From assembly GCF_016863315.1 (NCBI RefSeq), contig NZ_BOOQ01000031.1, forward strand, positions 124,001 through 188,000: DNA of 64,000 nucleotides, read 5' to 3'. How positions within the stretch are numbered: position 1 is the first letter of the stretch; each line of letters starts with the position of its first letter. The notes under the pieces were generated by a model. It was not told the origin of the DNA and searched no databases. It worked only from the letters and a program-made list of their open reading frames with translations. Positions 1 to 64,000 of the stretch are shown here, piece after piece. Both the position numbers and the translations under genes were made by a program. The DNA comes from Planotetraspora silvatica. Lineage in GTDB: Bacteria; Actinomycetota; Actinomycetes; Streptosporangiales; Streptosporangiaceae.

Positions 1-3
1 GAT

Positions 4-570
4 ATGCCTGCCAAGCGACCACCCGTCCCGCTGTCCCTGGAACGCATCATCGACGCCGCCCTCCACATCGCCGACGGGCAGGGCCTGCGCAGGCTCACCA
101 TGCGCCGACTGGGCGACGCGCTTCAGGTCGAGGCGATGGCCATCTACCACCACCTGCCCCGGGGCAAGGACGCGCTCATGGACGCGCTGGCCGAGCACGT
201 CACCGCCGTCCAGGTCGGCCCGGAGGGTCTGGACGGCTGGCAGGACAGAGCCCGCGCCTGGGCCCGCGCGAGCCGTACGGCGCTGCTCGAGCATCCGGGG
301 GTGTTGTCCCTCGCGCTGACCAAGCCGCCCAAGGGCTCGGCGCTGATCGCGATCAGGGAGCAGACCGAGCAGCTTCAGGAGGCCGGACTGGGCGACGCCG
401 GCGAGGCGGTCCGCGCACTGCGCGCCTACGTGTTCGGCAGCGTGGCGGTGGAGGTCCAGCAGTCCGGGTGGGCCGATCCGGACGCGACGGTGCAGCACGC
501 CAGGACCGCGGACGGCGAGCGGGAGTTCCAGCACGGCCTCGACGCCCTCATCGCCGGCCTGGAACGATGA
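4..570 (+). CDS. TetR family transcriptional regulator
   Basis: A 188-residue TetR-type repressor. Residues about 13-60 form the N-terminal helix-turn-helix, with the typical run of a helix ending in ADGQGLRRLTMRRLGDAL and the recognition-helix signature AIYHHLPRGKDALMD. The rest is an all-helical ligand/dimerisation domain resembling the TetR C-terminal family, which binds small hydrophobic ligands in known members. The start is the first ATG, three bases into the window, so its ribosome binding site and upstream partner are not visible. The ligand and target genes cannot be told from the sequence; targets may lie to the left of the window. Family call is firm, function unknown. Confidence 0.9.
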   Translation: MPAKRPPVPLSLERIIDAALHIADGQGLRRLTMRRLGDALQVEAMAIYHHLPRGKDALMDALAEHVTAVQVGPEGLDGWQDRARAWARASRTALLEHPGVLSLALTKPPKGSALIAIREQTEQLQEAGLGDAGEAVRALRAYVFGSVAVEVQQSGWADPDATVQHARTADGEREFQHGLDALIAGLER

Positions 571-952
571 TCCGCAGGTCAGAGGGCAAAAAACCGACGA
601 ACCACGCAGAACGCTCAGCGGATCAAAAGAAATGGTAATCAGTCAGTTACCAGACGGACGGCGTGTCGAGGTTGGACCGTTATCGTCCATGGGGCAACCT
701 TGTGTTACAAGTCACATCAGCGAGGCCGGTCCACTCAGTCCGCACGCGGGCCCCCCACCCGGACCGGCGATATCGTCCGAACGGACTATGTCATGCCGAT
801 GTGACCGGCCAGCAAACTGGTGAAGTCCACAAATACGTCAACCCCGAAGGCTCGCCCCCCGTACAAAAGAGGGAAGGAAGACATCGGTGACGGCCACCAC
901 CGTCCGCCGGTGAACGACCACGAGCGATCGATAAAGACACGGAGCCCCGGCG
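571..952. other. intergenic region, 382 bp
   Basis: No gene is supported here. The short frames on both strands lack ribosome binding sites and have poor composition. It is somewhat AT-richer than the genes. A short dyad, GGTAA-8 nt-TTACC, lies at 634-651 and could be an operator. The last 100 bases presumably hold the promoter of the small gene that begins at 953. Confidence 0.5.
634..651. promoter_or_regulatory. short dyad, possible operator
   Basis: GGTAATCAGTCAGTTACC has perfect 5-bp arms around an 8-bp centre. It lies just downstream of a TetR gene and upstream of the 66-residue gene. The size suits a dimeric regulator, but nothing else ties a protein to it, so this is tentative. Confidence 0.25.
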
Positions 953-1153
953 ATGTGCCCTCATGACCCGGCCTGTCCCCACGCGGACGCGAAGGACCGA
1001 GAAGCCGCCCGCACGATAGCGACGCACCCCGAGCAGGGATGGAGCCTGCTCTGCAACGGTGTCGTGCTGTTCGAGGACACGGGAGAGCTCCTGCCGGACG
1101 GAGGCGTGATCGCTCCCCACCGCCCCACCGACATGGCCGTCAACGCAGCCTGA
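953..1153 (+). CDS. small conserved actinobacterial protein (DUF5999-like)
   Basis: A 66-residue cytosolic protein of unknown function. It begins MCPHDPACPHADA and contains the stretch HPEQGWSLLCNGVVLFEDTG followed by ELLPDG and IAPHRP. I recognise this as the small streptomycete-type family catalogued as DUF5999. The N-terminal Cys/His cluster (C2, H4, C8, H10) could bind metal, which is inference. The start ATG follows a GGAG-containing stretch. Its 3' end overlaps the convergent hydrolase gene by 14 bp. Confidence 0.8.
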   Translation: MCPHDPACPHADAKDREAARTIATHPEQGWSLLCNGVVLFEDTGELLPDGGVIAPHRPTDMAVNAA

Positions 1154-1736
1154 GCTCCAGCAGCCACCCGGCCACCTCCTCGCCCACGCGGGCGGGATCC
1201 CTCTTCAGATCGTGACCCTCTCCCGCCAGGACCACCAGTCGCGCCGCGTCGGCCGCGTCAGGAACGCCGAACGGGTCCCGGTCTCCGTTGATCACCAGTA
1301 CGTCGGTTCCCGCCTGCCGCAACTCCCCGGCCCGTGAACGCTCGGGCCGGCCCGGCGGGTGCAGGGGGAACGCGAGCGCGACCACCGCGCAGGCCCCGAC
1401 CGCCGATGCCGTACGGCAGGCCACCCGGGCCCCGTTGCTCCGGCCGCCCTGGACGAGCGGCAACCCCGGCCGGCTCTCCCGCAACCCCGCGACGACGCTG
1501 ACCCACGCCTCGTCCTGCTTGACCGCGGACCCCGGCGCCCGCGCGCCCCTGAGCCGGAACGGCTGGACCACCCGCGCCACGGTCCCCCCGATGGCCAGCA
1601 CGGCGTCCCGTACGGCGAGCAGGTCGGGCGCGTCCACTCCCCCCGCCGAGCCGTGCGTCAGCACGAGCAGCAGCCGGGGATCGGCGGCCTCGTCGATCTC
1701 GACCCGCGCGGGACCGTGCGGTGTGGCGACGTCCAT
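1140..1736 (-). CDS. alpha/beta hydrolase, TEX30/KANL3-like dienelactone hydrolase fold
   Basis: A 198-residue single-domain alpha/beta hydrolase. The oxyanion-side motif LTHGSAGG is near residue 25, the nucleophile elbow is GRSNGAR, the acid is in GDRDPFG and the histidine in GEGHDLKRDP, so the Ser-Asp-His triad is complete. This compact layout matches the TEX30/KANL3 branch, whose substrates are mostly unknown. The first in-frame ATG with good downstream coding is at 1736; a longer reading frame upstream runs through the divergent neighbour and is rejected. It is probably cytosolic, with no signal peptide. Its tail overlaps the gene at 953-1153. Confidence 0.8.
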   Translation of the reverse strand: MDVATPHGPARVEIDEAADPRLLLVLTHGSAGGVDAPDLLAVRDAVLAIGGTVARVVQPFRLRGARAPGSAVKQDEAWVSVVAGLRESRPGLPLVQGGRSNGARVACRTASAVGACAVVALAFPLHPPGRPERSRAGELRQAGTDVLVINGDRDPFGVPDAADAARLVVLAGEGHDLKRDPARVGEEVAGWLLELRLR

Positions 1737-1829
1737 GCAGGTGACCGTACCGGCTCCGACTTTCGCAGGACGGGCGACCCGTCCGGAGGGAGGATGGCGC
1801 GCGGCCCGCGCTACGGCCACAATGTGATC

Positions 1830-2204
1830 GTGCCCGATAACCCCTCGCAGCAGCACACGACGTCCAACGCCACCCGGCAGGATCTTCGCGCCGTCATCGC
1901 GACGCGCCGGGACCTCGGCCCGGACTACGAGGACGCCCTCGTCGACTCGTTCCTCGACAAGCTCGACGTCGAGATCGCCGCACGCGTCCGGTCGGAGGTG
2001 GCCGCGCAGACCGCCGGGATCGCCAAGGACACCCACCGCGGCAAGGACACCACCGTCCCCGTGGCTCTCGGATCACTCGGCATCGGCATCCCCCTCACCG
2101 CCATCGCGTCGAGCAACGCGGGAGGCGCCGGTCTGCTCCTCGCCTGGGCCGGGATCATCTGCGTCAACGTGGCCTACGCGCTCAGCCGCCGGTCGAGTCG
2201 CTGA
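1830..2204 (+). CDS. hypothetical protein with two C-terminal membrane helices
   Basis: About 124 residues. The N-terminal half is a charged helical segment (RQDLRAVIATRRDLGPDYED and then ALVDSFLDKLD). The C-terminal half holds two hydrophobic stretches, roughly residues 75-96 and 98-117, separated by SSNAGGAG, a likely small membrane anchor. GTG codons at 1824 and 1830 are both possible starts; I prefer 1830, with low certainty. It lies divergently from the hydrolase (93 bp between starts) and its end overlaps the convergent TPR-like gene by 23 bp. The N-terminal helix pattern recurs in actinobacterial envelope-associated small proteins, but I cannot give a function. Confidence 0.65.
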   Translation: MPDNPSQQHTTSNATRQDLRAVIATRRDLGPDYEDALVDSFLDKLDVEIAARVRSEVAAQTAGIAKDTHRGKDTTVPVALGSLGIGIPLTAIASSNAGGAGLLLAWAGIICVNVAYALSRRSSR

Positions 2205-2727
2205 CGACGTCGCCCGTCACGGGCCGGACGTCGCGGTTGAGGCGGAGCCGGACCTGCTCGGCGAGCACCTGGTCGGGGTGATCGAGACCGTAACGCCAGA
2301 CCGTCTCGGCGTCGGCGTCGCGGCCTCGCAGCGGCAGCGTGCGGGCGAGCAACTCGATGGCGAGCGCCCCCGTCTCCGCCTCGCCGTCCTCCCAGCGGCC
2401 CTCCTCGACCGCTCCGGCGAACTGCCCGCAGGCCATCTCCAGATGGGCGATGCCGAGGAGCACCCGCAGGCGCGCCACATCGGTCACGGCGGTGACGGAC
2501 AGGGCCTCCAGCAGGACGTCTGCCGCCTGCTCCGGCTCCCCGTCCGCCAGCAGGTCCGCCGCCATGCGTTCGGCGACGACGGACAGCCCCTGGGCCGCGT
2601 CGGCCTGGTCGGGGCCTTCGGCGTCCGAGGCGAGCTCCGCGAAGATCGCCGCCGCGGCGTCGAGATCACCGGTCTCGGCTAGCCGGCGGGCCTGGTCGAT
2701 CGGCCGCCCGGGGTCGATGGCCGTCAT
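2182..2727 (-). CDS. TPR-like helical repeat protein
   Basis: A 181-residue, acidic, almost entirely helical protein. Alanine-rich paired helices (for example ARRLAETGDLDAAAAIFAEL, then EPEQAADVLLEAL and RDADAETVWRYGLDHPD) have the spacing of tetratricopeptide repeats, so it is probably a cytosolic protein-protein interaction scaffold. No enzymatic motif is present. The ATG at 2727 opens the frame. Transcription runs toward the membrane-protein gene, overlapping its end by 23 bp, and 131 bp separate it from the end of gcvP. Partner unknown. Confidence 0.65.
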   Translation of the reverse strand: MTAIDPGRPIDQARRLAETGDLDAAAAIFAELASDAEGPDQADAAQGLSVVAERMAADLLADGEPEQAADVLLEALSVTAVTDVARLRVLLGIAHLEMACGQFAGAVEEGRWEDGEAETGALAIELLARTLPLRGRDADAETVWRYGLDHPDQVLAEQVRLRLNRDVRPVTGDVVSDSTGG

Positions 2728-2858
2728 GAGGGGGGCCTCACAGGGATGAGGAGGGGTGGGGAACGATCAGCAAGATCTTAACGACCTGTGCCCCGGTGCG
2801 GGAGTGACATGCGCAACTGGTCCGCCACCATGCCGTTCCCCTGCCCCCCTTCGGCCGC

Positions 2859-5684
<2,826 letters not shown>

Positions 5685-5752
5685 GACAGGGGCCTCCTGG
5701 GCGGGTCGAGACCAGCGCGCGCCGTACCTTCTGGCACGGCCCGTCGTCTTGC

Positions 5753-5956
5753 GGTCTCCCCCTCTGTCATCGGACCTGAGAGCTTCACCGGGCGATCGGC
5801 ATGCCCGGCTTTCCCCTTCGGTGAGGCCCCACCTGGCTTGGTGCGCCTGCTTTTCAGAGTCGCCTCGTCCGTGCGGTACCGGTTACCTGAGAGATTCCGG
5901 GGAGGTTGCTCCTTCGGCGCCCCTGGTCAAAGGGGACTCTCCCGCACGAGGTCATC
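5753..5956 (-). promoter_or_regulatory. tandem glycine riboswitch upstream of gcvP
   Basis: Reading the minus strand from 5956, two consecutive glycine-aptamer cores are visible. The first has GCGGGAGAG, then GGGGCGCCGAAGGAGCAA and ATCTCTCAGGTA. The second has GGCGACTCTG, then CACCGAAGGGGAAAGC and AGCTCTCAGGTCCGATGACA followed by GAGGGGGAG. The CGAAGGxGxAA and CTCTCAGG(T) boxes, each present twice, are the hallmarks of the double glycine riboswitch. It lies about 70 nt before the gcvP start, the expected place. A TAGAGT hexamer at 5967-5972 (minus strand) is a plausible -10 box placing the RNA start just before the aptamer. Confidence 0.93.
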
Positions 5957-6028
5957 AGCCAGACCAACTCTACCGGCTACCGGAATGGGCGGTGACGCCC
6001 CTATGGTCCTGATCGGCGGACCGGTTCG

Positions 6029-6670
6029 TCAGCCGGTCTTGCGGGCCTTCCTGCGGCGGGCCAGTTCGTCCGCCGGATGATCACCCTCCGCATCGGAGGC
6101 GCTCTCCGCGCGCTCACTCGGAAGCTCGGCGAGCGACCCCTCCACCTCACGCCAGACCCTGCCCAACGCGATGCCGAAGACGCCCTGACCACCCTGGAGC
6201 AGGTCGATCACCTCATCGGCCGACGTGCACTCGTAGACGCTGACGCCGTCGCTCATGAGCGTGATCTGCGCCAGGTCGTGCACCCCGCGATCACGCAGGT
6301 GCTGCACGGCGGTGCGTATCTGCTGGAGGGAGACGCCGGTGTCGAGGAGTCGCTTGACCACCTTCAGGACGAGGATGTCGCGGAAGCTGTACAGGCGCTG
6401 CGATCCCGAGCCCTGTGCGGCTCTTATCGTGGGCAGCACCAGCTCGGTGCGCGCCCAGTAGTCCAGTTGCCGGTAGGTGATACCGGCCGCCGCGCAGGCC
6501 GTGGGACCGCGGTAACCGACGTCATCGGGCAGAGACGCGGGCTGCTCGTCGAACAGCAGACCCTGCTCGCCGGCACGCTCGCGTGCCGCCTGCCGGACCG
6601 GATCATGTTGTCCGGCCGACTTACCCTCGCCGCTGCTGACCGCCACTGCGGACCTCCGGCTTTCTCTCAT
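6029..6670 (-). CDS. MerR family regulator (Rv1830-type, second MerR of the garA-gcvP block)
   Basis: A MerR-type winged-helix regulator, about 213 residues from the ATG at 6670. An upstream ATG at 6739 would add 23 residues of poor composition, so the start is uncertain. The DNA-binding domain covers about residues 50-125: GITYRQLDYWARTELVLP, a wing with SGSQRLYSFRDILVLKVVK, and the helix TGVSLQQIRTAVQHLRDRG. A long Ser/Arg-rich leader precedes it. The position between the BFN gene and gcvP matches the conserved actinobacterial order, in which this member (Rv1830 in Mycobacterium) is linked to cell-division control. No effector-binding cysteine cluster is seen. Confidence 0.85.
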   Translation of the reverse strand: MRESRRSAVAVSSGEGKSAGQHDPVRQAARERAGEQGLLFDEQPASLPDDVGYRGPTACAAAGITYRQLDYWARTELVLPTIRAAQGSGSQRLYSFRDILVLKVVKRLLDTGVSLQQIRTAVQHLRDRGVHDLAQITLMSDGVSVYECTSADEVIDLLQGGQGVFGIALGRVWREVEGSLAELPSERAESASDAEGDHPADELARRRKARKTG

Positions 6671-6789
6671 CCCACGGTCTGATCTGGGGGTTCGTGAATT
6701 ACAACCGTGGTTTCCCTTGCACCGTAGGACCGGGGCCATCCTCAGTCAACGACCCCGTCCGGCGCGTCGTGAAGCGCAATATCCCGAAA

Positions 6790-7302
6790 TCAACCCGCAC
6801 GGCCGAAGTCTTCCGGGGTGATGTTGTCCAGGAACTGGCGGAACTTCTCCACCTCGTCCTCCTGGTCGTCCGGCATGCTCACGCCTGCCTCCTGGACCAC
6901 GTCCTCGCTGGCGTAGATCGTCGCCCCCGTCCGCAACGCCAGCGCGATCGAGTCCGACGGACGTGCGCTCACCTCTACGCCGTTGGAGAACACCAGGTCG
7001 GCGAAGAAGATCCCATCACGGAGGGCGACGATGTTGACGGTGCGCAGACGCACCCCCAACGCCTCCAGCACGTCCCTGAACAGGTCGTGGGTCAGCGGCC
7101 GGGGCGGCGGTTCCTCCGCCTGCGCCAGCGCGATGGCGGTCGCCTCGGTCATGCCAATCCAGATCGGCAAGTACCGATCACCGCTCGTCTCCTTCAGGAG
7201 AACGATCGGCTGGTTGGAGGGCATCTCAACGCGAACCCCCACGACCTCCATCTGCAACACGGGCGACTCCGTCTCAAAGCGTCGCGGCATATCACCAGGC
7301 AT
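6790..7302 (-). CDS. bifunctional nuclease family protein (BFN, DUF151)
   Basis: A 170-residue protein of the bifunctional nuclease/DUF151 family. Recognisable stretches are MEVVGVRVEMPSNQPIVLLK, then YLPIWIGMTEATAIALAQ, RPLTHDLFRDVLEALG and SARPSDSIALALRT, in family order over residues 18-130. An acidic tail (DDQEDEVEKF) ends the protein. Plant and bacterial members have been reported to act on DNA and RNA, but the physiological role in actinobacteria is not settled. It lies between two MerR genes, 120 bp after the second and 35 bp before the first, in the same orientation. Confidence 0.9.
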   Translation of the reverse strand: MPGDMPRRFETESPVLQMEVVGVRVEMPSNQPIVLLKETSGDRYLPIWIGMTEATAIALAQAEEPPPRPLTHDLFRDVLEALGVRLRTVNIVALRDGIFFADLVFSNGVEVSARPSDSIALALRTGATIYASEDVVQEAGVSMPDDQEDEVEKFRQFLDNITPEDFGRAG

Positions 7303-7336
7303 TCAACGTAACACCGCGACGGAGCGAATGAGCCGG

Positions 7337-7993
7337 TCACCGTCCCAGAACGCCGCGAACACTGCCACGAAGTAATGCGCTGTGCAATTTCTGGAGAAGT
7401 CCGGAGATCTCCCGACCTGTCTCGCCCGCCTGATCGATCGCCCCGGGCGCGCGGCGCCGCAACAACGGTGCCACGGCCTGCTCCACGAGGCCGGCCTCCC
7501 GCTCCACGACCGCCTTGACGGCCCGCAGATGCCGGGGATGCAGGCCGAAACGCGCCAGCTCGGCGACGTTCCTGGCCACATCCAGCGCGTCGGCGTCGTA
7601 GCGGCGCGCGACCGCCACGACCAGCCCGAAGCTCTCCATCTCGGCGAGAGTCTCGTCGTCGATGCCCGCGGCCTCGAGCAGTTCCTCCCTGCTCAGCCGT
7701 ACGGCAGGGATCTCGGAGGACACGTCGCGCGGACGGGTGGCCTGCTCCTCCAGATGATCCTTGATCACACGGAGGGGAAGATAGTGGTCACGCTGCGCGG
7801 TCAGGATGTAACGAAGGCGCTCCACGTCGTTGTGCGTGAACTTGCGGTAGCCCGAGGGGCTCCGCTGGGGCTCGATGAGCCCCTCGCCTTCCAAGAACCG
7901 GATCTTGGAGATCGTGACGTCGGGGAACTCGCCCTGCAGCAGGGCGAGCACCTCCCCGATGCTCATGAACGCCCTTACGGCCTGCGCGCCCAT
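7337..7993 (-). CDS. MerR family regulator, FtsR/Rv1828-like
   Basis: A 218-residue MerR-type regulator. The winged helix occupies residues 8-80: MSIGEVLALLQGEFPDVTIS, then KIRFLEGEGLIEPQRSPSGY and RKFTHNDVERLRYILTAQRD. The remainder is helical (FGLHPRHLRAVKAVVEREAG). The gene immediately follows the GarA gene, exactly where corynebacterial FtsR (a MerR protein that activates ftsZ) and mycobacterial Rv1828 lie, so a cell-division role is the best guess. No metal-binding cysteines are seen. It lies 19 bp after garA and is probably cotranscribed with it. I leave the symbol blank because the function is inferred from position. Confidence 0.88.
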   Translation of the reverse strand: MGAQAVRAFMSIGEVLALLQGEFPDVTISKIRFLEGEGLIEPQRSPSGYRKFTHNDVERLRYILTAQRDHYLPLRVIKDHLEEQATRPRDVSSEIPAVRLSREELLEAAGIDDETLAEMESFGLVVAVARRYDADALDVARNVAELARFGLHPRHLRAVKAVVEREAGLVEQAVAPLLRRRAPGAIDQAGETGREISGLLQKLHSALLRGSVRGVLGR

Positions 7994-8012
7994 GACTCCA
8001 CCTCCTCACCGA

Positions 8013-8516
8013 TCACGGTCCTCCAGGGCCACGTGTGAGGAACACCAGCCGGAACTTCCCGATCTGCACCTCGTCGCCCCCGGCGAGCGGGAACTCCTCG
8101 ATCCGCTCACGGTTGACGTAGGTGCCGTTCAGGCTTCCGACATCACGCACGGTGAACTGGCCACCACGCCGGTAGAACTCCACGTGCCTCCTGGACACGG
8201 TCACATCGTCCAGGAAGATGTCGCTTTCCGGGTGACGACCCGCCGTAGTGAGGTCACTGTCGAGCAGAAAACGACTGCCCGCGTTCGGCCCGCGCATCAC
8301 CACCAGCAGCGCGGTCCCCGGAGGCAGTTGCTCGAGGGCCGCCCTGTCAGGCAGCAGCGTCTGCCCGAGCTCCGCCTCGATCGCGTCAAGCGAGATCGTC
8401 GAGGTGGTGTCGGGTGCGACGGGCGCCGGAGCGCTCAGCGGCGAACCGCATCGTGAACAGAAACGGGCATCCTCGGGGTTGGCATGACCGCACTGCGTGC
8501 AGTAGACGCTGGGCAT
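8013..8516 (-). CDS. garA: GarA/OdhI-type FHA protein with N-terminal zinc ribbon
   Basis: A 167-residue forkhead-associated protein. Residues 1-27 form a zinc ribbon with two CxxC pairs (CTQC and CSRC). A DTTST motif at residues 36-40 corresponds to the ETTSVF phosphorylation site of mycobacterial GarA and corynebacterial OdhI. The FHA domain follows at about 90-160, with AGRHPESDIFLDD, SRRHVEFY and SLNGTYVN. In the known proteins the unphosphorylated FHA domain inhibits 2-oxoglutarate dehydrogenase and controls glutamate metabolism; phosphorylation by PknB/PknG-type kinases turns it off by self-binding. First gene of the garA-MerR-BFN-MerR block. The zinc ribbon is an addition relative to GarA of Mycobacterium. 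Confidence 0.9.
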   Translation of the reverse strand: MPSVYCTQCGHANPEDARFCSRCGSPLSAPAPVAPDTTSTISLDAIEAELGQTLLPDRAALEQLPPGTALLVVMRGPNAGSRFLLDSDLTTAGRHPESDIFLDDVTVSRRHVEFYRRGGQFTVRDVGSLNGTYVNRERIEEFPLAGGDEVQIGKFRLVFLTRGPGGP

Positions 8517-9027
8517 CGATCGGCTCGGCCTCTCTCACGACTTGCTCAGACTGCGAATGCCGCAACTTACGCTGATCAGGGACAAAGGTCAAGAAGCGTC
8601 GCTGGGCGTGGACTGCCCAACGCTACAGCCCCCAGCCGTCCATGGTCCATCCCGCCACACGCGCCCATGGCCGCGCCTCCGGCACGGCAGGTTCTGTGTT
8701 CCCTTGCCTCGCCTCCGGCTCGGCGGGTTCGGGGCGCCTTAGAGGCCGGGTCTTCCCTCGTCACGTCCTCGCTCGTTCCTCGCTGCGGGCGTTCCTCAGT
8801 CCAGATCCCGGCCGCGCCCCTCACGCTCCACGTCGCTCATGCGCTGACCTCGTCTTCCACAGCCGTTCTGGGCCCTCACGGGCTTGTGAGGGGCGCGGCG
8901 GTGCCTGGACTGAGGAGTGAGCGGGGAGCGAGGCACGAGCGACCCCGAAGGACGAGGGAAGGCTCCGCCTCAAGGGCGCCCCGAGCCCGCGCGAGTGGAG
9001 CGAGCGCCATAAACACTGTGATCAATC
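8517..9027. other. intergenic region, 511 bp
   Basis: No gene is supported. The region between the garA start and the end of the nucleotidyltransferase gene holds the garA promoter zone (about 8520-8600) and then a large imperfect inverted repeat listed separately. Open frames across it are by-products of the repeat and of GC bias. Confidence 0.6.
8723..8990. repeat. long imperfect inverted repeat, arms about 102-105 bp
   Basis: The left arm 8723-8824 is the reverse complement of the right arm 8886-8990 with scattered mismatches and short indels; 61 bp separate them. Matching blocks include TTCGGGGCGCC against GGCGCCCCGA, TCTTCCCTCGT against ACGAGGGAAGG, TTCCTCAGTCCAG against CTGGACTGAGGA, and GCGCCCCTCAC against GTGAGGGGCGC. 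It lies between two same-strand genes, so the RNA could fold into a very long hairpin acting as a terminator or processing site. It may instead be a non-autonomous mobile element remnant. Both readings are inference. Confidence 0.85.
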
Positions 9028-11532
9028 TCATTGGGAGCCGGCGGCCTGTTCCACCACGCGGGCCCATCGTTCGAGGATGCCCTGGGCGCTGTCGACGTCG
9101 TGGCCCTCGGCCCACAGGTGGGTGACGGCCTCGGACGGGTCGGGCAGGACGAGGGCCCAGCTGCCGTCGTCCTCGACGACCCGCACCCCGTCGGTGGTGT
9201 CGATCCTGTGGCCCTCCGCGGCCTCGACCACCGAGCGCATGACCGCCCCCTTGTGGGCCCACGGCGTCGGCACGGTCCGTTTGAGCAGCTTCGCCTCCGG
9301 GATGCGGGCGTCGATCTGGCTGAGGGACAGCCGGGTCCGCGCGACCAGGCCGAGCAGCCGGAGGAACACCGCGAGCCCGTCCACCGTCGGGGCGAACTCG
9401 GGCACGATGAAGCCGCCACGCCCGTCGCAGGCGAAGATCATGTCGGGGTGCCGCGCCGCCGTCGCGAGCGTGTCCACGCCCGTGGCGGTCCAGTCGACCT
9501 GCACGCCGTGGAACCGGCAGACCATCTCGGCGACCCGCGTCGTCGTGACGGGGAGCGCGACCCTGCCTCCCCTGCGCTCGGCCGCGACCAGGTCGAGCAC
9601 TACGAGGAGGGCCCGCTCCTCGCTGATGAGCTGACCCATCTCGTCGACCAGGGACACCCGTTCGCCCACCGGGTCGAACCGTACGCCGAAGGCCGCCCTG
9701 GACGAGGCCACGAGCTCGGCGAGCCGCTGGAGGTCGCGGCGGCGCTCGGCGAGGCTCTCCGTGGGCGAGACGTCGTCGAGGCGGTTGTTGACGGTCAGCA
9801 CGTCGACGCCGGCGCGGCCGAGCAGGCTGGGCAGCACGAGCGAGGACGTGCCTCCCGCGCAGTCGACCACGACCTTCATCTCGGCGTCCTTCACGCCGGT
9901 CATGTCGATGCAGCGCAGCAACTCCCGGGCGTAGGTGTCGACGGCCCTCGCGGGGAAGGTCAGCTCGGCGATCTCCCCGGGGAAGGCCCGGCGGTACTCC
10001 TGGCGTGAGAAGACCCTCTCCAGCTTCCGCTGGGCCGCCTGGGACAGATCGGCCCCGGACTCGTCCATGAACACGATGTCGACGCTCTGGGGGTCGCCCG
10101 CGGTGGTCCGCAGGGCGATGCCGCCCCGCACGTTCTCCCTGGAGGTGTTGAACCGGGTCACCGGCAGCGCGGCGGCCTCCAGGTCGACGACGTTGATGGC
10201 GCTGGAGTTGAGCGCGCTGATCACGGCCCGCTTGAGCGCCCTGGCGGCGCGGGAGGCGTCGCGGGACGTGACGACGGTGTCGCCCTTCCTGAGCGTGGTG
10301 GCGTAGGCGCTGGCCAGCCGTACGCACAGCTCGGGGGTGATCTCCACGTTGACGAGGCCGGAGACGCCGCGGGGACCGAACAGGCTGCGCTGGCCGCGCG
10401 ACTCCCAGATGACGCTGGTGTTGACGACCGCGCCGGCCTCGATGGTCTTGAACGGATAGATCTTCACGCCGGAGGAGACGTAGGCCTCGGCCTCGATGAC
10501 GCACTCGTCGCCGACGACGGCGTTCTCCTCGATCCTCGCGCCGGTCATCACGTCGGTGTTCTTGCCGATCACGCAACCCCGGAGGTGGGCCGCCGGGCCG
10601 ACGTAGACGTTGTCGCTGACGACGGCACGGTGCAGGAAGGCCCCCTCCTTGACCACCGCGTTGCTGCCGAGGACGGTGTATTCGCGCAGTTCGGCCCCGG
10701 CCTCGACCTTGGCGTAGTCGCCGATGTAGAGCGGGCCCTTCAGCACGGCGTCCGGGTCGACGGAGGCGCCCTCGGCGGCCCAGACACCCGGTGCGAGCTC
10801 GAACGCGTCGAAGTCGACCCTGACCTTGCCCTCCAGGACGTCGGCCTGGGCCTTCAGGTAGCTCTCGTGGGTGCCGACGTCCTCCCAGTAGCCGTCCGCG
10901 ACGTACCCGAACAGCCGTTGCCCGCTCTCGAGCAGCTTGGGGAAGACGTCGGACGACCAGTCGACGGACTGTCCCGGCTCGATCTGGTCGAGGACCGAGG
11001 GCTCCATGATGTAGATGCCGGTGTTGACGGTGTCGGAGAACACCTGGCCCCATGTGGGCTTCTCCAGGAAGCGCTGGATCCGCCCGTTCTCGTCGACGAT
11101 GATGATCCCGAACTCCAGCGGGTTCGGCACGCGCTTGAGGCCGATGGTGACCAGGGCCCGGTTCTCCCGGTGGAAGCGGAGCATGTCGGTCAGGTCGATG
11201 TCGGTCAGGGCGTCGCCGGAGATGACGAGGAACCGGTCCTCGCGGAGTTTGTCGGCCGCGTTCTTGACGCTGCCGGCCGTGCCGAGCGGGATCTCCTCGG
11301 TGGCGTAGTGGAGGCTCATGCCGAGCTCGTCGCCGTCGCCGAAGTAGTTGCGGATCAGGGCGGCCAGGAACTGGACCGTGACGACGGTCTCGGTGTACCC
11401 GTGGCGCTTCAGCAGCCGGAGCACGTGCTCCATGATCGGCCGGTTGATGATCGGGAGTAGGGGCTTGGGCTGGTTGGCGGTCATCGGCCGCAGCCGTGTC
11501 CCCTCCCCGCCCGCCATGACGACGGCCTTCAC
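9028..11532 (-). CDS. mannose-1-phosphate guanylyltransferase-like protein fused to degenerate phosphomannomutase domain
   Basis: An 834-residue protein from the GTG at 11532, chosen because AAGGGGTGACC precedes it. Residues 1-235 are a sugar-nucleotidyltransferase with [20 protein letters not shown] and [13 protein letters not shown]. About 250-370 are left-handed beta-helix hexapeptide repeats ([20 protein letters not shown]). The rest resembles phosphohexomutase, but its active-site loops are lost: a TTAGDP stretch replaces TASHNP, DPVGER replaces DGDADR, and CDGRGGFI stands at the GGEESGH-like loop. The N-terminal domain should therefore make an NDP-hexose while the C-terminal domain is probably structural or regulatory. 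Similar fusions occur in Streptomyces (SCO1388 type). It lies 2 bp after the phosphatidyltransferase gene. Confidence 0.9.
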
Positions 11533-11534
11533 GG

Positions 11535-12101
11535 TCACCCCTTCGTTAGGTGGCGCACCTGTACGACATACAACACCCCCGCCCACCAATACAGACCAGT
11601 TCCCCAGATGGCGAAGGCCCATCCGAAGATCGTGGAGATCTCCGCGTACCAGCCGTCGTGGGAAGCGAGGAAGAGCAGCGGGAAGGCGTACATGAGGGCC
11701 GCCGTCGCCGCCTTGCCGAGGAAGTGGACCGGCAGCGCCGGGCCGTACCCGTGGCGGCGCAGGACCGGGGGGACCCACAGGAGCATGACGTCGCGCAGCG
11801 GCACCACGAGCGCCAGCCACAGCGGGATGGCGTCGCGCAGCACCAGTCCGACCAGGGTGGCCAGGATGTAGAGCCGGTCGGCGAGCGGGTCGATCAGGCG
11901 GCCCAGCTTGCTGGTCTGCCCCCAGGCGCGGGCGAGCTTGCCGTCGAGCCAGTCGGAGAACCCGGCGAGCATCAGCAGCAGGATGGCCCAGCCGTCCTCG
12001 TGGGGTCCCAGAACGAGCCAGAGGAAGACCGGAACGCCGAGTAGCCGCAGTGCGCTCAGCAGGTTGGGAACCGTGTAGATCCGGTCCTCGGCAGCGTCCA
12101 C
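11535..12101 (-). CDS. CDP-alcohol phosphatidyltransferase family protein (cardiolipin/phosphatidylglycerophosphate synthase-like)
   Basis: A 188-residue integral membrane enzyme from the GTG at 12101 (CTGGGGC upstream). The family signature DGx2ARx8Gx3Dx3D is complete at residues 53-75 ([15 protein letters not shown], then RLIDPLAD). Five to six hydrophobic segments follow. Such enzymes transfer a phosphatidyl group from CDP-diacylglycerol to an alcohol. Its pairing with the nucleotidyltransferase fusion resembles the SCO1389-SCO1388 pair of Streptomyces coelicolor, where SCO1389 is a cardiolipin synthase, so that role is likely here. A longer start at 12155 would overlap the response-regulator gene. 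Confidence 0.88.
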
Positions 12102-12111
12102 GCCCCAGACC

Positions 12112-12828
12112 CTACATGCCCCTTTCCCGCGCGCCGCGAGGCGGATCCAGGGCATTGAACTCCGCGTCGACCAAGCCGAACCGGTGGGCCACGACCGCGG
12201 CCTGAGTCCGGTTGCGCAACTCGAGCTTCTCCATGATCGCCGCGACGTGGCTCTTGACGGTCGTCACCCCCACGTGGAGCCGGTCGCCGATCTCGGCGTT
12301 GGACAGGCCCATCCCGACCAGCGTCAGGACCTGGACCTCACGTTCCGTGAGGTTGCCGGGGAGCCGGGCCGTCTGCCGCTCGGCCGCGAGGGCGCGCTCG
12401 ACCACCCGCCGCAGCACCGTCGGGGCGAGCAGCGGCTCCCCCAGGGCGGCCCGCCGCACGGCCTCGACCATCCGGTCCGGGGAGTCGTCCTTCACCAGGA
12501 AGCCGAGGGCTCCGGCACGCAGGGCGGAGTAGACGTTCACGTCGTCGGAAAATGTGGTCAACACCACGATCCGCGCGGCCGGGTCGGCGGCGAGGATGCG
12601 ACGGGTGGCCTCGAGCCCGTCCACGCGGGGCATCCGCAGGTCCATGAGCAGCACGTCGGGCCGGTGGCGCTCGGCGAGCCGCACGGCCTCGGCGCCGTCG
12701 GCGGCCTCGCCGCAGACCTCCATGTCCCCCGCGGCCTCCAGCATCATCCGCACGCCCGCCCGGACCAGCGCCTGGTCGTCGACGACCACGACGCGGATCA
12801 CGACGGGCTCCGTGAGGTCCACCGGCAT
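12112..12828 (-). CDS. NarL/LuxR family response regulator
   Basis: A 238-residue two-component regulator. The receiver domain (residues 11-130) has VVVVDDQALVRAG, phospho-acceptor D63 in LLMDLRMPRVDG, and LTTF and VKDD (Thr and Lys switch residues). The output domain (about 165-225) is a LuxR-type helix-turn-helix with LTEREVQVLTLVGMGLSNAE, then IGDRLHVGVTTVKSHVA. It is downstream of and overlaps the histidine kinase gene by 31 bp, so the pair is translationally linked. The signal is unknown; the phospholipid gene immediately downstream could be a target or just a neighbour. Confidence 0.95.
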   Translation of the reverse strand: MPVDLTEPVVIRVVVVDDQALVRAGVRMMLEAAGDMEVCGEAADGAEAVRLAERHRPDVLLMDLRMPRVDGLEATRRILAADPAARIVVLTTFSDDVNVYSALRAGALGFLVKDDSPDRMVEAVRRAALGEPLLAPTVLRRVVERALAAERQTARLPGNLTEREVQVLTLVGMGLSNAEIGDRLHVGVTTVKSHVAAIMEKLELRNRTQAAVVAHRFGLVDAEFNALDPPRGARERGM

Positions 12829-14459
12829 TCCGGGTCGGCCTCGGGGCCCTCCGCGGGGTCGGGCAGGGGTAAGGACGCGGCCAGGCGCCAGCCGCCGTCC
12901 TCCACGGGCCCGGCCGTGAGCCGGCCGCCGAGCGCGCGGGCCCGTTCGCGCATCCCGGCGATCCCCTGCCCGGTCGAGGGCAGCGTCTCCCCCGGTCCCG
13001 CCGTGCCGGGGCCGTTGCGGACCTCCACGGTCATCGTGCCCTTCTCCATCCCGACCGTGATCTCGGCCGTCGCCTCGGGACCGGCGTGCTTGAGGACGTT
13101 CGTCAGTCCCTCCTGGACGATCCTGGCCGCGGACGCCCGGACGACCAGCGGCGCCGCCACGGCCTCGGTGGCGATGCGCAGCTCCACCCGCAGGCCGGCG
13201 GTGGCCATCCGCGCGACGGCGTCGCGCATGATGTCGTCGGGGTCGGCCAGCGTGAGGTCGAGGCTGACGTCACCGGGACCGGTGTGCGCGAGTTCGTCGC
13301 GTTCGGGATCCCTGAGGACGGTGAGCAGCCCGCGGAGGTCCTCCAGGACGCGGTGGCCGGTCTCCCTGATGTCGGCCAGCGCCTCGGCCGCGGGCCCGGT
13401 CGCCCCGGCGTACTGGGCGGCGCTCGCCCGCAACACCATCGCCCCGACGTGGTGCGCCACGATGTCGTGGACGTCGCGGGCGATCCGCTCCCGCTCGGCG
13501 AGCCGGTCGGCGCGCAGGCGCTCGGCGCTCAGCTCCCTCGCCTGGCGCCCCTCGGCCTGGCGGGCGCGGACGTACCGTCCGATCGCGACGGGGGCGGTCA
13601 CGATGGCCATGAGCGTGACCACGCGGACGAACGTGATGTCGGCCGGGTCGTCGACGATCACGATGGCGGTGACGGCGCAGGTCAGCAGGTACCCGGCGCC
13701 CACCCACGTCCAGCTCGCCGTGGTGGAGAACACGCCCAGTGCGACGAGCGCGAGGAGTTGGAGGCTGCTCCCCGTCCGCGGGGCGTACTGGTCGGCCACG
13801 ACCAGGACCACGCTCTCCAGCAGCAGTACGGCCCCCGGGTGCTTGCGGACGACGCCGAGGGCGAACCCCGCCACCACCACCATGAGACCGACCGCCCACA
13901 CGGGCGGCTTCCCGCTGTCCCAGAAGGGCCAGGTGCCGAGGACGGCGAAGGCCACCCCGCCGCCGGCGAGCAGCAGGTCGAGCAGGGGCGCCGGATCCTC
14001 CTTGCCCTGACCCCTCTCGCTTCGCAGGTATCGGCCGATCAGCACAGGGAAGGCGATGATGCCGACCGAGTAGAACCACGAGTTCTGCGTGAAGGCGATT
14101 CCCGGGTCGGCCAGGTTGACGGCGGTCGCCGCACCGGCGAGGACCGCCACGGGAGCCGTCCAGCGCCACCCCCGGCTCCGGGCCAGCATCCCGACCGCGA
14201 TGGGCAGCAGGATCTGCACCGTGTCCGTCGTCCCGGCGCCGAGCTGGTCGCACACGACGAGCAGCACGGCAAGGTAGACGGCGACCGGGCCGGGCCGCCT
14301 GCGGACGAAGCCGAGCGGCAGCCCGGCGAGAAGGGAGAACAGCCGGGCGATCCAGACGGGCGCCGACGGCCCGCCCACGTGCCCCCCGGTGACGAGCACG
14401 TCGAGGACGACCCCGCACACCGCGAGGAAGACGTCGAGCACTGCGTCACGCCACCGCAT
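12798..14459 (-). CDS. sensor histidine kinase, HisKA_3 type
   Basis: A 553-residue membrane kinase from the ATG at 14459; an upstream ATG at 14582 adds an Arg-rich stretch of poor coding quality. The N-terminal part (residues 1-300) is hydrophobic with about eight to ten predicted membrane helices and no large external loop, suggesting intramembrane or envelope sensing. The dimerisation/phosphoacceptor box is ERIARDVHDIVAHHVGAMV, followed by a GHKL ATPase domain (EGLTNVLKHAG and GQGIAGMRERARALGGRL). It phosphorylates the overlapping NarL-type regulator. Confidence 0.93.
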   Translation of the reverse strand: MRWRDAVLDVFLAVCGVVLDVLVTGGHVGGPSAPVWIARLFSLLAGLPLGFVRRRPGPVAVYLAVLLVVCDQLGAGTTDTVQILLPIAVGMLARSRGWRWTAPVAVLAGAATAVNLADPGIAFTQNSWFYSVGIIAFPVLIGRYLRSERGQGKEDPAPLLDLLLAGGGVAFAVLGTWPFWDSGKPPVWAVGLMVVVAGFALGVVRKHPGAVLLLESVVLVVADQYAPRTGSSLQLLALVALGVFSTTASWTWVGAGYLLTCAVTAIVIVDDPADITFVRVVTLMAIVTAPVAIGRYVRARQAEGRQARELSAERLRADRLAERERIARDVHDIVAHHVGAMVLRASAAQYAGATGPAAEALADIRETGHRVLEDLRGLLTVLRDPERDELAHTGPGDVSLDLTLADPDDIMRDAVARMATAGLRVELRIATEAVAAPLVVRASAARIVQEGLTNVLKHAGPEATAEITVGMEKGTMTVEVRNGPGTAGPGETLPSTGQGIAGMRERARALGGRLTAGPVEDGGWRLAASLPLPDPAEGPEADPECRWTSRSPS

Positions 14460-14634
14460 AGGGGAACGGTATCCGCAGCACGGGCATGGTCCTCTTCCTC
14501 CGGAGGGACGAGACCGTCTCCTCCTTCTGGCCGCCCGGGCGGGGCCATGTGGCCGCGTCCCGGGGTCCTTGTGGCCGCTCACACGGGCCGGACGACGGGG
14601 GCTCCGCGTGGGAGCGCGCCCCTAGCTTCGAGGC

Positions 14635-15225
14635 ATGGCGAACGAGTCAGCGATCTTCTTCAGTCAGTTCCTCCGGGCGCCCGCCGTCACCGGTGCGATT
14701 GCGCCCAGTTCCCGGCGGTTGTCCTCGGCGGTGTGCGTGCCGGTGCCGGAGCGGGGCGACCCCGTGGTGGTCGAGCTGGGGCCGGGCACGGGCCCGTTCA
14801 CCGGCGAGATCCAGCGCCGTCTGGGCGGGCGCGGACGGCACCTCGCCGTCGAGATCAACCCTCAGCTCGCCGAACTCCTCGACGGCGCCCACCCGGGCGC
14901 GGAGATCGTGGTCGACAGCGCCGCGCGGCTTCCCGCCCTCCTCGCCGAGCGGGGCGTGGCCGCGGCCGACGTGATCGTGAGCGGGCTGCCCTGGGCCGCC
15001 TTCTCCTACGGCCACCAGTCGGAGGTCCTCCGCGCGGTCGTCCAGTCCCTCGCTCCCGGCGGGGCGTTCACGACGTTCTCCTACGTGCACGCCAGGGCGC
15101 TTCCCCCCGCGCTGCGTTTCCGCAGGAGGCTCTCCGAGTCGTTCGAAGAGGTCGTGCCGGGGCGCACGGTGTGGCGCAACCTCCCGCCCGCCTTCGTTTA
15201 CCACGCGCGGCGCCCGCGCCGCTGA
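14635..15225 (+). CDS. class I SAM-dependent methyltransferase, PmtA-like
   Basis: A 196-residue cytosolic methyltransferase. The opening FFSQFLRAPAVTGAIAPSSR is typical of the phospholipid N-methyltransferase (PmtA)-like group. SAM motif I is VVELGPGTGPFT at about residues 45-56, motif II includes LAVEINPQL, and SGLPWAAFSYG is at the motif IV position. The family includes phosphatidylethanolamine N-methyltransferases as well as uncharacterised enzymes, so lipid methylation is plausible but unproven. It is transcribed away from the histidine kinase gene, 175 bp apart, and precedes the acyl-CoA dehydrogenase gene by 76 bp. Confidence 0.88.
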   Translation: MANESAIFFSQFLRAPAVTGAIAPSSRRLSSAVCVPVPERGDPVVVELGPGTGPFTGEIQRRLGGRGRHLAVEINPQLAELLDGAHPGAEIVVDSAARLPALLAERGVAAADVIVSGLPWAAFSYGHQSEVLRAVVQSLAPGGAFTTFSYVHARALPPALRFRRRLSESFEEVVPGRTVWRNLPPAFVYHARRPRR

Positions 15226-15301
15226 TTCCCCGCCGATACGGAGACTCATAGGGAGATCGCTTCGTTCTACTATTGCGCGCGACCAGGAAATGGAGACAGT
15301 T

Positions 15302-16483
15302 ATGGACTTCTCACTGCCGGAGAGCGCGCAAGCCGTACAACGCGGCGTCGCGGACATCTGCTCCCATTACGACATGGCTTACTGGGAGCGCTGCGAGGCC
15401 GGGAAACGGTGGCCGGAAGAAGTCTGGGAGGACCTCGCCAAAGGCGGCTGGCTCGGCCTCGCCGTCCCCGAGGAGTACGGCGGCGCCGGGCAGGGACTGC
15501 TGGAGCTCGCGGTCGCCACCGAGACGTTGTCGGCGTCCGGTTCCGCGGGCGGTTCCGCGTTCACCTACGTCCTGACGCCGGGCTTCGGCGCGATGACCCT
15601 GGCCAGGCACGGCACCCCGGAGCAGAAGGCCGCGCTGCTCCCGGGGCTGGCGACGGGCGAGCTCGAGACCTGCTTCGCCCTCACCGAGCCGGACGCCGGG
15701 TCCAACTCGCTGGCGATCTCCACCTTCGCCCGCGAGGACGGCTCCGACTTCGTCGTCAACGGGCAGAAGATCTGGATCACCGGTGTGCAGCGCGCCACCT
15801 GGATGTTGCTCGTCACGCGGACCATCCCCGCCGCCGAGGCCAGGCCGCGGACCAACGGCATGACGGTATTCCTGGTCAACGTGCCGGAGGCGGTCGCGGC
15901 CGGGCAGTTGTCCTACCGGCCGATCCCGAAGATGGGCGCGAACACGACGCCGTCGAACATGGTGTTCATCGACGATCTGCGCGTGCCGGCGACGAACGTG
16001 CTCGGCGAACTCCACGGGGGCGCCACGGTGCTCTGGGACGTCCTCAACCCCGAGCGCATCCTGCTGGGCGCGAGCGCCCTCGGCGGGGCCGAGGTCGCGC
16101 TGCGGGCCGGAGTGGACTACGCGAAGCAGCGCGAGGTCTTCGGCCGGCCGATCGGGTCCAACCAGGCCATCGCGTTCCCGCTGGCGCAGGTCAAGGCCAA
16201 GATCGAGCTGGCCAGGCTCATGCTCTACAAGGCGGCCTGGTCCTTCGACAACGGGCTCCCCTGCGGCACCGAGGCCAACATCGCGAAGCTGACCGCGTCC
16301 CAGGCGGCGTGGGAGGCCGCCGACGCCGCGTTCCAGACCCACGGCGGCATGGCCTACTCGCTGGAGTACCCGGTGGCCCGGCTGCTCACGGACGCGCGCA
16401 TCGGCAAGATCGCGCCGGTGACCGAGGAGTTGCTGCTCAACTACCTCGCGACCCAGGTTCTGGGGCTGCCGCGGAGTTTCTAG
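15302..16483 (+). CDS. acyl-CoA dehydrogenase family protein
   Basis: A 393-residue flavoenzyme that would introduce an alpha-beta double bond into an acyl-CoA. Start ATG 15302 follows GGAG at good spacing; an ATG 12 bases upstream is less suitable. FAD/substrate signatures are CFALTEPDAGSNSLAIST and GQKIWITGVQRATW. At the C terminus the MCAD-type glutamate of IYEGT is replaced (IAPVTEELL). A glutamate in LNPERILLG, about E251, sits where isovaleryl-CoA dehydrogenase keeps its base. It is followed by SRPBCC and crotonase-like genes, suggesting acyl-CoA catabolism. The substrate is unknown. Confidence 0.92.
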   Translation: MDFSLPESAQAVQRGVADICSHYDMAYWERCEAGKRWPEEVWEDLAKGGWLGLAVPEEYGGAGQGLLELAVATETLSASGSAGGSAFTYVLTPGFGAMTLARHGTPEQKAALLPGLATGELETCFALTEPDAGSNSLAISTFAREDGSDFVVNGQKIWITGVQRATWMLLVTRTIPAAEARPRTNGMTVFLVNVPEAVAAGQLSYRPIPKMGANTTPSNMVFIDDLRVPATNVLGELHGGATVLWDVLNPERILLGASALGGAEVALRAGVDYAKQREVFGRPIGSNQAIAFPLAQVKAKIELARLMLYKAAWSFDNGLPCGTEANIAKLTASQAAWEAADAAFQTHGGMAYSLEYPVARLLTDARIGKIAPVTEELLLNYLATQVLGLPRSF

Positions 16484-16559
16484 CCGCCGGATCCGCCATT
16501 GCGTATGCGGCTTCGGGGGAAGTAAAGACATACGTAAGGCAGCGGTGAAGGGACATCGG

Positions 16560-16982
16560 ATGGACAAGCCGTACGCGAGCACCGTGATCAGGGCGGACGC
16601 CGACGAGGTCTGGGCCTACCTCCGGGACTTCGGCAACCTGGCGGAGTGGCTTCCCGGCATCACGACCTGCGAGATCGAGGACGGCGGGACGCTCGCTCCC
16701 GGGGCCGTCCGGCGGATCGAGGGCGCCGGCGGGGTCTTCCGGGAACGCCTGTCGTCCCTCGACGACCCGGAGCGGTCGCTGACGTACGAGATCCTCGAAT
16801 GCCCGCTGCCGGTCAGGAACTACCGGGCGACATGCCGGGTGGCCCCGGTGACGGACACCGGTGAGGCGTTCGTGGAGTGGTACGCGTCCTTCGAGGCCGA
16901 CGACCCGGGCCGGGTGGCCAAGATCTTCACACGTGGCGTCTTCGCCCCCGGCCTCGACTCCCTGCGCAAGCGGTTCGGCTGA
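16560..16982 (+). CDS. SRPBCC family protein (polyketide cyclase/dehydrase-like)
   Basis: A 140-residue START/Bet v1-like helix-grip protein. It opens with [20 protein letters not shown] and NLAEWLPGI, the usual beta1-alpha-alpha hallmark, and continues through [20 protein letters not shown]. The fold makes a hydrophobic cavity; members bind or cyclise small hydrophobic ligands. The ATG at 16560 has AAGGGA upstream and is preferred to a GTG at 16545. It follows the acyl-CoA dehydrogenase gene by 76 bp on the same strand. No catalytic residue can be assigned. Confidence 0.85.
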
Positions 16983-17000
16983 CCGCCGCCGCGCGGACCC

Positions 17001-17783
17001 TCAGGAGAAGCGCGGGGGCCGCTTGTCCCGGACGGCCCGGACCCCTTCGGCCACGTCGGGACCGGTGAAACCGAGGAACTCCATGGCCAGCGACGCGTCG
17101 AACGACGGGCCCGCCAGCCGGAGCCAGTTGTTCAGGGAGTATTTGGTCAGCCGGATGGCCTCGGCGGAGCCGTTCGCCAGTCGCACCGCGACGTCCAGCG
17201 CCCTGTCGTGGACCTGGTCGTCGTCGACGCACAGGCTGACCAGGCCCATCGCCTCCGCCTGCTCCCCCGACACCGGCTCGCACAACAGCAGGTGGTACTT
17301 GGCCTTCGCCAGGCCGCACAGCAGGGGCCAGACGATCGCCGCGTGGTCGCCCGCCGCCACCCCGAGCCGCGTGTGACCGTCGATCACGCGTGCCGTACGG
17401 CCGGCCACCGAGATGTCGGCGAGCAGCGCCACCGCGAGCCCCGCGCCCACGGCGGGCCCCTGGATGGCCGACACCACCGGCTTGGGGCAGTTGATCACGT
17501 TGTAGACGATGTCGCGCGCCTCGGCGAAGACGCGCATGCGGGTCGCGTGGTCGCGTGTCATCTCCTCGATCATCGACAGGTCGCCTCCCGCGGAGAACGC
17601 CGCGCCCTCCCCCCGGATGAGCACCGCGCGGACCGCGTCGTCGGCGCCGGCGTCCTGCCACACCTCGGCGAGCTCACGGTGCCCGGTGCGGTCCACCGCG
17701 TTCAGCCTGCCGGGCTCGCTGATGACGATCCGCAGCACTCCGTCGGCCGGCCAGTCGATCTTCAGCTTCTCGTAGTCCCTCAC
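17001..17783 (-). CDS. enoyl-CoA hydratase/isomerase (crotonase) family protein lacking the hydratase glutamates
   Basis: A 260-residue crotonase-fold protein with the acyl-CoA oxyanion segments [16 protein letters not shown] and [14 protein letters not shown]. Aligned by eye to rat enoyl-CoA hydratase, the two catalytic glutamates (E144 and E164) correspond to A117 and H137. Only D146 in VAAGDHAA offers a nearby acid. It is thus unlikely to be an ordinary hydratase; isomerase, hydrolase or another crotonase chemistry is possible. It is convergent with the SRPBCC gene (18 bp between ends). Confidence 0.88.
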
Positions 17784-17823
17784 GCCTGCGCACAGTAACC
17801 GCGCAGCACCCCGGAGGGAACGG

Positions 17824-18507
17824 TCACGGCCGCGCGGCCTCCATCAGAGATTCGACGAGCCGGTTGTCCGTACCGCGCTCGGGGTGCCACTGGACGCCGA
17901 CGGCGAACCGGTGGCCGGGGATCTCGATCCCCTCCACGATCTGGTCGTCCGCCCACGCGACCGCCTGGAGCCCGGTGCCGAGCCGCCTGACGCCCTGCCG
18001 GTGCGCGCCGGTCACCTCGGCGTGATCGCCGATCGCCTTGCCGACCTTGCTCGAGACGCTCACGGTGATCTCGTGCCTGGCCGTCTCGTGCCGCTCGTGG
18101 GCGACGACGTCGGGCAGCCAGGGGATGAGCGTGCCGCCCTGGGACACGTTGAGCATGTGCATGCCGCGGGAGATCGCAAGCACCGGGAGGTCCGCCTCCA
18201 CCGCCGCCCGGGCAAGGGCCAGTTCGAAGCGGTCACGGTGGACCTGCGGCTCCTCGACCCTCTTGTCCGGCTCCTCGCCGTACAGGGAGGGGGAGATCTC
18301 CACGCCGCCCGCGAGGATCAACGCGTCGAGGCCGCGCACATAGTCGGCCACGGACGCCGGACTGGTCGGGGGGAGCAGGAGCGGGGCGCCGCCCGCCTTG
18401 TCCACGGCCGTGGCGTACGCCTGGGGCGAAATGGCGGCCTCCCTCACCCATACGCTCCATCGCGCGGCCTCGAGGTAGGTGGTGATACCAACGATCGGAC
18501 GCGCCAT
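17824..18507 (-). CDS. class I glutamine amidotransferase-like protein, PuuD-type, with Ser at the nucleophile position
   Basis: A 227-residue protein of the gamma-glutamyl-GABA hydrolase (peptidase C26) family. Recognisable stretches are [32 protein letters not shown] and [13 protein letters not shown]. The nucleophile elbow, normally GICRGMQ, reads [11 protein letters not shown], so the catalytic cysteine is Ser113 (codon 18169-18171). The histidine of QWHPE is kept. The protein may hydrolyse by serine, bind a ligand without catalysis, or be inactive. The gene lies 40 bp after the crotonase-like gene on the same strand. Confidence 0.88.
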
Positions 18508-18818
18508 TGCGATCTCCCGGGTGTCTTACAAATCGGTACACCCATAATGGCGTAGCCGGAATTCACTTTGTCCCACTTACCTCACTATTACCGCAGGTAA
18601 CAGCAAGCATCCACGATTACAATCCATTACCAGACAATCACAATGAGTTGGTTTTCGCACCACCTTGTGAAGAATCGGTTGTGACGTCCGACTGTGAGTG
18701 CAAGACTTCCGAATGAGCGCGGTTGAGCCGGGGCTGGCGGCGCTCATCACCCGGAGCCGTCAGGGAGGTGGATCGACAAGACCGGAGCTGGTCCGGTCCC
18801 AAGGGTGGGACACAGTAG
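18508..18818. other. AT-richer intergenic region, 311 bp, divergent promoters
   Basis: This region separates the amidotransferase-like gene (minus) from the flavohaemoprotein gene (plus). 18540-18690 is clearly less GC-rich than its surroundings and probably holds both promoters. Candidate segments include TTGTCCCACTTACCTCACTA and TTACAATCCATTACC. No terminator, RNA gene or credible ORF is seen. A site for a nitric-oxide-responsive repressor would be expected if this haemoprotein is regulated like Hmp, but I could not recognise one. Confidence 0.5.
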
Positions 18819-19934
18819 ATGACGCTTAATCCGCGCCTCGTCAAAGAGAGCTTCTCCGTCATCGAACCCGTCGCGGGTAAGGCCGCGGCGTTTTTCTACG
18901 GGCGACTGTTCGCGGAGAACCCACGACTGCGGGCGATGTTCCCGCCTGCGATGGACATGCAGCGTGACCGCCTTTTCAGCGCGCTCACGCGAATCGTCTG
19001 GTTGCTCGACAGCCCCGATGGTCTCGCGGCCTACCTCGGCCAGCTCGGGCGCGACCACCGCAAGTACGGTGTCGTCGACGAGCACTACACTGCCGTGGGC
19101 AACGCTCTCGTCGCCACGATCAAGCACTTCGCCGCCGACATGTGGACCGACGAGATCGAGTCCGCCTGGGTCGAGGCGTACGGCCTGGCCTCCTCCGCCA
19201 TGATCGAGGCGGCGGCCGCGGACGCCGGTGTCTCGCCCCCCTGGTGGCTGGGAGAGGTCGTCGACCACGACCGGCGGACCCGTGACATCGCCGTCATCAC
19301 GGTACGGCCGGCGCAGCGGCTGGAGTTCACGCCGGGGCAGTACGTCACCGTGCAGACCGCCCGGTGGCCACGGGTCTGGCGGACGTTCTCGATCGCCAAC
19401 GCGCCGCGCGACGACAACACCATCCGCCTCCACGTGCGTGCCATCCCCGGCGGATGGGTCAGCTCGGCACTCGTCCAGCACACCCGGATCGGCGACCAGA
19501 TCCTGCTCGGCCCGCCCGTGGGCACGATGGCGCCCGTCGAGTCGGACCGGGACATTCTGTTCGTGGCGGGCGGCACGGGGCTGGCCCCGCTGAAGGCCAT
19601 CATCGAGCACGTCATCGCGTCCGGCCGCAGGCCCAACATTCACCTGATCTTCGGCGCCCGGCGCTCGGCCGAGCTCTACGACATGCACGACCTCATCCGG
19701 ATGGAGTCGAGCTTCCCATGGTTGCGCGTGTTGCCCGTGGTCTCCGACGAACAGGCCTACGACGGGATGCGCGGGCGGCTGCCCGACGTCATGGAGCGCT
19801 TCCATTCCTGGGCCGAGCACGAGGTCTACGTCTGCGGCCCGGGCTCGATGGTGAACGAGACCGTCCAGCGGTTGCAGATGTCGGGCGTCCCCCTGTGCCG
19901 GATCCATCGCGACACCATCCAGGGCGAGCCCTAG
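18819..19934 (+). CDS. flavohaemoprotein-like globin-reductase fusion
   Basis: A 371-residue protein. Residues 1-135 are a globin domain: FFYGRLFAENPRLRAMFPPA, the distal segment MQRDRLFSALTRIV, and the proximal histidine in GRDHRKYGV. Residues 145-245 are an FAD-binding barrel (FTPGQYVTVQT and RTFSIANAP). The rest is the NAD(P)-binding domain (LFVAGGTGLAPLKAIIEHVI and EVYVCGPGSMVNETV). The layout is that of Hmp, which oxidises nitric oxide to nitrate or transfers electrons to haem-bound ligands. It is slightly shorter than the usual 400 residues. The start follows AAGGGTGGG. It is probably a monocistronic stress gene. Confidence 0.9.
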   Translation: MTLNPRLVKESFSVIEPVAGKAAAFFYGRLFAENPRLRAMFPPAMDMQRDRLFSALTRIVWLLDSPDGLAAYLGQLGRDHRKYGVVDEHYTAVGNALVATIKHFAADMWTDEIESAWVEAYGLASSAMIEAAAADAGVSPPWWLGEVVDHDRRTRDIAVITVRPAQRLEFTPGQYVTVQTARWPRVWRTFSIANAPRDDNTIRLHVRAIPGGWVSSALVQHTRIGDQILLGPPVGTMAPVESDRDILFVAGGTGLAPLKAIIEHVIASGRRPNIHLIFGARRSAELYDMHDLIRMESSFPWLRVLPVVSDEQAYDGMRGRLPDVMERFHSWAEHEVYVCGPGSMVNETVQRLQMSGVPLCRIHRDTIQGEP

Positions 19935-20029
19935 CCGACTCCCGTATCTCCCTGACCGGCCGCCGGTCTCCTGGCACGATGGGCCCAACCCGGAAAGGCG
20001 CCGTGCACGAAGCCCATCAGGAGGTGTTC

Positions 20030-21106
20030 ATGGAAGCCCTGCTCGCGATCGGCACGCGCAAGGGTCTGTTCATCGCACGCTCGTCCGGCGGCGGGCCCTT
20101 CGAGGTCGACCCCGTCCGCTTCTCCACCATCGGCGTCCACTCCGTGGCGATCGACACACGCGGGGAGACTCCGCGGCTGCTCGCGGGCATCGAGTACGGT
20201 CATTTCGGGCCCTCGGTGATGTGGTCGGACGACCTCGGGCAGACGTGGCAGGAGGCGGCCACGCCTCCGGTGGCGTTCCCCGAGCGGACGGGTGCCTCGC
20301 TCGCCCGCGTGTGGCAACTCCAGCCCTCGCCGACGGAGCCCGGCGTGGTGTGGGCGGGCGCCGAGCCCGCTTCGCTGTGGCGGTCCGAGGACGGCGGCAA
20401 GACCTACTCGCTCGTCGAAGGTCTGTGGGACCACCCCACCCGGCCCGAGTGGCAGCCCGGCGGGGGCGGCCTGTGCCTCCACACCGTCATCCCGCACCCG
20501 ACCGATCCCCGTCGCATCGCGGTGGCGGCCTCGGCCGTCGGATTCTTCCGCAGTTCGGACGGCGGCGCCTCCTGGGAGCCCGCCAACCGGAACATCCGGG
20601 CGCCCTTCCTGCCGGAGGGCGCGCAGTATCCCGAGTTCGGCCAGTGCGTGCACAAGGTGGCGCAACATCCGGCCCGGCCCGAGCGGCTCTATCTCCAGCA
20701 CCACTTCGGCGTTTACCGGTCCGACGACTTCGGAGGCTCATGGACGGACATCGGCTCGGAGTTGCCGTCGGACTTCGGCTTCCCGATCACCGTCCACCCC
20801 TCCGATCCCGACACGGTCTACGTGTTCCCGCTGCACGCCGACATGGACCGCACGCCGGTCGGCCACCGCTACAACGTCTTCCGCAGCGATGACGGCGGGG
20901 CGGGCTGGAAGAGCCTCGGCGACGGGCTCCCCGACGGGCCGGTGCACGCCGCGGTGCTCCGCGACGCCCTGGTGGCCAGCGAAGCGGGCGTCTTCTTCGG
21001 CACCCGTGACGGCGAGGTGTACGGGTCGGAGAACGCCGGCCTGAGCTGGACGCTGATCGCCCGCCACCTTCCCGACGTCCTCACCGTCCGTGCGGCGGTG
21101 CTCTGA
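20030..21106 (+). CDS. Asp-box (BNR/sialidase-like) beta-propeller protein
   Basis: A 358-residue protein from ATG 20030 (AGGAGG five bases upstream). It has at least six Asp-box loops: WSDDLGQTWQ, RSEDGGKTYS, RSSDGGASWE, RSDDFGGSWT, RSDDGGAGWK and SENAGLSW. These make a six- or seven-bladed propeller as in VPS10/sialidase-like proteins. It begins MEALLAIGTRKGLFIA with no signal peptide, so it is cytosolic. No sialidase arginine triad is evident, and an enzyme function should not be assumed. One base separates its stop from the MoaD-like gene, indicating tight coupling. Confidence 0.88.
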   Translation: MEALLAIGTRKGLFIARSSGGGPFEVDPVRFSTIGVHSVAIDTRGETPRLLAGIEYGHFGPSVMWSDDLGQTWQEAATPPVAFPERTGASLARVWQLQPSPTEPGVVWAGAEPASLWRSEDGGKTYSLVEGLWDHPTRPEWQPGGGGLCLHTVIPHPTDPRRIAVAASAVGFFRSSDGGASWEPANRNIRAPFLPEGAQYPEFGQCVHKVAQHPARPERLYLQHHFGVYRSDDFGGSWTDIGSELPSDFGFPITVHPSDPDTVYVFPLHADMDRTPVGHRYNVFRSDDGGAGWKSLGDGLPDGPVHAAVLRDALVASEAGVFFGTRDGEVYGSENAGLSWTLIARHLPDVLTVRAAVL

Positions 21107-21107
21107 G

Positions 21108-21416
21108 GTGACCAGGCCCGTCACGCTGGTCACCTTCGTGGTGCCGCACATGCTCCGGCACTGGATCGGTGACCGGTCGGAGGTCAGGGTCTTCGCGGTG
21201 GCGCCGCCGGACGAGGACATGCCCACGCTCGGGGCCGCCCTCGACACGCTCCGCCGTACGCACCCCTCGCTGGAGGAACGACTGCGCGACGCGGACGGCC
21301 ACATCCGGCGGCACATCAGCATGTTCGTCTGCGGGGAGAACGCACGACAGCTCGGAGGACTGTCGTGCGCGCTGCCACCCGGCGCCGAGGTCTACGTCCT
21401 GCCCGCGCTCGGTTAG
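21108..21416 (+). CDS. MoaD/ThiS family ubiquitin-like protein without terminal Gly-Gly
   Basis: A 102-residue beta-grasp protein from the GTG at 21108, one base after the preceding stop. It begins TRPVTLVTFVVPHMLRHWIG and includes LGAALDTLRRTHPSLEERL and HIRRHISMFVCGENARQLGG, the typical MoaD order. Family members end in Gly-Gly, which is adenylated and thiocarboxylated for molybdopterin or thiazole synthesis. Here the chain ends VYVLPALG, so that chemistry is doubtful. Coupling with an Asp-box protein suggests a shared, unknown role. Confidence 0.8.
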   Translation: MTRPVTLVTFVVPHMLRHWIGDRSEVRVFAVAPPDEDMPTLGAALDTLRRTHPSLEERLRDADGHIRRHISMFVCGENARQLGGLSCALPPGAEVYVLPALG

Positions 21417-21448
21417 GCGGGCGGGGCAGCGCCCCGGTCAGGCGGGGG

Positions 21449-22231
21449 TCAGACCTTCCGCCAGCCGGGGACCCAGGCGCCGTCCTCGACGACGTAGTCC
21501 CCGAACAGGGCTGGCGCCTCCTGCTTCATGAGCTCGCCGATCCGCTGGAACACCAGGCGGATCTCCTCTTCCGCGCCCACGGCCGTGCGGGACTCGATCG
21601 TGTGCCTGAGCGTGCGGACGTTGGCCGTCCAGACCAGGCCGGTCGCCAGGCCCTCGGGGGCGAAGCGGCGCATGAACGAGGTGTGGTGCTTCTTCTCGGC
21701 GAACTTCACCCCCTCCTCGTCGAGTCCGAAGTGGCCCGCCATCCAGGTCTGGAACTCCTCCAGCTGGTCGAGCACCGCGGTCGCGCGCTTCATCAGCTCG
21801 GCGTCCTCCTTGGCCCAGTCGGGGAACCAGAACGGAAGATCCGACAGGCGGACGAACCGCAGCGACTCCTGCGAGATGGCCACACCGGGCCGGTGCCGTA
21901 CGAGCTCGTGGGTGAAGACCCGGCTGACGTTGTGCAGGACGAAGCTGAAGCTGATGTGTTCGAGCACCGACCCGTGGGCGCTGGCGAGGATGTTCTGGAG
22001 GTACTGGGTCTGGTCGGTCCTGATCCGGGTCACGTTCGGGTTCAGCCCCGGCTCGAACGACCGGTAGCACAGCCGCCCGGCGAACTCCGCGAGGTTCTGC
22101 GCGTCGAACTCGCCGCGCTCCAGCCGATCCAGCCAGCTCTCCCCGCCGATCTCCCGCAGGTAGCGGGCGAGCTCGTCGTAGTCCAGCTCGGGCCGGGCGA
22201 CGATGAAGACCTCGGGTTCCACACTGCGCAT
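21449..22231 (-). CDS. thyX: FAD-dependent thymidylate synthase
   Basis: A 260-residue ThyX, making dTMP from dUMP with methylene-tetrahydrofolate and reduced FAD. Features are SVLEHISFSFVLHNVSRVFT, then HELVRHRPGVAISQESLRF and GLVWTANVRTLRHTIESR. The signature region reads RHR-x8-S instead of the classical RHR-x7-S, an apparent one-residue insertion. Length is near the family norm. Transcribed alone on the minus strand; the end is 32 bp from the MoaD-like gene and the start is 135 bp from the ABC exporter operon end. Confidence 0.93.
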   Translation of the reverse strand: MRSVEPEVFIVARPELDYDELARYLREIGGESWLDRLERGEFDAQNLAEFAGRLCYRSFEPGLNPNVTRIRTDQTQYLQNILASAHGSVLEHISFSFVLHNVSRVFTHELVRHRPGVAISQESLRFVRLSDLPFWFPDWAKEDAELMKRATAVLDQLEEFQTWMAGHFGLDEEGVKFAEKKHHTSFMRRFAPEGLATGLVWTANVRTLRHTIESRTAVGAEEEIRLVFQRIGELMKQEAPALFGDYVVEDGAWVPGWRKV

Positions 22232-22302
22232 GATGATCGTCCCCGTCCACTGTTGTACTTGGCGAGTAGGCCACCGCTCGGCTCACTCGGCCCAACACCC
22301 TA

Positions 22303-22331
22303 CCGATGGACGGCCTCGCGCCGTCCATCGG
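22303..22331 (-). terminator. hairpin after the ABC-2 exporter operon
   Basis: A perfect 11-bp stem, CCGATGGACGG / CCGTCCATCGG, with a 7-nt loop. It lies 36 bp beyond the stop of the permease gene and before the thyX start, both on the minus strand. No clear T-tract follows, as is common in high-GC actinobacteria. Confidence 0.7.
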
Positions 22332-22366
22332 CTCTCGGATGATCTCGCCGCGTTCCCGGGGTCCGC

Positions 22367-23149
22367 TCAGGTGATGTCGCGGCGGACCGTCGTGGCCGAG
22401 GCGACGACGGCGAACAGCAGCCCGTACGCGACGAGGACGAGCGCGCCGCCCCACGCGGGCAGCCACTCGGGCCTGCCGAGCCCGGTGTCGATGTCGATGC
22501 TCATCAGGGACTGTGCCGCCCCGCCCGGCAGCCACTTGCCCACCGAATGCAACGCCGGAATCGCGGTGAAGATGCTCTCGATCACATACGCCCACACCAC
22601 CGCACCGACGATGCCGGCGATCTGGTTGCGCACCAGCGCCCCGAGGCCGATGCCGAACAGCCCGTAGAGGGCCAGGCTCGCCAGGATGCCGATGCTCACC
22701 TGGGGGATGCGCGTCTCCGCCAAGGAGAACTCCCCACCGGAGAGCAGCACCGTGGGGACCACCGTGGCGGCCTCGAACACCAGGATCACGAGTGCGAACA
22801 ACAACCCGATCAGGAGACCGGTGATCAGCTTGGCGGCGATCACGCGCTCACGGCGCGGCGTGGTGAGGAAGGTTCCCGTGACCGTCTGGTAGCGGTACTC
22901 GGAGGTGATCATGACCACCCCGAGGATCATGACGAAGATCCCGCCGCTCGAGCCGACCGACCAGGCGACCTGGGCCCATTCCATGGTGTCCCGCTTGGGC
23001 AGGGCCGGCCCACCGTTCTGGCTCACCCCGGCGAACGCGATGATGAAGGCCAGGTTGACCCCGACCAGGACGACCATGACGATCAGCATGATCCACCACA
23101 GGCGCGTGGTGAACAGCTTGCGCAGCTCCGCCTTGACGAGCCCGATCAT
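22367..23149 (-). CDS. ABC-2 type transporter permease
   Basis: A 260-residue inner-membrane permease. It starts MIGLVKAELRKLFTTRLWWI, the usual amphipathic ABC-2 elbow, followed by six hydrophobic segments, including VWAYVIESIFTAIP. Together with the ATPase encoded immediately upstream it should form an exporter of the type annotated for drugs, lantibiotics or lipids; the substrate is unknown. The start codon overlaps the ATPase stop by 4 bp (ATGA), implying translational coupling. Confidence 0.9.
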   Translation of the reverse strand: MIGLVKAELRKLFTTRLWWIMLIVMVVLVGVNLAFIIAFAGVSQNGGPALPKRDTMEWAQVAWSVGSSGGIFVMILGVVMITSEYRYQTVTGTFLTTPRRERVIAAKLITGLLIGLLFALVILVFEAATVVPTVLLSGGEFSLAETRIPQVSIGILASLALYGLFGIGLGALVRNQIAGIVGAVVWAYVIESIFTAIPALHSVGKWLPGGAAQSLMSIDIDTGLGRPEWLPAWGGALVLVAYGLLFAVVASATTVRRDIT

Positions 23150-24036
23150 CGCTCCCCCGTCAGCTCGAGAAAGACCTTCTGCAGGTCGGACCGTTCCTGG
23201 GTCACCTCGGTCAGCACGACGCGCCGGTCGAGCGCGATCTGCCCGACGGCCTCGGCGCCGATCCCCCGGACGCGCAGAAGGCCGTCCTCCACCCGCTCGA
23301 CGGCGGCCCCCGCCGCCTCCAGCGCCGGAGCGAGCTCCGCCGCGTTGGTCGCGCGGACGCGGATGGCCGTGTCACCGTTCGTGGTGAGCTCCGCCAGCGT
23401 GCCCTGCCGTACGAGCCGGCCCTTGGCGATGATCACCACGTTGTCGACGGTCTGCTCGACCTCGGCGAGCACGTGGCTGGAGACCAGCACCGCGGCGCCC
23501 TGGTCGTGGGCCAGATGGCGGAGGAAGCCCCGGAGCCACTCGATCCCGGCGGGGTCGAGGCCGTTGGCGGGCTCGTCGAGAATGAAGATCTTGGGCCGGC
23601 CCAGCAGGGCGGACGACAGCGCGAGGCGCTGCCGCATGCCGAGCGAGAAGCCCCCTACGCGCTTGCCCGCGACGTCGGCGAGGCCGACCATTTCGAGGGC
23701 CTCGCCGGCCCGCTGATCGGGCAGGCCCGCGGCGACGCACAGGATGCGCAGATGGTCGAGGGCCGTACGGCCCGGGTGGAAACTCGTGGCTTCGAGCACG
23801 GCCCCGACCTCGCTCACAGGCTGGGGCAGCGTGACATAGCGCCTGCCGTCGACGAGCGCCTCCCCCGAGTCGGGGGTGACCAGGCCGAGCAGGCTACGCA
23901 GTGTTGTGGTCTTACCGGCGCCGTTGGGACCGAGATAGCCGGTGACAGAGCCCGCCTCCACAGTGAAGGAAACCCCGTCGACCGCTTTCACCGAGCCGAA
24001 CGACTTCGCAAGGTCGCGGATCTCAATGGCAGTCAT
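23146..24036 (-). CDS. ABC transporter ATP-binding protein (exporter, ABC-2 partner)
   Basis: A 296-residue ATPase. The Walker A motif is GPNGAGKT near residue 38, the signature is FSLGMRQRLALSSALLGRP, Walker B is IFILDEPANGLD, and the switch histidine is in VLVSSHVLAEVEQ. Residues beyond 220 form the extra C-terminal domain found in CcmA/DrrA-type exporters (TAIRVRATNAAELAPALEAA). It is the first gene of a two-gene operon with the permease. Confidence 0.95.
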   Translation of the reverse strand: MTAIEIRDLAKSFGSVKAVDGVSFTVEAGSVTGYLGPNGAGKTTTLRSLLGLVTPDSGEALVDGRRYVTLPQPVSEVGAVLEATSFHPGRTALDHLRILCVAAGLPDQRAGEALEMVGLADVAGKRVGGFSLGMRQRLALSSALLGRPKIFILDEPANGLDPAGIEWLRGFLRHLAHDQGAAVLVSSHVLAEVEQTVDNVVIIAKGRLVRQGTLAELTTNGDTAIRVRATNAAELAPALEAAGAAVERVEDGLLRVRGIGAEAVGQIALDRRVVLTEVTQERSDLQKVFLELTGER

Positions 24037-24097
24037 CCCGGCGATTATCTTGTGACCTGCGCGGCGTTTCCTCCTTCTTGATGATGATCCGCCGGAG

Positions 24098-25252
24098 TCA
24101 GAGGCGATACACCCGTCTGGCGTTGCCCGACCCGATCATGTGGGCGATCCTGGCCGCGTCCGCCGCGCTCCATTCCCCTTCGGCGATGCGGCCGGCCAGC
24201 ACCCGCGCGAGCCCTCGCCGGTGGTACACCGCCCCGAGGAGGCACAACTCCGCGACCCCGTAGCAGTCGGAGCTGAACATCTGCTTGTGGAAGGGGACGA
24301 GTTCGAGCATCTCCCCGAGGATCGCGGCGGATCCCGCGGCCGTGTACGTCAGCGCGAGGCCCACGTCGACGTAGACGTGCGGGAAGACCGCCGCCAGGTA
24401 GGCCGCCTGGCGGTGGAACGGGTAGCAGTGCAGCAGGACCACGGGCATCCCGGACGGCGCCACCGCCCGGATGAACCCCGTCAGCAGTGAGGGGTCCGAG
24501 CGGTGCAGGTCGAGGTCGGCGTCGCCGTACCCGCAGTGGAACTGGAGCGGCAGGCTCCGCTCCCTCGCGACGTCGACCGCCGCCCAGAGCAGGTGCCGCA
24601 CCAGGACGGGGTCGGTGAGCCGCTCCTTGGGATCGGACAGCCGCCGGCCCGCGGAGGCGATCACGGCTCCCCTGGACGGCCGGGAGGGGTCGAATCCGAG
24701 CCCGCAGCGGTAGGCGGCGATCGACTTCAGCCCCACCGCGCGCGCGGCCCTGACGGCGAGCTCGTCGCGCAGCGCCTTGACATAGCCCACGGCGGAAAGG
24801 CCGGCGGTGGCGACCTCCTGCTCGATCTGCTCCAGCCGGACCACCTCGTCGGCCGCGGCCCCGCCCGTCCGGCCCATCTCGGCCGCGCTGAGCAGCTCGG
24901 GCCGGTCGAGCCCGGTGTCCACGAGGAAGGCCGCGATGCCCGCCTTCCTCAGCAGCCGGCGGTTCACCTCGGCCGCGCCGAGTTCCGCCCTGCGGGACAG
25001 GTAGACCGCGGGCGACACGTGCGGCTCGAGGTCGAGAGCGGGGGCGCACCAGCGCCGGATCGCCATGCCCGCGGGAGTGTCGAAGTGCGTGGTGCCGGGC
25101 GGCGCGGGCGTGCCGGCCTCCGTGATCAGAGTCTCGAACTCCGACCTGGACAGGTCGTCGCGCCGCACGCCGTGACAGTGGTGGTCGACCATCGGGGCGA
25201 CGAGCGCGGCACGGACCGGGTCGGGCAGGGGCACGGGCAGCGCGTCGTCCAC
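24098..25252 (-). CDS. amidohydrolase family metal-dependent hydrolase
   Basis: A 384-residue TIM-barrel hydrolase of the amidohydrolase-2 type. N-terminal metal ligands are in MVDHHCHGVRRDDL. Later ligands are likely in PLQFHCGYGDADL, VVLLHCYPFH, VYVDVGLALTY and KQMFSSDCYG; the ACMSD/TatD-like layout is clear. It probably decarboxylates or hydrolyses a small aromatic or amide substrate; the substrate is unknown. I chose the GTG at 25252 because GGAG lies six bases upstream; a GTG at 25267 opens a longer frame but has no such site. A perfect hairpin overlaps the ribosome binding region. Confidence 0.85.
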   Translation of the reverse strand: MDDALPVPLPDPVRAALVAPMVDHHCHGVRRDDLSRSEFETLITEAGTPAPPGTTHFDTPAGMAIRRWCAPALDLEPHVSPAVYLSRRAELGAAEVNRRLLRKAGIAAFLVDTGLDRPELLSAAEMGRTGGAAADEVVRLEQIEQEVATAGLSAVGYVKALRDELAVRAARAVGLKSIAAYRCGLGFDPSRPSRGAVIASAGRRLSDPKERLTDPVLVRHLLWAAVDVARERSLPLQFHCGYGDADLDLHRSDPSLLTGFIRAVAPSGMPVVLLHCYPFHRQAAYLAAVFPHVYVDVGLALTYTAAGSAAILGEMLELVPFHKQMFSSDCYGVAELCLLGAVYHRRGLARVLAGRIAEGEWSAADAARIAHMIGSGNARRVYRL

Positions 25253-25260
25253 TCTGATCT

Positions 25261-25301
25261 CCGGCACGGGAGTGGACTTTACGGCTCCACTCCCGTGCCG
25301 G
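25261..25301. repeat. perfect 16-bp hairpin overlapping the amidohydrolase ribosome binding site
   Basis: CCGGCACGGGAGTGGA (25261-25276) and TCCACTCCCGTGCCGG (25286-25301) are exact reverse complements with a 9-nt loop. On the minus strand the hairpin ends at the GGAG that precedes the preferred GTG start at 25252. In the RNA it would sequester part of the ribosome binding site. It could be an operator for a dimeric protein or a translational control element. Confidence 0.8.
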
Positions 25302-25345
25302 CGCGCCTTTCGCGTCCCTCTTTACCTGCTTTACCCGGGCGGGCT

Positions 25346-25433
25346 CAGCGGATTCGCCCCGGCAGGTCCAGCGGGTTCAAGCGGGCGGGACCAGCGGATC
25401 CACCGGGTTCACCCGACCGGGCTCAGCGGGCGA
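25346..25433. repeat. degenerate short repeats of CAGCGGRTTC
   Basis: CAGCGGATTC (25346), CAGCGGGTTC (25369), CAGCGGATCC (25392) and CAGCGGGCGA (25424) recur at 23, 23 and 32 bp. The last overlaps the end of the anthranilate synthase gene. It looks like a decaying tandem repeat in the spacer. No function is suggested. Confidence 0.5.
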
Positions 25434-27549
25434 GCCGCAGGACGTTGGCGATGATCCGGGCTCCGGCGCCACCCTGCGTGGTGAGGATCGACTCGGGGTG
25501 GAACTGCACCCCGAAACGCCGGTTCTCCACGTCCTCGATCGCCATCGCCGCGCCGTCCTCGGTGGACGCGGTGACCGTGAAACCGCGCACGCCGGGCTCC
25601 TTGGCGTGCACCGAGTGGTAGCGGGCCGCGACGAACTCCTCCGGCAGACCCTCCAGCAGCGCGCTCGGGCCCTCGCGGCGGACGTGCCCGCGCTTGCCGT
25701 GTTCGGGGTACGGCAGGAGCTCCAGCGTGCCGCCCGCGTGCTCGACCATCGCCTGGAGGCCCAGGCAGACACCGAAGACCGGCAGGCCCTTGGCGTACAC
25801 CGCCTCGACCAGGGCGGAGGCGCCGAAGTCGGACGGCCAGCCGGGGCCGGGCGAGAGCACGACCAGAGTGGGCGCGATCTCCTCGATCGTCTCCGGCGGG
25901 AAGCCGTGCCGCAGCGTCACGACGGAGGCCCCCTGCTGGCGGAAGTAGTCGGCCAGGGTGTTGACGAACGAGTCCTCATAGTCGACCAGGAGGACCTTGT
26001 GGCCCTCGCCCGGCAGGTCGGCCGTCCGCTCCCGCACGGTCTCCGCCCGCTCACGCCCGACGGCGGCAAGCGCCGCGAGCAGGGCACTGGCCTTGAGCTC
26101 GGTCTCCCGCTCCTCTGCTTCGGGGTCGGAGTCGTACAGCAGCGTCGCCCCCGCCCGGACCGCGGCGACCCCGTCGCGGATCTGGGCCGTCCGCAAGGTG
26201 AGGCCGGTGTTCATGGAGCCGTCGAAGCCGATGAAGCCGACGGCTCCGCCGTACCAGCGGCGGGTGGTCTCCTCGTGGTCCTCGATGAACTGCATGGCCC
26301 ACGTCTTCGGGGCCCCCGTGACGGTGACGGCCCACATGTGCGTGAGGAACGCGTCGAGGGCGTCGAACTCGGGGCGCAGCCGGCCCTCGATGTGGTCGAC
26401 GGTGTGGATCAGCCGGGAGTACATCTCGATCTGCCGCCGGCCGATGACCTTCACGCTGCCGGGGACGCAGATGCGCGACTTGTCGTTGCGGTCCACGTCG
26501 GTGCACATGGTCAGCTCGGACTCCTCCTTCACGCTGGACAGGAGGGTCCTGATGGCCTCGGCGTCCTCGACGGGGTCGGCGCCCCTGGCGATCGTGCCGG
26601 AGATCGGGCACGTCTCGACCCGGTCTCCGGTCACCCGGACGTACATCTCGGGGGACGCGCCGACCATGTGCTCGCCGTCGCCGAGGTTGAGCAGGAACTC
26701 GTACGGCGCCGGGTTGCTGGTGCGAAGGGACCGGTAGAAGGCGGAAGGATCGGTGCAGGAGGAGTGGAAGACCTGGCCGGGGACCACCTCGAACAGGTCG
26801 CCGCGCTTGAACTTCTCCTTGGCCGTGGCGACGATCTCGGCGTACGTCCCCTTTTCCGGATTTTTCGGTATTTCGGTGGGGATGGTGAGCGGGAAGCTGT
26901 CGCCTGACCGTTCCAGTCCCTTGGTGGAGACGCCGTCGACGGTGAAGTCGTAGGTGTACTCCATGCTCGTCTCACGGACCCGGTCGATCACTACCAGCCG
27001 GTCGGGCAGGTGGAGCACGAGGTCACGCTGGTTCGCCGGGCGGCTGAGCCGGTAGCGAATCGGCTCGAACTGGAATGCCAGGTCGTAGCCGAACGCGCCG
27101 TAGAGCCCCAGGTGCGGGTCGTCGCCCTGGAAGGCGGCGATCACCTCGCGGATCGCGGTGAAGACCGTCGGCCGCCGGCTGCGGAACTCCTCGGGCAGCA
27201 GGTCCTCCGACTCGGCCACGTGGACCTCGACGTGACCCGCGTCCGGCTCCGACACCGGCTTGCCCGCGGCGAGCAGGCAGGAGGCGATGACGGGCAGGAC
27301 GACGCGGCCGCGCTCGTTGAGGGCGCGGGCCGAGATGCGCCGCCCCCTCGCCACGATCTCCACGCAGGGATCCACGTAGCCGAAGGCCCAGCGGCTGTAG
27401 CGGCCCGGATAGTCCATGCCGGAGGAGAACGCCCCGCCACGGCGCTCCCCCAGGGCCGTCACGATCTCTTCGAGGGCCTCCTCGGACACCTCGCGCACGC
27501 CGCGCTCGACCCCGATGCCCCCTGCGGTGGTATATCCGCTGGTCTCCAC
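25423..27549 (-). CDS. trpE: anthranilate synthase, fused TrpE-TrpG
   Basis: A 708-residue fusion that converts chorismate and glutamine to anthranilate, the first step of tryptophan synthesis. Residues 1-500 are the chorismate-using component (YGAFGYDLAFQFEPI, then GDLFEVVPGQVFH, ISGTIARGADP, LTMCTDVDRNDKSRI and TVTGAPKTWAMQFIEDHE). Residues 515-708 are the glutaminase domain with GVCLGLQAMVEHAGG (nucleophile Cys) and QFHPESILT. The fused form is known from rhizobia and some actinomycetes. The start is GTG, after AAAGGGGCGAGACA. A trp attenuator precedes it, so expression depends on charged tRNA-Trp. No other trp genes are in this window. Confidence 0.95.
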   Translation of the reverse strand: METSGYTTAGGIGVERGVREVSEEALEEIVTALGERRGGAFSSGMDYPGRYSRWAFGYVDPCVEIVARGRRISARALNERGRVVLPVIASCLLAAGKPVSEPDAGHVEVHVAESEDLLPEEFRSRRPTVFTAIREVIAAFQGDDPHLGLYGAFGYDLAFQFEPIRYRLSRPANQRDLVLHLPDRLVVIDRVRETSMEYTYDFTVDGVSTKGLERSGDSFPLTIPTEIPKNPEKGTYAEIVATAKEKFKRGDLFEVVPGQVFHSSCTDPSAFYRSLRTSNPAPYEFLLNLGDGEHMVGASPEMYVRVTGDRVETCPISGTIARGADPVEDAEAIRTLLSSVKEESELTMCTDVDRNDKSRICVPGSVKVIGRRQIEMYSRLIHTVDHIEGRLRPEFDALDAFLTHMWAVTVTGAPKTWAMQFIEDHEETTRRWYGGAVGFIGFDGSMNTGLTLRTAQIRDGVAAVRAGATLLYDSDPEAEERETELKASALLAALAAVGRERAETVRERTADLPGEGHKVLLVDYEDSFVNTLADYFRQQGASVVTLRHGFPPETIEEIAPTLVVLSPGPGWPSDFGASALVEAVYAKGLPVFGVCLGLQAMVEHAGGTLELLPYPEHGKRGHVRREGPSALLEGLPEEFVAARYHSVHAKEPGVRGFTVTASTEDGAAMAIEDVENRRFGVQFHPESILTTQGGAGARIIANVLRLAR

Positions 27550-27592
27550 TGTCTCGCCCCTTTAAGTCGTATGCCCCGGGGGCGGACACACA

Positions 27593-27617
27593 TAAAAGGC
27601 CGCCTCTCGGGGCGGCC
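27593..27617 (-). terminator. trp attenuator terminator
   Basis: On the minus strand, GGCCGCC and GGCGGCC form a 7-bp stem around a 6-nt loop, followed by TTTTA: an intrinsic terminator 44 bp before the trpE-trpG start codon. Its 5' arm can also pair with the GGCGGC at 27644-27649, giving an alternative antiterminator. Confidence 0.85.
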
Positions 27618-27651
27618 AGTCGATCTGCTCATAACGAACCCGCGCCGCCTG

Positions 27652-27690
27652 CTAGCGGCGCCACCACTGAAGGGCTTCGGAAGTTCGCAT
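27652..27690 (-). CDS. trp leader peptide MRTSEALQWWRR
   Basis: A 12-codon ORF starting ATG at 27690 and ending TAG at 27652-27654, with two adjacent UGG codons at positions 9 and 10. It lies about 100 bp before the fused anthranilate synthase gene and is followed by the attenuator stems. No strong ribosome binding site is seen upstream (CCCTTACGAC), which is the weak point. The Trp-Trp pair, stop position and stem overlap are what a ribosome-mediated attenuator requires. Confidence 0.85.
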   Translation of the reverse strand: MRTSEALQWWRR

Positions 27691-27823
27691 GTCGTAAGGG
27701 TAGCGGCGCGCGTCGTGATCAGGCAACGCCACAATACGATCATGAAATCGGACAAACAGTACGATAGGCCCCAAGAAGGCACAGAGTATTGATATTCTGT
27801 TACCAAGAGGTTAAGGAGGCGGC

Positions 27824-29473
27824 GTGGCTTACCTGCCTGTTCCCCGGCTACCCGTCCCACGGCTGCCGGTTCTTCCCCGGCCACCCGGCGTACCCGCTCG
27901 CCGCGTGCGGGTGCTGCGTGACATCCCCGTCTGCATGCCGGACGGCGTGGCGTTGCTGACCGACCACTACATCCCCGTCGGCGCCCACCAGCCTCCGACC
28001 ATCCTGATCCGCACACCGTACGGCCGGGCCGGGGTCTTCGGCTGGCTGTACGGCTGGACGTTCGCGCGGCACGGTTTCCAGGTGATCATTCAGAGCTGCC
28101 GCGGCGGCTTCGGCTCCGGCGGCCTGCTCGACCCCCTGGGCGACGAGCGCGAGGACGGGCTCGCGACCGTCGGCTGGATGCGGGCCCAGCCGTGGTACGG
28201 CGGCAGCTTCGCCATGCACGGCCCCTCCTACCTCGGCTACAACCAGTGGGCGATCGCCTCGGAGACGCCCGATCTCGCGGCCATGGCGACCCAGGTCACC
28301 GCGTCGAACTTCCGGGACGCGGCCTACGTCGGCGGAGCGTTCGCGCTGGAGTCCACGCTCATCTGGACCACGCTGACCACCCAGATGGAGGGCCGCCTGG
28401 GCGGCATGGCGGCGCTGACCGCCCCGTGGCGGACGCGGCGCGCCGTCCTGTCGGGCCGCCCGCTTTCGGAACTCGACCTCGCGTCGGCGGGCCGGCCGAT
28501 GCCGTTCTTCCAGGACCTGCTGGCCAACCACTCCGACCCGGCCTCGCCGTACTGGAGGAAGAGGGACTTCTCGGCCACCGTGGGCGAAGTGACGGCCGAG
28601 GTCACGATGACCGGCGGCTGGTACGACGTCTTCCTGCCGTGGCAGCTCAAGGACTACGCGGCGATGCGGGCGGCCGGGCGGCAGCCGTACCTCACGATCG
28701 GGCCGTGGTACCACGCCGACATCCGGCACGGGAGGGCGTCGAACATCGACGCGCTCGCCTGGTTCCGCGCCCACCTCATGGGTGACACCTCCGGGCTGCG
28801 GGCGTCCCCCGTCCGGCTCTACGTGACCGGCGCGAACGAATGGCGGGACTTCCCCGACTGGCCGGTGGCGGGCACGCGGCCGGCCCGGTGGCACCTCCAG
28901 CCCGGTTTGGCTCTGTCGCGGGACAACCCGCGCGAATCCCCGCCCGACGCGTACCGGTACGACCCGGCCAACCCCACGCCGGTCATCGGCGGCCCCGTGC
29001 TCATCGGCAACTCCGAGCCGCGCGACAACCGGAGGCTGGAGTCCCGGAAGGACGTGCTCGTCTACACGTCGCACGTGCTGGCCGAGGACACCGACGTGAT
29101 CGGGCCGGTGACGGCCGAGTTGTACGTGCGGTCGAGCCGGGAGCACACCGACATGGTGGTGCGGATCTGCGACGTGCACCCCGACGGGTCGTCGATGAAC
29201 GTGTGCGAGGGGGTCAGGCGGCTGACGCCCTCGATCCCCGCAGACGGGGACGGCGTACGCCGGGTGGAGGTCGACCTGTGGCCCATCGGTCACCGGTTCC
29301 GCCGCGGCCACCGGATCCGCGTGCATGTGGCGAGCGGGGCCTACCCGCGGATCGCCCGCAATCCGGGGACCGGCGACCCGCTGCCCTTCGGCGCCACCAT
29401 GTACCCCTCCGACCAGGAGATCCTGCACTCCCCCGCCCACCCCAGCGCCGTGATCCTCCCCCACCTCCCTTAA
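27824..29473 (+). CDS. CocE/NonD family alpha/beta hydrolase (X-Pro dipeptidyl-peptidase type)
   Basis: A 549-residue serine hydrolase. Residues 30-290 are the catalytic alpha/beta domain with IPVCMPDGVALLTDHYIP, then QSCRGGFGSGG (oxyanion tyrosine region) and the nucleophile elbow HGPSYLGYNQW (about S135). Residues 320-545 are the jelly-roll domain (LVYTSHVLAEDTDVIGPVTA and HRFRRGHRIRVHVASGAYPR). It likely acts on esters, amides or acyl groups; cocaine esterase and glutaryl acylases share this layout. The N terminus has a proline-rich repeat, LPVPRLPVPRLPV. The GTG start has AAGGAGG five bases upstream. It is divergent from the trp attenuator. Confidence 0.9.
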   Translation: MAYLPVPRLPVPRLPVLPRPPGVPARRVRVLRDIPVCMPDGVALLTDHYIPVGAHQPPTILIRTPYGRAGVFGWLYGWTFARHGFQVIIQSCRGGFGSGGLLDPLGDEREDGLATVGWMRAQPWYGGSFAMHGPSYLGYNQWAIASETPDLAAMATQVTASNFRDAAYVGGAFALESTLIWTTLTTQMEGRLGGMAALTAPWRTRRAVLSGRPLSELDLASAGRPMPFFQDLLANHSDPASPYWRKRDFSATVGEVTAEVTMTGGWYDVFLPWQLKDYAAMRAAGRQPYLTIGPWYHADIRHGRASNIDALAWFRAHLMGDTSGLRASPVRLYVTGANEWRDFPDWPVAGTRPARWHLQPGLALSRDNPRESPPDAYRYDPANPTPVIGGPVLIGNSEPRDNRRLESRKDVLVYTSHVLAEDTDVIGPVTAELYVRSSREHTDMVVRICDVHPDGSSMNVCEGVRRLTPSIPADGDGVRRVEVDLWPIGHRFRRGHRIRVHVASGAYPRIARNPGTGDPLPFGATMYPSDQEILHSPAHPSAVILPHLP

Positions 29474-29508
29474 CCCCGGCCCTTAAACCCCGGCCCTTAA
29501 ACCCCGGC
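29468..29508. repeat. tandem 14-bp direct repeat at the array boundary
   Basis: CCTTAACCCCGGC is followed by two exact copies of CCTTAAACCCCGGC. The first copy contains the TAA stop codon of the CocE-type hydrolase gene and the last abuts the first unit of the 53-bp array at 29509. Its origin may be replication slippage, or duplication when the array was inserted. Confidence 0.85.
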
Positions 29509-30126
29509 GTGATCATGCAGGGGTTCGGAGATGTGCCCGCCGACCTGCCCGCTCTCTTGCCGTGATCATGCAGGGGTTCGGAGATGTGCCCGCCGACCTG
29601 CCCGCTCTCTTGCCGTGATCATGCACAAGTTCGGGGGCTGCGGGCGCGACCTGCGCGTCTCCCCGGCGTGATCATGCACAGGTTCGGCGGCGTGGACCCT
29701 GAGCTGCGTGAACGCCGACCGTGATCATGCGCAGATTCGTGATCGTACGGTCCGACCTGCGAATTCTCGGTTGGCGATCATGCACAACCCGCAAGAGCTC
29801 CGACGTGCGGATTCGCCGTACACGACACACCCGGCGAGCCAGCACATCCCTGACAGCCATGAGCAAACGGGCATGCGACAGAATTCGAGTACGACGGTCG
29901 CGAGTGCATGATCACGGTCGGCGTTCGCGCAGCTCAGGGTCCACGCCGCCGAACTTGTGCATGATCACGGTCAGCGTTCACGCAGCTCAGGGCCTTGCCG
30001 CCGAACCTGTGCATGATCACGCCGGGGGGATGCGCAGGTCGCGCCCGCAGCCCCCGAACTTGTGCATGATCACGGCGGGAGAACGGGCAGGTCATGGCAG
30101 GCGTTCACGAACCTGTGCATGATCAC
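29509..30126. repeat. palindromic array of 53-bp-period repeats, locus 1
   Basis: The unit begins GTGATCATGCACAGGTTCGG and carries GACCTGC about 30 bases in. Forward units start at 29509, 29562, 29615, 29668, 29721 and 29774, each exactly 53 bp apart. Reverse-orientation units (CATGATCAC first) lie at 29907, 29960, 30012, 30065 and 30118, spaced 53, 52, 53 and 53. Forward units 3 and 4 are near-perfect reverse complements of the reverse units at 30012-30073 and 29907-29968, in mirrored order, so the locus is one long inverted repeat around 29783-29906. The first two forward units are identical. It is not CRISPR: the segments between the conserved heads are related to each other. Confidence 0.9.
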
Positions 30127-30253
30127 GGCGGGGGGTTTGGAAAGGGGGTAAGGGTCGCTCGTCGCGGCAACACGACCGTTTGGCGATCAGTGATCCCTCC
30201 CCTTCACCGCGGACTTTACGCTGCGGAGCAGTCCGTGTCCGAAGGAGCGTGCG

Positions 30254-30457
30254 ATGACCACACCCCGCACTGATCGCAGTCCATGGAACTGGTTGCTCCT
30301 GCTGCCGATCGCCATTCCCCTGATACCGGCCCTGTTCAACGCGGTTGAACCGCGATTGTTCGGCATCCCGCTGTTCTACTGGCTGCAACTCGGCTTCGTC
30401 CTCGTCAGCGTCGCGGCGACCCTGGTCGTCTATCACATGACGCGGAGGGCCCGATGA
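30254..30457 (+). CDS. DUF3311 small membrane protein, symporter partner
   Basis: A 67-residue protein with two hydrophobic helices (WNWLLLLPIAIPLIPALF and LFYWLQLGFVLVSVAATLVV). It matches the DUF3311 type that commonly precedes sodium:solute symporters and may be an accessory subunit. The start has AAGGAG at seven bases. Its end overlaps the symporter start by 4 bp (ATGA). Confidence 0.88.
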   Translation: MTTPRTDRSPWNWLLLLPIAIPLIPALFNAVEPRLFGIPLFYWLQLGFVLVSVAATLVVYHMTRRAR

Positions 30458-32040
30458 CCACCGAGATCGTCATCTTCGCCGTCCTCTTCCTGATCGTCAG
30501 CGGCATGGGCTTCGTGGCCTCCCGCTGGCGGCGGCCCGACGACATCGCCAGCCTGAACGAATGGGGGCTCGGCGGCCGCAACTTCGGTTCGTGGATCACG
30601 TGGTTCCTCGTGGGCGGCGACCTCTACACGGCCTACACGTTCGTGGCGGTGCCCGCCCTGCTGTTCGGGGCCGGCGCGACGGGCTTCTTCGCCGTGCCGT
30701 ACACGGTGATCGTCTATCCCCTGGTCATGATCGTGCTGATCCGGCTCTGGTCGGTGTCGCACGTGCACGGGCTCGTCACCCCAGCCGACTTCGTGCGGGC
30801 GAGGTTCGGATCGCCGACCCTGGCCCTTCTCGTCGCCATCACCGGCATCGTCGCGACCATGCCGTACATCGCGCTCCAGCTCGTCGGCATCGAGGCGGTC
30901 CTCAAGACGATGGGGGTGACCGGTGATCTGCCGCTCATCATCGCCTTCGCGATCCTGGCCGCCTACACCTACCAGTCCGGGCTGCGCGCCCCCGCGCTGA
31001 TCGCCTTCGTCAAGGACGCGCTCATCTACGTGGTGATCCTCGTGGCGGTCATCTACATCCCGACGCAGCTGGGCGGCTGGGGATCGATCTTCGACGCGGC
31101 CCAGGCCAAGTTCGACAAAACCCCCGCGGCCACCGACGGCATCCTGCTCAACGCCAACAACCAGCTCCAGTACGTCACGCTCGCGCTGGGTTCGGCGCTG
31201 GCGCTGTTCCTCTACCCCCACAGCGTCACGGGCGTCCTGGCCTCCAAGAACCGCGACGTGATCAAACGCAACATGTCCGCGCTGCCCGCCTACAGCGTGC
31301 TGCTGGGCCTGATCGCGCTGCTCGGCTACATGGCCATCGCCGCGGGGGTGACGCCCATCGGCACCGACGTGAACACGGTCGTGCCGCAGCTGTTCGACAA
31401 GATGTTCCCCGACTGGTTCGCCGGGGTGGCGTTCGCCGCGGTCGGCATCGGTGCGCTCGTACCCGCCGCGATCATGTCGATCGCCGCCGCCAACCTGTTC
31501 ACGAGGAACATCTACCGGGAGTACATCAACCGGGACGCCACGGACGCGCAGCAGGCGTCGGCCAGCAAGATCGCCTCGCTGGTCGTGAAGGTCGGCGCCG
31601 TGCTGTTCATCCTGCTCATCGATCCGCAGTTCTCGATCGACCTGCAGCTGATCGGCGGCGTCATCATCCTCCAGACGCTTCCGTCCGTCGCCCTCGGGCT
31701 GTTCACCCGCTGGTTCCACCGGGCCGGCCTGATCGCCGGATGGATCGCCGGCATGGGGGCGGGCATGCTGATGCTCTACAACGTCGCCAACCCCGCGACC
31801 CACCACGACCACTTCGGCGGTTCGGCGTTCGCCCTGTCCAAGCTGGGCCTGGACACCAAGATGACGATCTACGCCGGCTTCCTCGCGCTCGCCGTCAACC
31901 TGATCGTCGCGCTGCTCGGCACGGTCATCGCCAAGTCCGCCAAGGTCGTCGACGGTCCCGACGCCACCCGTACGGACGACTACACGGCCGACCAGGGCGA
32001 CCCCCGCGTCCACGACCTGGAGGTCACCAGCTCCACGTGA
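30454..32040 (+). CDS. sodium:solute symporter family protein (monocarboxylate uptake-like)
   Basis: A 528-residue inner-membrane transporter of the SSS family with about 13 hydrophobic segments. Family features include LGGRNFGSWITWFLVGGDLY, then VTPADFVRARFG, GDLPLIIAFAILAAYTYQSG and LFLYPHSVTGVLASKNRD. The pairing with a DUF3311 protein and the overall sequence resemble the MctC/MctP group, which takes up acetate, propionate or pyruvate with sodium or protons; the substrate here is inferred. A strong hairpin follows at 32073. Confidence 0.92.
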   Translation: MTTEIVIFAVLFLIVSGMGFVASRWRRPDDIASLNEWGLGGRNFGSWITWFLVGGDLYTAYTFVAVPALLFGAGATGFFAVPYTVIVYPLVMIVLIRLWSVSHVHGLVTPADFVRARFGSPTLALLVAITGIVATMPYIALQLVGIEAVLKTMGVTGDLPLIIAFAILAAYTYQSGLRAPALIAFVKDALIYVVILVAVIYIPTQLGGWGSIFDAAQAKFDKTPAATDGILLNANNQLQYVTLALGSALALFLYPHSVTGVLASKNRDVIKRNMSALPAYSVLLGLIALLGYMAIAAGVTPIGTDVNTVVPQLFDKMFPDWFAGVAFAAVGIGALVPAAIMSIAAANLFTRNIYREYINRDATDAQQASASKIASLVVKVGAVLFILLIDPQFSIDLQLIGGVIILQTLPSVALGLFTRWFHRAGLIAGWIAGMGAGMLMLYNVANPATHHDHFGGSAFALSKLGLDTKMTIYAGFLALAVNLIVALLGTVIAKSAKVVDGPDATRTDDYTADQGDPRVHDLEVTSST

Positions 32041-32072
32041 GGCCGCATGTGACGGCCGCCTGACATCCGGCG

Positions 32073-32104
32073 CGGCCCGGTGACCTGGACGGGTCACCGG
32101 GCCG
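32073..32104 (+). terminator. hairpin terminator after the symporter operon
   Basis: CGGCCCGGTGACC and GGTCACCGGGCCG form a perfect 13-bp stem with a 6-nt loop, 33 bp beyond the symporter stop and 180 bp before the next same-strand gene. There is no T-tract. Confidence 0.8.
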
Positions 32105-32284
32105 TCCTCGCCCCGGTGGCCTTCGGCACGCCCGGGTGAAGGGCCGCCTGTCCCGGGTCGGCGAGTGACTGTCACATCCTCCGGGGCGAAATCGTCTTCC
32201 CTACTGTGTCCCCGCAAGCTCAAAGTGGCGTAAAAAGGGCACGCACCTAGGGGCAACCGATTCCGGGACCAGGAGAGCATGAGC

Positions 32285-33595
32285 ATGGCTGAACGGCAGA
32301 GAGTGGTCGTCGTCGGAGGCGGTTTCGCGGGCTTCACCGCCGCCAGGACCCTTGCCCGGATCACGCGGGGGACGGCGGAGATCGTCCTGATCAACCCGAC
32401 CGACTACTTCCTCTACCTCCCACTGTTGCCGGAGGTCGCCGCCGGGATCCTCGACCCGCGCAAGGTCGCGATCCCGTTGTCCGGCAACTGCCCGGGCGTA
32501 CGGCACCTGCTCGCCACCGTGAACTCCGTCGACGTGCAGGCCCGGAGGTTGACCTGCACCGACCCGGAGGGAAGCTCCCGGGAGCTCGAGTACGACCGGC
32601 TGGTGCTCGCGGTGGGCAGCGTCAACAAGCTGCTCCCCATCCCGGGGGTGGCCGACCACGCCCACGGGTTCCGCAGCATCGGCGAGGCTCTCTACCTGCG
32701 CGATCACCTCATCCGGCAGATCGAGCTCGCCGACGCCTCCGACGATCCGGAGGAGCGCAGGGCCCGCTGCACGTTCGTCGTCGTCGGCGCCGGATACACC
32801 GGCACCGAGGTCGCGGCCCAGGGCCAGCTGCTCACCCGGGACGCTCGCCGGCACCGGCCGGGCCTGAGCGACCAGCCGCTCCGCTGGATCCTCGCCGACC
32901 TCGCCCCGCGCATCCTGCCCGAGCTCGACGAGCACCTGTCCCGGACGGCGCAGCGGACCCTGCTCAAGCGCGGGATGGAGATCCGCACCGGCACGAGCGT
33001 GTCCGAGGCGACCGCCGAGGGGGTCAAGCTCTCCGACGGCGAGTTCGTGCCGACCCGGTCGCTCATCTGGTGCGTGGGCGTGCGACCGGATCCCTTCGTC
33101 GAGTCACTGGGCCTGCCCACGGAGAAGGGCCGTCTGCTGACGGACGAGTACCTGAACGTCCCCGGCCATCCGGAGATCTTCGCCTGCGGGGACGCCGCGG
33201 CGGTGCCGGACCTCACCAACCCCGGCCAGTACACCGCGATGACCGCCCAGCACGCCTCCCGTCAGGGCAAACGCGTCGCGCACAACGTCGCCGCCTCCCT
33301 CGGCACGGGCAGGCGGGAGCCGTACAAGCACGGCGACCTCGGGTTCGTCGTCGACCTGGGCGGCGTCAAGGCGGCGGCCAACCCGCTGGGCGTGCCGCTG
33401 TCCGGCCTCCCGGCGAAGGCCGTCACCCGGGGGTACCACCTGCTCGCCGTGCCGGGCGGCCGGGCGCGCATCGCCGGCAACTGGCTTCTCGACGCGCTGC
33501 TGCCCCGGCAGACGGTGCAGCTCGACCTGGTGCACGGCCAGGCCGTCCCGCTCGCCGGAACCACTCCGGAACGGCCCGACGAACCCACCGGCTGA
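32285..33595 (+). CDS. type II NADH dehydrogenase (NAD(P)/FAD-dependent oxidoreductase)
   Basis: A 436-residue flavoprotein. The FAD-binding GxGxxG is VVVVGGGFAGFTAART at the start, the NAD-binding motif is FVVVGAGYTGTEVAAQ, and the FAD-ribityl motif is IFACGDAAAV. The C-terminal part (AAANPLGVPLSGLPAKAVTR and YHLLAV) is the membrane-associating region of NDH-2. It would pass electrons from NADH to menaquinone without pumping protons. Two ATGs compete; 32285 is nine bases from GGAG and is preferred to 32279, which is only three away. Confidence 0.92.
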   Translation: MAERQRVVVVGGGFAGFTAARTLARITRGTAEIVLINPTDYFLYLPLLPEVAAGILDPRKVAIPLSGNCPGVRHLLATVNSVDVQARRLTCTDPEGSSRELEYDRLVLAVGSVNKLLPIPGVADHAHGFRSIGEALYLRDHLIRQIELADASDDPEERRARCTFVVVGAGYTGTEVAAQGQLLTRDARRHRPGLSDQPLRWILADLAPRILPELDEHLSRTAQRTLLKRGMEIRTGTSVSEATAEGVKLSDGEFVPTRSLIWCVGVRPDPFVESLGLPTEKGRLLTDEYLNVPGHPEIFACGDAAAVPDLTNPGQYTAMTAQHASRQGKRVAHNVAASLGTGRREPYKHGDLGFVVDLGGVKAAANPLGVPLSGLPAKAVTRGYHLLAVPGGRARIAGNWLLDALLPRQTVQLDLVHGQAVPLAGTTPERPDEPTG

Positions 33596-33684
33596 CCCCT
33601 GTCCTCGCGTAAACGATCGACGGCGCGCCGACTCCGGTAGTGTGCGCGACGCGGACGTTCCACCCAGGCGAGGAGGTGGCGAAA

Positions 33685-35325
33685 GTGGACGAGGCGGGCG
33701 CGCCACTGGTGCCGGGATACGAGGTGCTCGGCCTCCTCGGCCAGGGCGGGTTCGGCGTCGTCTACCGGGCCAGGCAACTCGCGGTGGGCCGAGAGGTCGC
33801 CCTGAAGATCGACAACCGGGTGCTGGTCTCCGAGCGAGACCAGCGGCGGTTCATGCGCGAGGTGACGGCGGCCGGCGCCCTGTCGGGGCACCCCCACGTA
33901 GCCGACATCTACGACGCGGGCATGCTCCCCGACGGCCGGCCGTACATGGTGCTGGAACTGTGCCCCGGCGGATCGCTGGCGGACCAGCTGAAGCGCAACG
34001 GCCCGCTGGGCGTCCACGAGGTCCGTGACATCGGGATCAAGATCGCCGACGCGCTGGCCGCCGCCCACGCGAACGGAGTGCTGCACCGGGACGTCAAGCC
34101 GGCCAACATCCTGATCAACTCCTACGGGATGGTGGCCCTGACCGACTTCGGGCTGGCCACACGGCCGGGGGGCGATCCCGCGCGGAGCGAGATGTCGGTG
34201 ACCAGGGACTCGCTCACCCCCGCGTACGCCCCTCCGGAGGCGTTCGACATGACCGAGCCCACCGCCGCCGGGGACGTGTACGCGCTGGCCGCCACCCTCT
34301 ACGCGCTGCTGCAGGGCAGGCCGCCCCGCTTCCCCGAAGGCGGTGTGGTCAACCTCGCGGTGATCATGGTGTTGCATCGGCGGCCCATCCCTGAGATCCC
34401 CGGCGTTCCGCCGGCGTTGACCGCCGTGCTCAGGCACGGCATGGCCACTGATCCCGCGCAGCGCGTCCAGACCCCGGCCGAGTTCCGCGACGCGCTGGCC
34501 GCCCTGGACGTCGACGGCTCGTCCATGTCCTCCGGATCTCCCCTGTCTTCCGGGTCTTCCGGCGTTCGCGGGGCGTCGTCGACGGCGGGCCCGGCCGCAC
34601 CGTCCTACGCCATGAGCGGTCCGGGCGCCGGGCGGCCGTCGGCGGACCCCCAGTCGACGGGGCCGGGTCTGCTCTCCGAGGCGGGCAGGCCCCACACCGT
34701 TCCGTCCGGTCTGCCGTCGGGAGGCATGCGGCAGTCGACGATCTTCGCGGCCGTGGCCGCGGTCTTCGCGCTCCTGCTCGCCGCCGGGATCGGCGTCCTG
34801 ATCTTCGACCGTCCCCCCGGACCCCCGCCACCCCGAGCGGGGCAGCCACCCGGCCCGCCGCCGGGGCAGCCCGGAGGCCCGCCGCCGCCCAACTACGAGG
34901 TGCCCGTCACCTCCACCGGTTGCCCGGCCTCCGCCGTCCAGGGGGTGATGGGAGCCGCGTGCGTCGTCAAGCCGGAGTGCTGGCACGGACTGACGTCGGT
35001 CGCGGGGGACACGACCGCGCGGCCCGCGTCCTGCGGCGGCCCGCACTCCTGGGAGACCTTCGCCATCGCGCCCCTGCCCCTCGACCTGACCACGAGCGAC
35101 CACGAGTCGGTGGCCAGACACCCCGTCGTGGCGAGCCTGTGCGCCATGGACATCCTGCTCAAATCGCGGCACGGCGCCGCGGCGAAACTGACACCCGACA
35201 GGTGGGAGGTCGACGTACTGCCGCCGAGCGCCGCCCGGTTCGCGGCGGGTTCCCGGGTCTACCGCTGCGTCGGTCACGTGGCCGGCAAGGACACGACGGG
35301 CAGCGCCTTCGCCGTCCCGAGCTGA
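33685..35325 (+). CDS. transmembrane serine/threonine protein kinase with extracytoplasmic domain
   Basis: A 546-residue PknB-type kinase from the GTG at 33685 (AGGAGG eight bases upstream). The glycine loop is LGQGGFGVVYRA near residue 19, the ATP lysine K41, the catalytic D136 in VLHRDVKPANIL, and D154 in TDFGLA. Residues 275-350 are a Ser/Pro-rich linker and about 352-375 a membrane helix (FAAVAAVFALLLAAGIGVLI). Outside follow a proline/glycine-rich stalk and a globular domain with paired cysteines (CPASAVQG, CVVKPECWHG, and ASCGGPHSWETF), resembling septum-formation domains. No PASTA repeats. It could phosphorylate GarA or division proteins, which is speculation. Confidence 0.93.
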   Translation: MDEAGAPLVPGYEVLGLLGQGGFGVVYRARQLAVGREVALKIDNRVLVSERDQRRFMREVTAAGALSGHPHVADIYDAGMLPDGRPYMVLELCPGGSLADQLKRNGPLGVHEVRDIGIKIADALAAAHANGVLHRDVKPANILINSYGMVALTDFGLATRPGGDPARSEMSVTRDSLTPAYAPPEAFDMTEPTAAGDVYALAATLYALLQGRPPRFPEGGVVNLAVIMVLHRRPIPEIPGVPPALTAVLRHGMATDPAQRVQTPAEFRDALAALDVDGSSMSSGSPLSSGSSGVRGASSTAGPAAPSYAMSGPGAGRPSADPQSTGPGLLSEAGRPHTVPSGLPSGGMRQSTIFAAVAAVFALLLAAGIGVLIFDRPPGPPPPRAGQPPGPPPGQPGGPPPPNYEVPVTSTGCPASAVQGVMGAACVVKPECWHGLTSVAGDTTARPASCGGPHSWETFAIAPLPLDLTTSDHESVARHPVVASLCAMDILLKSRHGAAAKLTPDRWEVDVLPPSAARFAAGSRVYRCVGHVAGKDTTGSAFAVPS

Positions 35326-35424
35326 CCGGGCCGGACGACGGACGAGGCGCGGCCTTCGCCGTCCGAGCCGTCCCGACCTGTCCCGAGCCGACCGGGCTGT
35401 CCGGGCCGTCCCGGGGACGAACGG

Positions 35425-36888
35425 CTACCGCTGCCGCCCGGCCAGTTCGGTGAGCTCCGCGAGGCCGTCCCTCAGGTAGTCGATGAGGTCCCAGACATCG
35501 GGGACCATCTCCCTGTCGACGACGATGCCGAAGTCGATCCGGCCGTCGTAGGAGAACACCGTGATGTTGATCCCGCCGCTCACATCGGTGATCACCGACA
35601 TCGGGTACTGGGCCAGCACCCGGCCGCCGCAGATGTAGAGCGGCGACTGGGGCCCCGGAACGTTGGAGATGAGCAGGTTCACCGCGGGAGCCGTACGGGA
35701 TGCGAGCCGGAAGGCCGAGCGGTTGGCGAGCGCGCTCAGCGCGGCCGGCATGGCCTGGCTGAACTCCAGGAGCCACGTCGCCGGAGCCGCCGCGAACCGT
35801 TCCTTCACGAGCTTCATGGCCTGGTTGACCGACTTGAGGCGCTCCTCCGGGTCGGCGACGTCGGTCGGGATCGTCGTCATCGCCAGCATGACCTCGTTGG
35901 CGAGGGAGTCGTCGGGCAGTTGCCCCCGGGTCGAGATGGGGATGCCGGCGACCAGCGGCAGGCGGGGCAGCTCGTCTCGTTTGTCCAGCCAGCGCCGCAG
36001 GGCCGTCGCGCACAGCGCCAGCACGACGTCGTTGACGGTGACGCCGAAGGCGTTCTTGACGTGCTTGACCTCCGCCAGCGGAAGCGCCCCGAAGGCGAAC
36101 CTGCGGTGTTCGGACACCCGGCCGGAGAACGGCGTGCGCGGCACCGACATCCGCGGCAGTCCCGGCAGGTCGGTGCCGCCGCGGATCAGGCGGGCCAGCA
36201 GCCCGGCGCCTGGGATCTGGGAGACGATCGGCACCTCGTCCAGCCTCGACACGGCCTCGCCGAAGAACCGCATCAGGGCCAGCGGGTTGTCCAGAACCCG
36301 GGCGACACCCCTGATGATCATCTCGAGGGGTTCGGGAGCGCGCTCGGCCGACTTCCAGACCGGCACGTCGGGCGCGTCGTCCGCCGGCGGGACCTCGCGC
36401 GGCTCCGGCGTGAAGTCCATGAGAGCCGCCAGCACCTCGGCGCCGGTCACGCCGTCGACGGCCGAGTGGTGCACCTTGGTGTAGACGGCCACCCGTCCGC
36501 CCGCGAGCCCGTGGATCAGGTAGAGCTCCCAGAGCGGGCGCCGCCGGTCGAGCCGCCTGCTGTGCAGCCGGGCGGCCTGGGCGGCGAGCTGGTGGTCGCT
36601 GCCCGGCGGCGCCAGCGCGAGTTCGCGGACGTGGTAGTCGAAGTCGACCTCCTCGTCCTCCGCCCAGTAGGGGTGATCGAGCCCCAGCGGCACCTCCACC
36701 AGGCGGCGGCGCAGCGGCGGGGCGAGGTGGAGCCGGTCGCGGAGCAGGCCGACCAGATCGTCCCGGGTGATCACTCCCCCGGGGGCGGTCGACGGGTCGA
36801 GGATGGTGAGCCCCGCGATGTGCGCGAGGTTCGTGGCCGTCTCGAAGTTGAGGAACTGCGCGTCGAGGGCGCTGAGCTGCCGTCCCAT
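35425..36888 (-). CDS. WS/DGAT acyltransferase (wax ester synthase/diacylglycerol acyltransferase)
   Basis: A 487-residue acyltransferase of the Atf/Tgs family, which esterifies diacylglycerol or fatty alcohols with acyl-CoA for storage lipid. The catalytic HHxxxDG is intact as HHSAVDG at residues 140-146, and the opening QLSALDAQFLNFETATN is typical. The C-terminal domain has VNLLISNVPGPQSPLYICGG and YDGRIDFGIVVD. It follows the PHP/Asp-box gene on the same strand after a long hairpin. Storage-lipid genes are common in actinomycetes in multiple copies. Confidence 0.95.
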   Translation of the reverse strand: MGRQLSALDAQFLNFETATNLAHIAGLTILDPSTAPGGVITRDDLVGLLRDRLHLAPPLRRRLVEVPLGLDHPYWAEDEEVDFDYHVRELALAPPGSDHQLAAQAARLHSRRLDRRRPLWELYLIHGLAGGRVAVYTKVHHSAVDGVTGAEVLAALMDFTPEPREVPPADDAPDVPVWKSAERAPEPLEMIIRGVARVLDNPLALMRFFGEAVSRLDEVPIVSQIPGAGLLARLIRGGTDLPGLPRMSVPRTPFSGRVSEHRRFAFGALPLAEVKHVKNAFGVTVNDVVLALCATALRRWLDKRDELPRLPLVAGIPISTRGQLPDDSLANEVMLAMTTIPTDVADPEERLKSVNQAMKLVKERFAAAPATWLLEFSQAMPAALSALANRSAFRLASRTAPAVNLLISNVPGPQSPLYICGGRVLAQYPMSVITDVSGGINITVFSYDGRIDFGIVVDREMVPDVWDLIDYLRDGLAELTELAGRQR

Positions 36889-36920
36889 GACCTACTCCCT
36901 GCCCCGAAATCCGGCCTTGG

Positions 36921-36987
36921 ACCGCCGCCGCACCACGCCCGTCCCCGGATGGTGAAATCAGAGGACGAGCGTGGTGCGGGCGGCGGT
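36921..36987 (-). terminator. long hairpin terminator after the PHP/Asp-box gene
   Basis: ACCGCCGCCGCACCACGCCC (continuing to 36944) pairs with 36963-36987 over about 24 bp, with one mismatch, one bulge and an 18-nt loop. It starts 8 bp beyond the stop codon and lies before the WS/DGAT start on the same strand, so it should end transcription of the upstream gene. Confidence 0.75.
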
Positions 36988-36994
36988 CGCCAGC

Positions 36995-39454
36995 CTAGAC
37001 GCGCAGCAGGAAGATCTGCTGGGTGCCGTCCCGCTGGGTGCGGGTGGCCCGCCGATCGCTGGTGAAGACCACGAAGCCGTCGCCCGCGGACGGGAAGGTG
37101 CCGTTGCCGAGGGTGCTGAGCTGCACCGGCGCCGTCCATCCCGTGCTCCGGTCGAGCCGGGACGTGAAGACCTTCCACCGCCAGTCGGCGGAGCGGGTGT
37201 CGTACCAGACCGCATGGACGGAGCCGTCCGAACCCTGGCTCAGGCTGGGACGCTGGCTCATCGCGTCCGGGTTCAGCCCGACCGGCTCGGACGCCGACCA
37301 GGTCCTGCCCCCATCGGCCGACCGGCTGGCGCGCAGGGACAGGTTCGCCCCCGAGCTCTGCAGCTTCTTGGTCTCCCACATGATCACGAACGTCCCGTCG
37401 CGGTCACCGGCGATGCTGGGATGCCGGTCCGCCGCGTTCGTCGCGGCGCTCACCTGTACGGGCGTCGTCCAGCCGCGCCCCTTGGCGTCCCGGACGCTCG
37501 CCACGATCTGCCAGTTGTCCGGGTCCGTGCCACCACCGGCGGGCTGGCCGGCCGGCGGGGTGTGCCCCGTCCACAGCGGGTCGGGGTCGAACCGGTTGTC
37601 CTGCCAGGTCACGACGACGCTCTCGTCCCGGCCGACGGCGATCGCGGGGAACAGTGAGGCCGGGTAACGCGGCGACCGCGCGTCCGTGGCGGGCGTGCCC
37701 GCGGTGACGGTCTTGCCCGGCGCCGACAGGTTGACGGGAGCCTTGTCGACGCCGATCACCTGCGCGTAGACGTCGAACGCGCCGCCGTCGTTGTCGGCCC
37801 AGGCGACGACGGCGTGCCTGCCGTCCAGGACCGACACCGCGGGGTGGATCGCCCGGCCCTGGGTGTCGGTGAGGCGGACGGCCGGCTCGAAGGAACGCCC
37901 GCCGTTCCGGCTGTGGCGCAGGAAGATCTGCGACCGGTGCGGCCGTTCCTGGCCCCGCGAGTCCTGCCACACGACCCAGACGTCGTCGCCCGACGCCGCC
38001 ACCCGCGGGGAGCAGGCGGTGGGTGAGCCCGCCGACAGTTCCAGCGTGTGGGCCGAGTGCCCGTGCGACTCCACCCGGCGGTAGACGACCGAGGTCCGGT
38101 GGTCGTGGTGCACCTGGGCGACGACATGGGCGACCCCGCCGTGCCCGGCGACGTCGGCGAAGCCCGCGAACTCACCGGTCTCACCGAGCACCAGGGACGC
38201 CCGGTCGTCGCGGGTCTCGGCAGGGGGAAGGGCGATCTCCGGAGCCGGTACGGCCGGCACCTTCAGGGAGACGAACACCGGCGAGGTGGCCGCCCGCAAC
38301 TGGTCGGGGAGCGTCGGGTCGGCGTCCACCCCCGACGGGTCGCCCGGTGCGCGGACCTCGGCCCGGAACCAGTTGTGCGTGCCGTCGAGGGTGAAGGGGA
38401 CGAGATACGTCTGGTCGGCCGAGCCGGGGGTGAAGGTCGCCAGCGGGCCGGCCGTACGGCCAGGGGACGCGTAGACGAGAACCTTGGCGCCGGCGCCGCC
38501 GCGGATGCGTACGCGCAGACGGGCCTTCTTCGGCAGACGGCGGTCACGCACGATCACCTCGTCTCCCCCGATGGCCTCGAACACGCCGTCACCGTCGACG
38601 TCGGCCTCGATCGTGACGAACGCCCCCTGGGGGGTGGCCGAGACCGCCGTGCGCCCGGCGCGGATCGCGTCGAGGATCCCGCGCACCGAGCGTTCGGCCG
38701 CGAACACCCAGGTGGTCGGCTGGCCGGGGCTCGCCTTTCCCCACACCTCGCGGAAGTGGCAGTCGCTCGCCCCGACCGCGCCGAAGCGGAACCCCTTGTT
38801 CCACCGGTTCTCGGCGTAGTCGATCTCGGCGTCCGGGTCGGAGGCGACGTTCCACACCTCGACCGTGTTCACGCCCTGAGCGCTGGCGTTGTCGTTGGGA
38901 CCCGCTTCGCGGGTGTACTCGCCGTCGTCGGGGTGGGCCGTCCCCCACGACGCGTCCTGCGCGTGCGCGTCCCAGATCGACTGCTGCACGTGCCGGAACG
39001 TCGCGGAGCCGGGCGGGTTGACCCCGTCCACGATCGTGTCGACCGCTCCGAGGACGGTGGCGTGCGGGGAGCCGTTCGCCTCCTCCCCGGGGATCAGGAG
39101 CAGCTTCGACGAGTGCCACTGGGGGTCCCAGTGCTGGTCGTAGGTGCGGTGGTCGGTCAGCGGCAGGAAGTCCAGCCCGACCCGCTCCGCCTCGCCGATC
39201 TGGTCGCTGACGGGGAGGTTCCCCGGCAGAGCCTGCTTGGACGTCTGGCGGGGGAGGCTGCCGTCGGCCGAGTGGTCGTCGTGCGCGTGAGTCTCTCCCG
39301 CCAGCCACTCCCCTCGCGGCGCCGCCTTCTTCGACTGTGCGGAGGCCGTCGACTGAGTGGACGCGGCCTGTGCGGCCGTCTGCTCCACGGACAGTCCGGC
39401 GGCCGCGACCGCCGTTCCTCCCACGACGATGAACCGCCTTCTGTTCAGCTCCAT
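36995..39454 (-). CDS. Tat-exported PHP-domain metallohydrolase with Asp-box propeller
   Basis: An 819-residue secreted protein from ATG 39454 (GGGG upstream). The N terminus MELNRRRFIVVGGTAVAAAG is a twin-arginine signal. Residues 55-330 are a CehA/McbA-like PHP domain with metal ligands in GETHAHDDHSADGS, then FLPLTDHRTYDQHWD, PGEEANGSPHATVLG and VGASDCHFREVWG. The C-terminal 400 residues are a beta-propeller with Asp-box loops (RHSRNGGRSFEPAVRL, then RSADGGRTWSASEPV). Related metallohydrolases act on phosphoesters or carbamates. The combination with a propeller suggests a cell-surface or secreted enzyme acting on a polymer or surface ligand; the substrate is unknown. Confidence 0.9.
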   Translation of the reverse strand: MELNRRRFIVVGGTAVAAAGLSVEQTAAQAASTQSTASAQSKKAAPRGEWLAGETHAHDDHSADGSLPRQTSKQALPGNLPVSDQIGEAERVGLDFLPLTDHRTYDQHWDPQWHSSKLLLIPGEEANGSPHATVLGAVDTIVDGVNPPGSATFRHVQQSIWDAHAQDASWGTAHPDDGEYTREAGPNDNASAQGVNTVEVWNVASDPDAEIDYAENRWNKGFRFGAVGASDCHFREVWGKASPGQPTTWVFAAERSVRGILDAIRAGRTAVSATPQGAFVTIEADVDGDGVFEAIGGDEVIVRDRRLPKKARLRVRIRGGAGAKVLVYASPGRTAGPLATFTPGSADQTYLVPFTLDGTHNWFRAEVRAPGDPSGVDADPTLPDQLRAATSPVFVSLKVPAVPAPEIALPPAETRDDRASLVLGETGEFAGFADVAGHGGVAHVVAQVHHDHRTSVVYRRVESHGHSAHTLELSAGSPTACSPRVAASGDDVWVVWQDSRGQERPHRSQIFLRHSRNGGRSFEPAVRLTDTQGRAIHPAVSVLDGRHAVVAWADNDGGAFDVYAQVIGVDKAPVNLSAPGKTVTAGTPATDARSPRYPASLFPAIAVGRDESVVVTWQDNRFDPDPLWTGHTPPAGQPAGGGTDPDNWQIVASVRDAKGRGWTTPVQVSAATNAADRHPSIAGDRDGTFVIMWETKKLQSSGANLSLRASRSADGGRTWSASEPVGLNPDAMSQRPSLSQGSDGSVHAVWYDTRSADWRWKVFTSRLDRSTGWTAPVQLSTLGNGTFPSAGDGFVVFTSDRRATRTQRDGTQQIFLLRV

Positions 39455-40151
39455 TGACGTTCCCCATCTGTTGCCGGCGCCGAGGTGATCCCGGAGTGAA
39501 ACCCGTCGAACGCTAGCCAGCTCTCTCCCGTCCCAGCTGAATGCCACCAAAATCCTGAATGTCCGATTTATTAATCACTAGGACACCCCCACCCCCTCGT
39601 CGTGATCATGCACAGGTTCGTGATCAAGCGCCTTGAGCTGCCCCCACCCCGAGCGTGATCATGCACGGGTTCGGGGAAGTGCCCGCTGACCTGCTCATTC
39701 ACGTTTCGTGATCATGCACACGTTCTGAATCAGCATCCTCGACCTGCGGCGATGTCGTCCGTGACCATGCACGGAGTCCTCGATGTGGCCCCGAGCGGGC
39801 GAAACGATGCTCGTGATCATGCGATCCACGCTGCGGCCCGGCCGCCGCATGGGCTCCCGATTCATCGCGGCGAACGCGCACGCCGCAGAGCTACGGCCGC
39901 TCCGCCGTACTCATGCACGGCCCTGATCCAGATCGGAGCAGGCAGGCCGATCGCCCAGCCGTACATGATCACGAGCGTGGGAAGCGCAGGCCAGGCGGCG
40001 CATTCCCGAAACCGTACATGATCACGGCCGAACAACACCAGGCCAAGGCCCATGATCACGAACCTGTGCATGATCACGAAACATGAAGCGGGAGGTCGGT
40101 GGGCACTTCTCCGAACCTGTGCATGATCACGGCGGGAAAGGGTGTGCATGA
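39455..40151. other. intergenic region, 697 bp, holding palindromic array 2
   Basis: No gene is supported. 39455-39600 contains the promoter region of the PHP/Asp-box gene, with an AT-rich stretch around 39550-39580. The rest is occupied by the second 53-bp-period array. The open frames in it are repeat artefacts. Confidence 0.6.
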
Positions 40152-40155
40152 TCAC
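39602..40155. repeat. palindromic array of 53-bp-period repeats, locus 2
   Basis: This is the same unit family as at 29.5 kb. Forward heads GTGATCATGCAC start at 39602, 39655, 39708, 39761 (GTGACCATGCAC) and 39813, spaced 53, 53, 53 and 52. Reverse heads CATGATCAC lie at 39964, 40017, 40051, 40069, 40122 and 40147. The forward unit at 39655 is largely the reverse complement of the reverse unit at 40069-40130 (shared AAGTGCCC, GACCT and GTTTC segments), so this too is an inverted repeat centred near 39890. Units are more divergent than at locus 1. The last reverse head overlaps the stop codon of the DUF3592 gene. Confidence 0.88.
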
Positions 40156-40565
40156 GGGCGGAGGAGGGTGAGGAGGGCGGCGGAGAGGATCGCCAGGGCT
40201 GTGCCGAGAAAGATCATTCCGGCGCGGAATCCGTTGTTCGTCGTGTCGTCGATGCGGACCCGGGTAGGTCTGGCCGGGTCGTACAGAACCGGAACCCTGT
40301 CTCCCGGCATGGCCGGAGGCGGGGTGCCGCCCAGCGGGGACTCGGCCTCCACCCGCTGGCCGTAGACCGTCGTGAAGCGCACTGTCGGGTGGTAGACGAT
40401 GCGGCCGTTGCGGGACCGGCTCGGGCGCAGCCGGACGACCTCCCCCTCCACCCGCTCTGCGCGCCTGCGGAACCGGCGGGCGCCGATGCCCAGCCCGCCG
40501 CCGACCAGAGCGGTGACGACGCCGACGACGCCGAGAACGAGGGGTAACAGGAGGTTCGGTGGCAC
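40152..40565 (-). CDS. DUF3592 domain membrane protein
   Basis: A 137-residue protein. An N-terminal membrane helix (LLLPLVLGVVGVVTALVGGG) is followed by a soluble beta domain (residues 35-105) with RAERVEGEVVRLRPSRSRNG, then YHPTVRFTT and GDRVPVLYDPARPTRVRID, the DUF3592 pattern. A second helix (MIFLGTALAILSAALLTLL) ends the chain. Function unknown in the family. The stop codon lies within the last half-unit of array 2. Confidence 0.88.
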   Translation of the reverse strand: MPPNLLLPLVLGVVGVVTALVGGGLGIGARRFRRRAERVEGEVVRLRPSRSRNGRIVYHPTVRFTTVYGQRVEAESPLGGTPPPAMPGDRVPVLYDPARPTRVRIDDTTNNGFRAGMIFLGTALAILSAALLTLLRP

Positions 40566-40639
40566 GTTCGCACCGTAGGGCGTCGGGCTTGCCCCTGGCT
40601 TGCGATCGCCTTGCCCGGCCGGCCGCTTCCCGGAAACGG

Positions 40640-41134
40640 TCAGGGGCGCAGGCGCATCAAGGTCTCGGCCACGTCGAACACCGACTCTCCCAGATCGAAG
40701 CGGCTGAACAGATGGATCTGCTCCCCCGCGTCGATCTCGAGCAACTCGGTGGTCAGGCCGTAGCGGCGGCGGCTGTCCACCCGGATCCTGTCGACGTCGT
40801 TCCAGGAGATCCGCTCCTTGCCGGCGAGCCCGGTGACGATCAGCCCGTCGTCTCCCACGGCCAGCCGTACGGGCGCGAAGAGATCACGGAACACCAGCAC
40901 GGCGAACCCGACGGCGGCGATTCCGGCAAGCAGAAGCTGCCGGCGGTCACCGATGAGCGCCAGCCCCACGCAGACGGCTACGCCGGCGGCCTTCAGAACA
41001 GTGACCTGCCAGGGCACCCGCCATTCGTGCCGCGGCCCCTCAACATCAGCCACCGTGAGAGCGTAACCCCTCGGAGGGCCGTCCGCAGATCTTGCCCCCG
41101 CTCCGTGGTGTCCCTCAGAGCGGGTGAGGGTCAT
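40640..41134 (-). CDS. PH-like domain membrane protein
   Basis: About 164 residues. Two membrane helices (VTVLKAAGVAVCVGLALIG and QLLLAGIAAVGFAVLVF, around residues 44-81) are followed by a small PH-like beta domain (LAVGDDGLIVTGLAGKERIS, then WNDVDRIRVDSRRRYG). The pattern resembles bacterial PH-domain (bPH/YdbT-like) envelope proteins of unknown function. The ATG at 41134 overlaps the stop of the phosphodiesterase gene (ATGA); a GTG at 41053 is an alternative giving 137 residues. Confidence 0.75.
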   Translation of the reverse strand: MTLTRSEGHHGAGARSADGPPRGYALTVADVEGPRHEWRVPWQVTVLKAAGVAVCVGLALIGDRRQLLLAGIAAVGFAVLVFRDLFAPVRLAVGDDGLIVTGLAGKERISWNDVDRIRVDSRRRYGLTTELLEIDAGEQIHLFSRFDLGESVFDVAETLMRLRP

Positions 41135-41622
41135 GTCACCGGGAGGATCCTGGCTTCGACGACACGGCCGTCCTCGATGTCGAGGACGCCCACGGTGCTG
41201 TGCGGCTGCCTGCGGCGGTCGGTCGGAGAGCCCGGGTTGAAGATCCGGACGCCGTCGCCCGTCAGGTCCATCGGGATGTGGGAGTGGCCGAAGACGACGA
41301 GGTCGGCGTCCGGGAACCGATGGCGCATCCTGGCGGTCCGCCCCGTGGCCTGCCCGCTGTCGTGGATCATCCCGATCCGCAGGCCGTCGACCTGGAGTTC
41401 CATGGTCTCCGGCGCGCCCCACACGGCCACGTCCGGCCCGTCGTTGTTGCCCAGCACCGCCCGGACGGGCGCGTACGCCGCGAGCTCGACCAGCACCTCC
41501 GCCGTGCAGACGTCTCCGGCGTGCAGGATCAGATCGGCCCCGCGAAGATGCTCCGCCACCGCCGGTGGGCACGACTTCCACCGTCGTGGGGCATGGGTGT
41601 CCGACAGGACCACGAGCCTCAT
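41131..41622 (-). CDS. YfcE/MJ0936-type metallophosphoesterase
   Basis: A 163-residue calcineurin-like phosphodiesterase. Metal ligands are SDTHAP at residues 7-10, LHAGDV, LGNNDGPD, MIHDSG and FGHSHIP, all in order. Family members hydrolyse phosphodiesters with Mn or Ni; the natural substrate is unknown. Start ATG 41622 is supported by GAGGAGG eight bases upstream; the longer open frame upstream is rejected. It overlaps the PH-like gene by 4 bp and is probably cotranscribed with it. Confidence 0.93.
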   Translation of the reverse strand: MRLVVLSDTHAPRRWKSCPPAVAEHLRGADLILHAGDVCTAEVLVELAAYAPVRAVLGNNDGPDVAVWGAPETMELQVDGLRIGMIHDSGQATGRTARMRHRFPDADLVVFGHSHIPMDLTGDGVRIFNPGSPTDRRRQPHSTVGVLDIEDGRVVEARILPVT

Positions 41623-41787
41623 CGTTCCATCCTCCTCGAACCACCCGCGGACACCCGCAAGTCGGCTGGGGATCACGGGATAACACTGAATAATCGGGGG
41701 AATAGGAACCCACGTCCCCGCCGTGACACGTCGCCGACGTGAGGCACGCACCACACGCCGGCCCCCACCCGGCGCTCGGGAGGAACG

Positions 41788-41925
41788 ATGACGAGGCAGA
41801 TCGCCGACGGCTTCCAGAACCCCCGGCTCATTGAGCTGGAAGCCCGCGTCCGCGGGCTGGAGACACAGGTCGCCCACCTCACCGAGCTGGTCAAGGCACT
41901 CTCCGGCGAGCGCGACCCCACTTGA
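41788..41925 (+). CDS. 45-residue predicted coiled-coil protein
   Basis: ATG at 41788 with GGGAGG four bases upstream encodes MTRQIADGFQNPRLIELEAR followed by VRGLETQVAHLTELVKALSG and ERDPT. Heptad hydrophobic positions (L, V, L, V, L, L, V, L) give a short leucine-zipper-like helix. An AT-richer stretch upstream (41680-41705) could hold its promoter. It is too short for family assignment; the clean start site and amphipathic helix make a real gene more likely than not. Confidence 0.6.
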   Translation: MTRQIADGFQNPRLIELEARVRGLETQVAHLTELVKALSGERDPT

Positions 41926-41985
41926 CCGGCCGCCCCATCCTGATCGGCCGACCGTCCTGACCGGCCGCCCATCCTGACCGGCCAC
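41924..41985. repeat. imperfect tandem repeat of ACCGGCCGCCCATCCTG
   Basis: Three and a half copies of a 17-18-bp unit (ACCGGCCGCCCCATCCTG, ATCGGCCGACCGTCCTG, ACCGGCCGCCCATCCTG, ACCGGCC) begin at the stop codon of the 45-residue gene. Probably slippage; GC-rich stems may help end transcription. Confidence 0.6.
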
Positions 41986-42013
41986 TACCAGGACGCCGCC
42001 CGGTTCCGGACTG

Positions 42014-42223
42014 TCACCGGGACGGCGGGTCACCCGGACGTACGGCGCCGCCCACCTGCTGCCGCCCGGAAGGGATCGGCGTCGGCATGTACGGCTCCCG
42101 CCTGGTGGTGGCCGCCATCGCCCCCAGCGCGACCAGCACGACGGCCGAGATCGCCAGCAGCGCCAGGACGACGAGCACCGTCAGCGCCGCCAGGGAGATG
42201 ATCGCTCCCAGCAGCTCCGCCAT
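42014..42223 (-). CDS. small single-span membrane protein
   Basis: A 69-residue protein with one long hydrophobic stretch (residues 4-38, LLGAIISLAALTVLVVLALL onward) and a hydrophilic proline/glycine-rich tail. The ATG at 42223 follows GGGGGACCACGC. It is downstream of the Ppx/GppA gene on the same strand (76 bp). No family recognised. Confidence 0.6.
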   Translation of the reverse strand: MAELLGAIISLAALTVLVVLALLAISAVVLVALGAMAATTRREPYMPTPIPSGRQQVGGAVRPGDPPSR

Positions 42224-42299
42224 GCGTGGTCCCCCAAGAGGTCGGCCTCACGATCTCGCAGGGCATCCCGAGATCGCATATAGCGGCTGAGTGCCCCTT

Positions 42300-43295
42300 T
42301 TACGGCGATTCATACCTTTGCCCGGTGGACACCGCGGAACCGCGCCCATCGAGTGCCCCGGGACGACCGCCCGGGAGCTGGTCGAGGCGCCGGAGGATCA
42401 TCCCCTCGCGCAGGGCCCAGGGGCACAACTCCAGGACCGGCAGGCCCAGCAGGTCCATCGCGGCATCGGCGACGACCGCCCCCGCGAGAAGCTGCGGCGC
42501 CCTGCCGACGGACACTCCGGGCAGCTTGGACCGCACCGCCGCCGGCATGGCGGACAGCCGTGCCGTCCATTCCGTCAGGGCGCCGTGCGCCAGCGTGCGC
42601 CTGACGTACGGGCCCTCACTCGAGGAGGCCGCGCCCGCGATCCTCGCCAGCTGGCGGAAGGTCTTCGACGTCGCGACGGCGTGATCGGCCCGGCCGTACC
42701 GGGTGACGGCTCCGACCCGCCGGGCGATCTCGGCCCGGGCATGACGCCGGAGCAGGCGCACCTCCTCGGCGGGCGGCGGGTCGGAGGTGAAGAAGTCACG
42801 GGTCAGCCGGCCCGCCCCGAGCGGAAGCGACACCGCCACGTCGGGCTCCTCGTCGATGCCGGAGGCGATCTCCAGCGAGCCGCCGCCGATGTCGACGACG
42901 AGGAGCCGGCCCGACGACCATCCGAACCAGCGGCGGACGGCGAGGAAGGTCAGGCGCGCCTCGTCGTCCCCGGAGAGCACCTGGATGCCGACCGGCGCCC
43001 CGGACTCGATCCGGCTGAGGACGTCCTCGCCGTTGACGGCGTCGCGGACCGCCGAGGTGGCGAAGGCCACCAGGTCCTCCACGCCCTTGTCCTCCGCGAT
43101 GCGCAGGGCGTCCGCGACGGTCGCGCCCAGCCGGGCCGCGCCCTCGTCCGACAGCCGGTTGCCGTCCACGAGGTGCTCGGCCAGACGCAGCTCCTCCTTG
43201 TGGGAGAAGGCGGGGATGGGGCGAGCGCCCTGGTGCGCGTCCATCACCAGCAGGTGCACCGTGTTGGAACCGACGTCCAGGACTCCGAGTCGCAT
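42300..43295 (-). CDS. Ppx/GppA family phosphatase (exopolyphosphatase/ppGpp-related)
   Basis: A 331-residue ASKHA-fold phosphatase. Phosphate 1 is [20 protein letters not shown] at the N terminus. The central segments are [16 protein letters not shown] and [16 protein letters not shown], then [14 protein letters not shown]. The short form (about 310-330 residues, without the C-terminal HD domain) is typical of actinobacterial Ppx1-like enzymes that degrade polyphosphate or pppGpp. The start ATG is at 43295. The 272 bp upstream separates it from a divergent gene. Confidence 0.93.
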
Positions 43296-43567
43296 GATCC
43301 GACGCTACCGCCCACGACAGGCCCGCATCCGCACATCCCCTGCCAATACGCCGTGCGGAACACCGGAATCGGTCGCTCAGTGATGTACTTCACGATACCG
43401 AGCTAACTGAGTGTTACGATTTGCGACTTAATAATTACGTATCGTGGCGGACCCTCCCCTTGCGGGTCATTCCATGACAAGACGACACTCGAAAACGGGC
43501 CTCATCGCAATCTCGGCAGTTGGGCATGAGATCACGCGGTGACCCGTCGACCAAGGGGGTGGTCCAG

Positions 43568-43954
43568 GTGCCGGAGGGGTTCAGCACCTACGAGACGTGG
43601 CCTTTCGAGTGCCTGCATTGCCTGCGCGTCTGGGAGGAGGAGTACCTCGTCCACCGCCAGACGGACGGGCACGGCAACGATGTGGTCATCTGGACCCGGG
43701 AGGGCACACAGGTCCAGCCTCCCTGGTCGGGCATGGTCTGTCCCCACTGCGGGTGCGGCAGCGTGACGACCTTCCCCACCGGCTACCTGGCCCATCACGC
43801 GGAGATCACCACCGTGCGCCGGGCCGCCGCTCCCGCCGCGCTGGACATGGCCGGGCAACGGCGCCCCACCCCCCTCCTGCCGTACGCCCTGCTGGCGATC
43901 TCGCTGCTCGTCTTCACCGGCTCGGAGATATACGGCCAGGTGGTCGGGCGCTGA
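43568..43954 (+). CDS. zinc-ribbon protein with C-terminal membrane anchor
   Basis: A 128-residue protein from the GTG at 43568 (AGGGGG eight bases upstream). An upstream in-frame ATG at 43526 is possible but less supported. Two cysteine pairs, CLHC and CPHCGCGS, flank a 40-residue beta-rich segment (EEYLVHRQTDGHGNDVVIWT), suggesting zinc binding. A membrane helix follows near the end (LLPYALLAISLLVFTGSEIY). Function unknown. A strong hairpin lies 13 bp after the stop. Confidence 0.75.
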   Translation: MPEGFSTYETWPFECLHCLRVWEEEYLVHRQTDGHGNDVVIWTREGTQVQPPWSGMVCPHCGCGSVTTFPTGYLAHHAEITTVRRAAAPAALDMAGQRRPTPLLPYALLAISLLVFTGSEIYGQVVGR

Positions 43955-43966
43955 TCACGTCATCGG

Positions 43967-43996
43967 GGCCCCGGCGGGAAACGACCCGCCGGGGCC
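43967..43996. terminator. hairpin terminator
   Basis: GGCCCCGGCGGG / CCCGCCGGGGCC, a perfect 12-bp stem with the loop AAACGA, 13 bp beyond the stop of the zinc-ribbon gene and upstream of the chitinase promoter region. Confidence 0.85.
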
Positions 43997-44030
43997 TCGG
44001 CACGCAGCCTGTCTCACATATTGACGGTGC

Positions 44031-44085
44031 TTCAACCTGTGGGTAAGTTCACCTTAAATTAAAAGGAAAGCTTACTAATAGTTCC
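44031..44085 (+). promoter_or_regulatory. AT-rich promoter region of the chitinase gene
   Basis: A sharply AT-rich block (TTCACCTTAAATTAAAAGG, then AAAGCTTACTAATAG) lies about 160-210 bp before the chitinase start. AGGAAAGxTTxCTAATAG-like blocks occur upstream of secreted glycoside hydrolases in actinomycetes, so this is likely the promoter or an operator. The long 5' leader (about 150 nt) shows no recognisable riboswitch. Confidence 0.45.
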
Positions 44086-44243
44086 CCGCGAACACACAGG
44101 CAGGAACCGCGCCATGCCACGGTCGCCGCCCACCGTCCTTCCGATCCCCGTGTCTCGAATTCCCCGCGACCGGCCTCGCGCCGCCTCGCACACGCGTCCT
44201 CCGCACCCTCCCCTCGTATCCGCCCCTTGGACGTGGAGCACAT

Positions 44244-46517
<2,274 letters not shown>

Positions 46518-46523
46518 CCGGAC

Positions 46524-46551
46524 GGCCGGGGAGGCTCCCGCCTCCCCGGCC
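46524..46551. terminator. bidirectional hairpin terminator
   Basis: GGCCGGGGAGG / CCTCCCCGGCC, a perfect 11-bp stem with a 6-nt loop between the ends of the convergent chitinase and APC permease genes; it could serve both. GCGCCCGA-like repeats follow at about 46575-46600. Confidence 0.8.
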
Positions 46552-46607
46552 TCTCAGGTGCTCCGGCCTCTCGGCCCCGAGCGCCCGAGCGCCCGAGCGC
46601 CGTGGGA

Positions 46608-48524
46608 TCAGCTCACGTGGACCTGGGGGCGGCGGCCGATGTCGGGCTCCGCCTTCCTGATGACCTCCCGCGTCAGCGGCGGCACGTCTCCCCCGCCGAA
46701 GACCAGGTAACGCAGCAGCGCGCCGACCGGGTTCCCCTCGGCCCAGTGGAAGTACACGTGCGGCCGGTTGCCCGTCACGTCCCTGAGGTGGAACAGGATC
46801 GCCGCGATCGTGTTGGCCACCGCGGGGCTCTGCACGGTCAGCACCTGGTAGCCGTGCCGCGTCTCCCCCTTGACGAGCAGGTCCGCCTCAAACTCCGACG
46901 CGTCGCCGAGGGTGACCTCCAAGAAGATCATCGGCTCGTCTTCGGGCAGATGATGGTATTCGCGCGTCTCGCGGTCCTTCTCGGCGTACTCGGCCGTGTC
47001 CCGCGCGTCGGGCTCGTTGGCGATCAGGCGGAGCTGTCCCGGCGCCTCGGCGACGATCCGGCGTGCGGTCTCGTCCAGCCTCACCTCGGTGACCCGCAAC
47101 TCCGTCGACCGGGTGGCGCGGGACACGAGCGAGCTGACGACGATGGCCACGACGAAACCGATCGCGATGCTCAGGCCGTCGGGCCGCTCCCTGATGTTCT
47201 CGACGGCGGTGTAGGCGATGACGAGGGAGATCAGCCCGAACCCGGCTCCGGCGACCGTGCGGCCCGCGCGGAAGACGGTGAGCGTGACGGCGATCGCCGC
47301 CGAGAGGATCAGCACGAGCACCCCTGTGGCGTACGCGCCACCCTGGGGCTCCACCTGCGCGCCGAAGAGGATCGTGATGCCGAAGGCGATGGCGGTGAAG
47401 ACCAGGACGAGCGGGCGCACGGCCCGGGCCCAGTCGGGGGCCATGCCGTACCGGGGCAGGTAACGGGGGACGATGTTCAGCAGCCCGGTCAGCGCGGACG
47501 CGCCCGCGAACCAGAGGATGGCGATCGTGCTGACGTCGTAGACGGTGCCGAAGGCGTCGCCCAGGTTCTCGTGGGCCAGGTAGGCGAGCGCGCGGCCGGA
47601 CGCCTTGCCGCCCTCGGCGAACTCCCCGGCCGGGATGAGCATGGTCGTCGCGACGCTGCTCGCGAGGAGGAAGACGCTCATGATCAGTGCGGCGGTCGTG
47701 AGCAGCCGCCGGGCGCCGGCGATCCGGGCGCGAAGGTCGCCCTCGATCTGCGGCATCACGGCCACGCCGGTCTCGAAACCGGACAGGCCGAGGGCGAGCT
47801 TCGGCAACACCAGCAGGGACATCGCGATCATCGCCACCGGGCTGGAGTGATCAGCCGTGAGCGAGTGCTGCCAGCCGTCCAGAAGCTCGGGGTGCGACAC
47901 GACCTTCGCCAGGGCCACCCCGACGACCACCACGTTGAGCGCGAGGTAGACCACGACGAGGACGACCGCGAGCCCGATCGCCTCGCTGAACCCGCGCAGG
48001 AAGATGCCGCCGAGCAGCGCGATCAGCAGCAGCGTGATGCCGACCTCGTGGCCGCTGAGGAACCCGGGCACGAACGGGTTCTGCAGGATGTGGGCGGTGG
48101 CGTCCGACGCCGACAGGGTGATCGTGAAGATGAACGCCGTCGCGACGAACCCGAGCAGCACGAGGACGAAGAGCTTGCCCCACCAGCGCGGCAGCAGGCC
48201 CTCCAGCATCGCGATGGAGCCCATTCCATTGGGGCTGTGCTGTGCGACCGCCCGGTAGGTGGGCAGGGCGCCGAACAGGGTGAGCAGCACGAGCAGGAGC
48301 GTGGCGATCGGCGACAGCGCTCCGGCGGCGACCGCCGCGATCCCCGGCTGGTATCCCAGGGTGGAGAAGTAGTCGACGCCGGTGAGGCACATGACCTGCC
48401 ACCAGGTGTGCCGCTTCTCCGGATGCTCCTCATGCGGGCCGGTGGCCCGGCGTTCGCGCTGAAGGCCCTCAAGGAGCCAGGCACGGACGGTCCCGGGGCT
48501 TTCCCGCTGCGCGGACGTGGTCAA
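46608..48524 (-). CDS. APC family permease with C-terminal cytosolic domain
   Basis: A 638-residue transporter of the amino acid-polyamine-organocation superfamily with about 12 hydrophobic segments up to residue 455. The first, [20 protein letters not shown], has the substrate-binding unwound helix. About 180 residues follow as a soluble domain ([20 protein letters not shown], then [20 protein letters not shown] and [13 protein letters not shown]), a feature of a large actinobacterial APC branch of unknown substrate; amino acid or potassium transport is possible. The start is TTG 48524 (GAGAG upstream), so start certainty is moderate. Divergent from tex. Confidence 0.9.
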
Positions 48525-48735
48525 TCCGGCTCACTCTCCTCGGCTGGGGGGACACGATGGCGGCAGGGAGACCATACTGACCAATCACGCGGCCCGCCGC
48601 GTTCCGCCGGTCCGTTTCCTGCCCCGCCGTCCAGACCGGTCGTCCGGCTCGTCATCCGGCCTTCTCCGCGGAGGCGGGATCACCTCCGCGATCCGGCAGA
48701 ATGAGTGCCCTCCCGGAAGAAAGCAGATCAGGATC

Positions 48736-51192
48736 GTGACGACCACCATTCAGCAGCGGATCGCCGAAGAGCTCGGCGTGCGCGAGAGCCAGGTGACCGC
48801 GGCGGTCGACCTGCTCGACGGCGGGGCAACGGTCCCGTTCATCGCCCGCTACCGCAAGGAAGCGACCGGCACGCTCGACGACGCGCAGTTGCGCACCCTC
48901 GAAGAGCGGCTGCGCTACCTGCGCGAGCTGGAGGAACGGCGCGCGGCGATCCTCGACTCGATCCGGTCGCAGGGCAAGCTCGACGAGGCGCTCGAGGCGC
49001 AGATCATGGCGGCCGACTCCAAGGCCCGGCTGGAGGACATCTACCTGCCCTTCAAGCCCAAGCGCCGGACGAAGGCCCAGATCGCCAGGGAGGCGGGGCT
49101 CGAGCCGCTCGCCGACGGCCTGCTCGCCGACCCCTCCCTCGACCCGGCCGGCACGGCGGCCGCCTACGTCGGCGAGGGCGTCGCCGACGCCGCGGCGGCG
49201 CTCGAAGGCGCCAGGGCCATCCTGGTCGAGCGCTTCGGCGAGGACGCCGACCTGATCGGCGACCTGCGCGAGCGCATGTGGGGACGCGGCCGGCTGGTCG
49301 CGCAGGTCAGGGAGGGCAAGGAGGAGGCCGGGGCCAAGTTCTCCGATTACTTCGACTTCTCCGAGCCGTTCACCAAGCTGCCCTCGCACCGCATCCTCGC
49401 GATGTTCCGGGGTGAGAAGGAGGAGATCCTCACCCTGACGCTCGACCCGGAGGCGGACGAGCCGAACGGCTACGAACTGCGCATCGCCGGCCGGTTCGGC
49501 GTCTCCGACCAGGGCCGCCCGGCGGACAAGTGGCTCGCGGACACCGTCCGCTGGGCCTGGCGAACCCGGATCCTGGTGCACCTCGGCATCGACCTGCGCA
49601 CGCGCCTGTGGCAGGCCGCCGAGGAGGAGGCCGTCCGCGTTTTCGCCACGAACCTGCGCGACCTGCTGCTGGCGGCCCCCGCGGGCACCCGCGCGACCAT
49701 GGGCCTCGACCCCGGCCTGCGTACGGGAGTGAAGGTCGCCGTGGTCGACGCGACGGGCAAGGTCGTGGCCACTGAGACGATCTACCCGCACGAGCCGAAG
49801 CGGCAGTGGGACCAGTCCCTCGCCGTCCTCGGCCGGCTCGCCGCCGAGCACGGCGTCGAGCTGATCGCGATCGGCAACGGCACGGCGTCGCGCGAGACCG
49901 ACAAGCTCGCCGGCGAGCTCGTCAAGCTCATGCCGGGCCTGACCAAGATCGTGGTCTCGGAGGCCGGCGCGTCGGTCTACTCGGCGTCCGCCTACGCCTC
50001 GCAGGAGCTTCCCGGGATGGACGTGTCGCTTCGCGGCGCCGTCTCCATCGCGCGCCGCCTGCAGGACCCCCTGGCCGAGCTCGTCAAGATCGACCCGAAG
50101 TCGATCGGCGTGGGGCAGTACCAGCACGACCTGTCGGAGATCAAGCTCTCCCGATCGCTCGACGCCGTGGTCGAGGACTGCGTGAACGGGGTGGGCGTCG
50201 ACGTCAACACCGCCTCGGCCCCGCTGCTCACCCGCGTCTCCGGGATCGGCTCCGGCCTGGCGGAGAACATCGTGGCGCACCGCGACACCAACGGCCCGTT
50301 CCGGTCGAGGAGCGCGTTGAAGGAGGTCCCCCGGCTGGGCCCCAAGGCGTTCGAGCAGTGTGCGGGCTTCCTGCGCATCCCGGGCGGCGACGACCCGCTC
50401 GACGCGTCCAGCGTGCACCCGGAGGCGTATCCCGTCGTCCGGCGGATGCTCCAGGTCACCCAGGGCGAGCTCGGCACGCTCATCGGCAACACGGCGGTGT
50501 TGCGCTCCATCCGGCCGGCCGACTTCGTCGACGACACCTTCGGCCTGCCCACCGTCACCGACATCCTCAAGGAACTGGAGAAGCCGGGCCGCGACCCCCG
50601 GCCCGCGTTCAAGACCGCGACCTTCAAGGAAGGCGTGGAGAAGATCGCGGACCTCACGAGCGGCATGATCCTCGAGGGCGTCGTCACCAACGTCGCGGCG
50701 TTCGGCGCGTTCGTCGATGTCGGCGTGCACCAGGACGGGCTGGTCCACGTTTCGGCCATGTCGAACAACTTCGTCAAGGACCCGCGTGACGTCGTCAAGC
50801 CCGGCGACGTGGTGCGGGTGAAGGTCCTCGACGTGGACATCCCGCGCAAGCGCATCTCGCTGACGCTCCGCCTCGAGGACGAGGTCACGGCCGGCGGGCG
50901 GCCCGAGCGTGACGGCGCCCAGGGAGGCCGGGACGGTCGGCCCAGGCAGGACCGGGGCGGCGCGGGCAGGGGCGGCGGTCAGAACCGGGGCGGCCAGAAC
51001 CGAGACGCACAGAACCGGGATGCGCAGAACCGCGACAACGCGGGCAACCGGGGCGGGCGTGGCGCGGGCGGCGGTTCCGGTTCCGGTTCCGGCGGCGGCG
51101 CGATGGCCGAGGCCCTGCGGCGTGCCGGGCTGGCCGACCCCGGCGCTTCGGGGGGCGGGTCGTCACGCGGGTCGTCGGGGCGCGGCCGCTGA
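48736..51192 (+). CDS. tex: Tex family transcription accessory / S1 RNA-binding protein
   Basis: An 818-residue Tex protein from GTG 48736. The helical N-terminal Tex domain opens [21 protein letters not shown] YqgF-like RNase H fold follows ([20 protein letters not shown]), then helix-hairpin-helix motifs ([20 protein letters not shown], and [20 protein letters not shown]). The S1 domain is [20 protein letters not shown] onward. Tex binds RNA and affects transcription and translation; YqgF catalytic acids are mostly absent in Tex. A Gly/Arg/Asn-rich tail of about 90 residues ([14 protein letters not shown]) is added. The end overlaps the convergent gene by 30 bp. Confidence 0.95.
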
Positions 51193-52434
51193 GCTCCCCG
51201 GCTCGTACGGCTGCCGCCGCGTGACGGTGCGGGGGCCCGCGCCGAGGGCGTCCGCACAGAGCCGCGCGAACCAGGCGACCCCGGGGAGCAGCAGGATCCA
51301 GCCCATCAAGGCCCAGCCGAGGTGGAGGTGCCCTGCGGTGTACGCGAACGCGGCGACGCCCTGGGCGCGCACCCCGTCGGACCGCTCGTAGGTCATGCGG
51401 CGGATGCCGTGCGAGTGGTCCTCGGCGGCACGAATGCGCAGGGCCACGGGGCTGCGCCGGGCGATCCACCGACCGACCGCGCGGCACTGCCCGCATCCCT
51501 CCGCGACGTACACGACGGCGTGCGGCGTCTCCGGATGCGGGCGCAGACGCGGCCACCACGGGCGCACCAGGGCCTGGTAGCCCGCCCACGCCTCCCCGTA
51601 CCGCCCGGCGAGCTCCTCGCCCTCGTGCCATGCGGCCAGGCCCGCGCCGTAGGCGACGACGACGACCGCCCCGGCGAGGAAGCGCACGTCCAGCGCGCCG
51701 AGCAGGAGGAAACTCGCGGCCATGGACACCTGCATCGGGTTGCGGACGTAGGCGTAGGGCCCGCCGGTCGCCAGGCGGCGCGGCGGGTCGTACGGCAGCG
51801 GCGTGCCGCCCGCACACGCGAACTCCCGTACGGCGGCCAGGCCGAGTGTCATCGGTGCCGCCAGGAGCTGCGCGAACAGCCCGATCACCCACGCGGGCCG
51901 GTGCCACACGCCGGTGAGCGCCACCGGGAGGCCCAGCATCAGGCCGCCGGCGAGCACGACCTGCGCCGCGACCCGCCACGGCAGCCGCCGGTCATCGCGG
52001 GTCCAGCGGGCCAGCAGGAGGCCCGGGACGAGGCACAGCGCCACCGCGAGGGCTTCGCCGTACAGCCAGCCGGGCCCGAGCCGCACCACGGGAGCCGCCA
52101 GCGGCATCAGCGCGAGGTCGGCCCAGGCGAGCACGGCGACGGTCAGCGGCAGCGGGAGGCTCCTGCCGGCGTGGGCGGGCAGGGCGCCCCACAGCAGTGC
52201 CCAGCCGATGAGCAGGTCGACGGGCGTCCCCGCGACGACGGCCCCGTCCGCGTGGAAGGTCCACCATCCGGCGGCCAGGGCGACCTCGTTGACCACCGCG
52301 AGGGTGAGGAGGTTCCACGCCGCTGCGACGATCACGGCCGCGACGTCCCGGCCTGCCGGTCGCCGTACGGCCAGGGCGAACCAGAGCGCGGCGACGGGGC
52401 CCAGCAGGGCCAGCGCCCGGATGAGGGTGATCAT
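51163..52434 (-). CDS. membrane protein: ICMT-like methyltransferase domain plus CxxC thioredoxin-like segment
   Basis: A 423-residue polytopic membrane protein. Residues 1-210 hold about seven hydrophobic helices. Residues 215-305 resemble isoprenylcysteine carboxyl methyltransferase/PEMT ([20 protein letters not shown] and [20 protein letters not shown]). Residues 318-350 are a CxxC segment ([20 protein letters not shown]) like the start of a DCC or thioredoxin-like domain. A last hydrophobic stretch precedes a cytosolic tail. It could methylate a lipid or quinone or perform a membrane redox reaction. Start ATG 52434 overlaps the preceding stop (ATGA). Operon with the gene at 52431. Confidence 0.75.
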
Positions 52435-53306
52435 GAGGTGAAGGTGGCGGCGAGATAGCCGGCCGCCTCTGACAGCGCGTACCGCTGGAGCGGGCCGAAG
52501 TACCATCCCGGGCCGAAGGTGCGGCGGTAGCGCAGCGTCACCTCCAGGCGTTCGCCCTGCCAGCGGAACTCGGCCTCGCGCAGGTCGAGCCACCGGGCCA
52601 GCGTCGTGTCCTCCACCACGGCGAACACGACGCGTCCGGAAGCGAGCGCGCTGACCCGCAGCGTCATGGAGCGCGGCTCAGGCGGCGCGCCGATGCCCAG
52701 CGGCCTGCGCGGCGTGAACGTGATCTTCCGGGTGTCGCCGATCTGGAGGCCCTCGCCGTCCGAGGCGAGCGGCCGGGGGAAACCCGCTTCGAGGAACAGC
52801 GAGTCGAACGGGCGGAAGACCGGGGTGCGCGTGAGCGCGACGCCGATGTCGGCGCCCGGTGCCGCGACGCGGGTCGCGCTCACCTCCTCGAGGGGCGGCG
52901 CGGACGAGCCGCCCTGTAAGGCCAGGCCGAGGAGGAGCGGAATGGCCACCAGCGCGTGTTCCCGCCTCCTCCCCCTGGCCACCCAGTCCAGGACTCCTCC
53001 GATGAGGAAGCCGATGAAGTAGAAGATCGGCGCCGCCATGAGCAGGCAGACGATGCCCTCGTTGAGCAGCGGCCCCGCGAGGGCGAGCCCGATGGTGATC
53101 ACCGACATGATCAGGCCCGTGGCGCTCTTCGGGCGGGCGGTCAGCGCCACGGTGAGGGCGATGACCGCCGGGATGCCCACGTAGAACAGCACGGTCTGCT
53201 CCAGGTGCCCGGCATGCAGCACGCGGTAGAGCAGCAGCGCGGCGAAGAGACCGGCGAGCACGGCCGCGAGGAGCAGTCGTGCGCTCCTGTGGTCGTCGGG
53301 ATCCAT
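52431..53306 (-). CDS. hypothetical polytopic membrane protein
   Basis: About 291 residues from ATG 53306 (GGGGG five bases upstream). Residues 8-135 hold four membrane helices (SARLLLAAVLAGLFAALLLY, then FYVGIPAVIALTVALT, GLIMSVITIGLALAGPLL and IVCLLMAAPIFYFIGFLIGG), and the remaining 150 are an extracytoplasmic or cytosolic beta-rich domain (TRKITFTPRRPLGIGAPP, then RTFGPGWYFGPLQRYAL). No known family recognised. It is cotranscribed with the ICMT-like gene and divergent from a TetR regulator, which is likely to control the pair. Confidence 0.7.
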   Translation of the reverse strand: MDPDDHRSARLLLAAVLAGLFAALLLYRVLHAGHLEQTVLFYVGIPAVIALTVALTARPKSATGLIMSVITIGLALAGPLLNEGIVCLLMAAPIFYFIGFLIGGVLDWVARGRRREHALVAIPLLLGLALQGGSSAPPLEEVSATRVAAPGADIGVALTRTPVFRPFDSLFLEAGFPRPLASDGEGLQIGDTRKITFTPRRPLGIGAPPEPRSMTLRVSALASGRVVFAVVEDTTLARWLDLREAEFRWQGERLEVTLRYRRTFGPGWYFGPLQRYALSEAAGYLAATFTS

Positions 53307-53335
53307 CGGCACCCCCAGGGGAATTGAGCGAATGA

Positions 53336-53353
53336 TTTAATCGACTGATTAAA
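53336..53353. promoter_or_regulatory. putative TetR operator in divergent promoter region
   Basis: TTTAATC-GAC-TGATTAAA is an 18-bp dyad (7 of 8 arm positions match) in a 94-bp AT-rich spacer between the membrane-protein operon and the TetR gene. Its position 47 bp before the TetR start fits autoregulation and control of the divergent operon. Confidence 0.6.
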
Positions 53354-53400
53354 CCGTATGATGAGGGCACCGCGGTCCGTCGTGTCAAGAGGGAGTCGCC

Positions 53401-54018
53401 ATGACCGGGAAGCAGCAACCGGGCGCGGAGACGCGCGAGCGGCTCATCGAGGCCGCGGCCGAGACGCTGCGCACCGAGGGATACGCCGGAACCAGCGCGC
53501 GCACGATCGCCCGAGCCGCCGAGGTCAACTCGGCGCTCGTCTTCTACCACTTCGGCGGCGTCGACCCCCTGCTGCTCGCCGCGCTCGACCGCTCGTCAGA
53601 GCAGCGCATGAGCGCCTACCAGGAGGCGGTGGCGGGCGCGCGAACCCTGGAGGAACTGGCCGAGATCGCGACCGCCATCTACCGGGCCGACATCGAGGGC
53701 GGCCACATCACGCTGTTCTCCGAACTCGTCGGCGCGAGCATCGCCCGTCCCGAGCTGCGCAAGGAGATCGTCGAGCGGGCCGAGCCGTGGATCGATTTCG
53801 TCGAGCGCACGCTCGACCGGGTCATCGGCGGATCCCCCCTGGCCAAGCTCCTGCCGCCGCGCGATCTGGCGTACGCGGCCATCACGTTCTACCTCGGCGT
53901 GAACCTCTTCACCCATCTCGACACCGACAACAGCCGCACCGAGGCGTTGTTCGCGCTGGCCGGGCGGGTCGCGCCGCGGGCAAAGTTGCTGACCCTGCGT
54001 CTGCCCCGCCGCCGCTGA
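53401..54018 (+). CDS. TetR family transcriptional regulator
   Basis: A 205-residue TetR repressor. The helix-turn-helix occupies residues 10-60 (ETRERLIEAAAETLRTEGYA, then GTSARTIARAAEVNSALVFY and HFGGVDPLLLAAL). The C-terminal ligand domain is helical (LYVAL-like stretch AYAAITFYLGVNLFTHLD). It is divergent from the two-gene membrane operon with a shared palindrome between them, so it probably represses that operon and itself. Confidence 0.92.
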   Translation: MTGKQQPGAETRERLIEAAAETLRTEGYAGTSARTIARAAEVNSALVFYHFGGVDPLLLAALDRSSEQRMSAYQEAVAGARTLEELAEIATAIYRADIEGGHITLFSELVGASIARPELRKEIVERAEPWIDFVERTLDRVIGGSPLAKLLPPRDLAYAAITFYLGVNLFTHLDTDNSRTEALFALAGRVAPRAKLLTLRLPRRR

Positions 54019-54128
54019 GTCGCGGTTGCGCCGCCACTGAGCCGTGCCCGTCGCCCGCGGGCGGAGCATGGCGGGAAATTGTCTAGGCTGATCGAACCAT
54101 CCCCAGTCCCCCACAAGGAGCGTGTTCT

Positions 54129-54149
54129 ATGGCAGTCCACCATGGCTGA
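54129..54149 (+). other. 6-codon upstream ORF overlapping the MBL-fold start
   Basis: ATG at 54129, eight bases after AAGGAG, reads MAVHHG and stops at TGA 54147-54149. The stop overlaps the MBL-fold gene's first codons (ATG at 54142) in another frame. Ribosomes terminating here could reinitiate a few bases back. It may equally signal a sequencing frameshift. Confidence 0.4.
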
Positions 54150-55242
54150 CGGGCGGATGTGGCGCCTGGCCGCCGGAGCGCTGGCGCTCGGCGCCGCCGG
54201 ATACGCCCTGCGCGGAATCCCGGCCGCCCTCGGCTCGCGGCCGTCGGGCGACCGGGCCCGGCGGGTGAAGCGGTCGCCCCAGTTCCGCGACGGCGCGTTC
54301 AGGAACGGCAACCCGAGCCCGATCCTGCCCCCCGGAACGGTCAACCGGGTCGCCCGCGAGATGATCTTCGGGAAGCAGCGGCGCAGTCCCCGGTTGCCGG
54401 TGCCCCTCGTGACCCCCACCCGCGCGCCCGAGAGCGAACTGGACGTCATCTGGTACGGCCACTCCTCGGCGCTGGTGGAGATCGAGGGCAGGCGGGTGCT
54501 GTTCGACCCGGTGTGGAGCGACCGCTGCTCACCCTCCACGCTGGTCGGCCCGCGCCGGCTGCATCCGGTCCCGGTGCCGCTGCACGACCTGCCCGAGGTC
54601 GACGCCATCGTGATCTCCCATGACCACTACGACCATCTCGACCTGGAGACCGTCCGGGCGCTGACCCGTGCGGGGTCCGCGCCGTTCCTCGTGCCGCTGG
54701 GGGTGGGCGCCCACCTGCAGCGGTGGAAGGTGCCCGCGTCTCGGATCATCGAACTCGACTGGAACGAGGAGGCCTCGGTCGCCGGGCTGCGCTTCGTCGC
54801 GACCGCCGCCCAGCATTTCTCCGGCCGCGTGTTCACCCGCGACCGGACCCTCTGGGCCTCATGGGTGGTGGCCGGCGAGCGCAGGCGGGTCTTCTACAGC
54901 GGCGACTCGGGGTACTTCGCCGGGTACGCCGCGATCGGCGAGGAGCACGGCCCCTTCGACCTGTCCCTCGTCCAGATCGGCGCGTACAGTCCCGGCTGGC
55001 CGGACATCCACATGACGCCGGAGGAGGCGATCCTCACGCATCTCGACGTGCGCGCGGGCGTGCTCCTCCCGGTGCACTGGGGGACGTTCAACCTCTCGTA
55101 TCACGCCTGGAGCGAGCCGATCGACCGGCTCTGGCAGGAGGCGAAGGCGCGCGACGTCCGGCTCATCGTGCCCCGGCCGGGCGAGCGGGTGAGCGTGGAC
55201 GACCCGCCGCCCGTGGACGCCTGGTGGCAGACGATCGCGTAG
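54142..55242 (+). CDS. MBL-fold metal-dependent hydrolase (UlaG/NAPE-PLD-like)
   Basis: A 366-residue metallo-beta-lactamase-fold enzyme. Metal ligands are in VISHDHYDHLDLETV (HxHxDH), FVATAAQHFSGR, YSGDSGYFAGY and LLPVHWGTF. It has an N-terminal hydrophobic helix (WRLAAGALALGAAGYALRG) and the NAPE-PLD/RomA arrangement of VIWYGHSSALVEIEGRRVLF. It may hydrolyse a phosphodiester or lactone; membrane attachment is likely. The start is awkward: the first in-frame ATG (54142) lacks a binding site, while AAGGAG sets up an out-of-frame ATG at 54129 (MAVHHG) that overlaps it. This may be coupling. Confidence 0.88.
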   Translation: MADGRMWRLAAGALALGAAGYALRGIPAALGSRPSGDRARRVKRSPQFRDGAFRNGNPSPILPPGTVNRVAREMIFGKQRRSPRLPVPLVTPTRAPESELDVIWYGHSSALVEIEGRRVLFDPVWSDRCSPSTLVGPRRLHPVPVPLHDLPEVDAIVISHDHYDHLDLETVRALTRAGSAPFLVPLGVGAHLQRWKVPASRIIELDWNEEASVAGLRFVATAAQHFSGRVFTRDRTLWASWVVAGERRRVFYSGDSGYFAGYAAIGEEHGPFDLSLVQIGAYSPGWPDIHMTPEEAILTHLDVRAGVLLPVHWGTFNLSYHAWSEPIDRLWQEAKARDVRLIVPRPGERVSVDDPPPVDAWWQTIA

Positions 55243-55251
55243 ACGCCCCGG

Positions 55252-56199
55252 TCAGATCGACAACGTGGCGACGATCGGCGCGTGGTCGGAGTCGGCCGCG
55301 TCCCGGCGCGCCGCGGGCTCGTCGCCGACCGACGGCAACCCGTGGTCGACCACCGACCGGACCGACTCCACCCGGTCCAGGACGGCCCGGCTGACCAGGA
55401 TGTGGTCGATCAGCTCGCCTCGGCCGTGGTAGACGCGCGAGTGCCGCTCGCCCTCCGGGATGAGCGGCGCGAGGTTCCACAGGCGCGTCGCGTCGCCCTT
55501 GTCCGGCCGCCGCTCCCCCACCGTGCCGATCTCCGAGCCGGGCGGGCCGAGCAGGATCTGGGTGGTGGCCGCCTCGGGCTCGTCGTTGAGATCGCCGAGC
55601 ACGATGACGTCGCGCGTCTCGCCCTGCCGGCCGAGCAGCCGGTCGGCCAGGGTCCGCACGGTGACGGCCTCGGCGCTGCGCCGGTACAGCGCGTACGCGC
55701 CGAACCTGGCCCGCTCCTCCTCGTCACGCGGCTGGAAGCGTTTGCCGGGGAAGGACAGCAGCTTCGACTTGAGGTGGCAGACCACGATGTCGAGCGCCGT
55801 TCCCTGTCGCGGCTCCACGCGTACGGCCAGCACGCCGCGGCTGGTCTGGAAGGTGGTCGCCCCGTTGTCGTCCGCCTGGACGGGCGACAGCGGATGGGAG
55901 AAGGCGGCGATGTCGTGGAGCACCTGGAGAGGGAACCTGCTGACGAAGCCGACGCGTATGCCGCGCGGGTCGGGATGCCGCGAGAGCGCGACGTGCCACT
56001 CCCCGCCGAGGAGGGCGACCAGGTCGCCGAGGGCGGCCGGATCCCCGACCTCCTCGACGCCGAGGACGTCGGGCGAGATTCTGGTGATCGTCCCGCTCAG
56101 CGCCTTGAGCTTGGCCTCATAGGCCGCGGGGTCGCGCGGGCCGTACTCGCCGCCCGGACGGTAGAGGTTCTCGAGGTTCCACGTGCCGACTACAGCCAT
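55252..56199 (-). CDS. endonuclease/exonuclease/phosphatase (EEP) family protein
   Basis: A 315-residue DNase I-like hydrolase. Signatures are VGTWNLENLY at the N terminus (Asn metal ligand), PDVLGVEEVGD (catalytic Glu), HLKSKLLSFP, VIVLGDLNDEPEA (Asp and Asn), LIDHILVS and SDHAPIVATL (catalytic His). All active-site positions are present. There is no signal peptide, so a cytosolic nuclease or phosphatase is likely, but exported relatives exist. Start ATG 56199 follows GGGTGG. It is convergent with the MBL-fold gene, 9 bp apart. Confidence 0.92.
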   Translation of the reverse strand: MAVVGTWNLENLYRPGGEYGPRDPAAYEAKLKALSGTITRISPDVLGVEEVGDPAALGDLVALLGGEWHVALSRHPDPRGIRVGFVSRFPLQVLHDIAAFSHPLSPVQADDNGATTFQTSRGVLAVRVEPRQGTALDIVVCHLKSKLLSFPGKRFQPRDEEERARFGAYALYRRSAEAVTVRTLADRLLGRQGETRDVIVLGDLNDEPEAATTQILLGPPGSEIGTVGERRPDKGDATRLWNLAPLIPEGERHSRVYHGRGELIDHILVSRAVLDRVESVRSVVDHGLPSVGDEPAARRDAADSDHAPIVATLSI

Positions 56200-56439
56200 G
56201 GCCGCCACCCGGGGTAGGGGTCGAATCAAGGGATTTCAGGGACGGACTCACTATGTACCGTTCCAGATGTCCTGGCGAGGACATCGCATCGCGAAACCCA
56301 ACACAGTTTCTGTAAAGCCGCTCCACCTGGACATGTCAGCCCCATGGGGCGGGCGGCGGCTGCGAGCCACGGGCTGTGCTGGGCGCACGATCTCTCGTAG
56401 TCTCAGCTCTCACAAGCGCGGACAGAAGGAACTCCCCCT

Positions 56440-57468
56440 ATGGCAGATGCAGGGTCCTGGGTCGTCATCGGCCTGGACAACGGCGGTACCAGCAACAACG
56501 CGACGGTCCTCGACGCCTCGGGGCGGTTCCTGGTGGACCGGCTGGTCGAGACTCCCAGCCTCGTCCGGGAGGGCCCGGAGACCGCTGTGGAGCAACTCGT
56601 CCTCGCCCTGCACAACGTGCTCGACGTCACCCGCACCGCCGTGGAACAGGTCCGCGCTGTGGGCCTGGACACTCCGGGGCCCGCGAGCGCCAACGGCGTG
56701 ATCTCCTCGAAGGGCGCCACGAACTTCGTCGACCCCGGCTGGTACGGCTACGACTTCCGGGGCGCGCTCGAAGCCCGGCTGGGCCTGCCCGTCGTCTACA
56801 ACAACGACGGGAACGCCGCCGCCCTCTACACCCACCACGTCCGTTTCGGTGACGACGCCTGGGACAACTCCTCGGTCTCCGCCATCGTGGGCACCGGGCT
56901 CGGCGGCGGCGTCATCGAGTCGGGCCAGGTGGTGAAGGGGGCCGCCGGCATGGCCGGCGAACTCGGCCACGTCCACATCCCGATGCACGGCCTGCTCGAG
57001 GACGGCCAGCCGCTGCCCGCCTGCAACTGCGGGTTCGACGGCGACGCCGAGAGCGTCGCCTCCCTGACCGGCATCGAGAAGAACCTCCTGCCGTACTGGC
57101 TGTCCCGGTTCCCCGATCACGAACTGGCGCGGGTCGAGCCGATCGGCAAGGCCGCCAAGCTGCTGCGCGGCTATGCCGAGAAGGGCGACGAGCTCGCGCT
57201 CAAGGTCTTCGGGCAGCAGGCGATGGCGATCGGGCGGCTGTTCACGATCGCGGCCAACTTCACCGACCCCGACGCGTACTTCGTGGGCGGCGGCGTGGTC
57301 GAGGCCGCGCCGCACTTCCGTGAGTGGTTCCTCGAGAAGGTGCGCGAGCACACGCTTCTCCGCGAGGAGCAGCGGCAGGTGGCGACCGTGTCGCTCGTGG
57401 AGGACCTCGACATGGCCGGGGCACGCGGCGCCGCGCTCGCCGCCCTCAGCGAGACCGTCGGCCGCTGA
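56440..57468 (+). CDS. ROK family sugar kinase/regulator-like protein
   Basis: A 342-residue ROK protein. The ATP-binding loop is VVIGLDNGGTSNNATVLDA near the N terminus. Substrate/catalytic regions are VGLDTPGPASANGV, then VVYNNDGNAAALYTHH (catalytic Asp) and IVGTGLGGGVI. The zinc-binding site usually GHx..CxCGxxGCxE reads ELGHVHIP and CNCGFDGDAES, so the third cysteine is Asp. There is no N-terminal DNA-binding domain, so a kinase rather than repressor is expected. The sugar is unknown. About 240 bp upstream carries no gene. Confidence 0.9.
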   Translation: MADAGSWVVIGLDNGGTSNNATVLDASGRFLVDRLVETPSLVREGPETAVEQLVLALHNVLDVTRTAVEQVRAVGLDTPGPASANGVISSKGATNFVDPGWYGYDFRGALEARLGLPVVYNNDGNAAALYTHHVRFGDDAWDNSSVSAIVGTGLGGGVIESGQVVKGAAGMAGELGHVHIPMHGLLEDGQPLPACNCGFDGDAESVASLTGIEKNLLPYWLSRFPDHELARVEPIGKAAKLLRGYAEKGDELALKVFGQQAMAIGRLFTIAANFTDPDAYFVGGGVVEAAPHFREWFLEKVREHTLLREEQRQVATVSLVEDLDMAGARGAALAALSETVGR

Positions 57469-57612
57469 TCTCGAGGCCCGGGTTGCCTGTAATCTCGCGG
57501 CCCGGGCCGTCCGGCGGAAGACTTGGACGGATCACCATGCGCAAGGGCCCCTTGTGAGCGAAACGTCCAGGTCTGGTTGCGGAGGTCCGCAAGTCCGGCA
57601 CGATGCGGAGAC

Positions 57613-57960
57613 GTGAACGACAAGGACCTCCTCAACGGCCGCCGATTCGCCATGGTCAGCTCCACGTCCAGCTCCGTCGACGCCGACGCGCCGACCGAGT
57701 TCGCCTACGAGGAGGCAGGCGGGGTGATCTGGGGCAGCTACGCCGGGGACACGGTGGAGCACGGCCGGTTCGTGGGGACCAGGGACGCCGACCGGATCCA
57801 GCTGTCGTACGTCCACCTGCTCAGGACGGGTGAGCGGGCGGCCGGCCAGAGCAGCAGCCGCATCGAGGCCCTGCCCGACGGCCGGCTGCGGCTGGTCGAG
57901 GAGTTCCAGTTCGCCGGTGACGACGAGACGCACGTCAGCGTCTGCACCGAGCTTCGCTGA
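57613..57960 (+). CDS. small beta-rich conserved protein
   Basis: A 115-residue protein from the GTG at 57613 (GGAG only two bases away, so the start is uncertain). It contains LLNGRRFAMVSST, then EAGGVIWGSYAGDTVEHGRF, VGTRDADRIQLSYVHL and ALPDGRLRLVEEFQF. I recognise the pattern of a small family often labelled N-acetylglutamate synthase in databases without evidence. The true function is unknown and that label should not be propagated. It lies upstream of and convergent with the Lrp/AsnC gene. Confidence 0.75.
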   Translation: MNDKDLLNGRRFAMVSSTSSSVDADAPTEFAYEEAGGVIWGSYAGDTVEHGRFVGTRDADRIQLSYVHLLRTGERAAGQSSSRIEALPDGRLRLVEEFQFAGDDETHVSVCTELR

Positions 57961-57999
57961 GGACCCCTCCGCAGCGCCTCGGCCTCGCCGGGCGTCTGC

Positions 58000-58638
58000 T
58001 CATGACTCCTTGCCGAGCCCCGCCCGGCCTTCCGCCGCGCCCACGAAACCCAGCTTGCCGAGGGGGACGGGGTCCTGGGCGAGGGCGGGGGCCGATCGGC
58101 GCACGGGGCGGCCCTGGCCGCGGTCGCTCGGCAGGACATAGGGCCGTCTGAGCACCTCGTCGAGGATGAAGACCGTCTCGGTCGCCTTTACCGCCGGGAT
58201 GTTGGCCAGACGATCGGTGACCATGGTGTGGACCGCGGCGACGTCGGCCACCCGGATCTGGATCATGGCGTCGTGTTGTCCCGTGGTGATCGCGCAATAC
58301 TCCACCTCGGGCATCTGGGCGAGCTGGGCGCGGAACTGACGCCACATCTGCTGCCGGACCGTCACGAAGATCAGCGCGGTGATGCCCAGCCCGGCGCGGG
58401 TGTGGTCGATCTCGGCGGTGAACCTTCTGATCGCGCCGTCGGCGCGCAGCGCCTCGAAGCGCGTGTACGCGTTCGCCCGGGAGATGCCGACCCGCTCGGC
58501 GAGCGCCGCGACGGAGATCCGCCCGTTCTCCCGGAGCACTTCGAGGATCTTCAGATGCGTGGCGTCGAGCTCCAGGCCGATGCCGATCCGTCCAGGCGGG
58601 CCGCCCTCAGTGCTCGGGTTGCTTGACGTTTCGGTCAT
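58000..58638 (-). CDS. Lrp/AsnC family transcriptional regulator
   Basis: A 212-residue regulator. The N-terminal winged helix-turn-helix (residues 22-75) has LDATHLKILEVLRENGRISV, then AALAERVGISRANAYTRFEA. The RAM effector domain follows (95-175; FVTVRQQMWRQFRAQLAQMP and MIQIRVADVAAVHTMVTDRL). An extra 35-residue C-terminal tail is present. Lrp-type proteins bind amino acids. It is divergent from the peptide-type ABC importer by 120 bp and probably controls it. The start ATG has GGAGG eight bases upstream. Confidence 0.93.
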   Translation of the reverse strand: MTETSSNPSTEGGPPGRIGIGLELDATHLKILEVLRENGRISVAALAERVGISRANAYTRFEALRADGAIRRFTAEIDHTRAGLGITALIFVTVRQQMWRQFRAQLAQMPEVEYCAITTGQHDAMIQIRVADVAAVHTMVTDRLANIPAVKATETVFILDEVLRRPYVLPSDRGQGRPVRRSAPALAQDPVPLGKLGFVGAAEGRAGLGKES

Positions 58639-58758
58639 CGTCTAATCCTCCGTGGGCGTTTCGTCTCGGCTTTGCCGTACGAGCTGGACTTTCTGCCGGA
58701 CAATCCTGGACGATCGGCGACCAAACGTCTACACGGTCCATTTTCGGAGGATACAGAA

Positions 58759-60354
58759 ATGGCGACCCGTTCGCGGCAGGCGCAGGCAGCCCTGCTGCCG
58801 GTGCTGCTCACCGGCTTCCTCTCCCTCGCCGCCTGCTCCGGCGGCGGTTCGTCCACGACGCCCTCAGGCGGCGCCGCGAGCAAGACGCTCGTGATCGACA
58901 CCTCGTTCGACCTCAAGACGGCCGACCCCGGGCGCACCTACGAGCCCACCGGCCTGATCGTCGACAAGGCGATCTACGACACGTTGCTCACCTTCGACGG
59001 TTCCGACGTCACCAAGCCGGTCCCGGCGCTCGCCGAGTCGTACGAGCTGTCGCCCGACGGCACCACGCTCACGCTGAAGCTGCGCAAGGGGGCGACCTTC
59101 GCCGACGGGTCCCCCGTCACGGCCGACGACGTGGTCTTCTCGCTGACCCGGGTGCGGGACATGAAGGGCACGCCGTCCTTCCTCCTCGACGGGGTGGACG
59201 TCGCCAAGACCGACGAGTCCACGGTCACCCTGACGTCCAAGACGCCCAACCCCGCCCTGCCGTTCCTGCTCCCCAACCCGGCTCTCGGCATCCTCAACTC
59301 CAAGGTCGCCAAGGCCAACGGGGCGACCACCGACTCGACCGACAAGGCCGAGCAGTACCTGAACTCGACCTCCGCCGGCTCGGGGCCGTACACGATCGAG
59401 TCGTTCAACGTCAGCAACCAGGTCGTGCTCAAGGCGAACGCCAAGTACTGGGGCGAGCACAAGCCGGTCTACGACAAGGTGGTCATCCGCAACGTCGAGG
59501 CCGCCACGCAGAAGCTCAACGTGCAGCGCGGCGACAGCCAGGTGGCCCTGAACCTGTCGGGCGACCAGGTGTCGGCCATCTCCGGCGGCCTCCAGGTCAC
59601 CAAGACGCCGTCGGCCAACGTCATCTTCCTGCTGGCCAACCAGGACGCGTCGGTCAGCAAGGTCACCTCGAGCCCCGGGTTCGCCGAGGCGATCCGCAAG
59701 GGCGTCGACTACGCGGGCCTGCTCGAACTGGCGGGCGAGGGGTCGGTGCAGGCCCCCGGCGTGATCCCGTCGATGTTGCTCGGTGCGCTGCCGCCCGACC
59801 AGGTCGCCAAGCGTGACGTCGAGGGCGCCAAGGCCGCGCTCCAGGCGAGCGGCCAGAGCAACCCGACGGTCAAGCTGGAGTACCCGAGCGAGCTGACCGT
59901 GAACGGCCTGTCCTTCCAGCCGCTGGCCGAGCGGATCCAGGCCAACCTCAAGGAGGTCGGCATCAACGTGGAGCTGGCGCCCGCGCCGGTCACCACGGCC
60001 CTGGACAACTACCGCAACGGCAAGGAGGAGCTCGGCCTCTGGTACTGGGGCCCCGACTACCCGGACCCCAGCGACTACCTGGCCTTCCTCCCCGGCAAAC
60101 TCGTCGGCCTGCGATCCGGCTGGAAGGCGGGAGCCGACAAGGAGCTCGAGGCGGCCGGTGACAAGGCGGCCACCACCCTCGGCGACGACGCCAGGAAGCA
60201 GGCCTACGCCGACATCCAGACGAAGCTCAACGCCTCCGGCCCCTTCGTCCCCCTCATCCAGCCGAGCCAGAACATCGTGACGGCCGCGTCCGTCACCGGC
60301 CTGGCGTACAACCCCGTGTGGACCGTCGATGTCGCCAGCCTCGGCGCCAAGTAA
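58759..60354 (+). CDS. ABC transporter substrate-binding lipoprotein, peptide/nickel type (SBP family 5)
   Basis: A 531-residue lipoprotein. The signal peptide ends at LSLAACSGG with lipidated C26. The family-5 fold follows: DTSFDLKTADPGRTYEPTGL, then PALAESYELSPDGTTLTLKL and FADGSPVTADDVVFSLTRVR. It would capture oligopeptides, nickel or related ligands outside the membrane and deliver them to the permeases encoded next. Start ATG 58759 has GGAGG upstream. It is the first gene of a five-gene operon. Confidence 0.94.
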   Translation: MATRSRQAQAALLPVLLTGFLSLAACSGGGSSTTPSGGAASKTLVIDTSFDLKTADPGRTYEPTGLIVDKAIYDTLLTFDGSDVTKPVPALAESYELSPDGTTLTLKLRKGATFADGSPVTADDVVFSLTRVRDMKGTPSFLLDGVDVAKTDESTVTLTSKTPNPALPFLLPNPALGILNSKVAKANGATTDSTDKAEQYLNSTSAGSGPYTIESFNVSNQVVLKANAKYWGEHKPVYDKVVIRNVEAATQKLNVQRGDSQVALNLSGDQVSAISGGLQVTKTPSANVIFLLANQDASVSKVTSSPGFAEAIRKGVDYAGLLELAGEGSVQAPGVIPSMLLGALPPDQVAKRDVEGAKAALQASGQSNPTVKLEYPSELTVNGLSFQPLAERIQANLKEVGINVELAPAPVTTALDNYRNGKEELGLWYWGPDYPDPSDYLAFLPGKLVGLRSGWKAGADKELEAAGDKAATTLGDDARKQAYADIQTKLNASGPFVPLIQPSQNIVTAASVTGLAYNPVWTVDVASLGAK

Positions 60355-61459
60355 CGAGCCCGAGTCCGGTACGGCCGTGCAGGGGCCTACGGCCCCCGTG
60401 CCGCGTGGCCGTACCGGACGGGGACCGCGCGGCTCACGGAGGCCCCTGGCCCGCTTCCTGGCCCGCAGGGTGGCCATCGCGCTGCTGCTCGCGCTCGCCA
60501 TCACGCTGGTCACGTTCGTGCTGACCAACCTGGTCCCCGGCGACCCCGTCTCGGCCAACCTCGGCCAGCAGGCGCTGGGCGACCCCGCCATCGTGGCCCA
60601 GTGGCGGACCGACCACGGCCTCGACCGGCCGCTGCCGGAGCAGTACCTGCTGCATCTGGAGGGCCTGCTGCACGGCGACCTCGGGATGAGCCAGCAGAGT
60701 CACCGCCCGGTCGCCGACGACCTGGCCGAGTTCGTGCCCGCGACCCTGGAGCTGGCCGGAACCGCGATCATCATCTCGCTGGTGCTGGGCGTGGCGTTCG
60801 GCGTGATCGCCGCCCTCCGGCGTGATCGGCTGTCCGATCACGTGCTCAGGATCGCCAGCCTCATCGGCATCTCCGTGCCGACGTTCTGGCTGGCCCTCGT
60901 GGCGTTCTACGTCTTCTTCTTCCGGCTGCAGATCACACCGGGCAGCGGCAGGATCGACCCGGGCCTGAGTCCGCCGCCGCAGGTCACCGGGCTCTACACG
61001 GTCGACTCCGCGCTCGCGGGCCAGTGGGACGTGTTCTCCTCGGCCATCGGGCACCTGCTGGCCCCCGCGCTCGTGCTCGCCCTGTACACGATCGGCCTGC
61101 TCACCCGCTTCACCCGTTCCGCGGTGCTGGAGGTGCTCGGGCAGGACTACGTCCGCGCCGCCCGCGCGAAGGGGCTCCCGGGGCGGGTCGTCCTGTTCCG
61201 GTACATCCTGCGTCCGGCCCTCGTGCCGATCATCACCGTCGCCGGTCTCGCGTTCGGCAGCCTGCTGTCGGGGACGGTGCTGGTCGAGGCGGTCTTCGCC
61301 TGGCCGGGCGTCGGCCAGTACGCCTACAAGAGCGCGACGACTCTCGACCTGCCGGCCGTCATGGGTGTCGGCCTCGTGGTCGGCCTGGTCTATCTCGTCA
61401 TCAACCTCGTCGTCGACGTGCTGTACGGCGTCATCGACCCGAGAGTGAGGGTCTCGTGA
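60329..61459 (+). CDS. ABC transporter permease (DppB/OppB-like)
   Basis: A 376-residue permease with about six hydrophobic helices; the first hydrophobic segment, RVAIALLLALAITLVTFVLT, is followed by NLVPGDPV and the EAA loop ARAKGLPGRVVLFRYILRPA. The frame opens at ATG 60329, overlapping the preceding gene by 26 bp. GTG codons at 60377 and 60398 are alternatives and the start is uncertain. It has a long hydrophilic N-terminal leader (about 45 residues). Confidence 0.9.
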   Translation: MSPASAPSNEPESGTAVQGPTAPVPRGRTGRGPRGSRRPLARFLARRVAIALLLALAITLVTFVLTNLVPGDPVSANLGQQALGDPAIVAQWRTDHGLDRPLPEQYLLHLEGLLHGDLGMSQQSHRPVADDLAEFVPATLELAGTAIIISLVLGVAFGVIAALRRDRLSDHVLRIASLIGISVPTFWLALVAFYVFFFRLQITPGSGRIDPGLSPPPQVTGLYTVDSALAGQWDVFSSAIGHLLAPALVLALYTIGLLTRFTRSAVLEVLGQDYVRAARAKGLPGRVVLFRYILRPALVPIITVAGLAFGSLLSGTVLVEAVFAWPGVGQYAYKSATTLDLPAVMGVGLVVGLVYLVINLVVDVLYGVIDPRVRVS

Positions 61460-62322
61460 AAGGATCCGGGATCCTGGGCCGGACCCGGCTGCCGGAGGCC
61501 TGGCGGCAACCGCTGGCCGTCGCCGGAGGCGTCATCGCCCTCGCCTGGATCGTGATCGCGATCGCCGCGCCCCTGCTGGCGCCGCACGATCCGCTCGCAC
61601 AGGACCTGCCGCGCCTGGCGCCGCCCGGTGCCGGGCACTGGTTCGGCACCGACCAGCTGGGCCGCGACATCCTCAGCCGGATCATGTTCGGCGCGCGGGT
61701 GTCGATCCCGCTCACGCTGCTGCTCGTGGTGCTGTCGGTCCTGATCGGCGGCCTACTGGGCGCCGCCGCCGGATATTTCGGTCGATGGGTGGGCGAAACG
61801 ATCATGCGGATCGCCGACCTCGTGTTCGCCTTCCCCACGGTCATCCTCGCCATGGTCGTGGCGGCCGCCCTCGGGGCGAGCCTCACCAACGCGGTCCTCG
61901 CCGTACTGGTGGTCGCGTGGCCGTCCTACGCCCGGGTGACGCGGGGCCTGGTGCTGGGAGTGCGGGAGCGCGAGTTCGTGCTGAGCGGGCGTCTCCTCGG
62001 GTTCTCCGCCTGGCGCTCGCTCCGGGTGGACGTCCTGCCCAACGTCACGGGGCCGATCCTGGTCCTCGCCACCCTCGACATCGGCACGGCGCTGCTCCTG
62101 CTCTCCGGGCTGTCCTTCCTGGGACTGGGCGCCAAACCCCCCTCGCCCGAGTGGGGCGCGATGGTCGCCTCGGGAGTGGACGTCTTCGACAGCTGGTGGG
62201 TCGCCACGTTCCCCGGTCTGGCCATCCTGACCGTGGTCCTGGCGTTCAACTTCCTCGGTGACTCGCTGCGCGACGCCCTCGACCCCCGCACCGCCCGGGC
62301 CATCAAGGAGCGTGCGCTGTGA
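61456..62322 (+). CDS. ABC transporter permease (DppC/OppC-like)
   Basis: A 288-residue permease from GTG 61456, overlapping the DppB-like stop (GTGA). It opens with a hydrophobic helix (LAVAGGVIALAWIVIAIAAP) and the DppC signature HDPLAQDLPRLAPPGAGHWF, then GTDQLGRDILSRIMFGARVS. The EAA loop is YARVTRGLVLGVREREFVLS. It pairs with the DppB-like subunit as the membrane channel. Confidence 0.93.
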   Translation: MKGSGILGRTRLPEAWRQPLAVAGGVIALAWIVIAIAAPLLAPHDPLAQDLPRLAPPGAGHWFGTDQLGRDILSRIMFGARVSIPLTLLLVVLSVLIGGLLGAAAGYFGRWVGETIMRIADLVFAFPTVILAMVVAAALGASLTNAVLAVLVVAWPSYARVTRGLVLGVREREFVLSGRLLGFSAWRSLRVDVLPNVTGPILVLATLDIGTALLLLSGLSFLGLGAKPPSPEWGAMVASGVDVFDSWWVATFPGLAILTVVLAFNFLGDSLRDALDPRTARAIKERAL

Positions 62323-63110
62323 CGCTGACCATCTCCGGGCTGAAGGTCTCCATCGGCGAGGCCGAGATCCTGCGCGGCGTCGATATCGCCGTCGGCGCCG
62401 GCCATGTCCACGGCCTGGCGGGCGAGAGCGGCTCGGGCAAGACCGTCACCGGGCTCGCCGTGCTGGGCCTGCTCCCCCACGGCTCCCGTACGGCGGGCAC
62501 GATCCAGCTGGAGGGCCGGGACCTGCTGGCCATGCCGGCCAAGCAGCTCAACGCGGTACGCGGGGCCGAGATCGCGATGGTCTTCCAGGACCCGGCCACC
62601 AGCCTGCACCCCATGGTGACGGTGGGCGTCCAGCTCACCGAGCACATGCGCCACCACCTCGGCGTCGGCAGGAAGGAGGCGCGGGAGCGGGCCCTCGGCC
62701 TGCTCGCGAAGGTGCGGATCCCCTCTCCGGAGACGGCCGTCGACCGCTACCCCCACCAGTTCTCCGGCGGCATGCGCCAGCGGATCGCCATCGCCGTCGC
62801 CCTGGCCTGCGAGCCCAAGGTGCTCATTGCCGACGAGCCGACGACCGCGCTCGACGTGACCGTCCAGGCGGGCATCCTCCGGCTGCTGCGCGGGCTCTGC
62901 GACGACCTCGGCCTGGCCGTGCTCCTCGTGACCCACGACCTCGGGGTGATGTCGGCCGTCGCCGACGAGGTCAGCGTGATGAAGGACGGGCTCGTCGTGG
63001 AGACGGGACCGCGCGGGCAGGTGCTCACGGAGCCCCGCCACGCGTACACCCGCACCCTGCTGGAGTCCCTGCCAGGGGACGACCACAAGCTTCCGCAAGA
63101 GGAGCGGTGA
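62319..63110 (+). CDS. ABC transporter ATP-binding protein (DppD/OppD-like)
   Basis: A 263-residue ATPase. Walker A is GESGSGKT, the signature is [20 protein letters not shown], Walker B is [12 protein letters not shown], and the H-loop is [11 protein letters not shown]. The GTG start overlaps the DppC-like stop by 4 bp. It is shorter than OppD (about 330), lacking the C-terminal oligopeptide extension. Confidence 0.93.
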
Positions 63111-64000
63111 TGACGCTGCTGACGATCGACAACCTCGTCGTCGAACACCGGACGCCGGGGCGCCCCCTCGTGCGCGCCGTGGCGGGCGCGAGCCTGACCG
63201 TCGCGGCCGGGGAGGTGGTCGGCCTCGTCGGAGAGTCGGGGTGCGGCAAGTCCACCCTGGCTCGCGCGGTGTGCGGCCTGCATCCGGCGGCCGCGGGCAC
63301 GATCACGGTCGGCGGGCATCCCGTGACCCCTCTCGGGCTGCGCAGCAGGCACCGGGCGCTCACCGGCGCCCAGATGGTCTTCCAGGACCCCTACGCCTCG
63401 CTCAATCCGCGGCGCCGGGTCGGAGCTCAGATCGCCGACGGGCTCCGTACGGCGGACGACCGCACCACCGCCCCCGAGGACCTGCTCGAACGCGTCGGGT
63501 TGCCCCGTGACTTCGCCGAGCGGTTCCCGCACGAGTTCTCCGGCGGCCAGCGGCAGCGGATCGCCATCGCTAGAGCCCTCGCGGCCAGGCCGTCCCTGCT
63601 GATCGGGGACGAGCCCATCTCCGCGCTCGACGCCTCGGCCCAGGCCCACGTGGCACGGCTGATGCGCGACCTGGCCGTGGAGTCCGGGGCGGGGCTCCTG
63701 TTCATCAGCCACGACCTTTCGGTCGTTCGGCTGATCGCCGACCGCATCGCGGTGATGTACCTCGGGAAGATCGTGGAGACGGGACCGACGGCGGAGGTGT
63801 GGGCCGACCCCAAGCACCCCTACACTCGGGCTCTTCTCGGCGCGATTCCGATTCCCGACGGCCGCGGCGTGCTTCCCGCGGAGTTGCCGGGCGACGTTCC
63901 CGACCCCGCGGATCCGCCCTCCGGGTGCCGGTTCCACCCGCGCTGCCCGCTGGTGATGGACGTCTGCCTCGATCGGGAGCCGGAGTTCGGCCCGGTCGCC
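63110..64000 (+). CDS. ABC transporter ATP-binding protein (DppF/OppF-like), incomplete at window end
   Basis: The frame opens at ATG 63110 (TGATG overlap with the preceding stop; GAGGAG upstream) and is still open at the window edge, giving 297 residues. Walker A is [10 protein letters not shown], the signature is [20 protein letters not shown], Walker B is [12 protein letters not shown], and the H-loop is [10 protein letters not shown]. The oligopeptide/dipeptide C-terminal domain with [14 protein letters not shown] (a possible iron-sulphur-type cysteine cluster) is present. The stop lies beyond 64000. Confidence 0.93.

Follow-up and report, generated by a model that had tools for sequence, protein, structure and literature searches.

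Inward-facing arrays of 53-bp phased units at gene ends in Planotetraspora: a family of dispersed elements and their possible role as polar transcription barriers

Tandem, directional protein sites are found after eukaryotic rRNA genes, where the TTF-I/Sal-box arrays halt a polymerase. Rho-dependent terminators and roadblocks have a C-rich, G-poor stretch ahead of the obstacle, and transposon ends may look much like the elements described here, with two inward arms and repeated sites. We know of no bacterial example of a roadblock array that is genome-wide, multi-site, bidirectional and dialect-bearing. REP sequences and BIMEs are present as hundreds of intergenic copies, inverted and species-specific, and the account in PMC2817692 reports proposals that they bind protein and act in termination or chromosome organisation. 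The actinobacterial intergenic repeats known as MIRUs include some that are 53 bp long (PMC4213456), and the DUS of the Neisseriaceae is described as a repeated word that shifts genome-wide among related species (PMC3630211); for Rho-dependent terminators and protein roadblocks, the accounts in PMC10310618 and PMC6407284 served as comparison. Among the papers listed by our literature searches none describes a 53-bp inward array element, and no Rfam match was found at E up to 1 across positions 29000–30700 around array 1, in agreement with an earlier note on this DNA, which knew of no described element of this architecture.

Array 1 lies at 29509–30126 of the window, by which we mean the whole 64,000-nucleotide stretch of Planotetraspora silvatica DNA that was analysed. 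Head positions define a left arm of six forward units (29509–29826, plus strand), with heads beginning at 29509, 29562, 29615, 29668, 29721 and 29774 and every step 53 bp; a centre (29827–29862) in which no unit was recognised; and a right arm (29863–30126, minus strand) of five reverse units, with heads at 29904–29915, 29957–29968, 30009–30020, 30062–30073 and 30115–30126, in steps of 53, 52, 53 and 53 bp. These coordinates bear out the count of six forward units at 53 bp and five reverse units at 52–53 bp given in the earlier note. As judged by composition, the arms are preceded by leaders: the left one (29479–29508, plus strand) is C-rich and G-poor and contains 14-bp CCTTAAACCCCGG repeats, and the right one (30127–30156, minus strand) is C-rich when read into the array. 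Three 14-bp repeats (CCCTTAAACCCCGG) at 29467–29508 make up the left leader. The left neighbour, a gene for an X-Pro dipeptidyl-peptidase-like hydrolase (27905–29473, plus strand), has its 3' end toward the array, 36 bp off, and the right end of the array is 128 bp upstream of the start of a gene for a DUF3311 protein (30254–30457, plus strand), which is followed by a sodium:solute symporter gene (30454–32040).

The head GTGATCATGCAC(A/G)(G/A)GTTCG, which had been ascribed to every unit, is exact in six of the 11, but the other five deviate: the heads at 29509 and 29562 carry GCAGGGG, that at 29721 carries GCGCAGA, and the innermost units (29774, plus; 29905, minus) are without TTCG. The strong mirrored matches amount to two pairs of units, each 95% identical (counting the reverse units from the centre, unit 3 matches the fourth and unit 4 the second), and do not make up a fully nested palindrome; units 1 and 2 have the same sequence and lie in tandem. 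Nor does the locus stand alone: a second mirrored array lies in the window and the 8.66-Mb genome contains 698 exact 12-mer heads (360 forward and 338 reverse, against 0 in the reversed control). The second array (39602–40155) is also two-armed, with forward heads from 39602 and reverse heads to 40155. By composition its left leader lies at 39572–39601 (plus strand) and its right leader at 40156–40185 (minus strand), the latter being the neighbour's coding sequence, and its outermost head holds the stop codon of a DUF3592 gene (40152–40565, minus strand). Over the window as a whole, 33 heads were found at up to two mismatches, against 4.1 ± 2.2 in shuffles, and 33 was reached in 0 of 100 shuffles.

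The 53-bp spacing and the inward order recur genome-wide and genus-wide, so that local chance, the outcome for which the earlier note had proposed a genome search, does not account for them. We counted 24 arrays in 836 kb of P. silvatica sequence, and scaling by array density or by head count gives roughly 110–250 for the whole genome. More than 19 heads per strand were present only in the five Planotetraspora genomes and in G059 among the 200 genomes of the family searched, and of the 297 genomes of the order, 7 contained two heads 53 bp (± 1) apart, namely these six and, as a lone pair, G186; leaving that pair aside, only Planotetraspora and one neighbouring genus were seen to have the 53-bp layout. 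A scan of named sequences gave at least 92 stretches with a 53-bp pair, all from Planotetraspora among the 80 matches listed. These named loci were picked for having such a pair and partly come from the same species as our P. mira and sp. A-T 1434 stretches, and the sets are therefore not independent. Spread through the class was rejected, as 268 genomes from other families carry at most two matches each, mostly a single word, GTGATCATGCAGGACTTC, among the matches listed, which resembles coding sequence. Carriage by viruses was rejected for the viral contigs searched, a 53-bp pair being present in 0 of them.

Copy number differs between species, with 231 exact heads in P. phitsanulokensis, 623 in P. 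mira and 698 in P. silvatica; phased heads in P. phitsanulokensis numbered 20 in 400 kb (stretch L248–L267), compared with 82 in 362 kb. This species seems to be losing the array system, and because it has far fewer arrays they are probably not essential. Related heads are present in genus g50 (GTGATCATGCAGTTGTTCG, within hairpin units) and in G089 of genus g48 (GTGATCATGCAATCGTTCG). Some of the hairpin-unit relatives (L219–L225 and L227, from G050 and G090, and those of G089) are linked in chains by short, partly palindromic linkers. The hairpin-unit elements of other genera may be ancestral to the 53-bp layout or a cousin of it.

The consensus of 385 units has CGTGATCATGCACRGGTTCG at offsets −1 to 18, then box B after a variable segment, then another variable segment with a weak AAACC; box A is GTGATCATGCACRGGTTCG, and box B is yGACCTGCGC at offsets 32–39. 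Same-strand neighbours were spaced by 53 bp in 543 of 638 cases, by 52 in 53, by 54 in 7 and by 51 in 3, in species sets that overlap. A 10.6-bp AT rhythm within the unit was not significant (p 0.14), and restriction avoidance was rejected, TGATCA being seen 240 times outside arrays against 250 expected in 628 kb, which is no depletion. The general layout is a C-rich, G-poor leader, a few 53-bp units, a centre and then the mirror image, some arrays being one-armed. Two full arms are present in about 75 of 161 arrays. Heads in reverse-then-forward order turned up in 2 of the 161, a count in which one-armed arrays pass by default, heads were taken only if exact or in phase, and a stray reverse head ahead of three forward heads (346753 on P. 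silvatica contig C2) is omitted. Along C2, one-armed arrays seemed by eye to alternate in polarity, a pattern absent in sp. A-T 1434.

Taken modulo 53, the gap between the innermost 11-mers was 13 bp in 20 of 94 arrays and 12–14 bp in 27 of 94, against 5.3 expected; among gaps of at least 50 bp, 12–14 was found in 7 of 39 against 2.2 expected, with orthologues kept in the count. A gap of 29 was present in 11 of the 94, nine of them from sp. A-T 1434 and sharing a common centre, which the other two (597647 on P. silvatica C2, and L103) are without, and a model built from the nine centres gave seven matches, all within the arrays of that genome. At four loci (L074, L083, L235 and L089) the inward arms flank one gene and not one gap; in L089 (2333–4125) they are 1.8 kb apart and enclose a small excisionase-like helix-turn-helix gene, assigned by eye, perhaps an inserted element.

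The arrays are like REP/BIME elements in their many copies, extragenic location and inverted arrangement, but unlike them in the long non-palindromic head, the 53-bp tandem phasing of each arm, the polar C-rich leader and the inward order. A REP/BIME unit is a short palindrome that can fold into a hairpin, whereas the Planotetraspora unit is asymmetric with only weak excess pairing. A RAYT/REP system was also rejected, as among the six genomes with the layout Y1_Tnp (PF01797) gave 0 matches in G000, G077, G104, G125 and G059, and 4 in G022. MIRUs were compared by unit length, and the arrays differ from them in that conservation is limited to the head and box B, the spacers diverge, the arms are mirrored, and it is the spacing and not the sequence that is constant. 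Unlike DUS, the arrays are mostly phased and beside genes and are not scattered single words; exact 11-mers out of phase numbered 3 in 836 kb of P. silvatica sequence and, for sp. A-T 1434, 23 in 522 kb, and a DNA uptake sequence made up of scattered single copies was rejected on these counts. We agree with the earlier note that this is not a CRISPR array, as the segments between heads are related and share box B, the arms face inward and there are hundreds of heads.

Composition outside the arms is polar. In the four genomes sampled, 115 of 121 arms had more C than G over the 30 nt just beyond their outermost head, compared with 64 of 121 at −150 to −121, and one-armed arrays had a C>G leader in 21 of 22 cases against 10 of 22 in the control. 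The skew rises from 0.02 to 0.51 toward the array, being 0.51 at −15 to −1, 0.32 at −30 to −16, 0.12–0.18 at −60 to −31 and below 0.1 farther out; downstream of array-free plus-strand genes, C is 0.33–0.38 and G 0.29–0.36. The arrays are like Rho-dependent terminators in having a C-rich, G-poor sense strand ahead of the proposed stop point, although the skew extends over about 30–60 nt, which may fall short of the usual Rho-site length of some 70–80 nt. Unlike Rho terminators and roadblocks, they are genome-wide, multi-site and bidirectional, with a dialect in each species.

Arrays tend to lie at the 3' ends of genes. Ten of the P. silvatica arrays are in convergent gaps, 13 in co-directional and 1 in a divergent gap, against raw counts of 70, 244 and 125 for all gaps of at least 60 bp. 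The gene end adjoining the outside of an arm was a 3' end in 25 and a 5' end in 11 of 36 P. silvatica arms (24 against 4 within 100 bp), and for the 159 named-locus arms it was 3' in 102, 5' in 44 and undecided in 13 (97 against 18 within 100 bp). In 10 of the 36 and 24 of the 159 arms, the outermost head supplies the adjoining gene with its TGA stop codon, always at a 3' end and never on a 5' side. In these respects the arrays resemble the TTF-I/Sal-box arrays, with tandem directional sites after gene ends; TTF-I is eukaryotic and serves one locus type, and homology is not implied. Genes were called with a codon-score finder, which missed the DUF3311 gene beside array 1, so gene starts and small genes are uncertain. 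The mirror layout is not a mere by-product of convergent genes, because two-armed arrays exist in co-directional gaps too (5 of 13 in P. silvatica). One-armed arrays in co-directional gaps show no clear bias toward the arm adjoining the 3' end of the upstream gene, the ratio of this arm to the other being 4:4 in P. silvatica, 2:2 in P. mira, 5:4 in sp. A-T 1434 and 15:8 in the named loci.

Intrinsic terminators were also considered at these gene ends. The median hairpin at array-bearing ends in P. silvatica was −11.9 kcal/mol, against −18.8 at array-free convergent ends, and −17 kcal/mol was reached by 5% of 21 array ends against 61% of 79 array-free convergent ends. Weaker hairpins at array ends were seen in four of five sets (raw p 8e-5 to 0.002; P. 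phitsanulokensis, p 0.65), but after correction for composition the deficit was not significant in any of the five (p 0.21–0.95). An intrinsic terminator was rejected as an explanation of the arrays, as few array ends have a strong hairpin directly after the gene, though the deficit relative to array-free ends loses significance after that correction.

Between species, arrays mostly stay in place while head letters shift genome-wide as dialects. In P. mira, 96.6% identical in long alignments, 11 of 11 P. silvatica arrays from the shared stretch have a counterpart in the matching position. Counting sites with both flanks mapped, arrays were present at 5 of 5 orthologous sites in P. thailandica, 3 of 5 in sp. 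A-T 1434 and 10 of 13 in P. phitsanulokensis, where they are shortened and one (346757 in P. silvatica) is in the opposite orientation. Arrays 180362 and 235270 are one-armed in all mapped species; array 271653 has one arm in four species but two in sp. A-T 1434, and array 244070 shows the opposite pattern. At orthologous sites the commonest head is CAGG-TTCG in P. silvatica and GAAG-TTCG in P. thailandica, and ends in TTCC in sp. A-T 1434. At head position 11, 132 of 153 P. silvatica heads have C and 35 of 47 P. thailandica heads have G; at position 18, 122 of 153 P. silvatica heads have G and 142 of 177 sp. A-T 1434 heads have C. That hundreds of sites have been altered in place fits a single recognising molecule with a drifting taste.

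Constraint within the unit was assessed in 60 of 70 P. silvatica and P. mira units, namely those paired at 70% identity or more. The core head (offsets 0–9) had 5 differences in 600 sites, positions 19–31 differed by 13.2%, box B by 6.3% and positions 40–52 by 12%, against 6.2% at fourfold sites and 2.5–5.6% in array-free gaps (the convergent value coming from 5 gaps). Purine offsets 10, 12 and 14 vary in 12–14 of the 60 pairs, beside nearly invariant bases. All 38 paired intervals were of the same length despite 189 substitutions, where 15–28 indels would be expected, although this count takes in only intervals between paired units and the pairing rule favours ungapped ones; the interval at 62899 is 52 bp in P. 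silvatica and 53 in P. mira. Spacing that is kept while the spacers change faster than silent sites points to a sequence-specific DNA-binding protein.

Dependencies between columns bear on the same question. Across 516 units the eleven strongest were all between adjacent columns (0.245 for 43–44, against a null maximum of 0.030), and five of the 40 listed span more than 5 columns, at 0.032–0.039. Excess pairing was greatest for columns 40–51 (z 3.3) and then 41–50 (z 2.7). An RNA hairpin within the unit was rejected, as the strongest dependencies are adjacent and these long-range signals weak. The earlier note had suggested that protein binds in an ordered way along helically phased sites, and the fixed spacing with drifting spacers, together with dependencies strongest between neighbouring bases, agrees with this. 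Its other suggestion, a giant structured RNA, fared less well: the two-armed arrays do fold below shuffles (z −9.6 to −26.5 for 12 P. silvatica arrays, against a mean z of −1.6 for 35 single arms), but several lone arms are kept single across species and long-range covariation is weak. In-register RNA pairing was rejected as a requirement, some one-armed arrays being conserved as such. Units at equal rank, counted from outside or inside, had a similarity of 0.462 against 0.399 when permuted (0 of 1000 permutations, 22 arrays), and this persists without array 1, so the arms either swap sequence or share descent in register. The mirrored similarity that had been noted is thus very strong in array 1 but weaker as a general trend elsewhere, and in sp. 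A-T 1434 no opposite-arm pair reached 0.65 in any of 8 such arrays.

We tentatively propose, at somewhat short of even confidence, that each arm is a polar transcription barrier composed of a Rho-loading leader and a phased protein roadblock, two arms insulating both ways. Each arm would begin beside a gene with the C-rich, G-poor leader, followed by a few 53-bp units (five helical turns) with boxes A and B, which a putative sequence-specific DNA-binding protein would fill cooperatively. RNA polymerase exiting the gene would copy the leader into RNA, on which Rho might load, then run head-on into the first box A, come to a halt at the protein array and be released. A two-armed element would then be a bidirectional terminator or insulator, acting on transcription from either side because its arms point inward. 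We favour a polar barrier: each arm has what a Rho-assisted roadblock would need, in the order in which a polymerase entering there would meet it. Several observations tell against this reading: the hairpin deficit at array ends is not significant once composition is corrected, one-armed arrays show no clear arm preference in co-directional gaps, array 1 stops 128 bp short of a gene start, P. phitsanulokensis has far fewer arrays, the leader skew may be short for a Rho site, and two-armed arrays could fold as long hairpins as well. It is possible, though we regard it with considerable doubt, that the arrays are a bacterial class of genome-wide bidirectional roadblock insulators, with Rho-loading leaders and helically phased polar arms, whose dedicated DNA-binding reader drifts in specificity between species, the sites following in place, and which P. 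phitsanulokensis seems to be losing.

The main rival, which we consider unlikely, is that the arrays organise the chromosome or its topology, bound by a nucleoid protein, an SMC- or gyrase-like factor or a loop anchor. Phasing, polarity, dialect and position are evidence for it as much as for a barrier, the placement between convergent genes would follow from the build-up of positive supercoils there and the lack of promoters, and a role of this kind is among those proposed for BIMEs in PMC2817692. The arrays on P. silvatica C2 are somewhat evener than random (CV 0.61, p 0.018, in a post hoc test), but those of sp. A-T 1434 look clumped by eye, P. phitsanulokensis has far fewer, and topology alone does not predict a C-rich leader that is polar and present in one-armed arrays too.

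That the arrays are relics of non-autonomous mobile elements, old transposon ends without cargo or present function, strikes us as improbable. The inward arms with repeated sites do resemble such ends, nine sp. A-T 1434 arrays have a similar 29-nt centre, and at the four loci mentioned above the arms enclose a gene; against this stand the shared positions of arrays (11 of 11 for P. mira; for P. thailandica, 5 of 5 of those mapped), the strongly constrained head, the absence of a Y1 transposase from the P. silvatica genome (the Y1 family being the one searched) and the lack of a viral contig with a 53-bp pair. Rather improbable too is an element acting as RNA, whether as 3' UTR repeats or as a long two-arm hairpin bound or cut in stability, processing or as double-stranded RNA. 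It would explain why two-armed arrays fold far below shuffles and single arms slightly so, and why mirrored-rank units are more alike than permuted ones, but not why arrays 180362 and 235270 stay one-armed in all mapped species, and a constant 53-nt spacing is unexpected for RNA; the weak column pairing and the lack of an Rfam match also argue against it. We give very little credence to a recognition watermark, in which a word in species dialect would serve DNA uptake, transfer or self-marking. Its appeal lies in species-wide dialects like those described for the Neisseriaceae DUS (PMC3630211), but the word is mostly in phased arrays, with the few out-of-phase 11-mers given above, and neither the 53-bp phasing nor the leader nor the gene-end position would be needed.

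If the barrier model is true, bacteria own dedicated insulators in the form of polar, phased, bidirectional protein arrays with a coevolving reader. Both the separation of neighbouring transcription units and the joint change in specificity of a DNA-binding protein and its hundreds of sites would then become testable within one genus, the dialects providing ready-made matched and mismatched sites and P. phitsanulokensis a natural case of reduction. If instead the arrays organise the chromosome, they would be a new class of site for that role.

One further repeat was seen in the window, at 44808–45397, where a 288-bp sequence is present in two tandem copies that are 88% alike and probably represent repeated protein domains.
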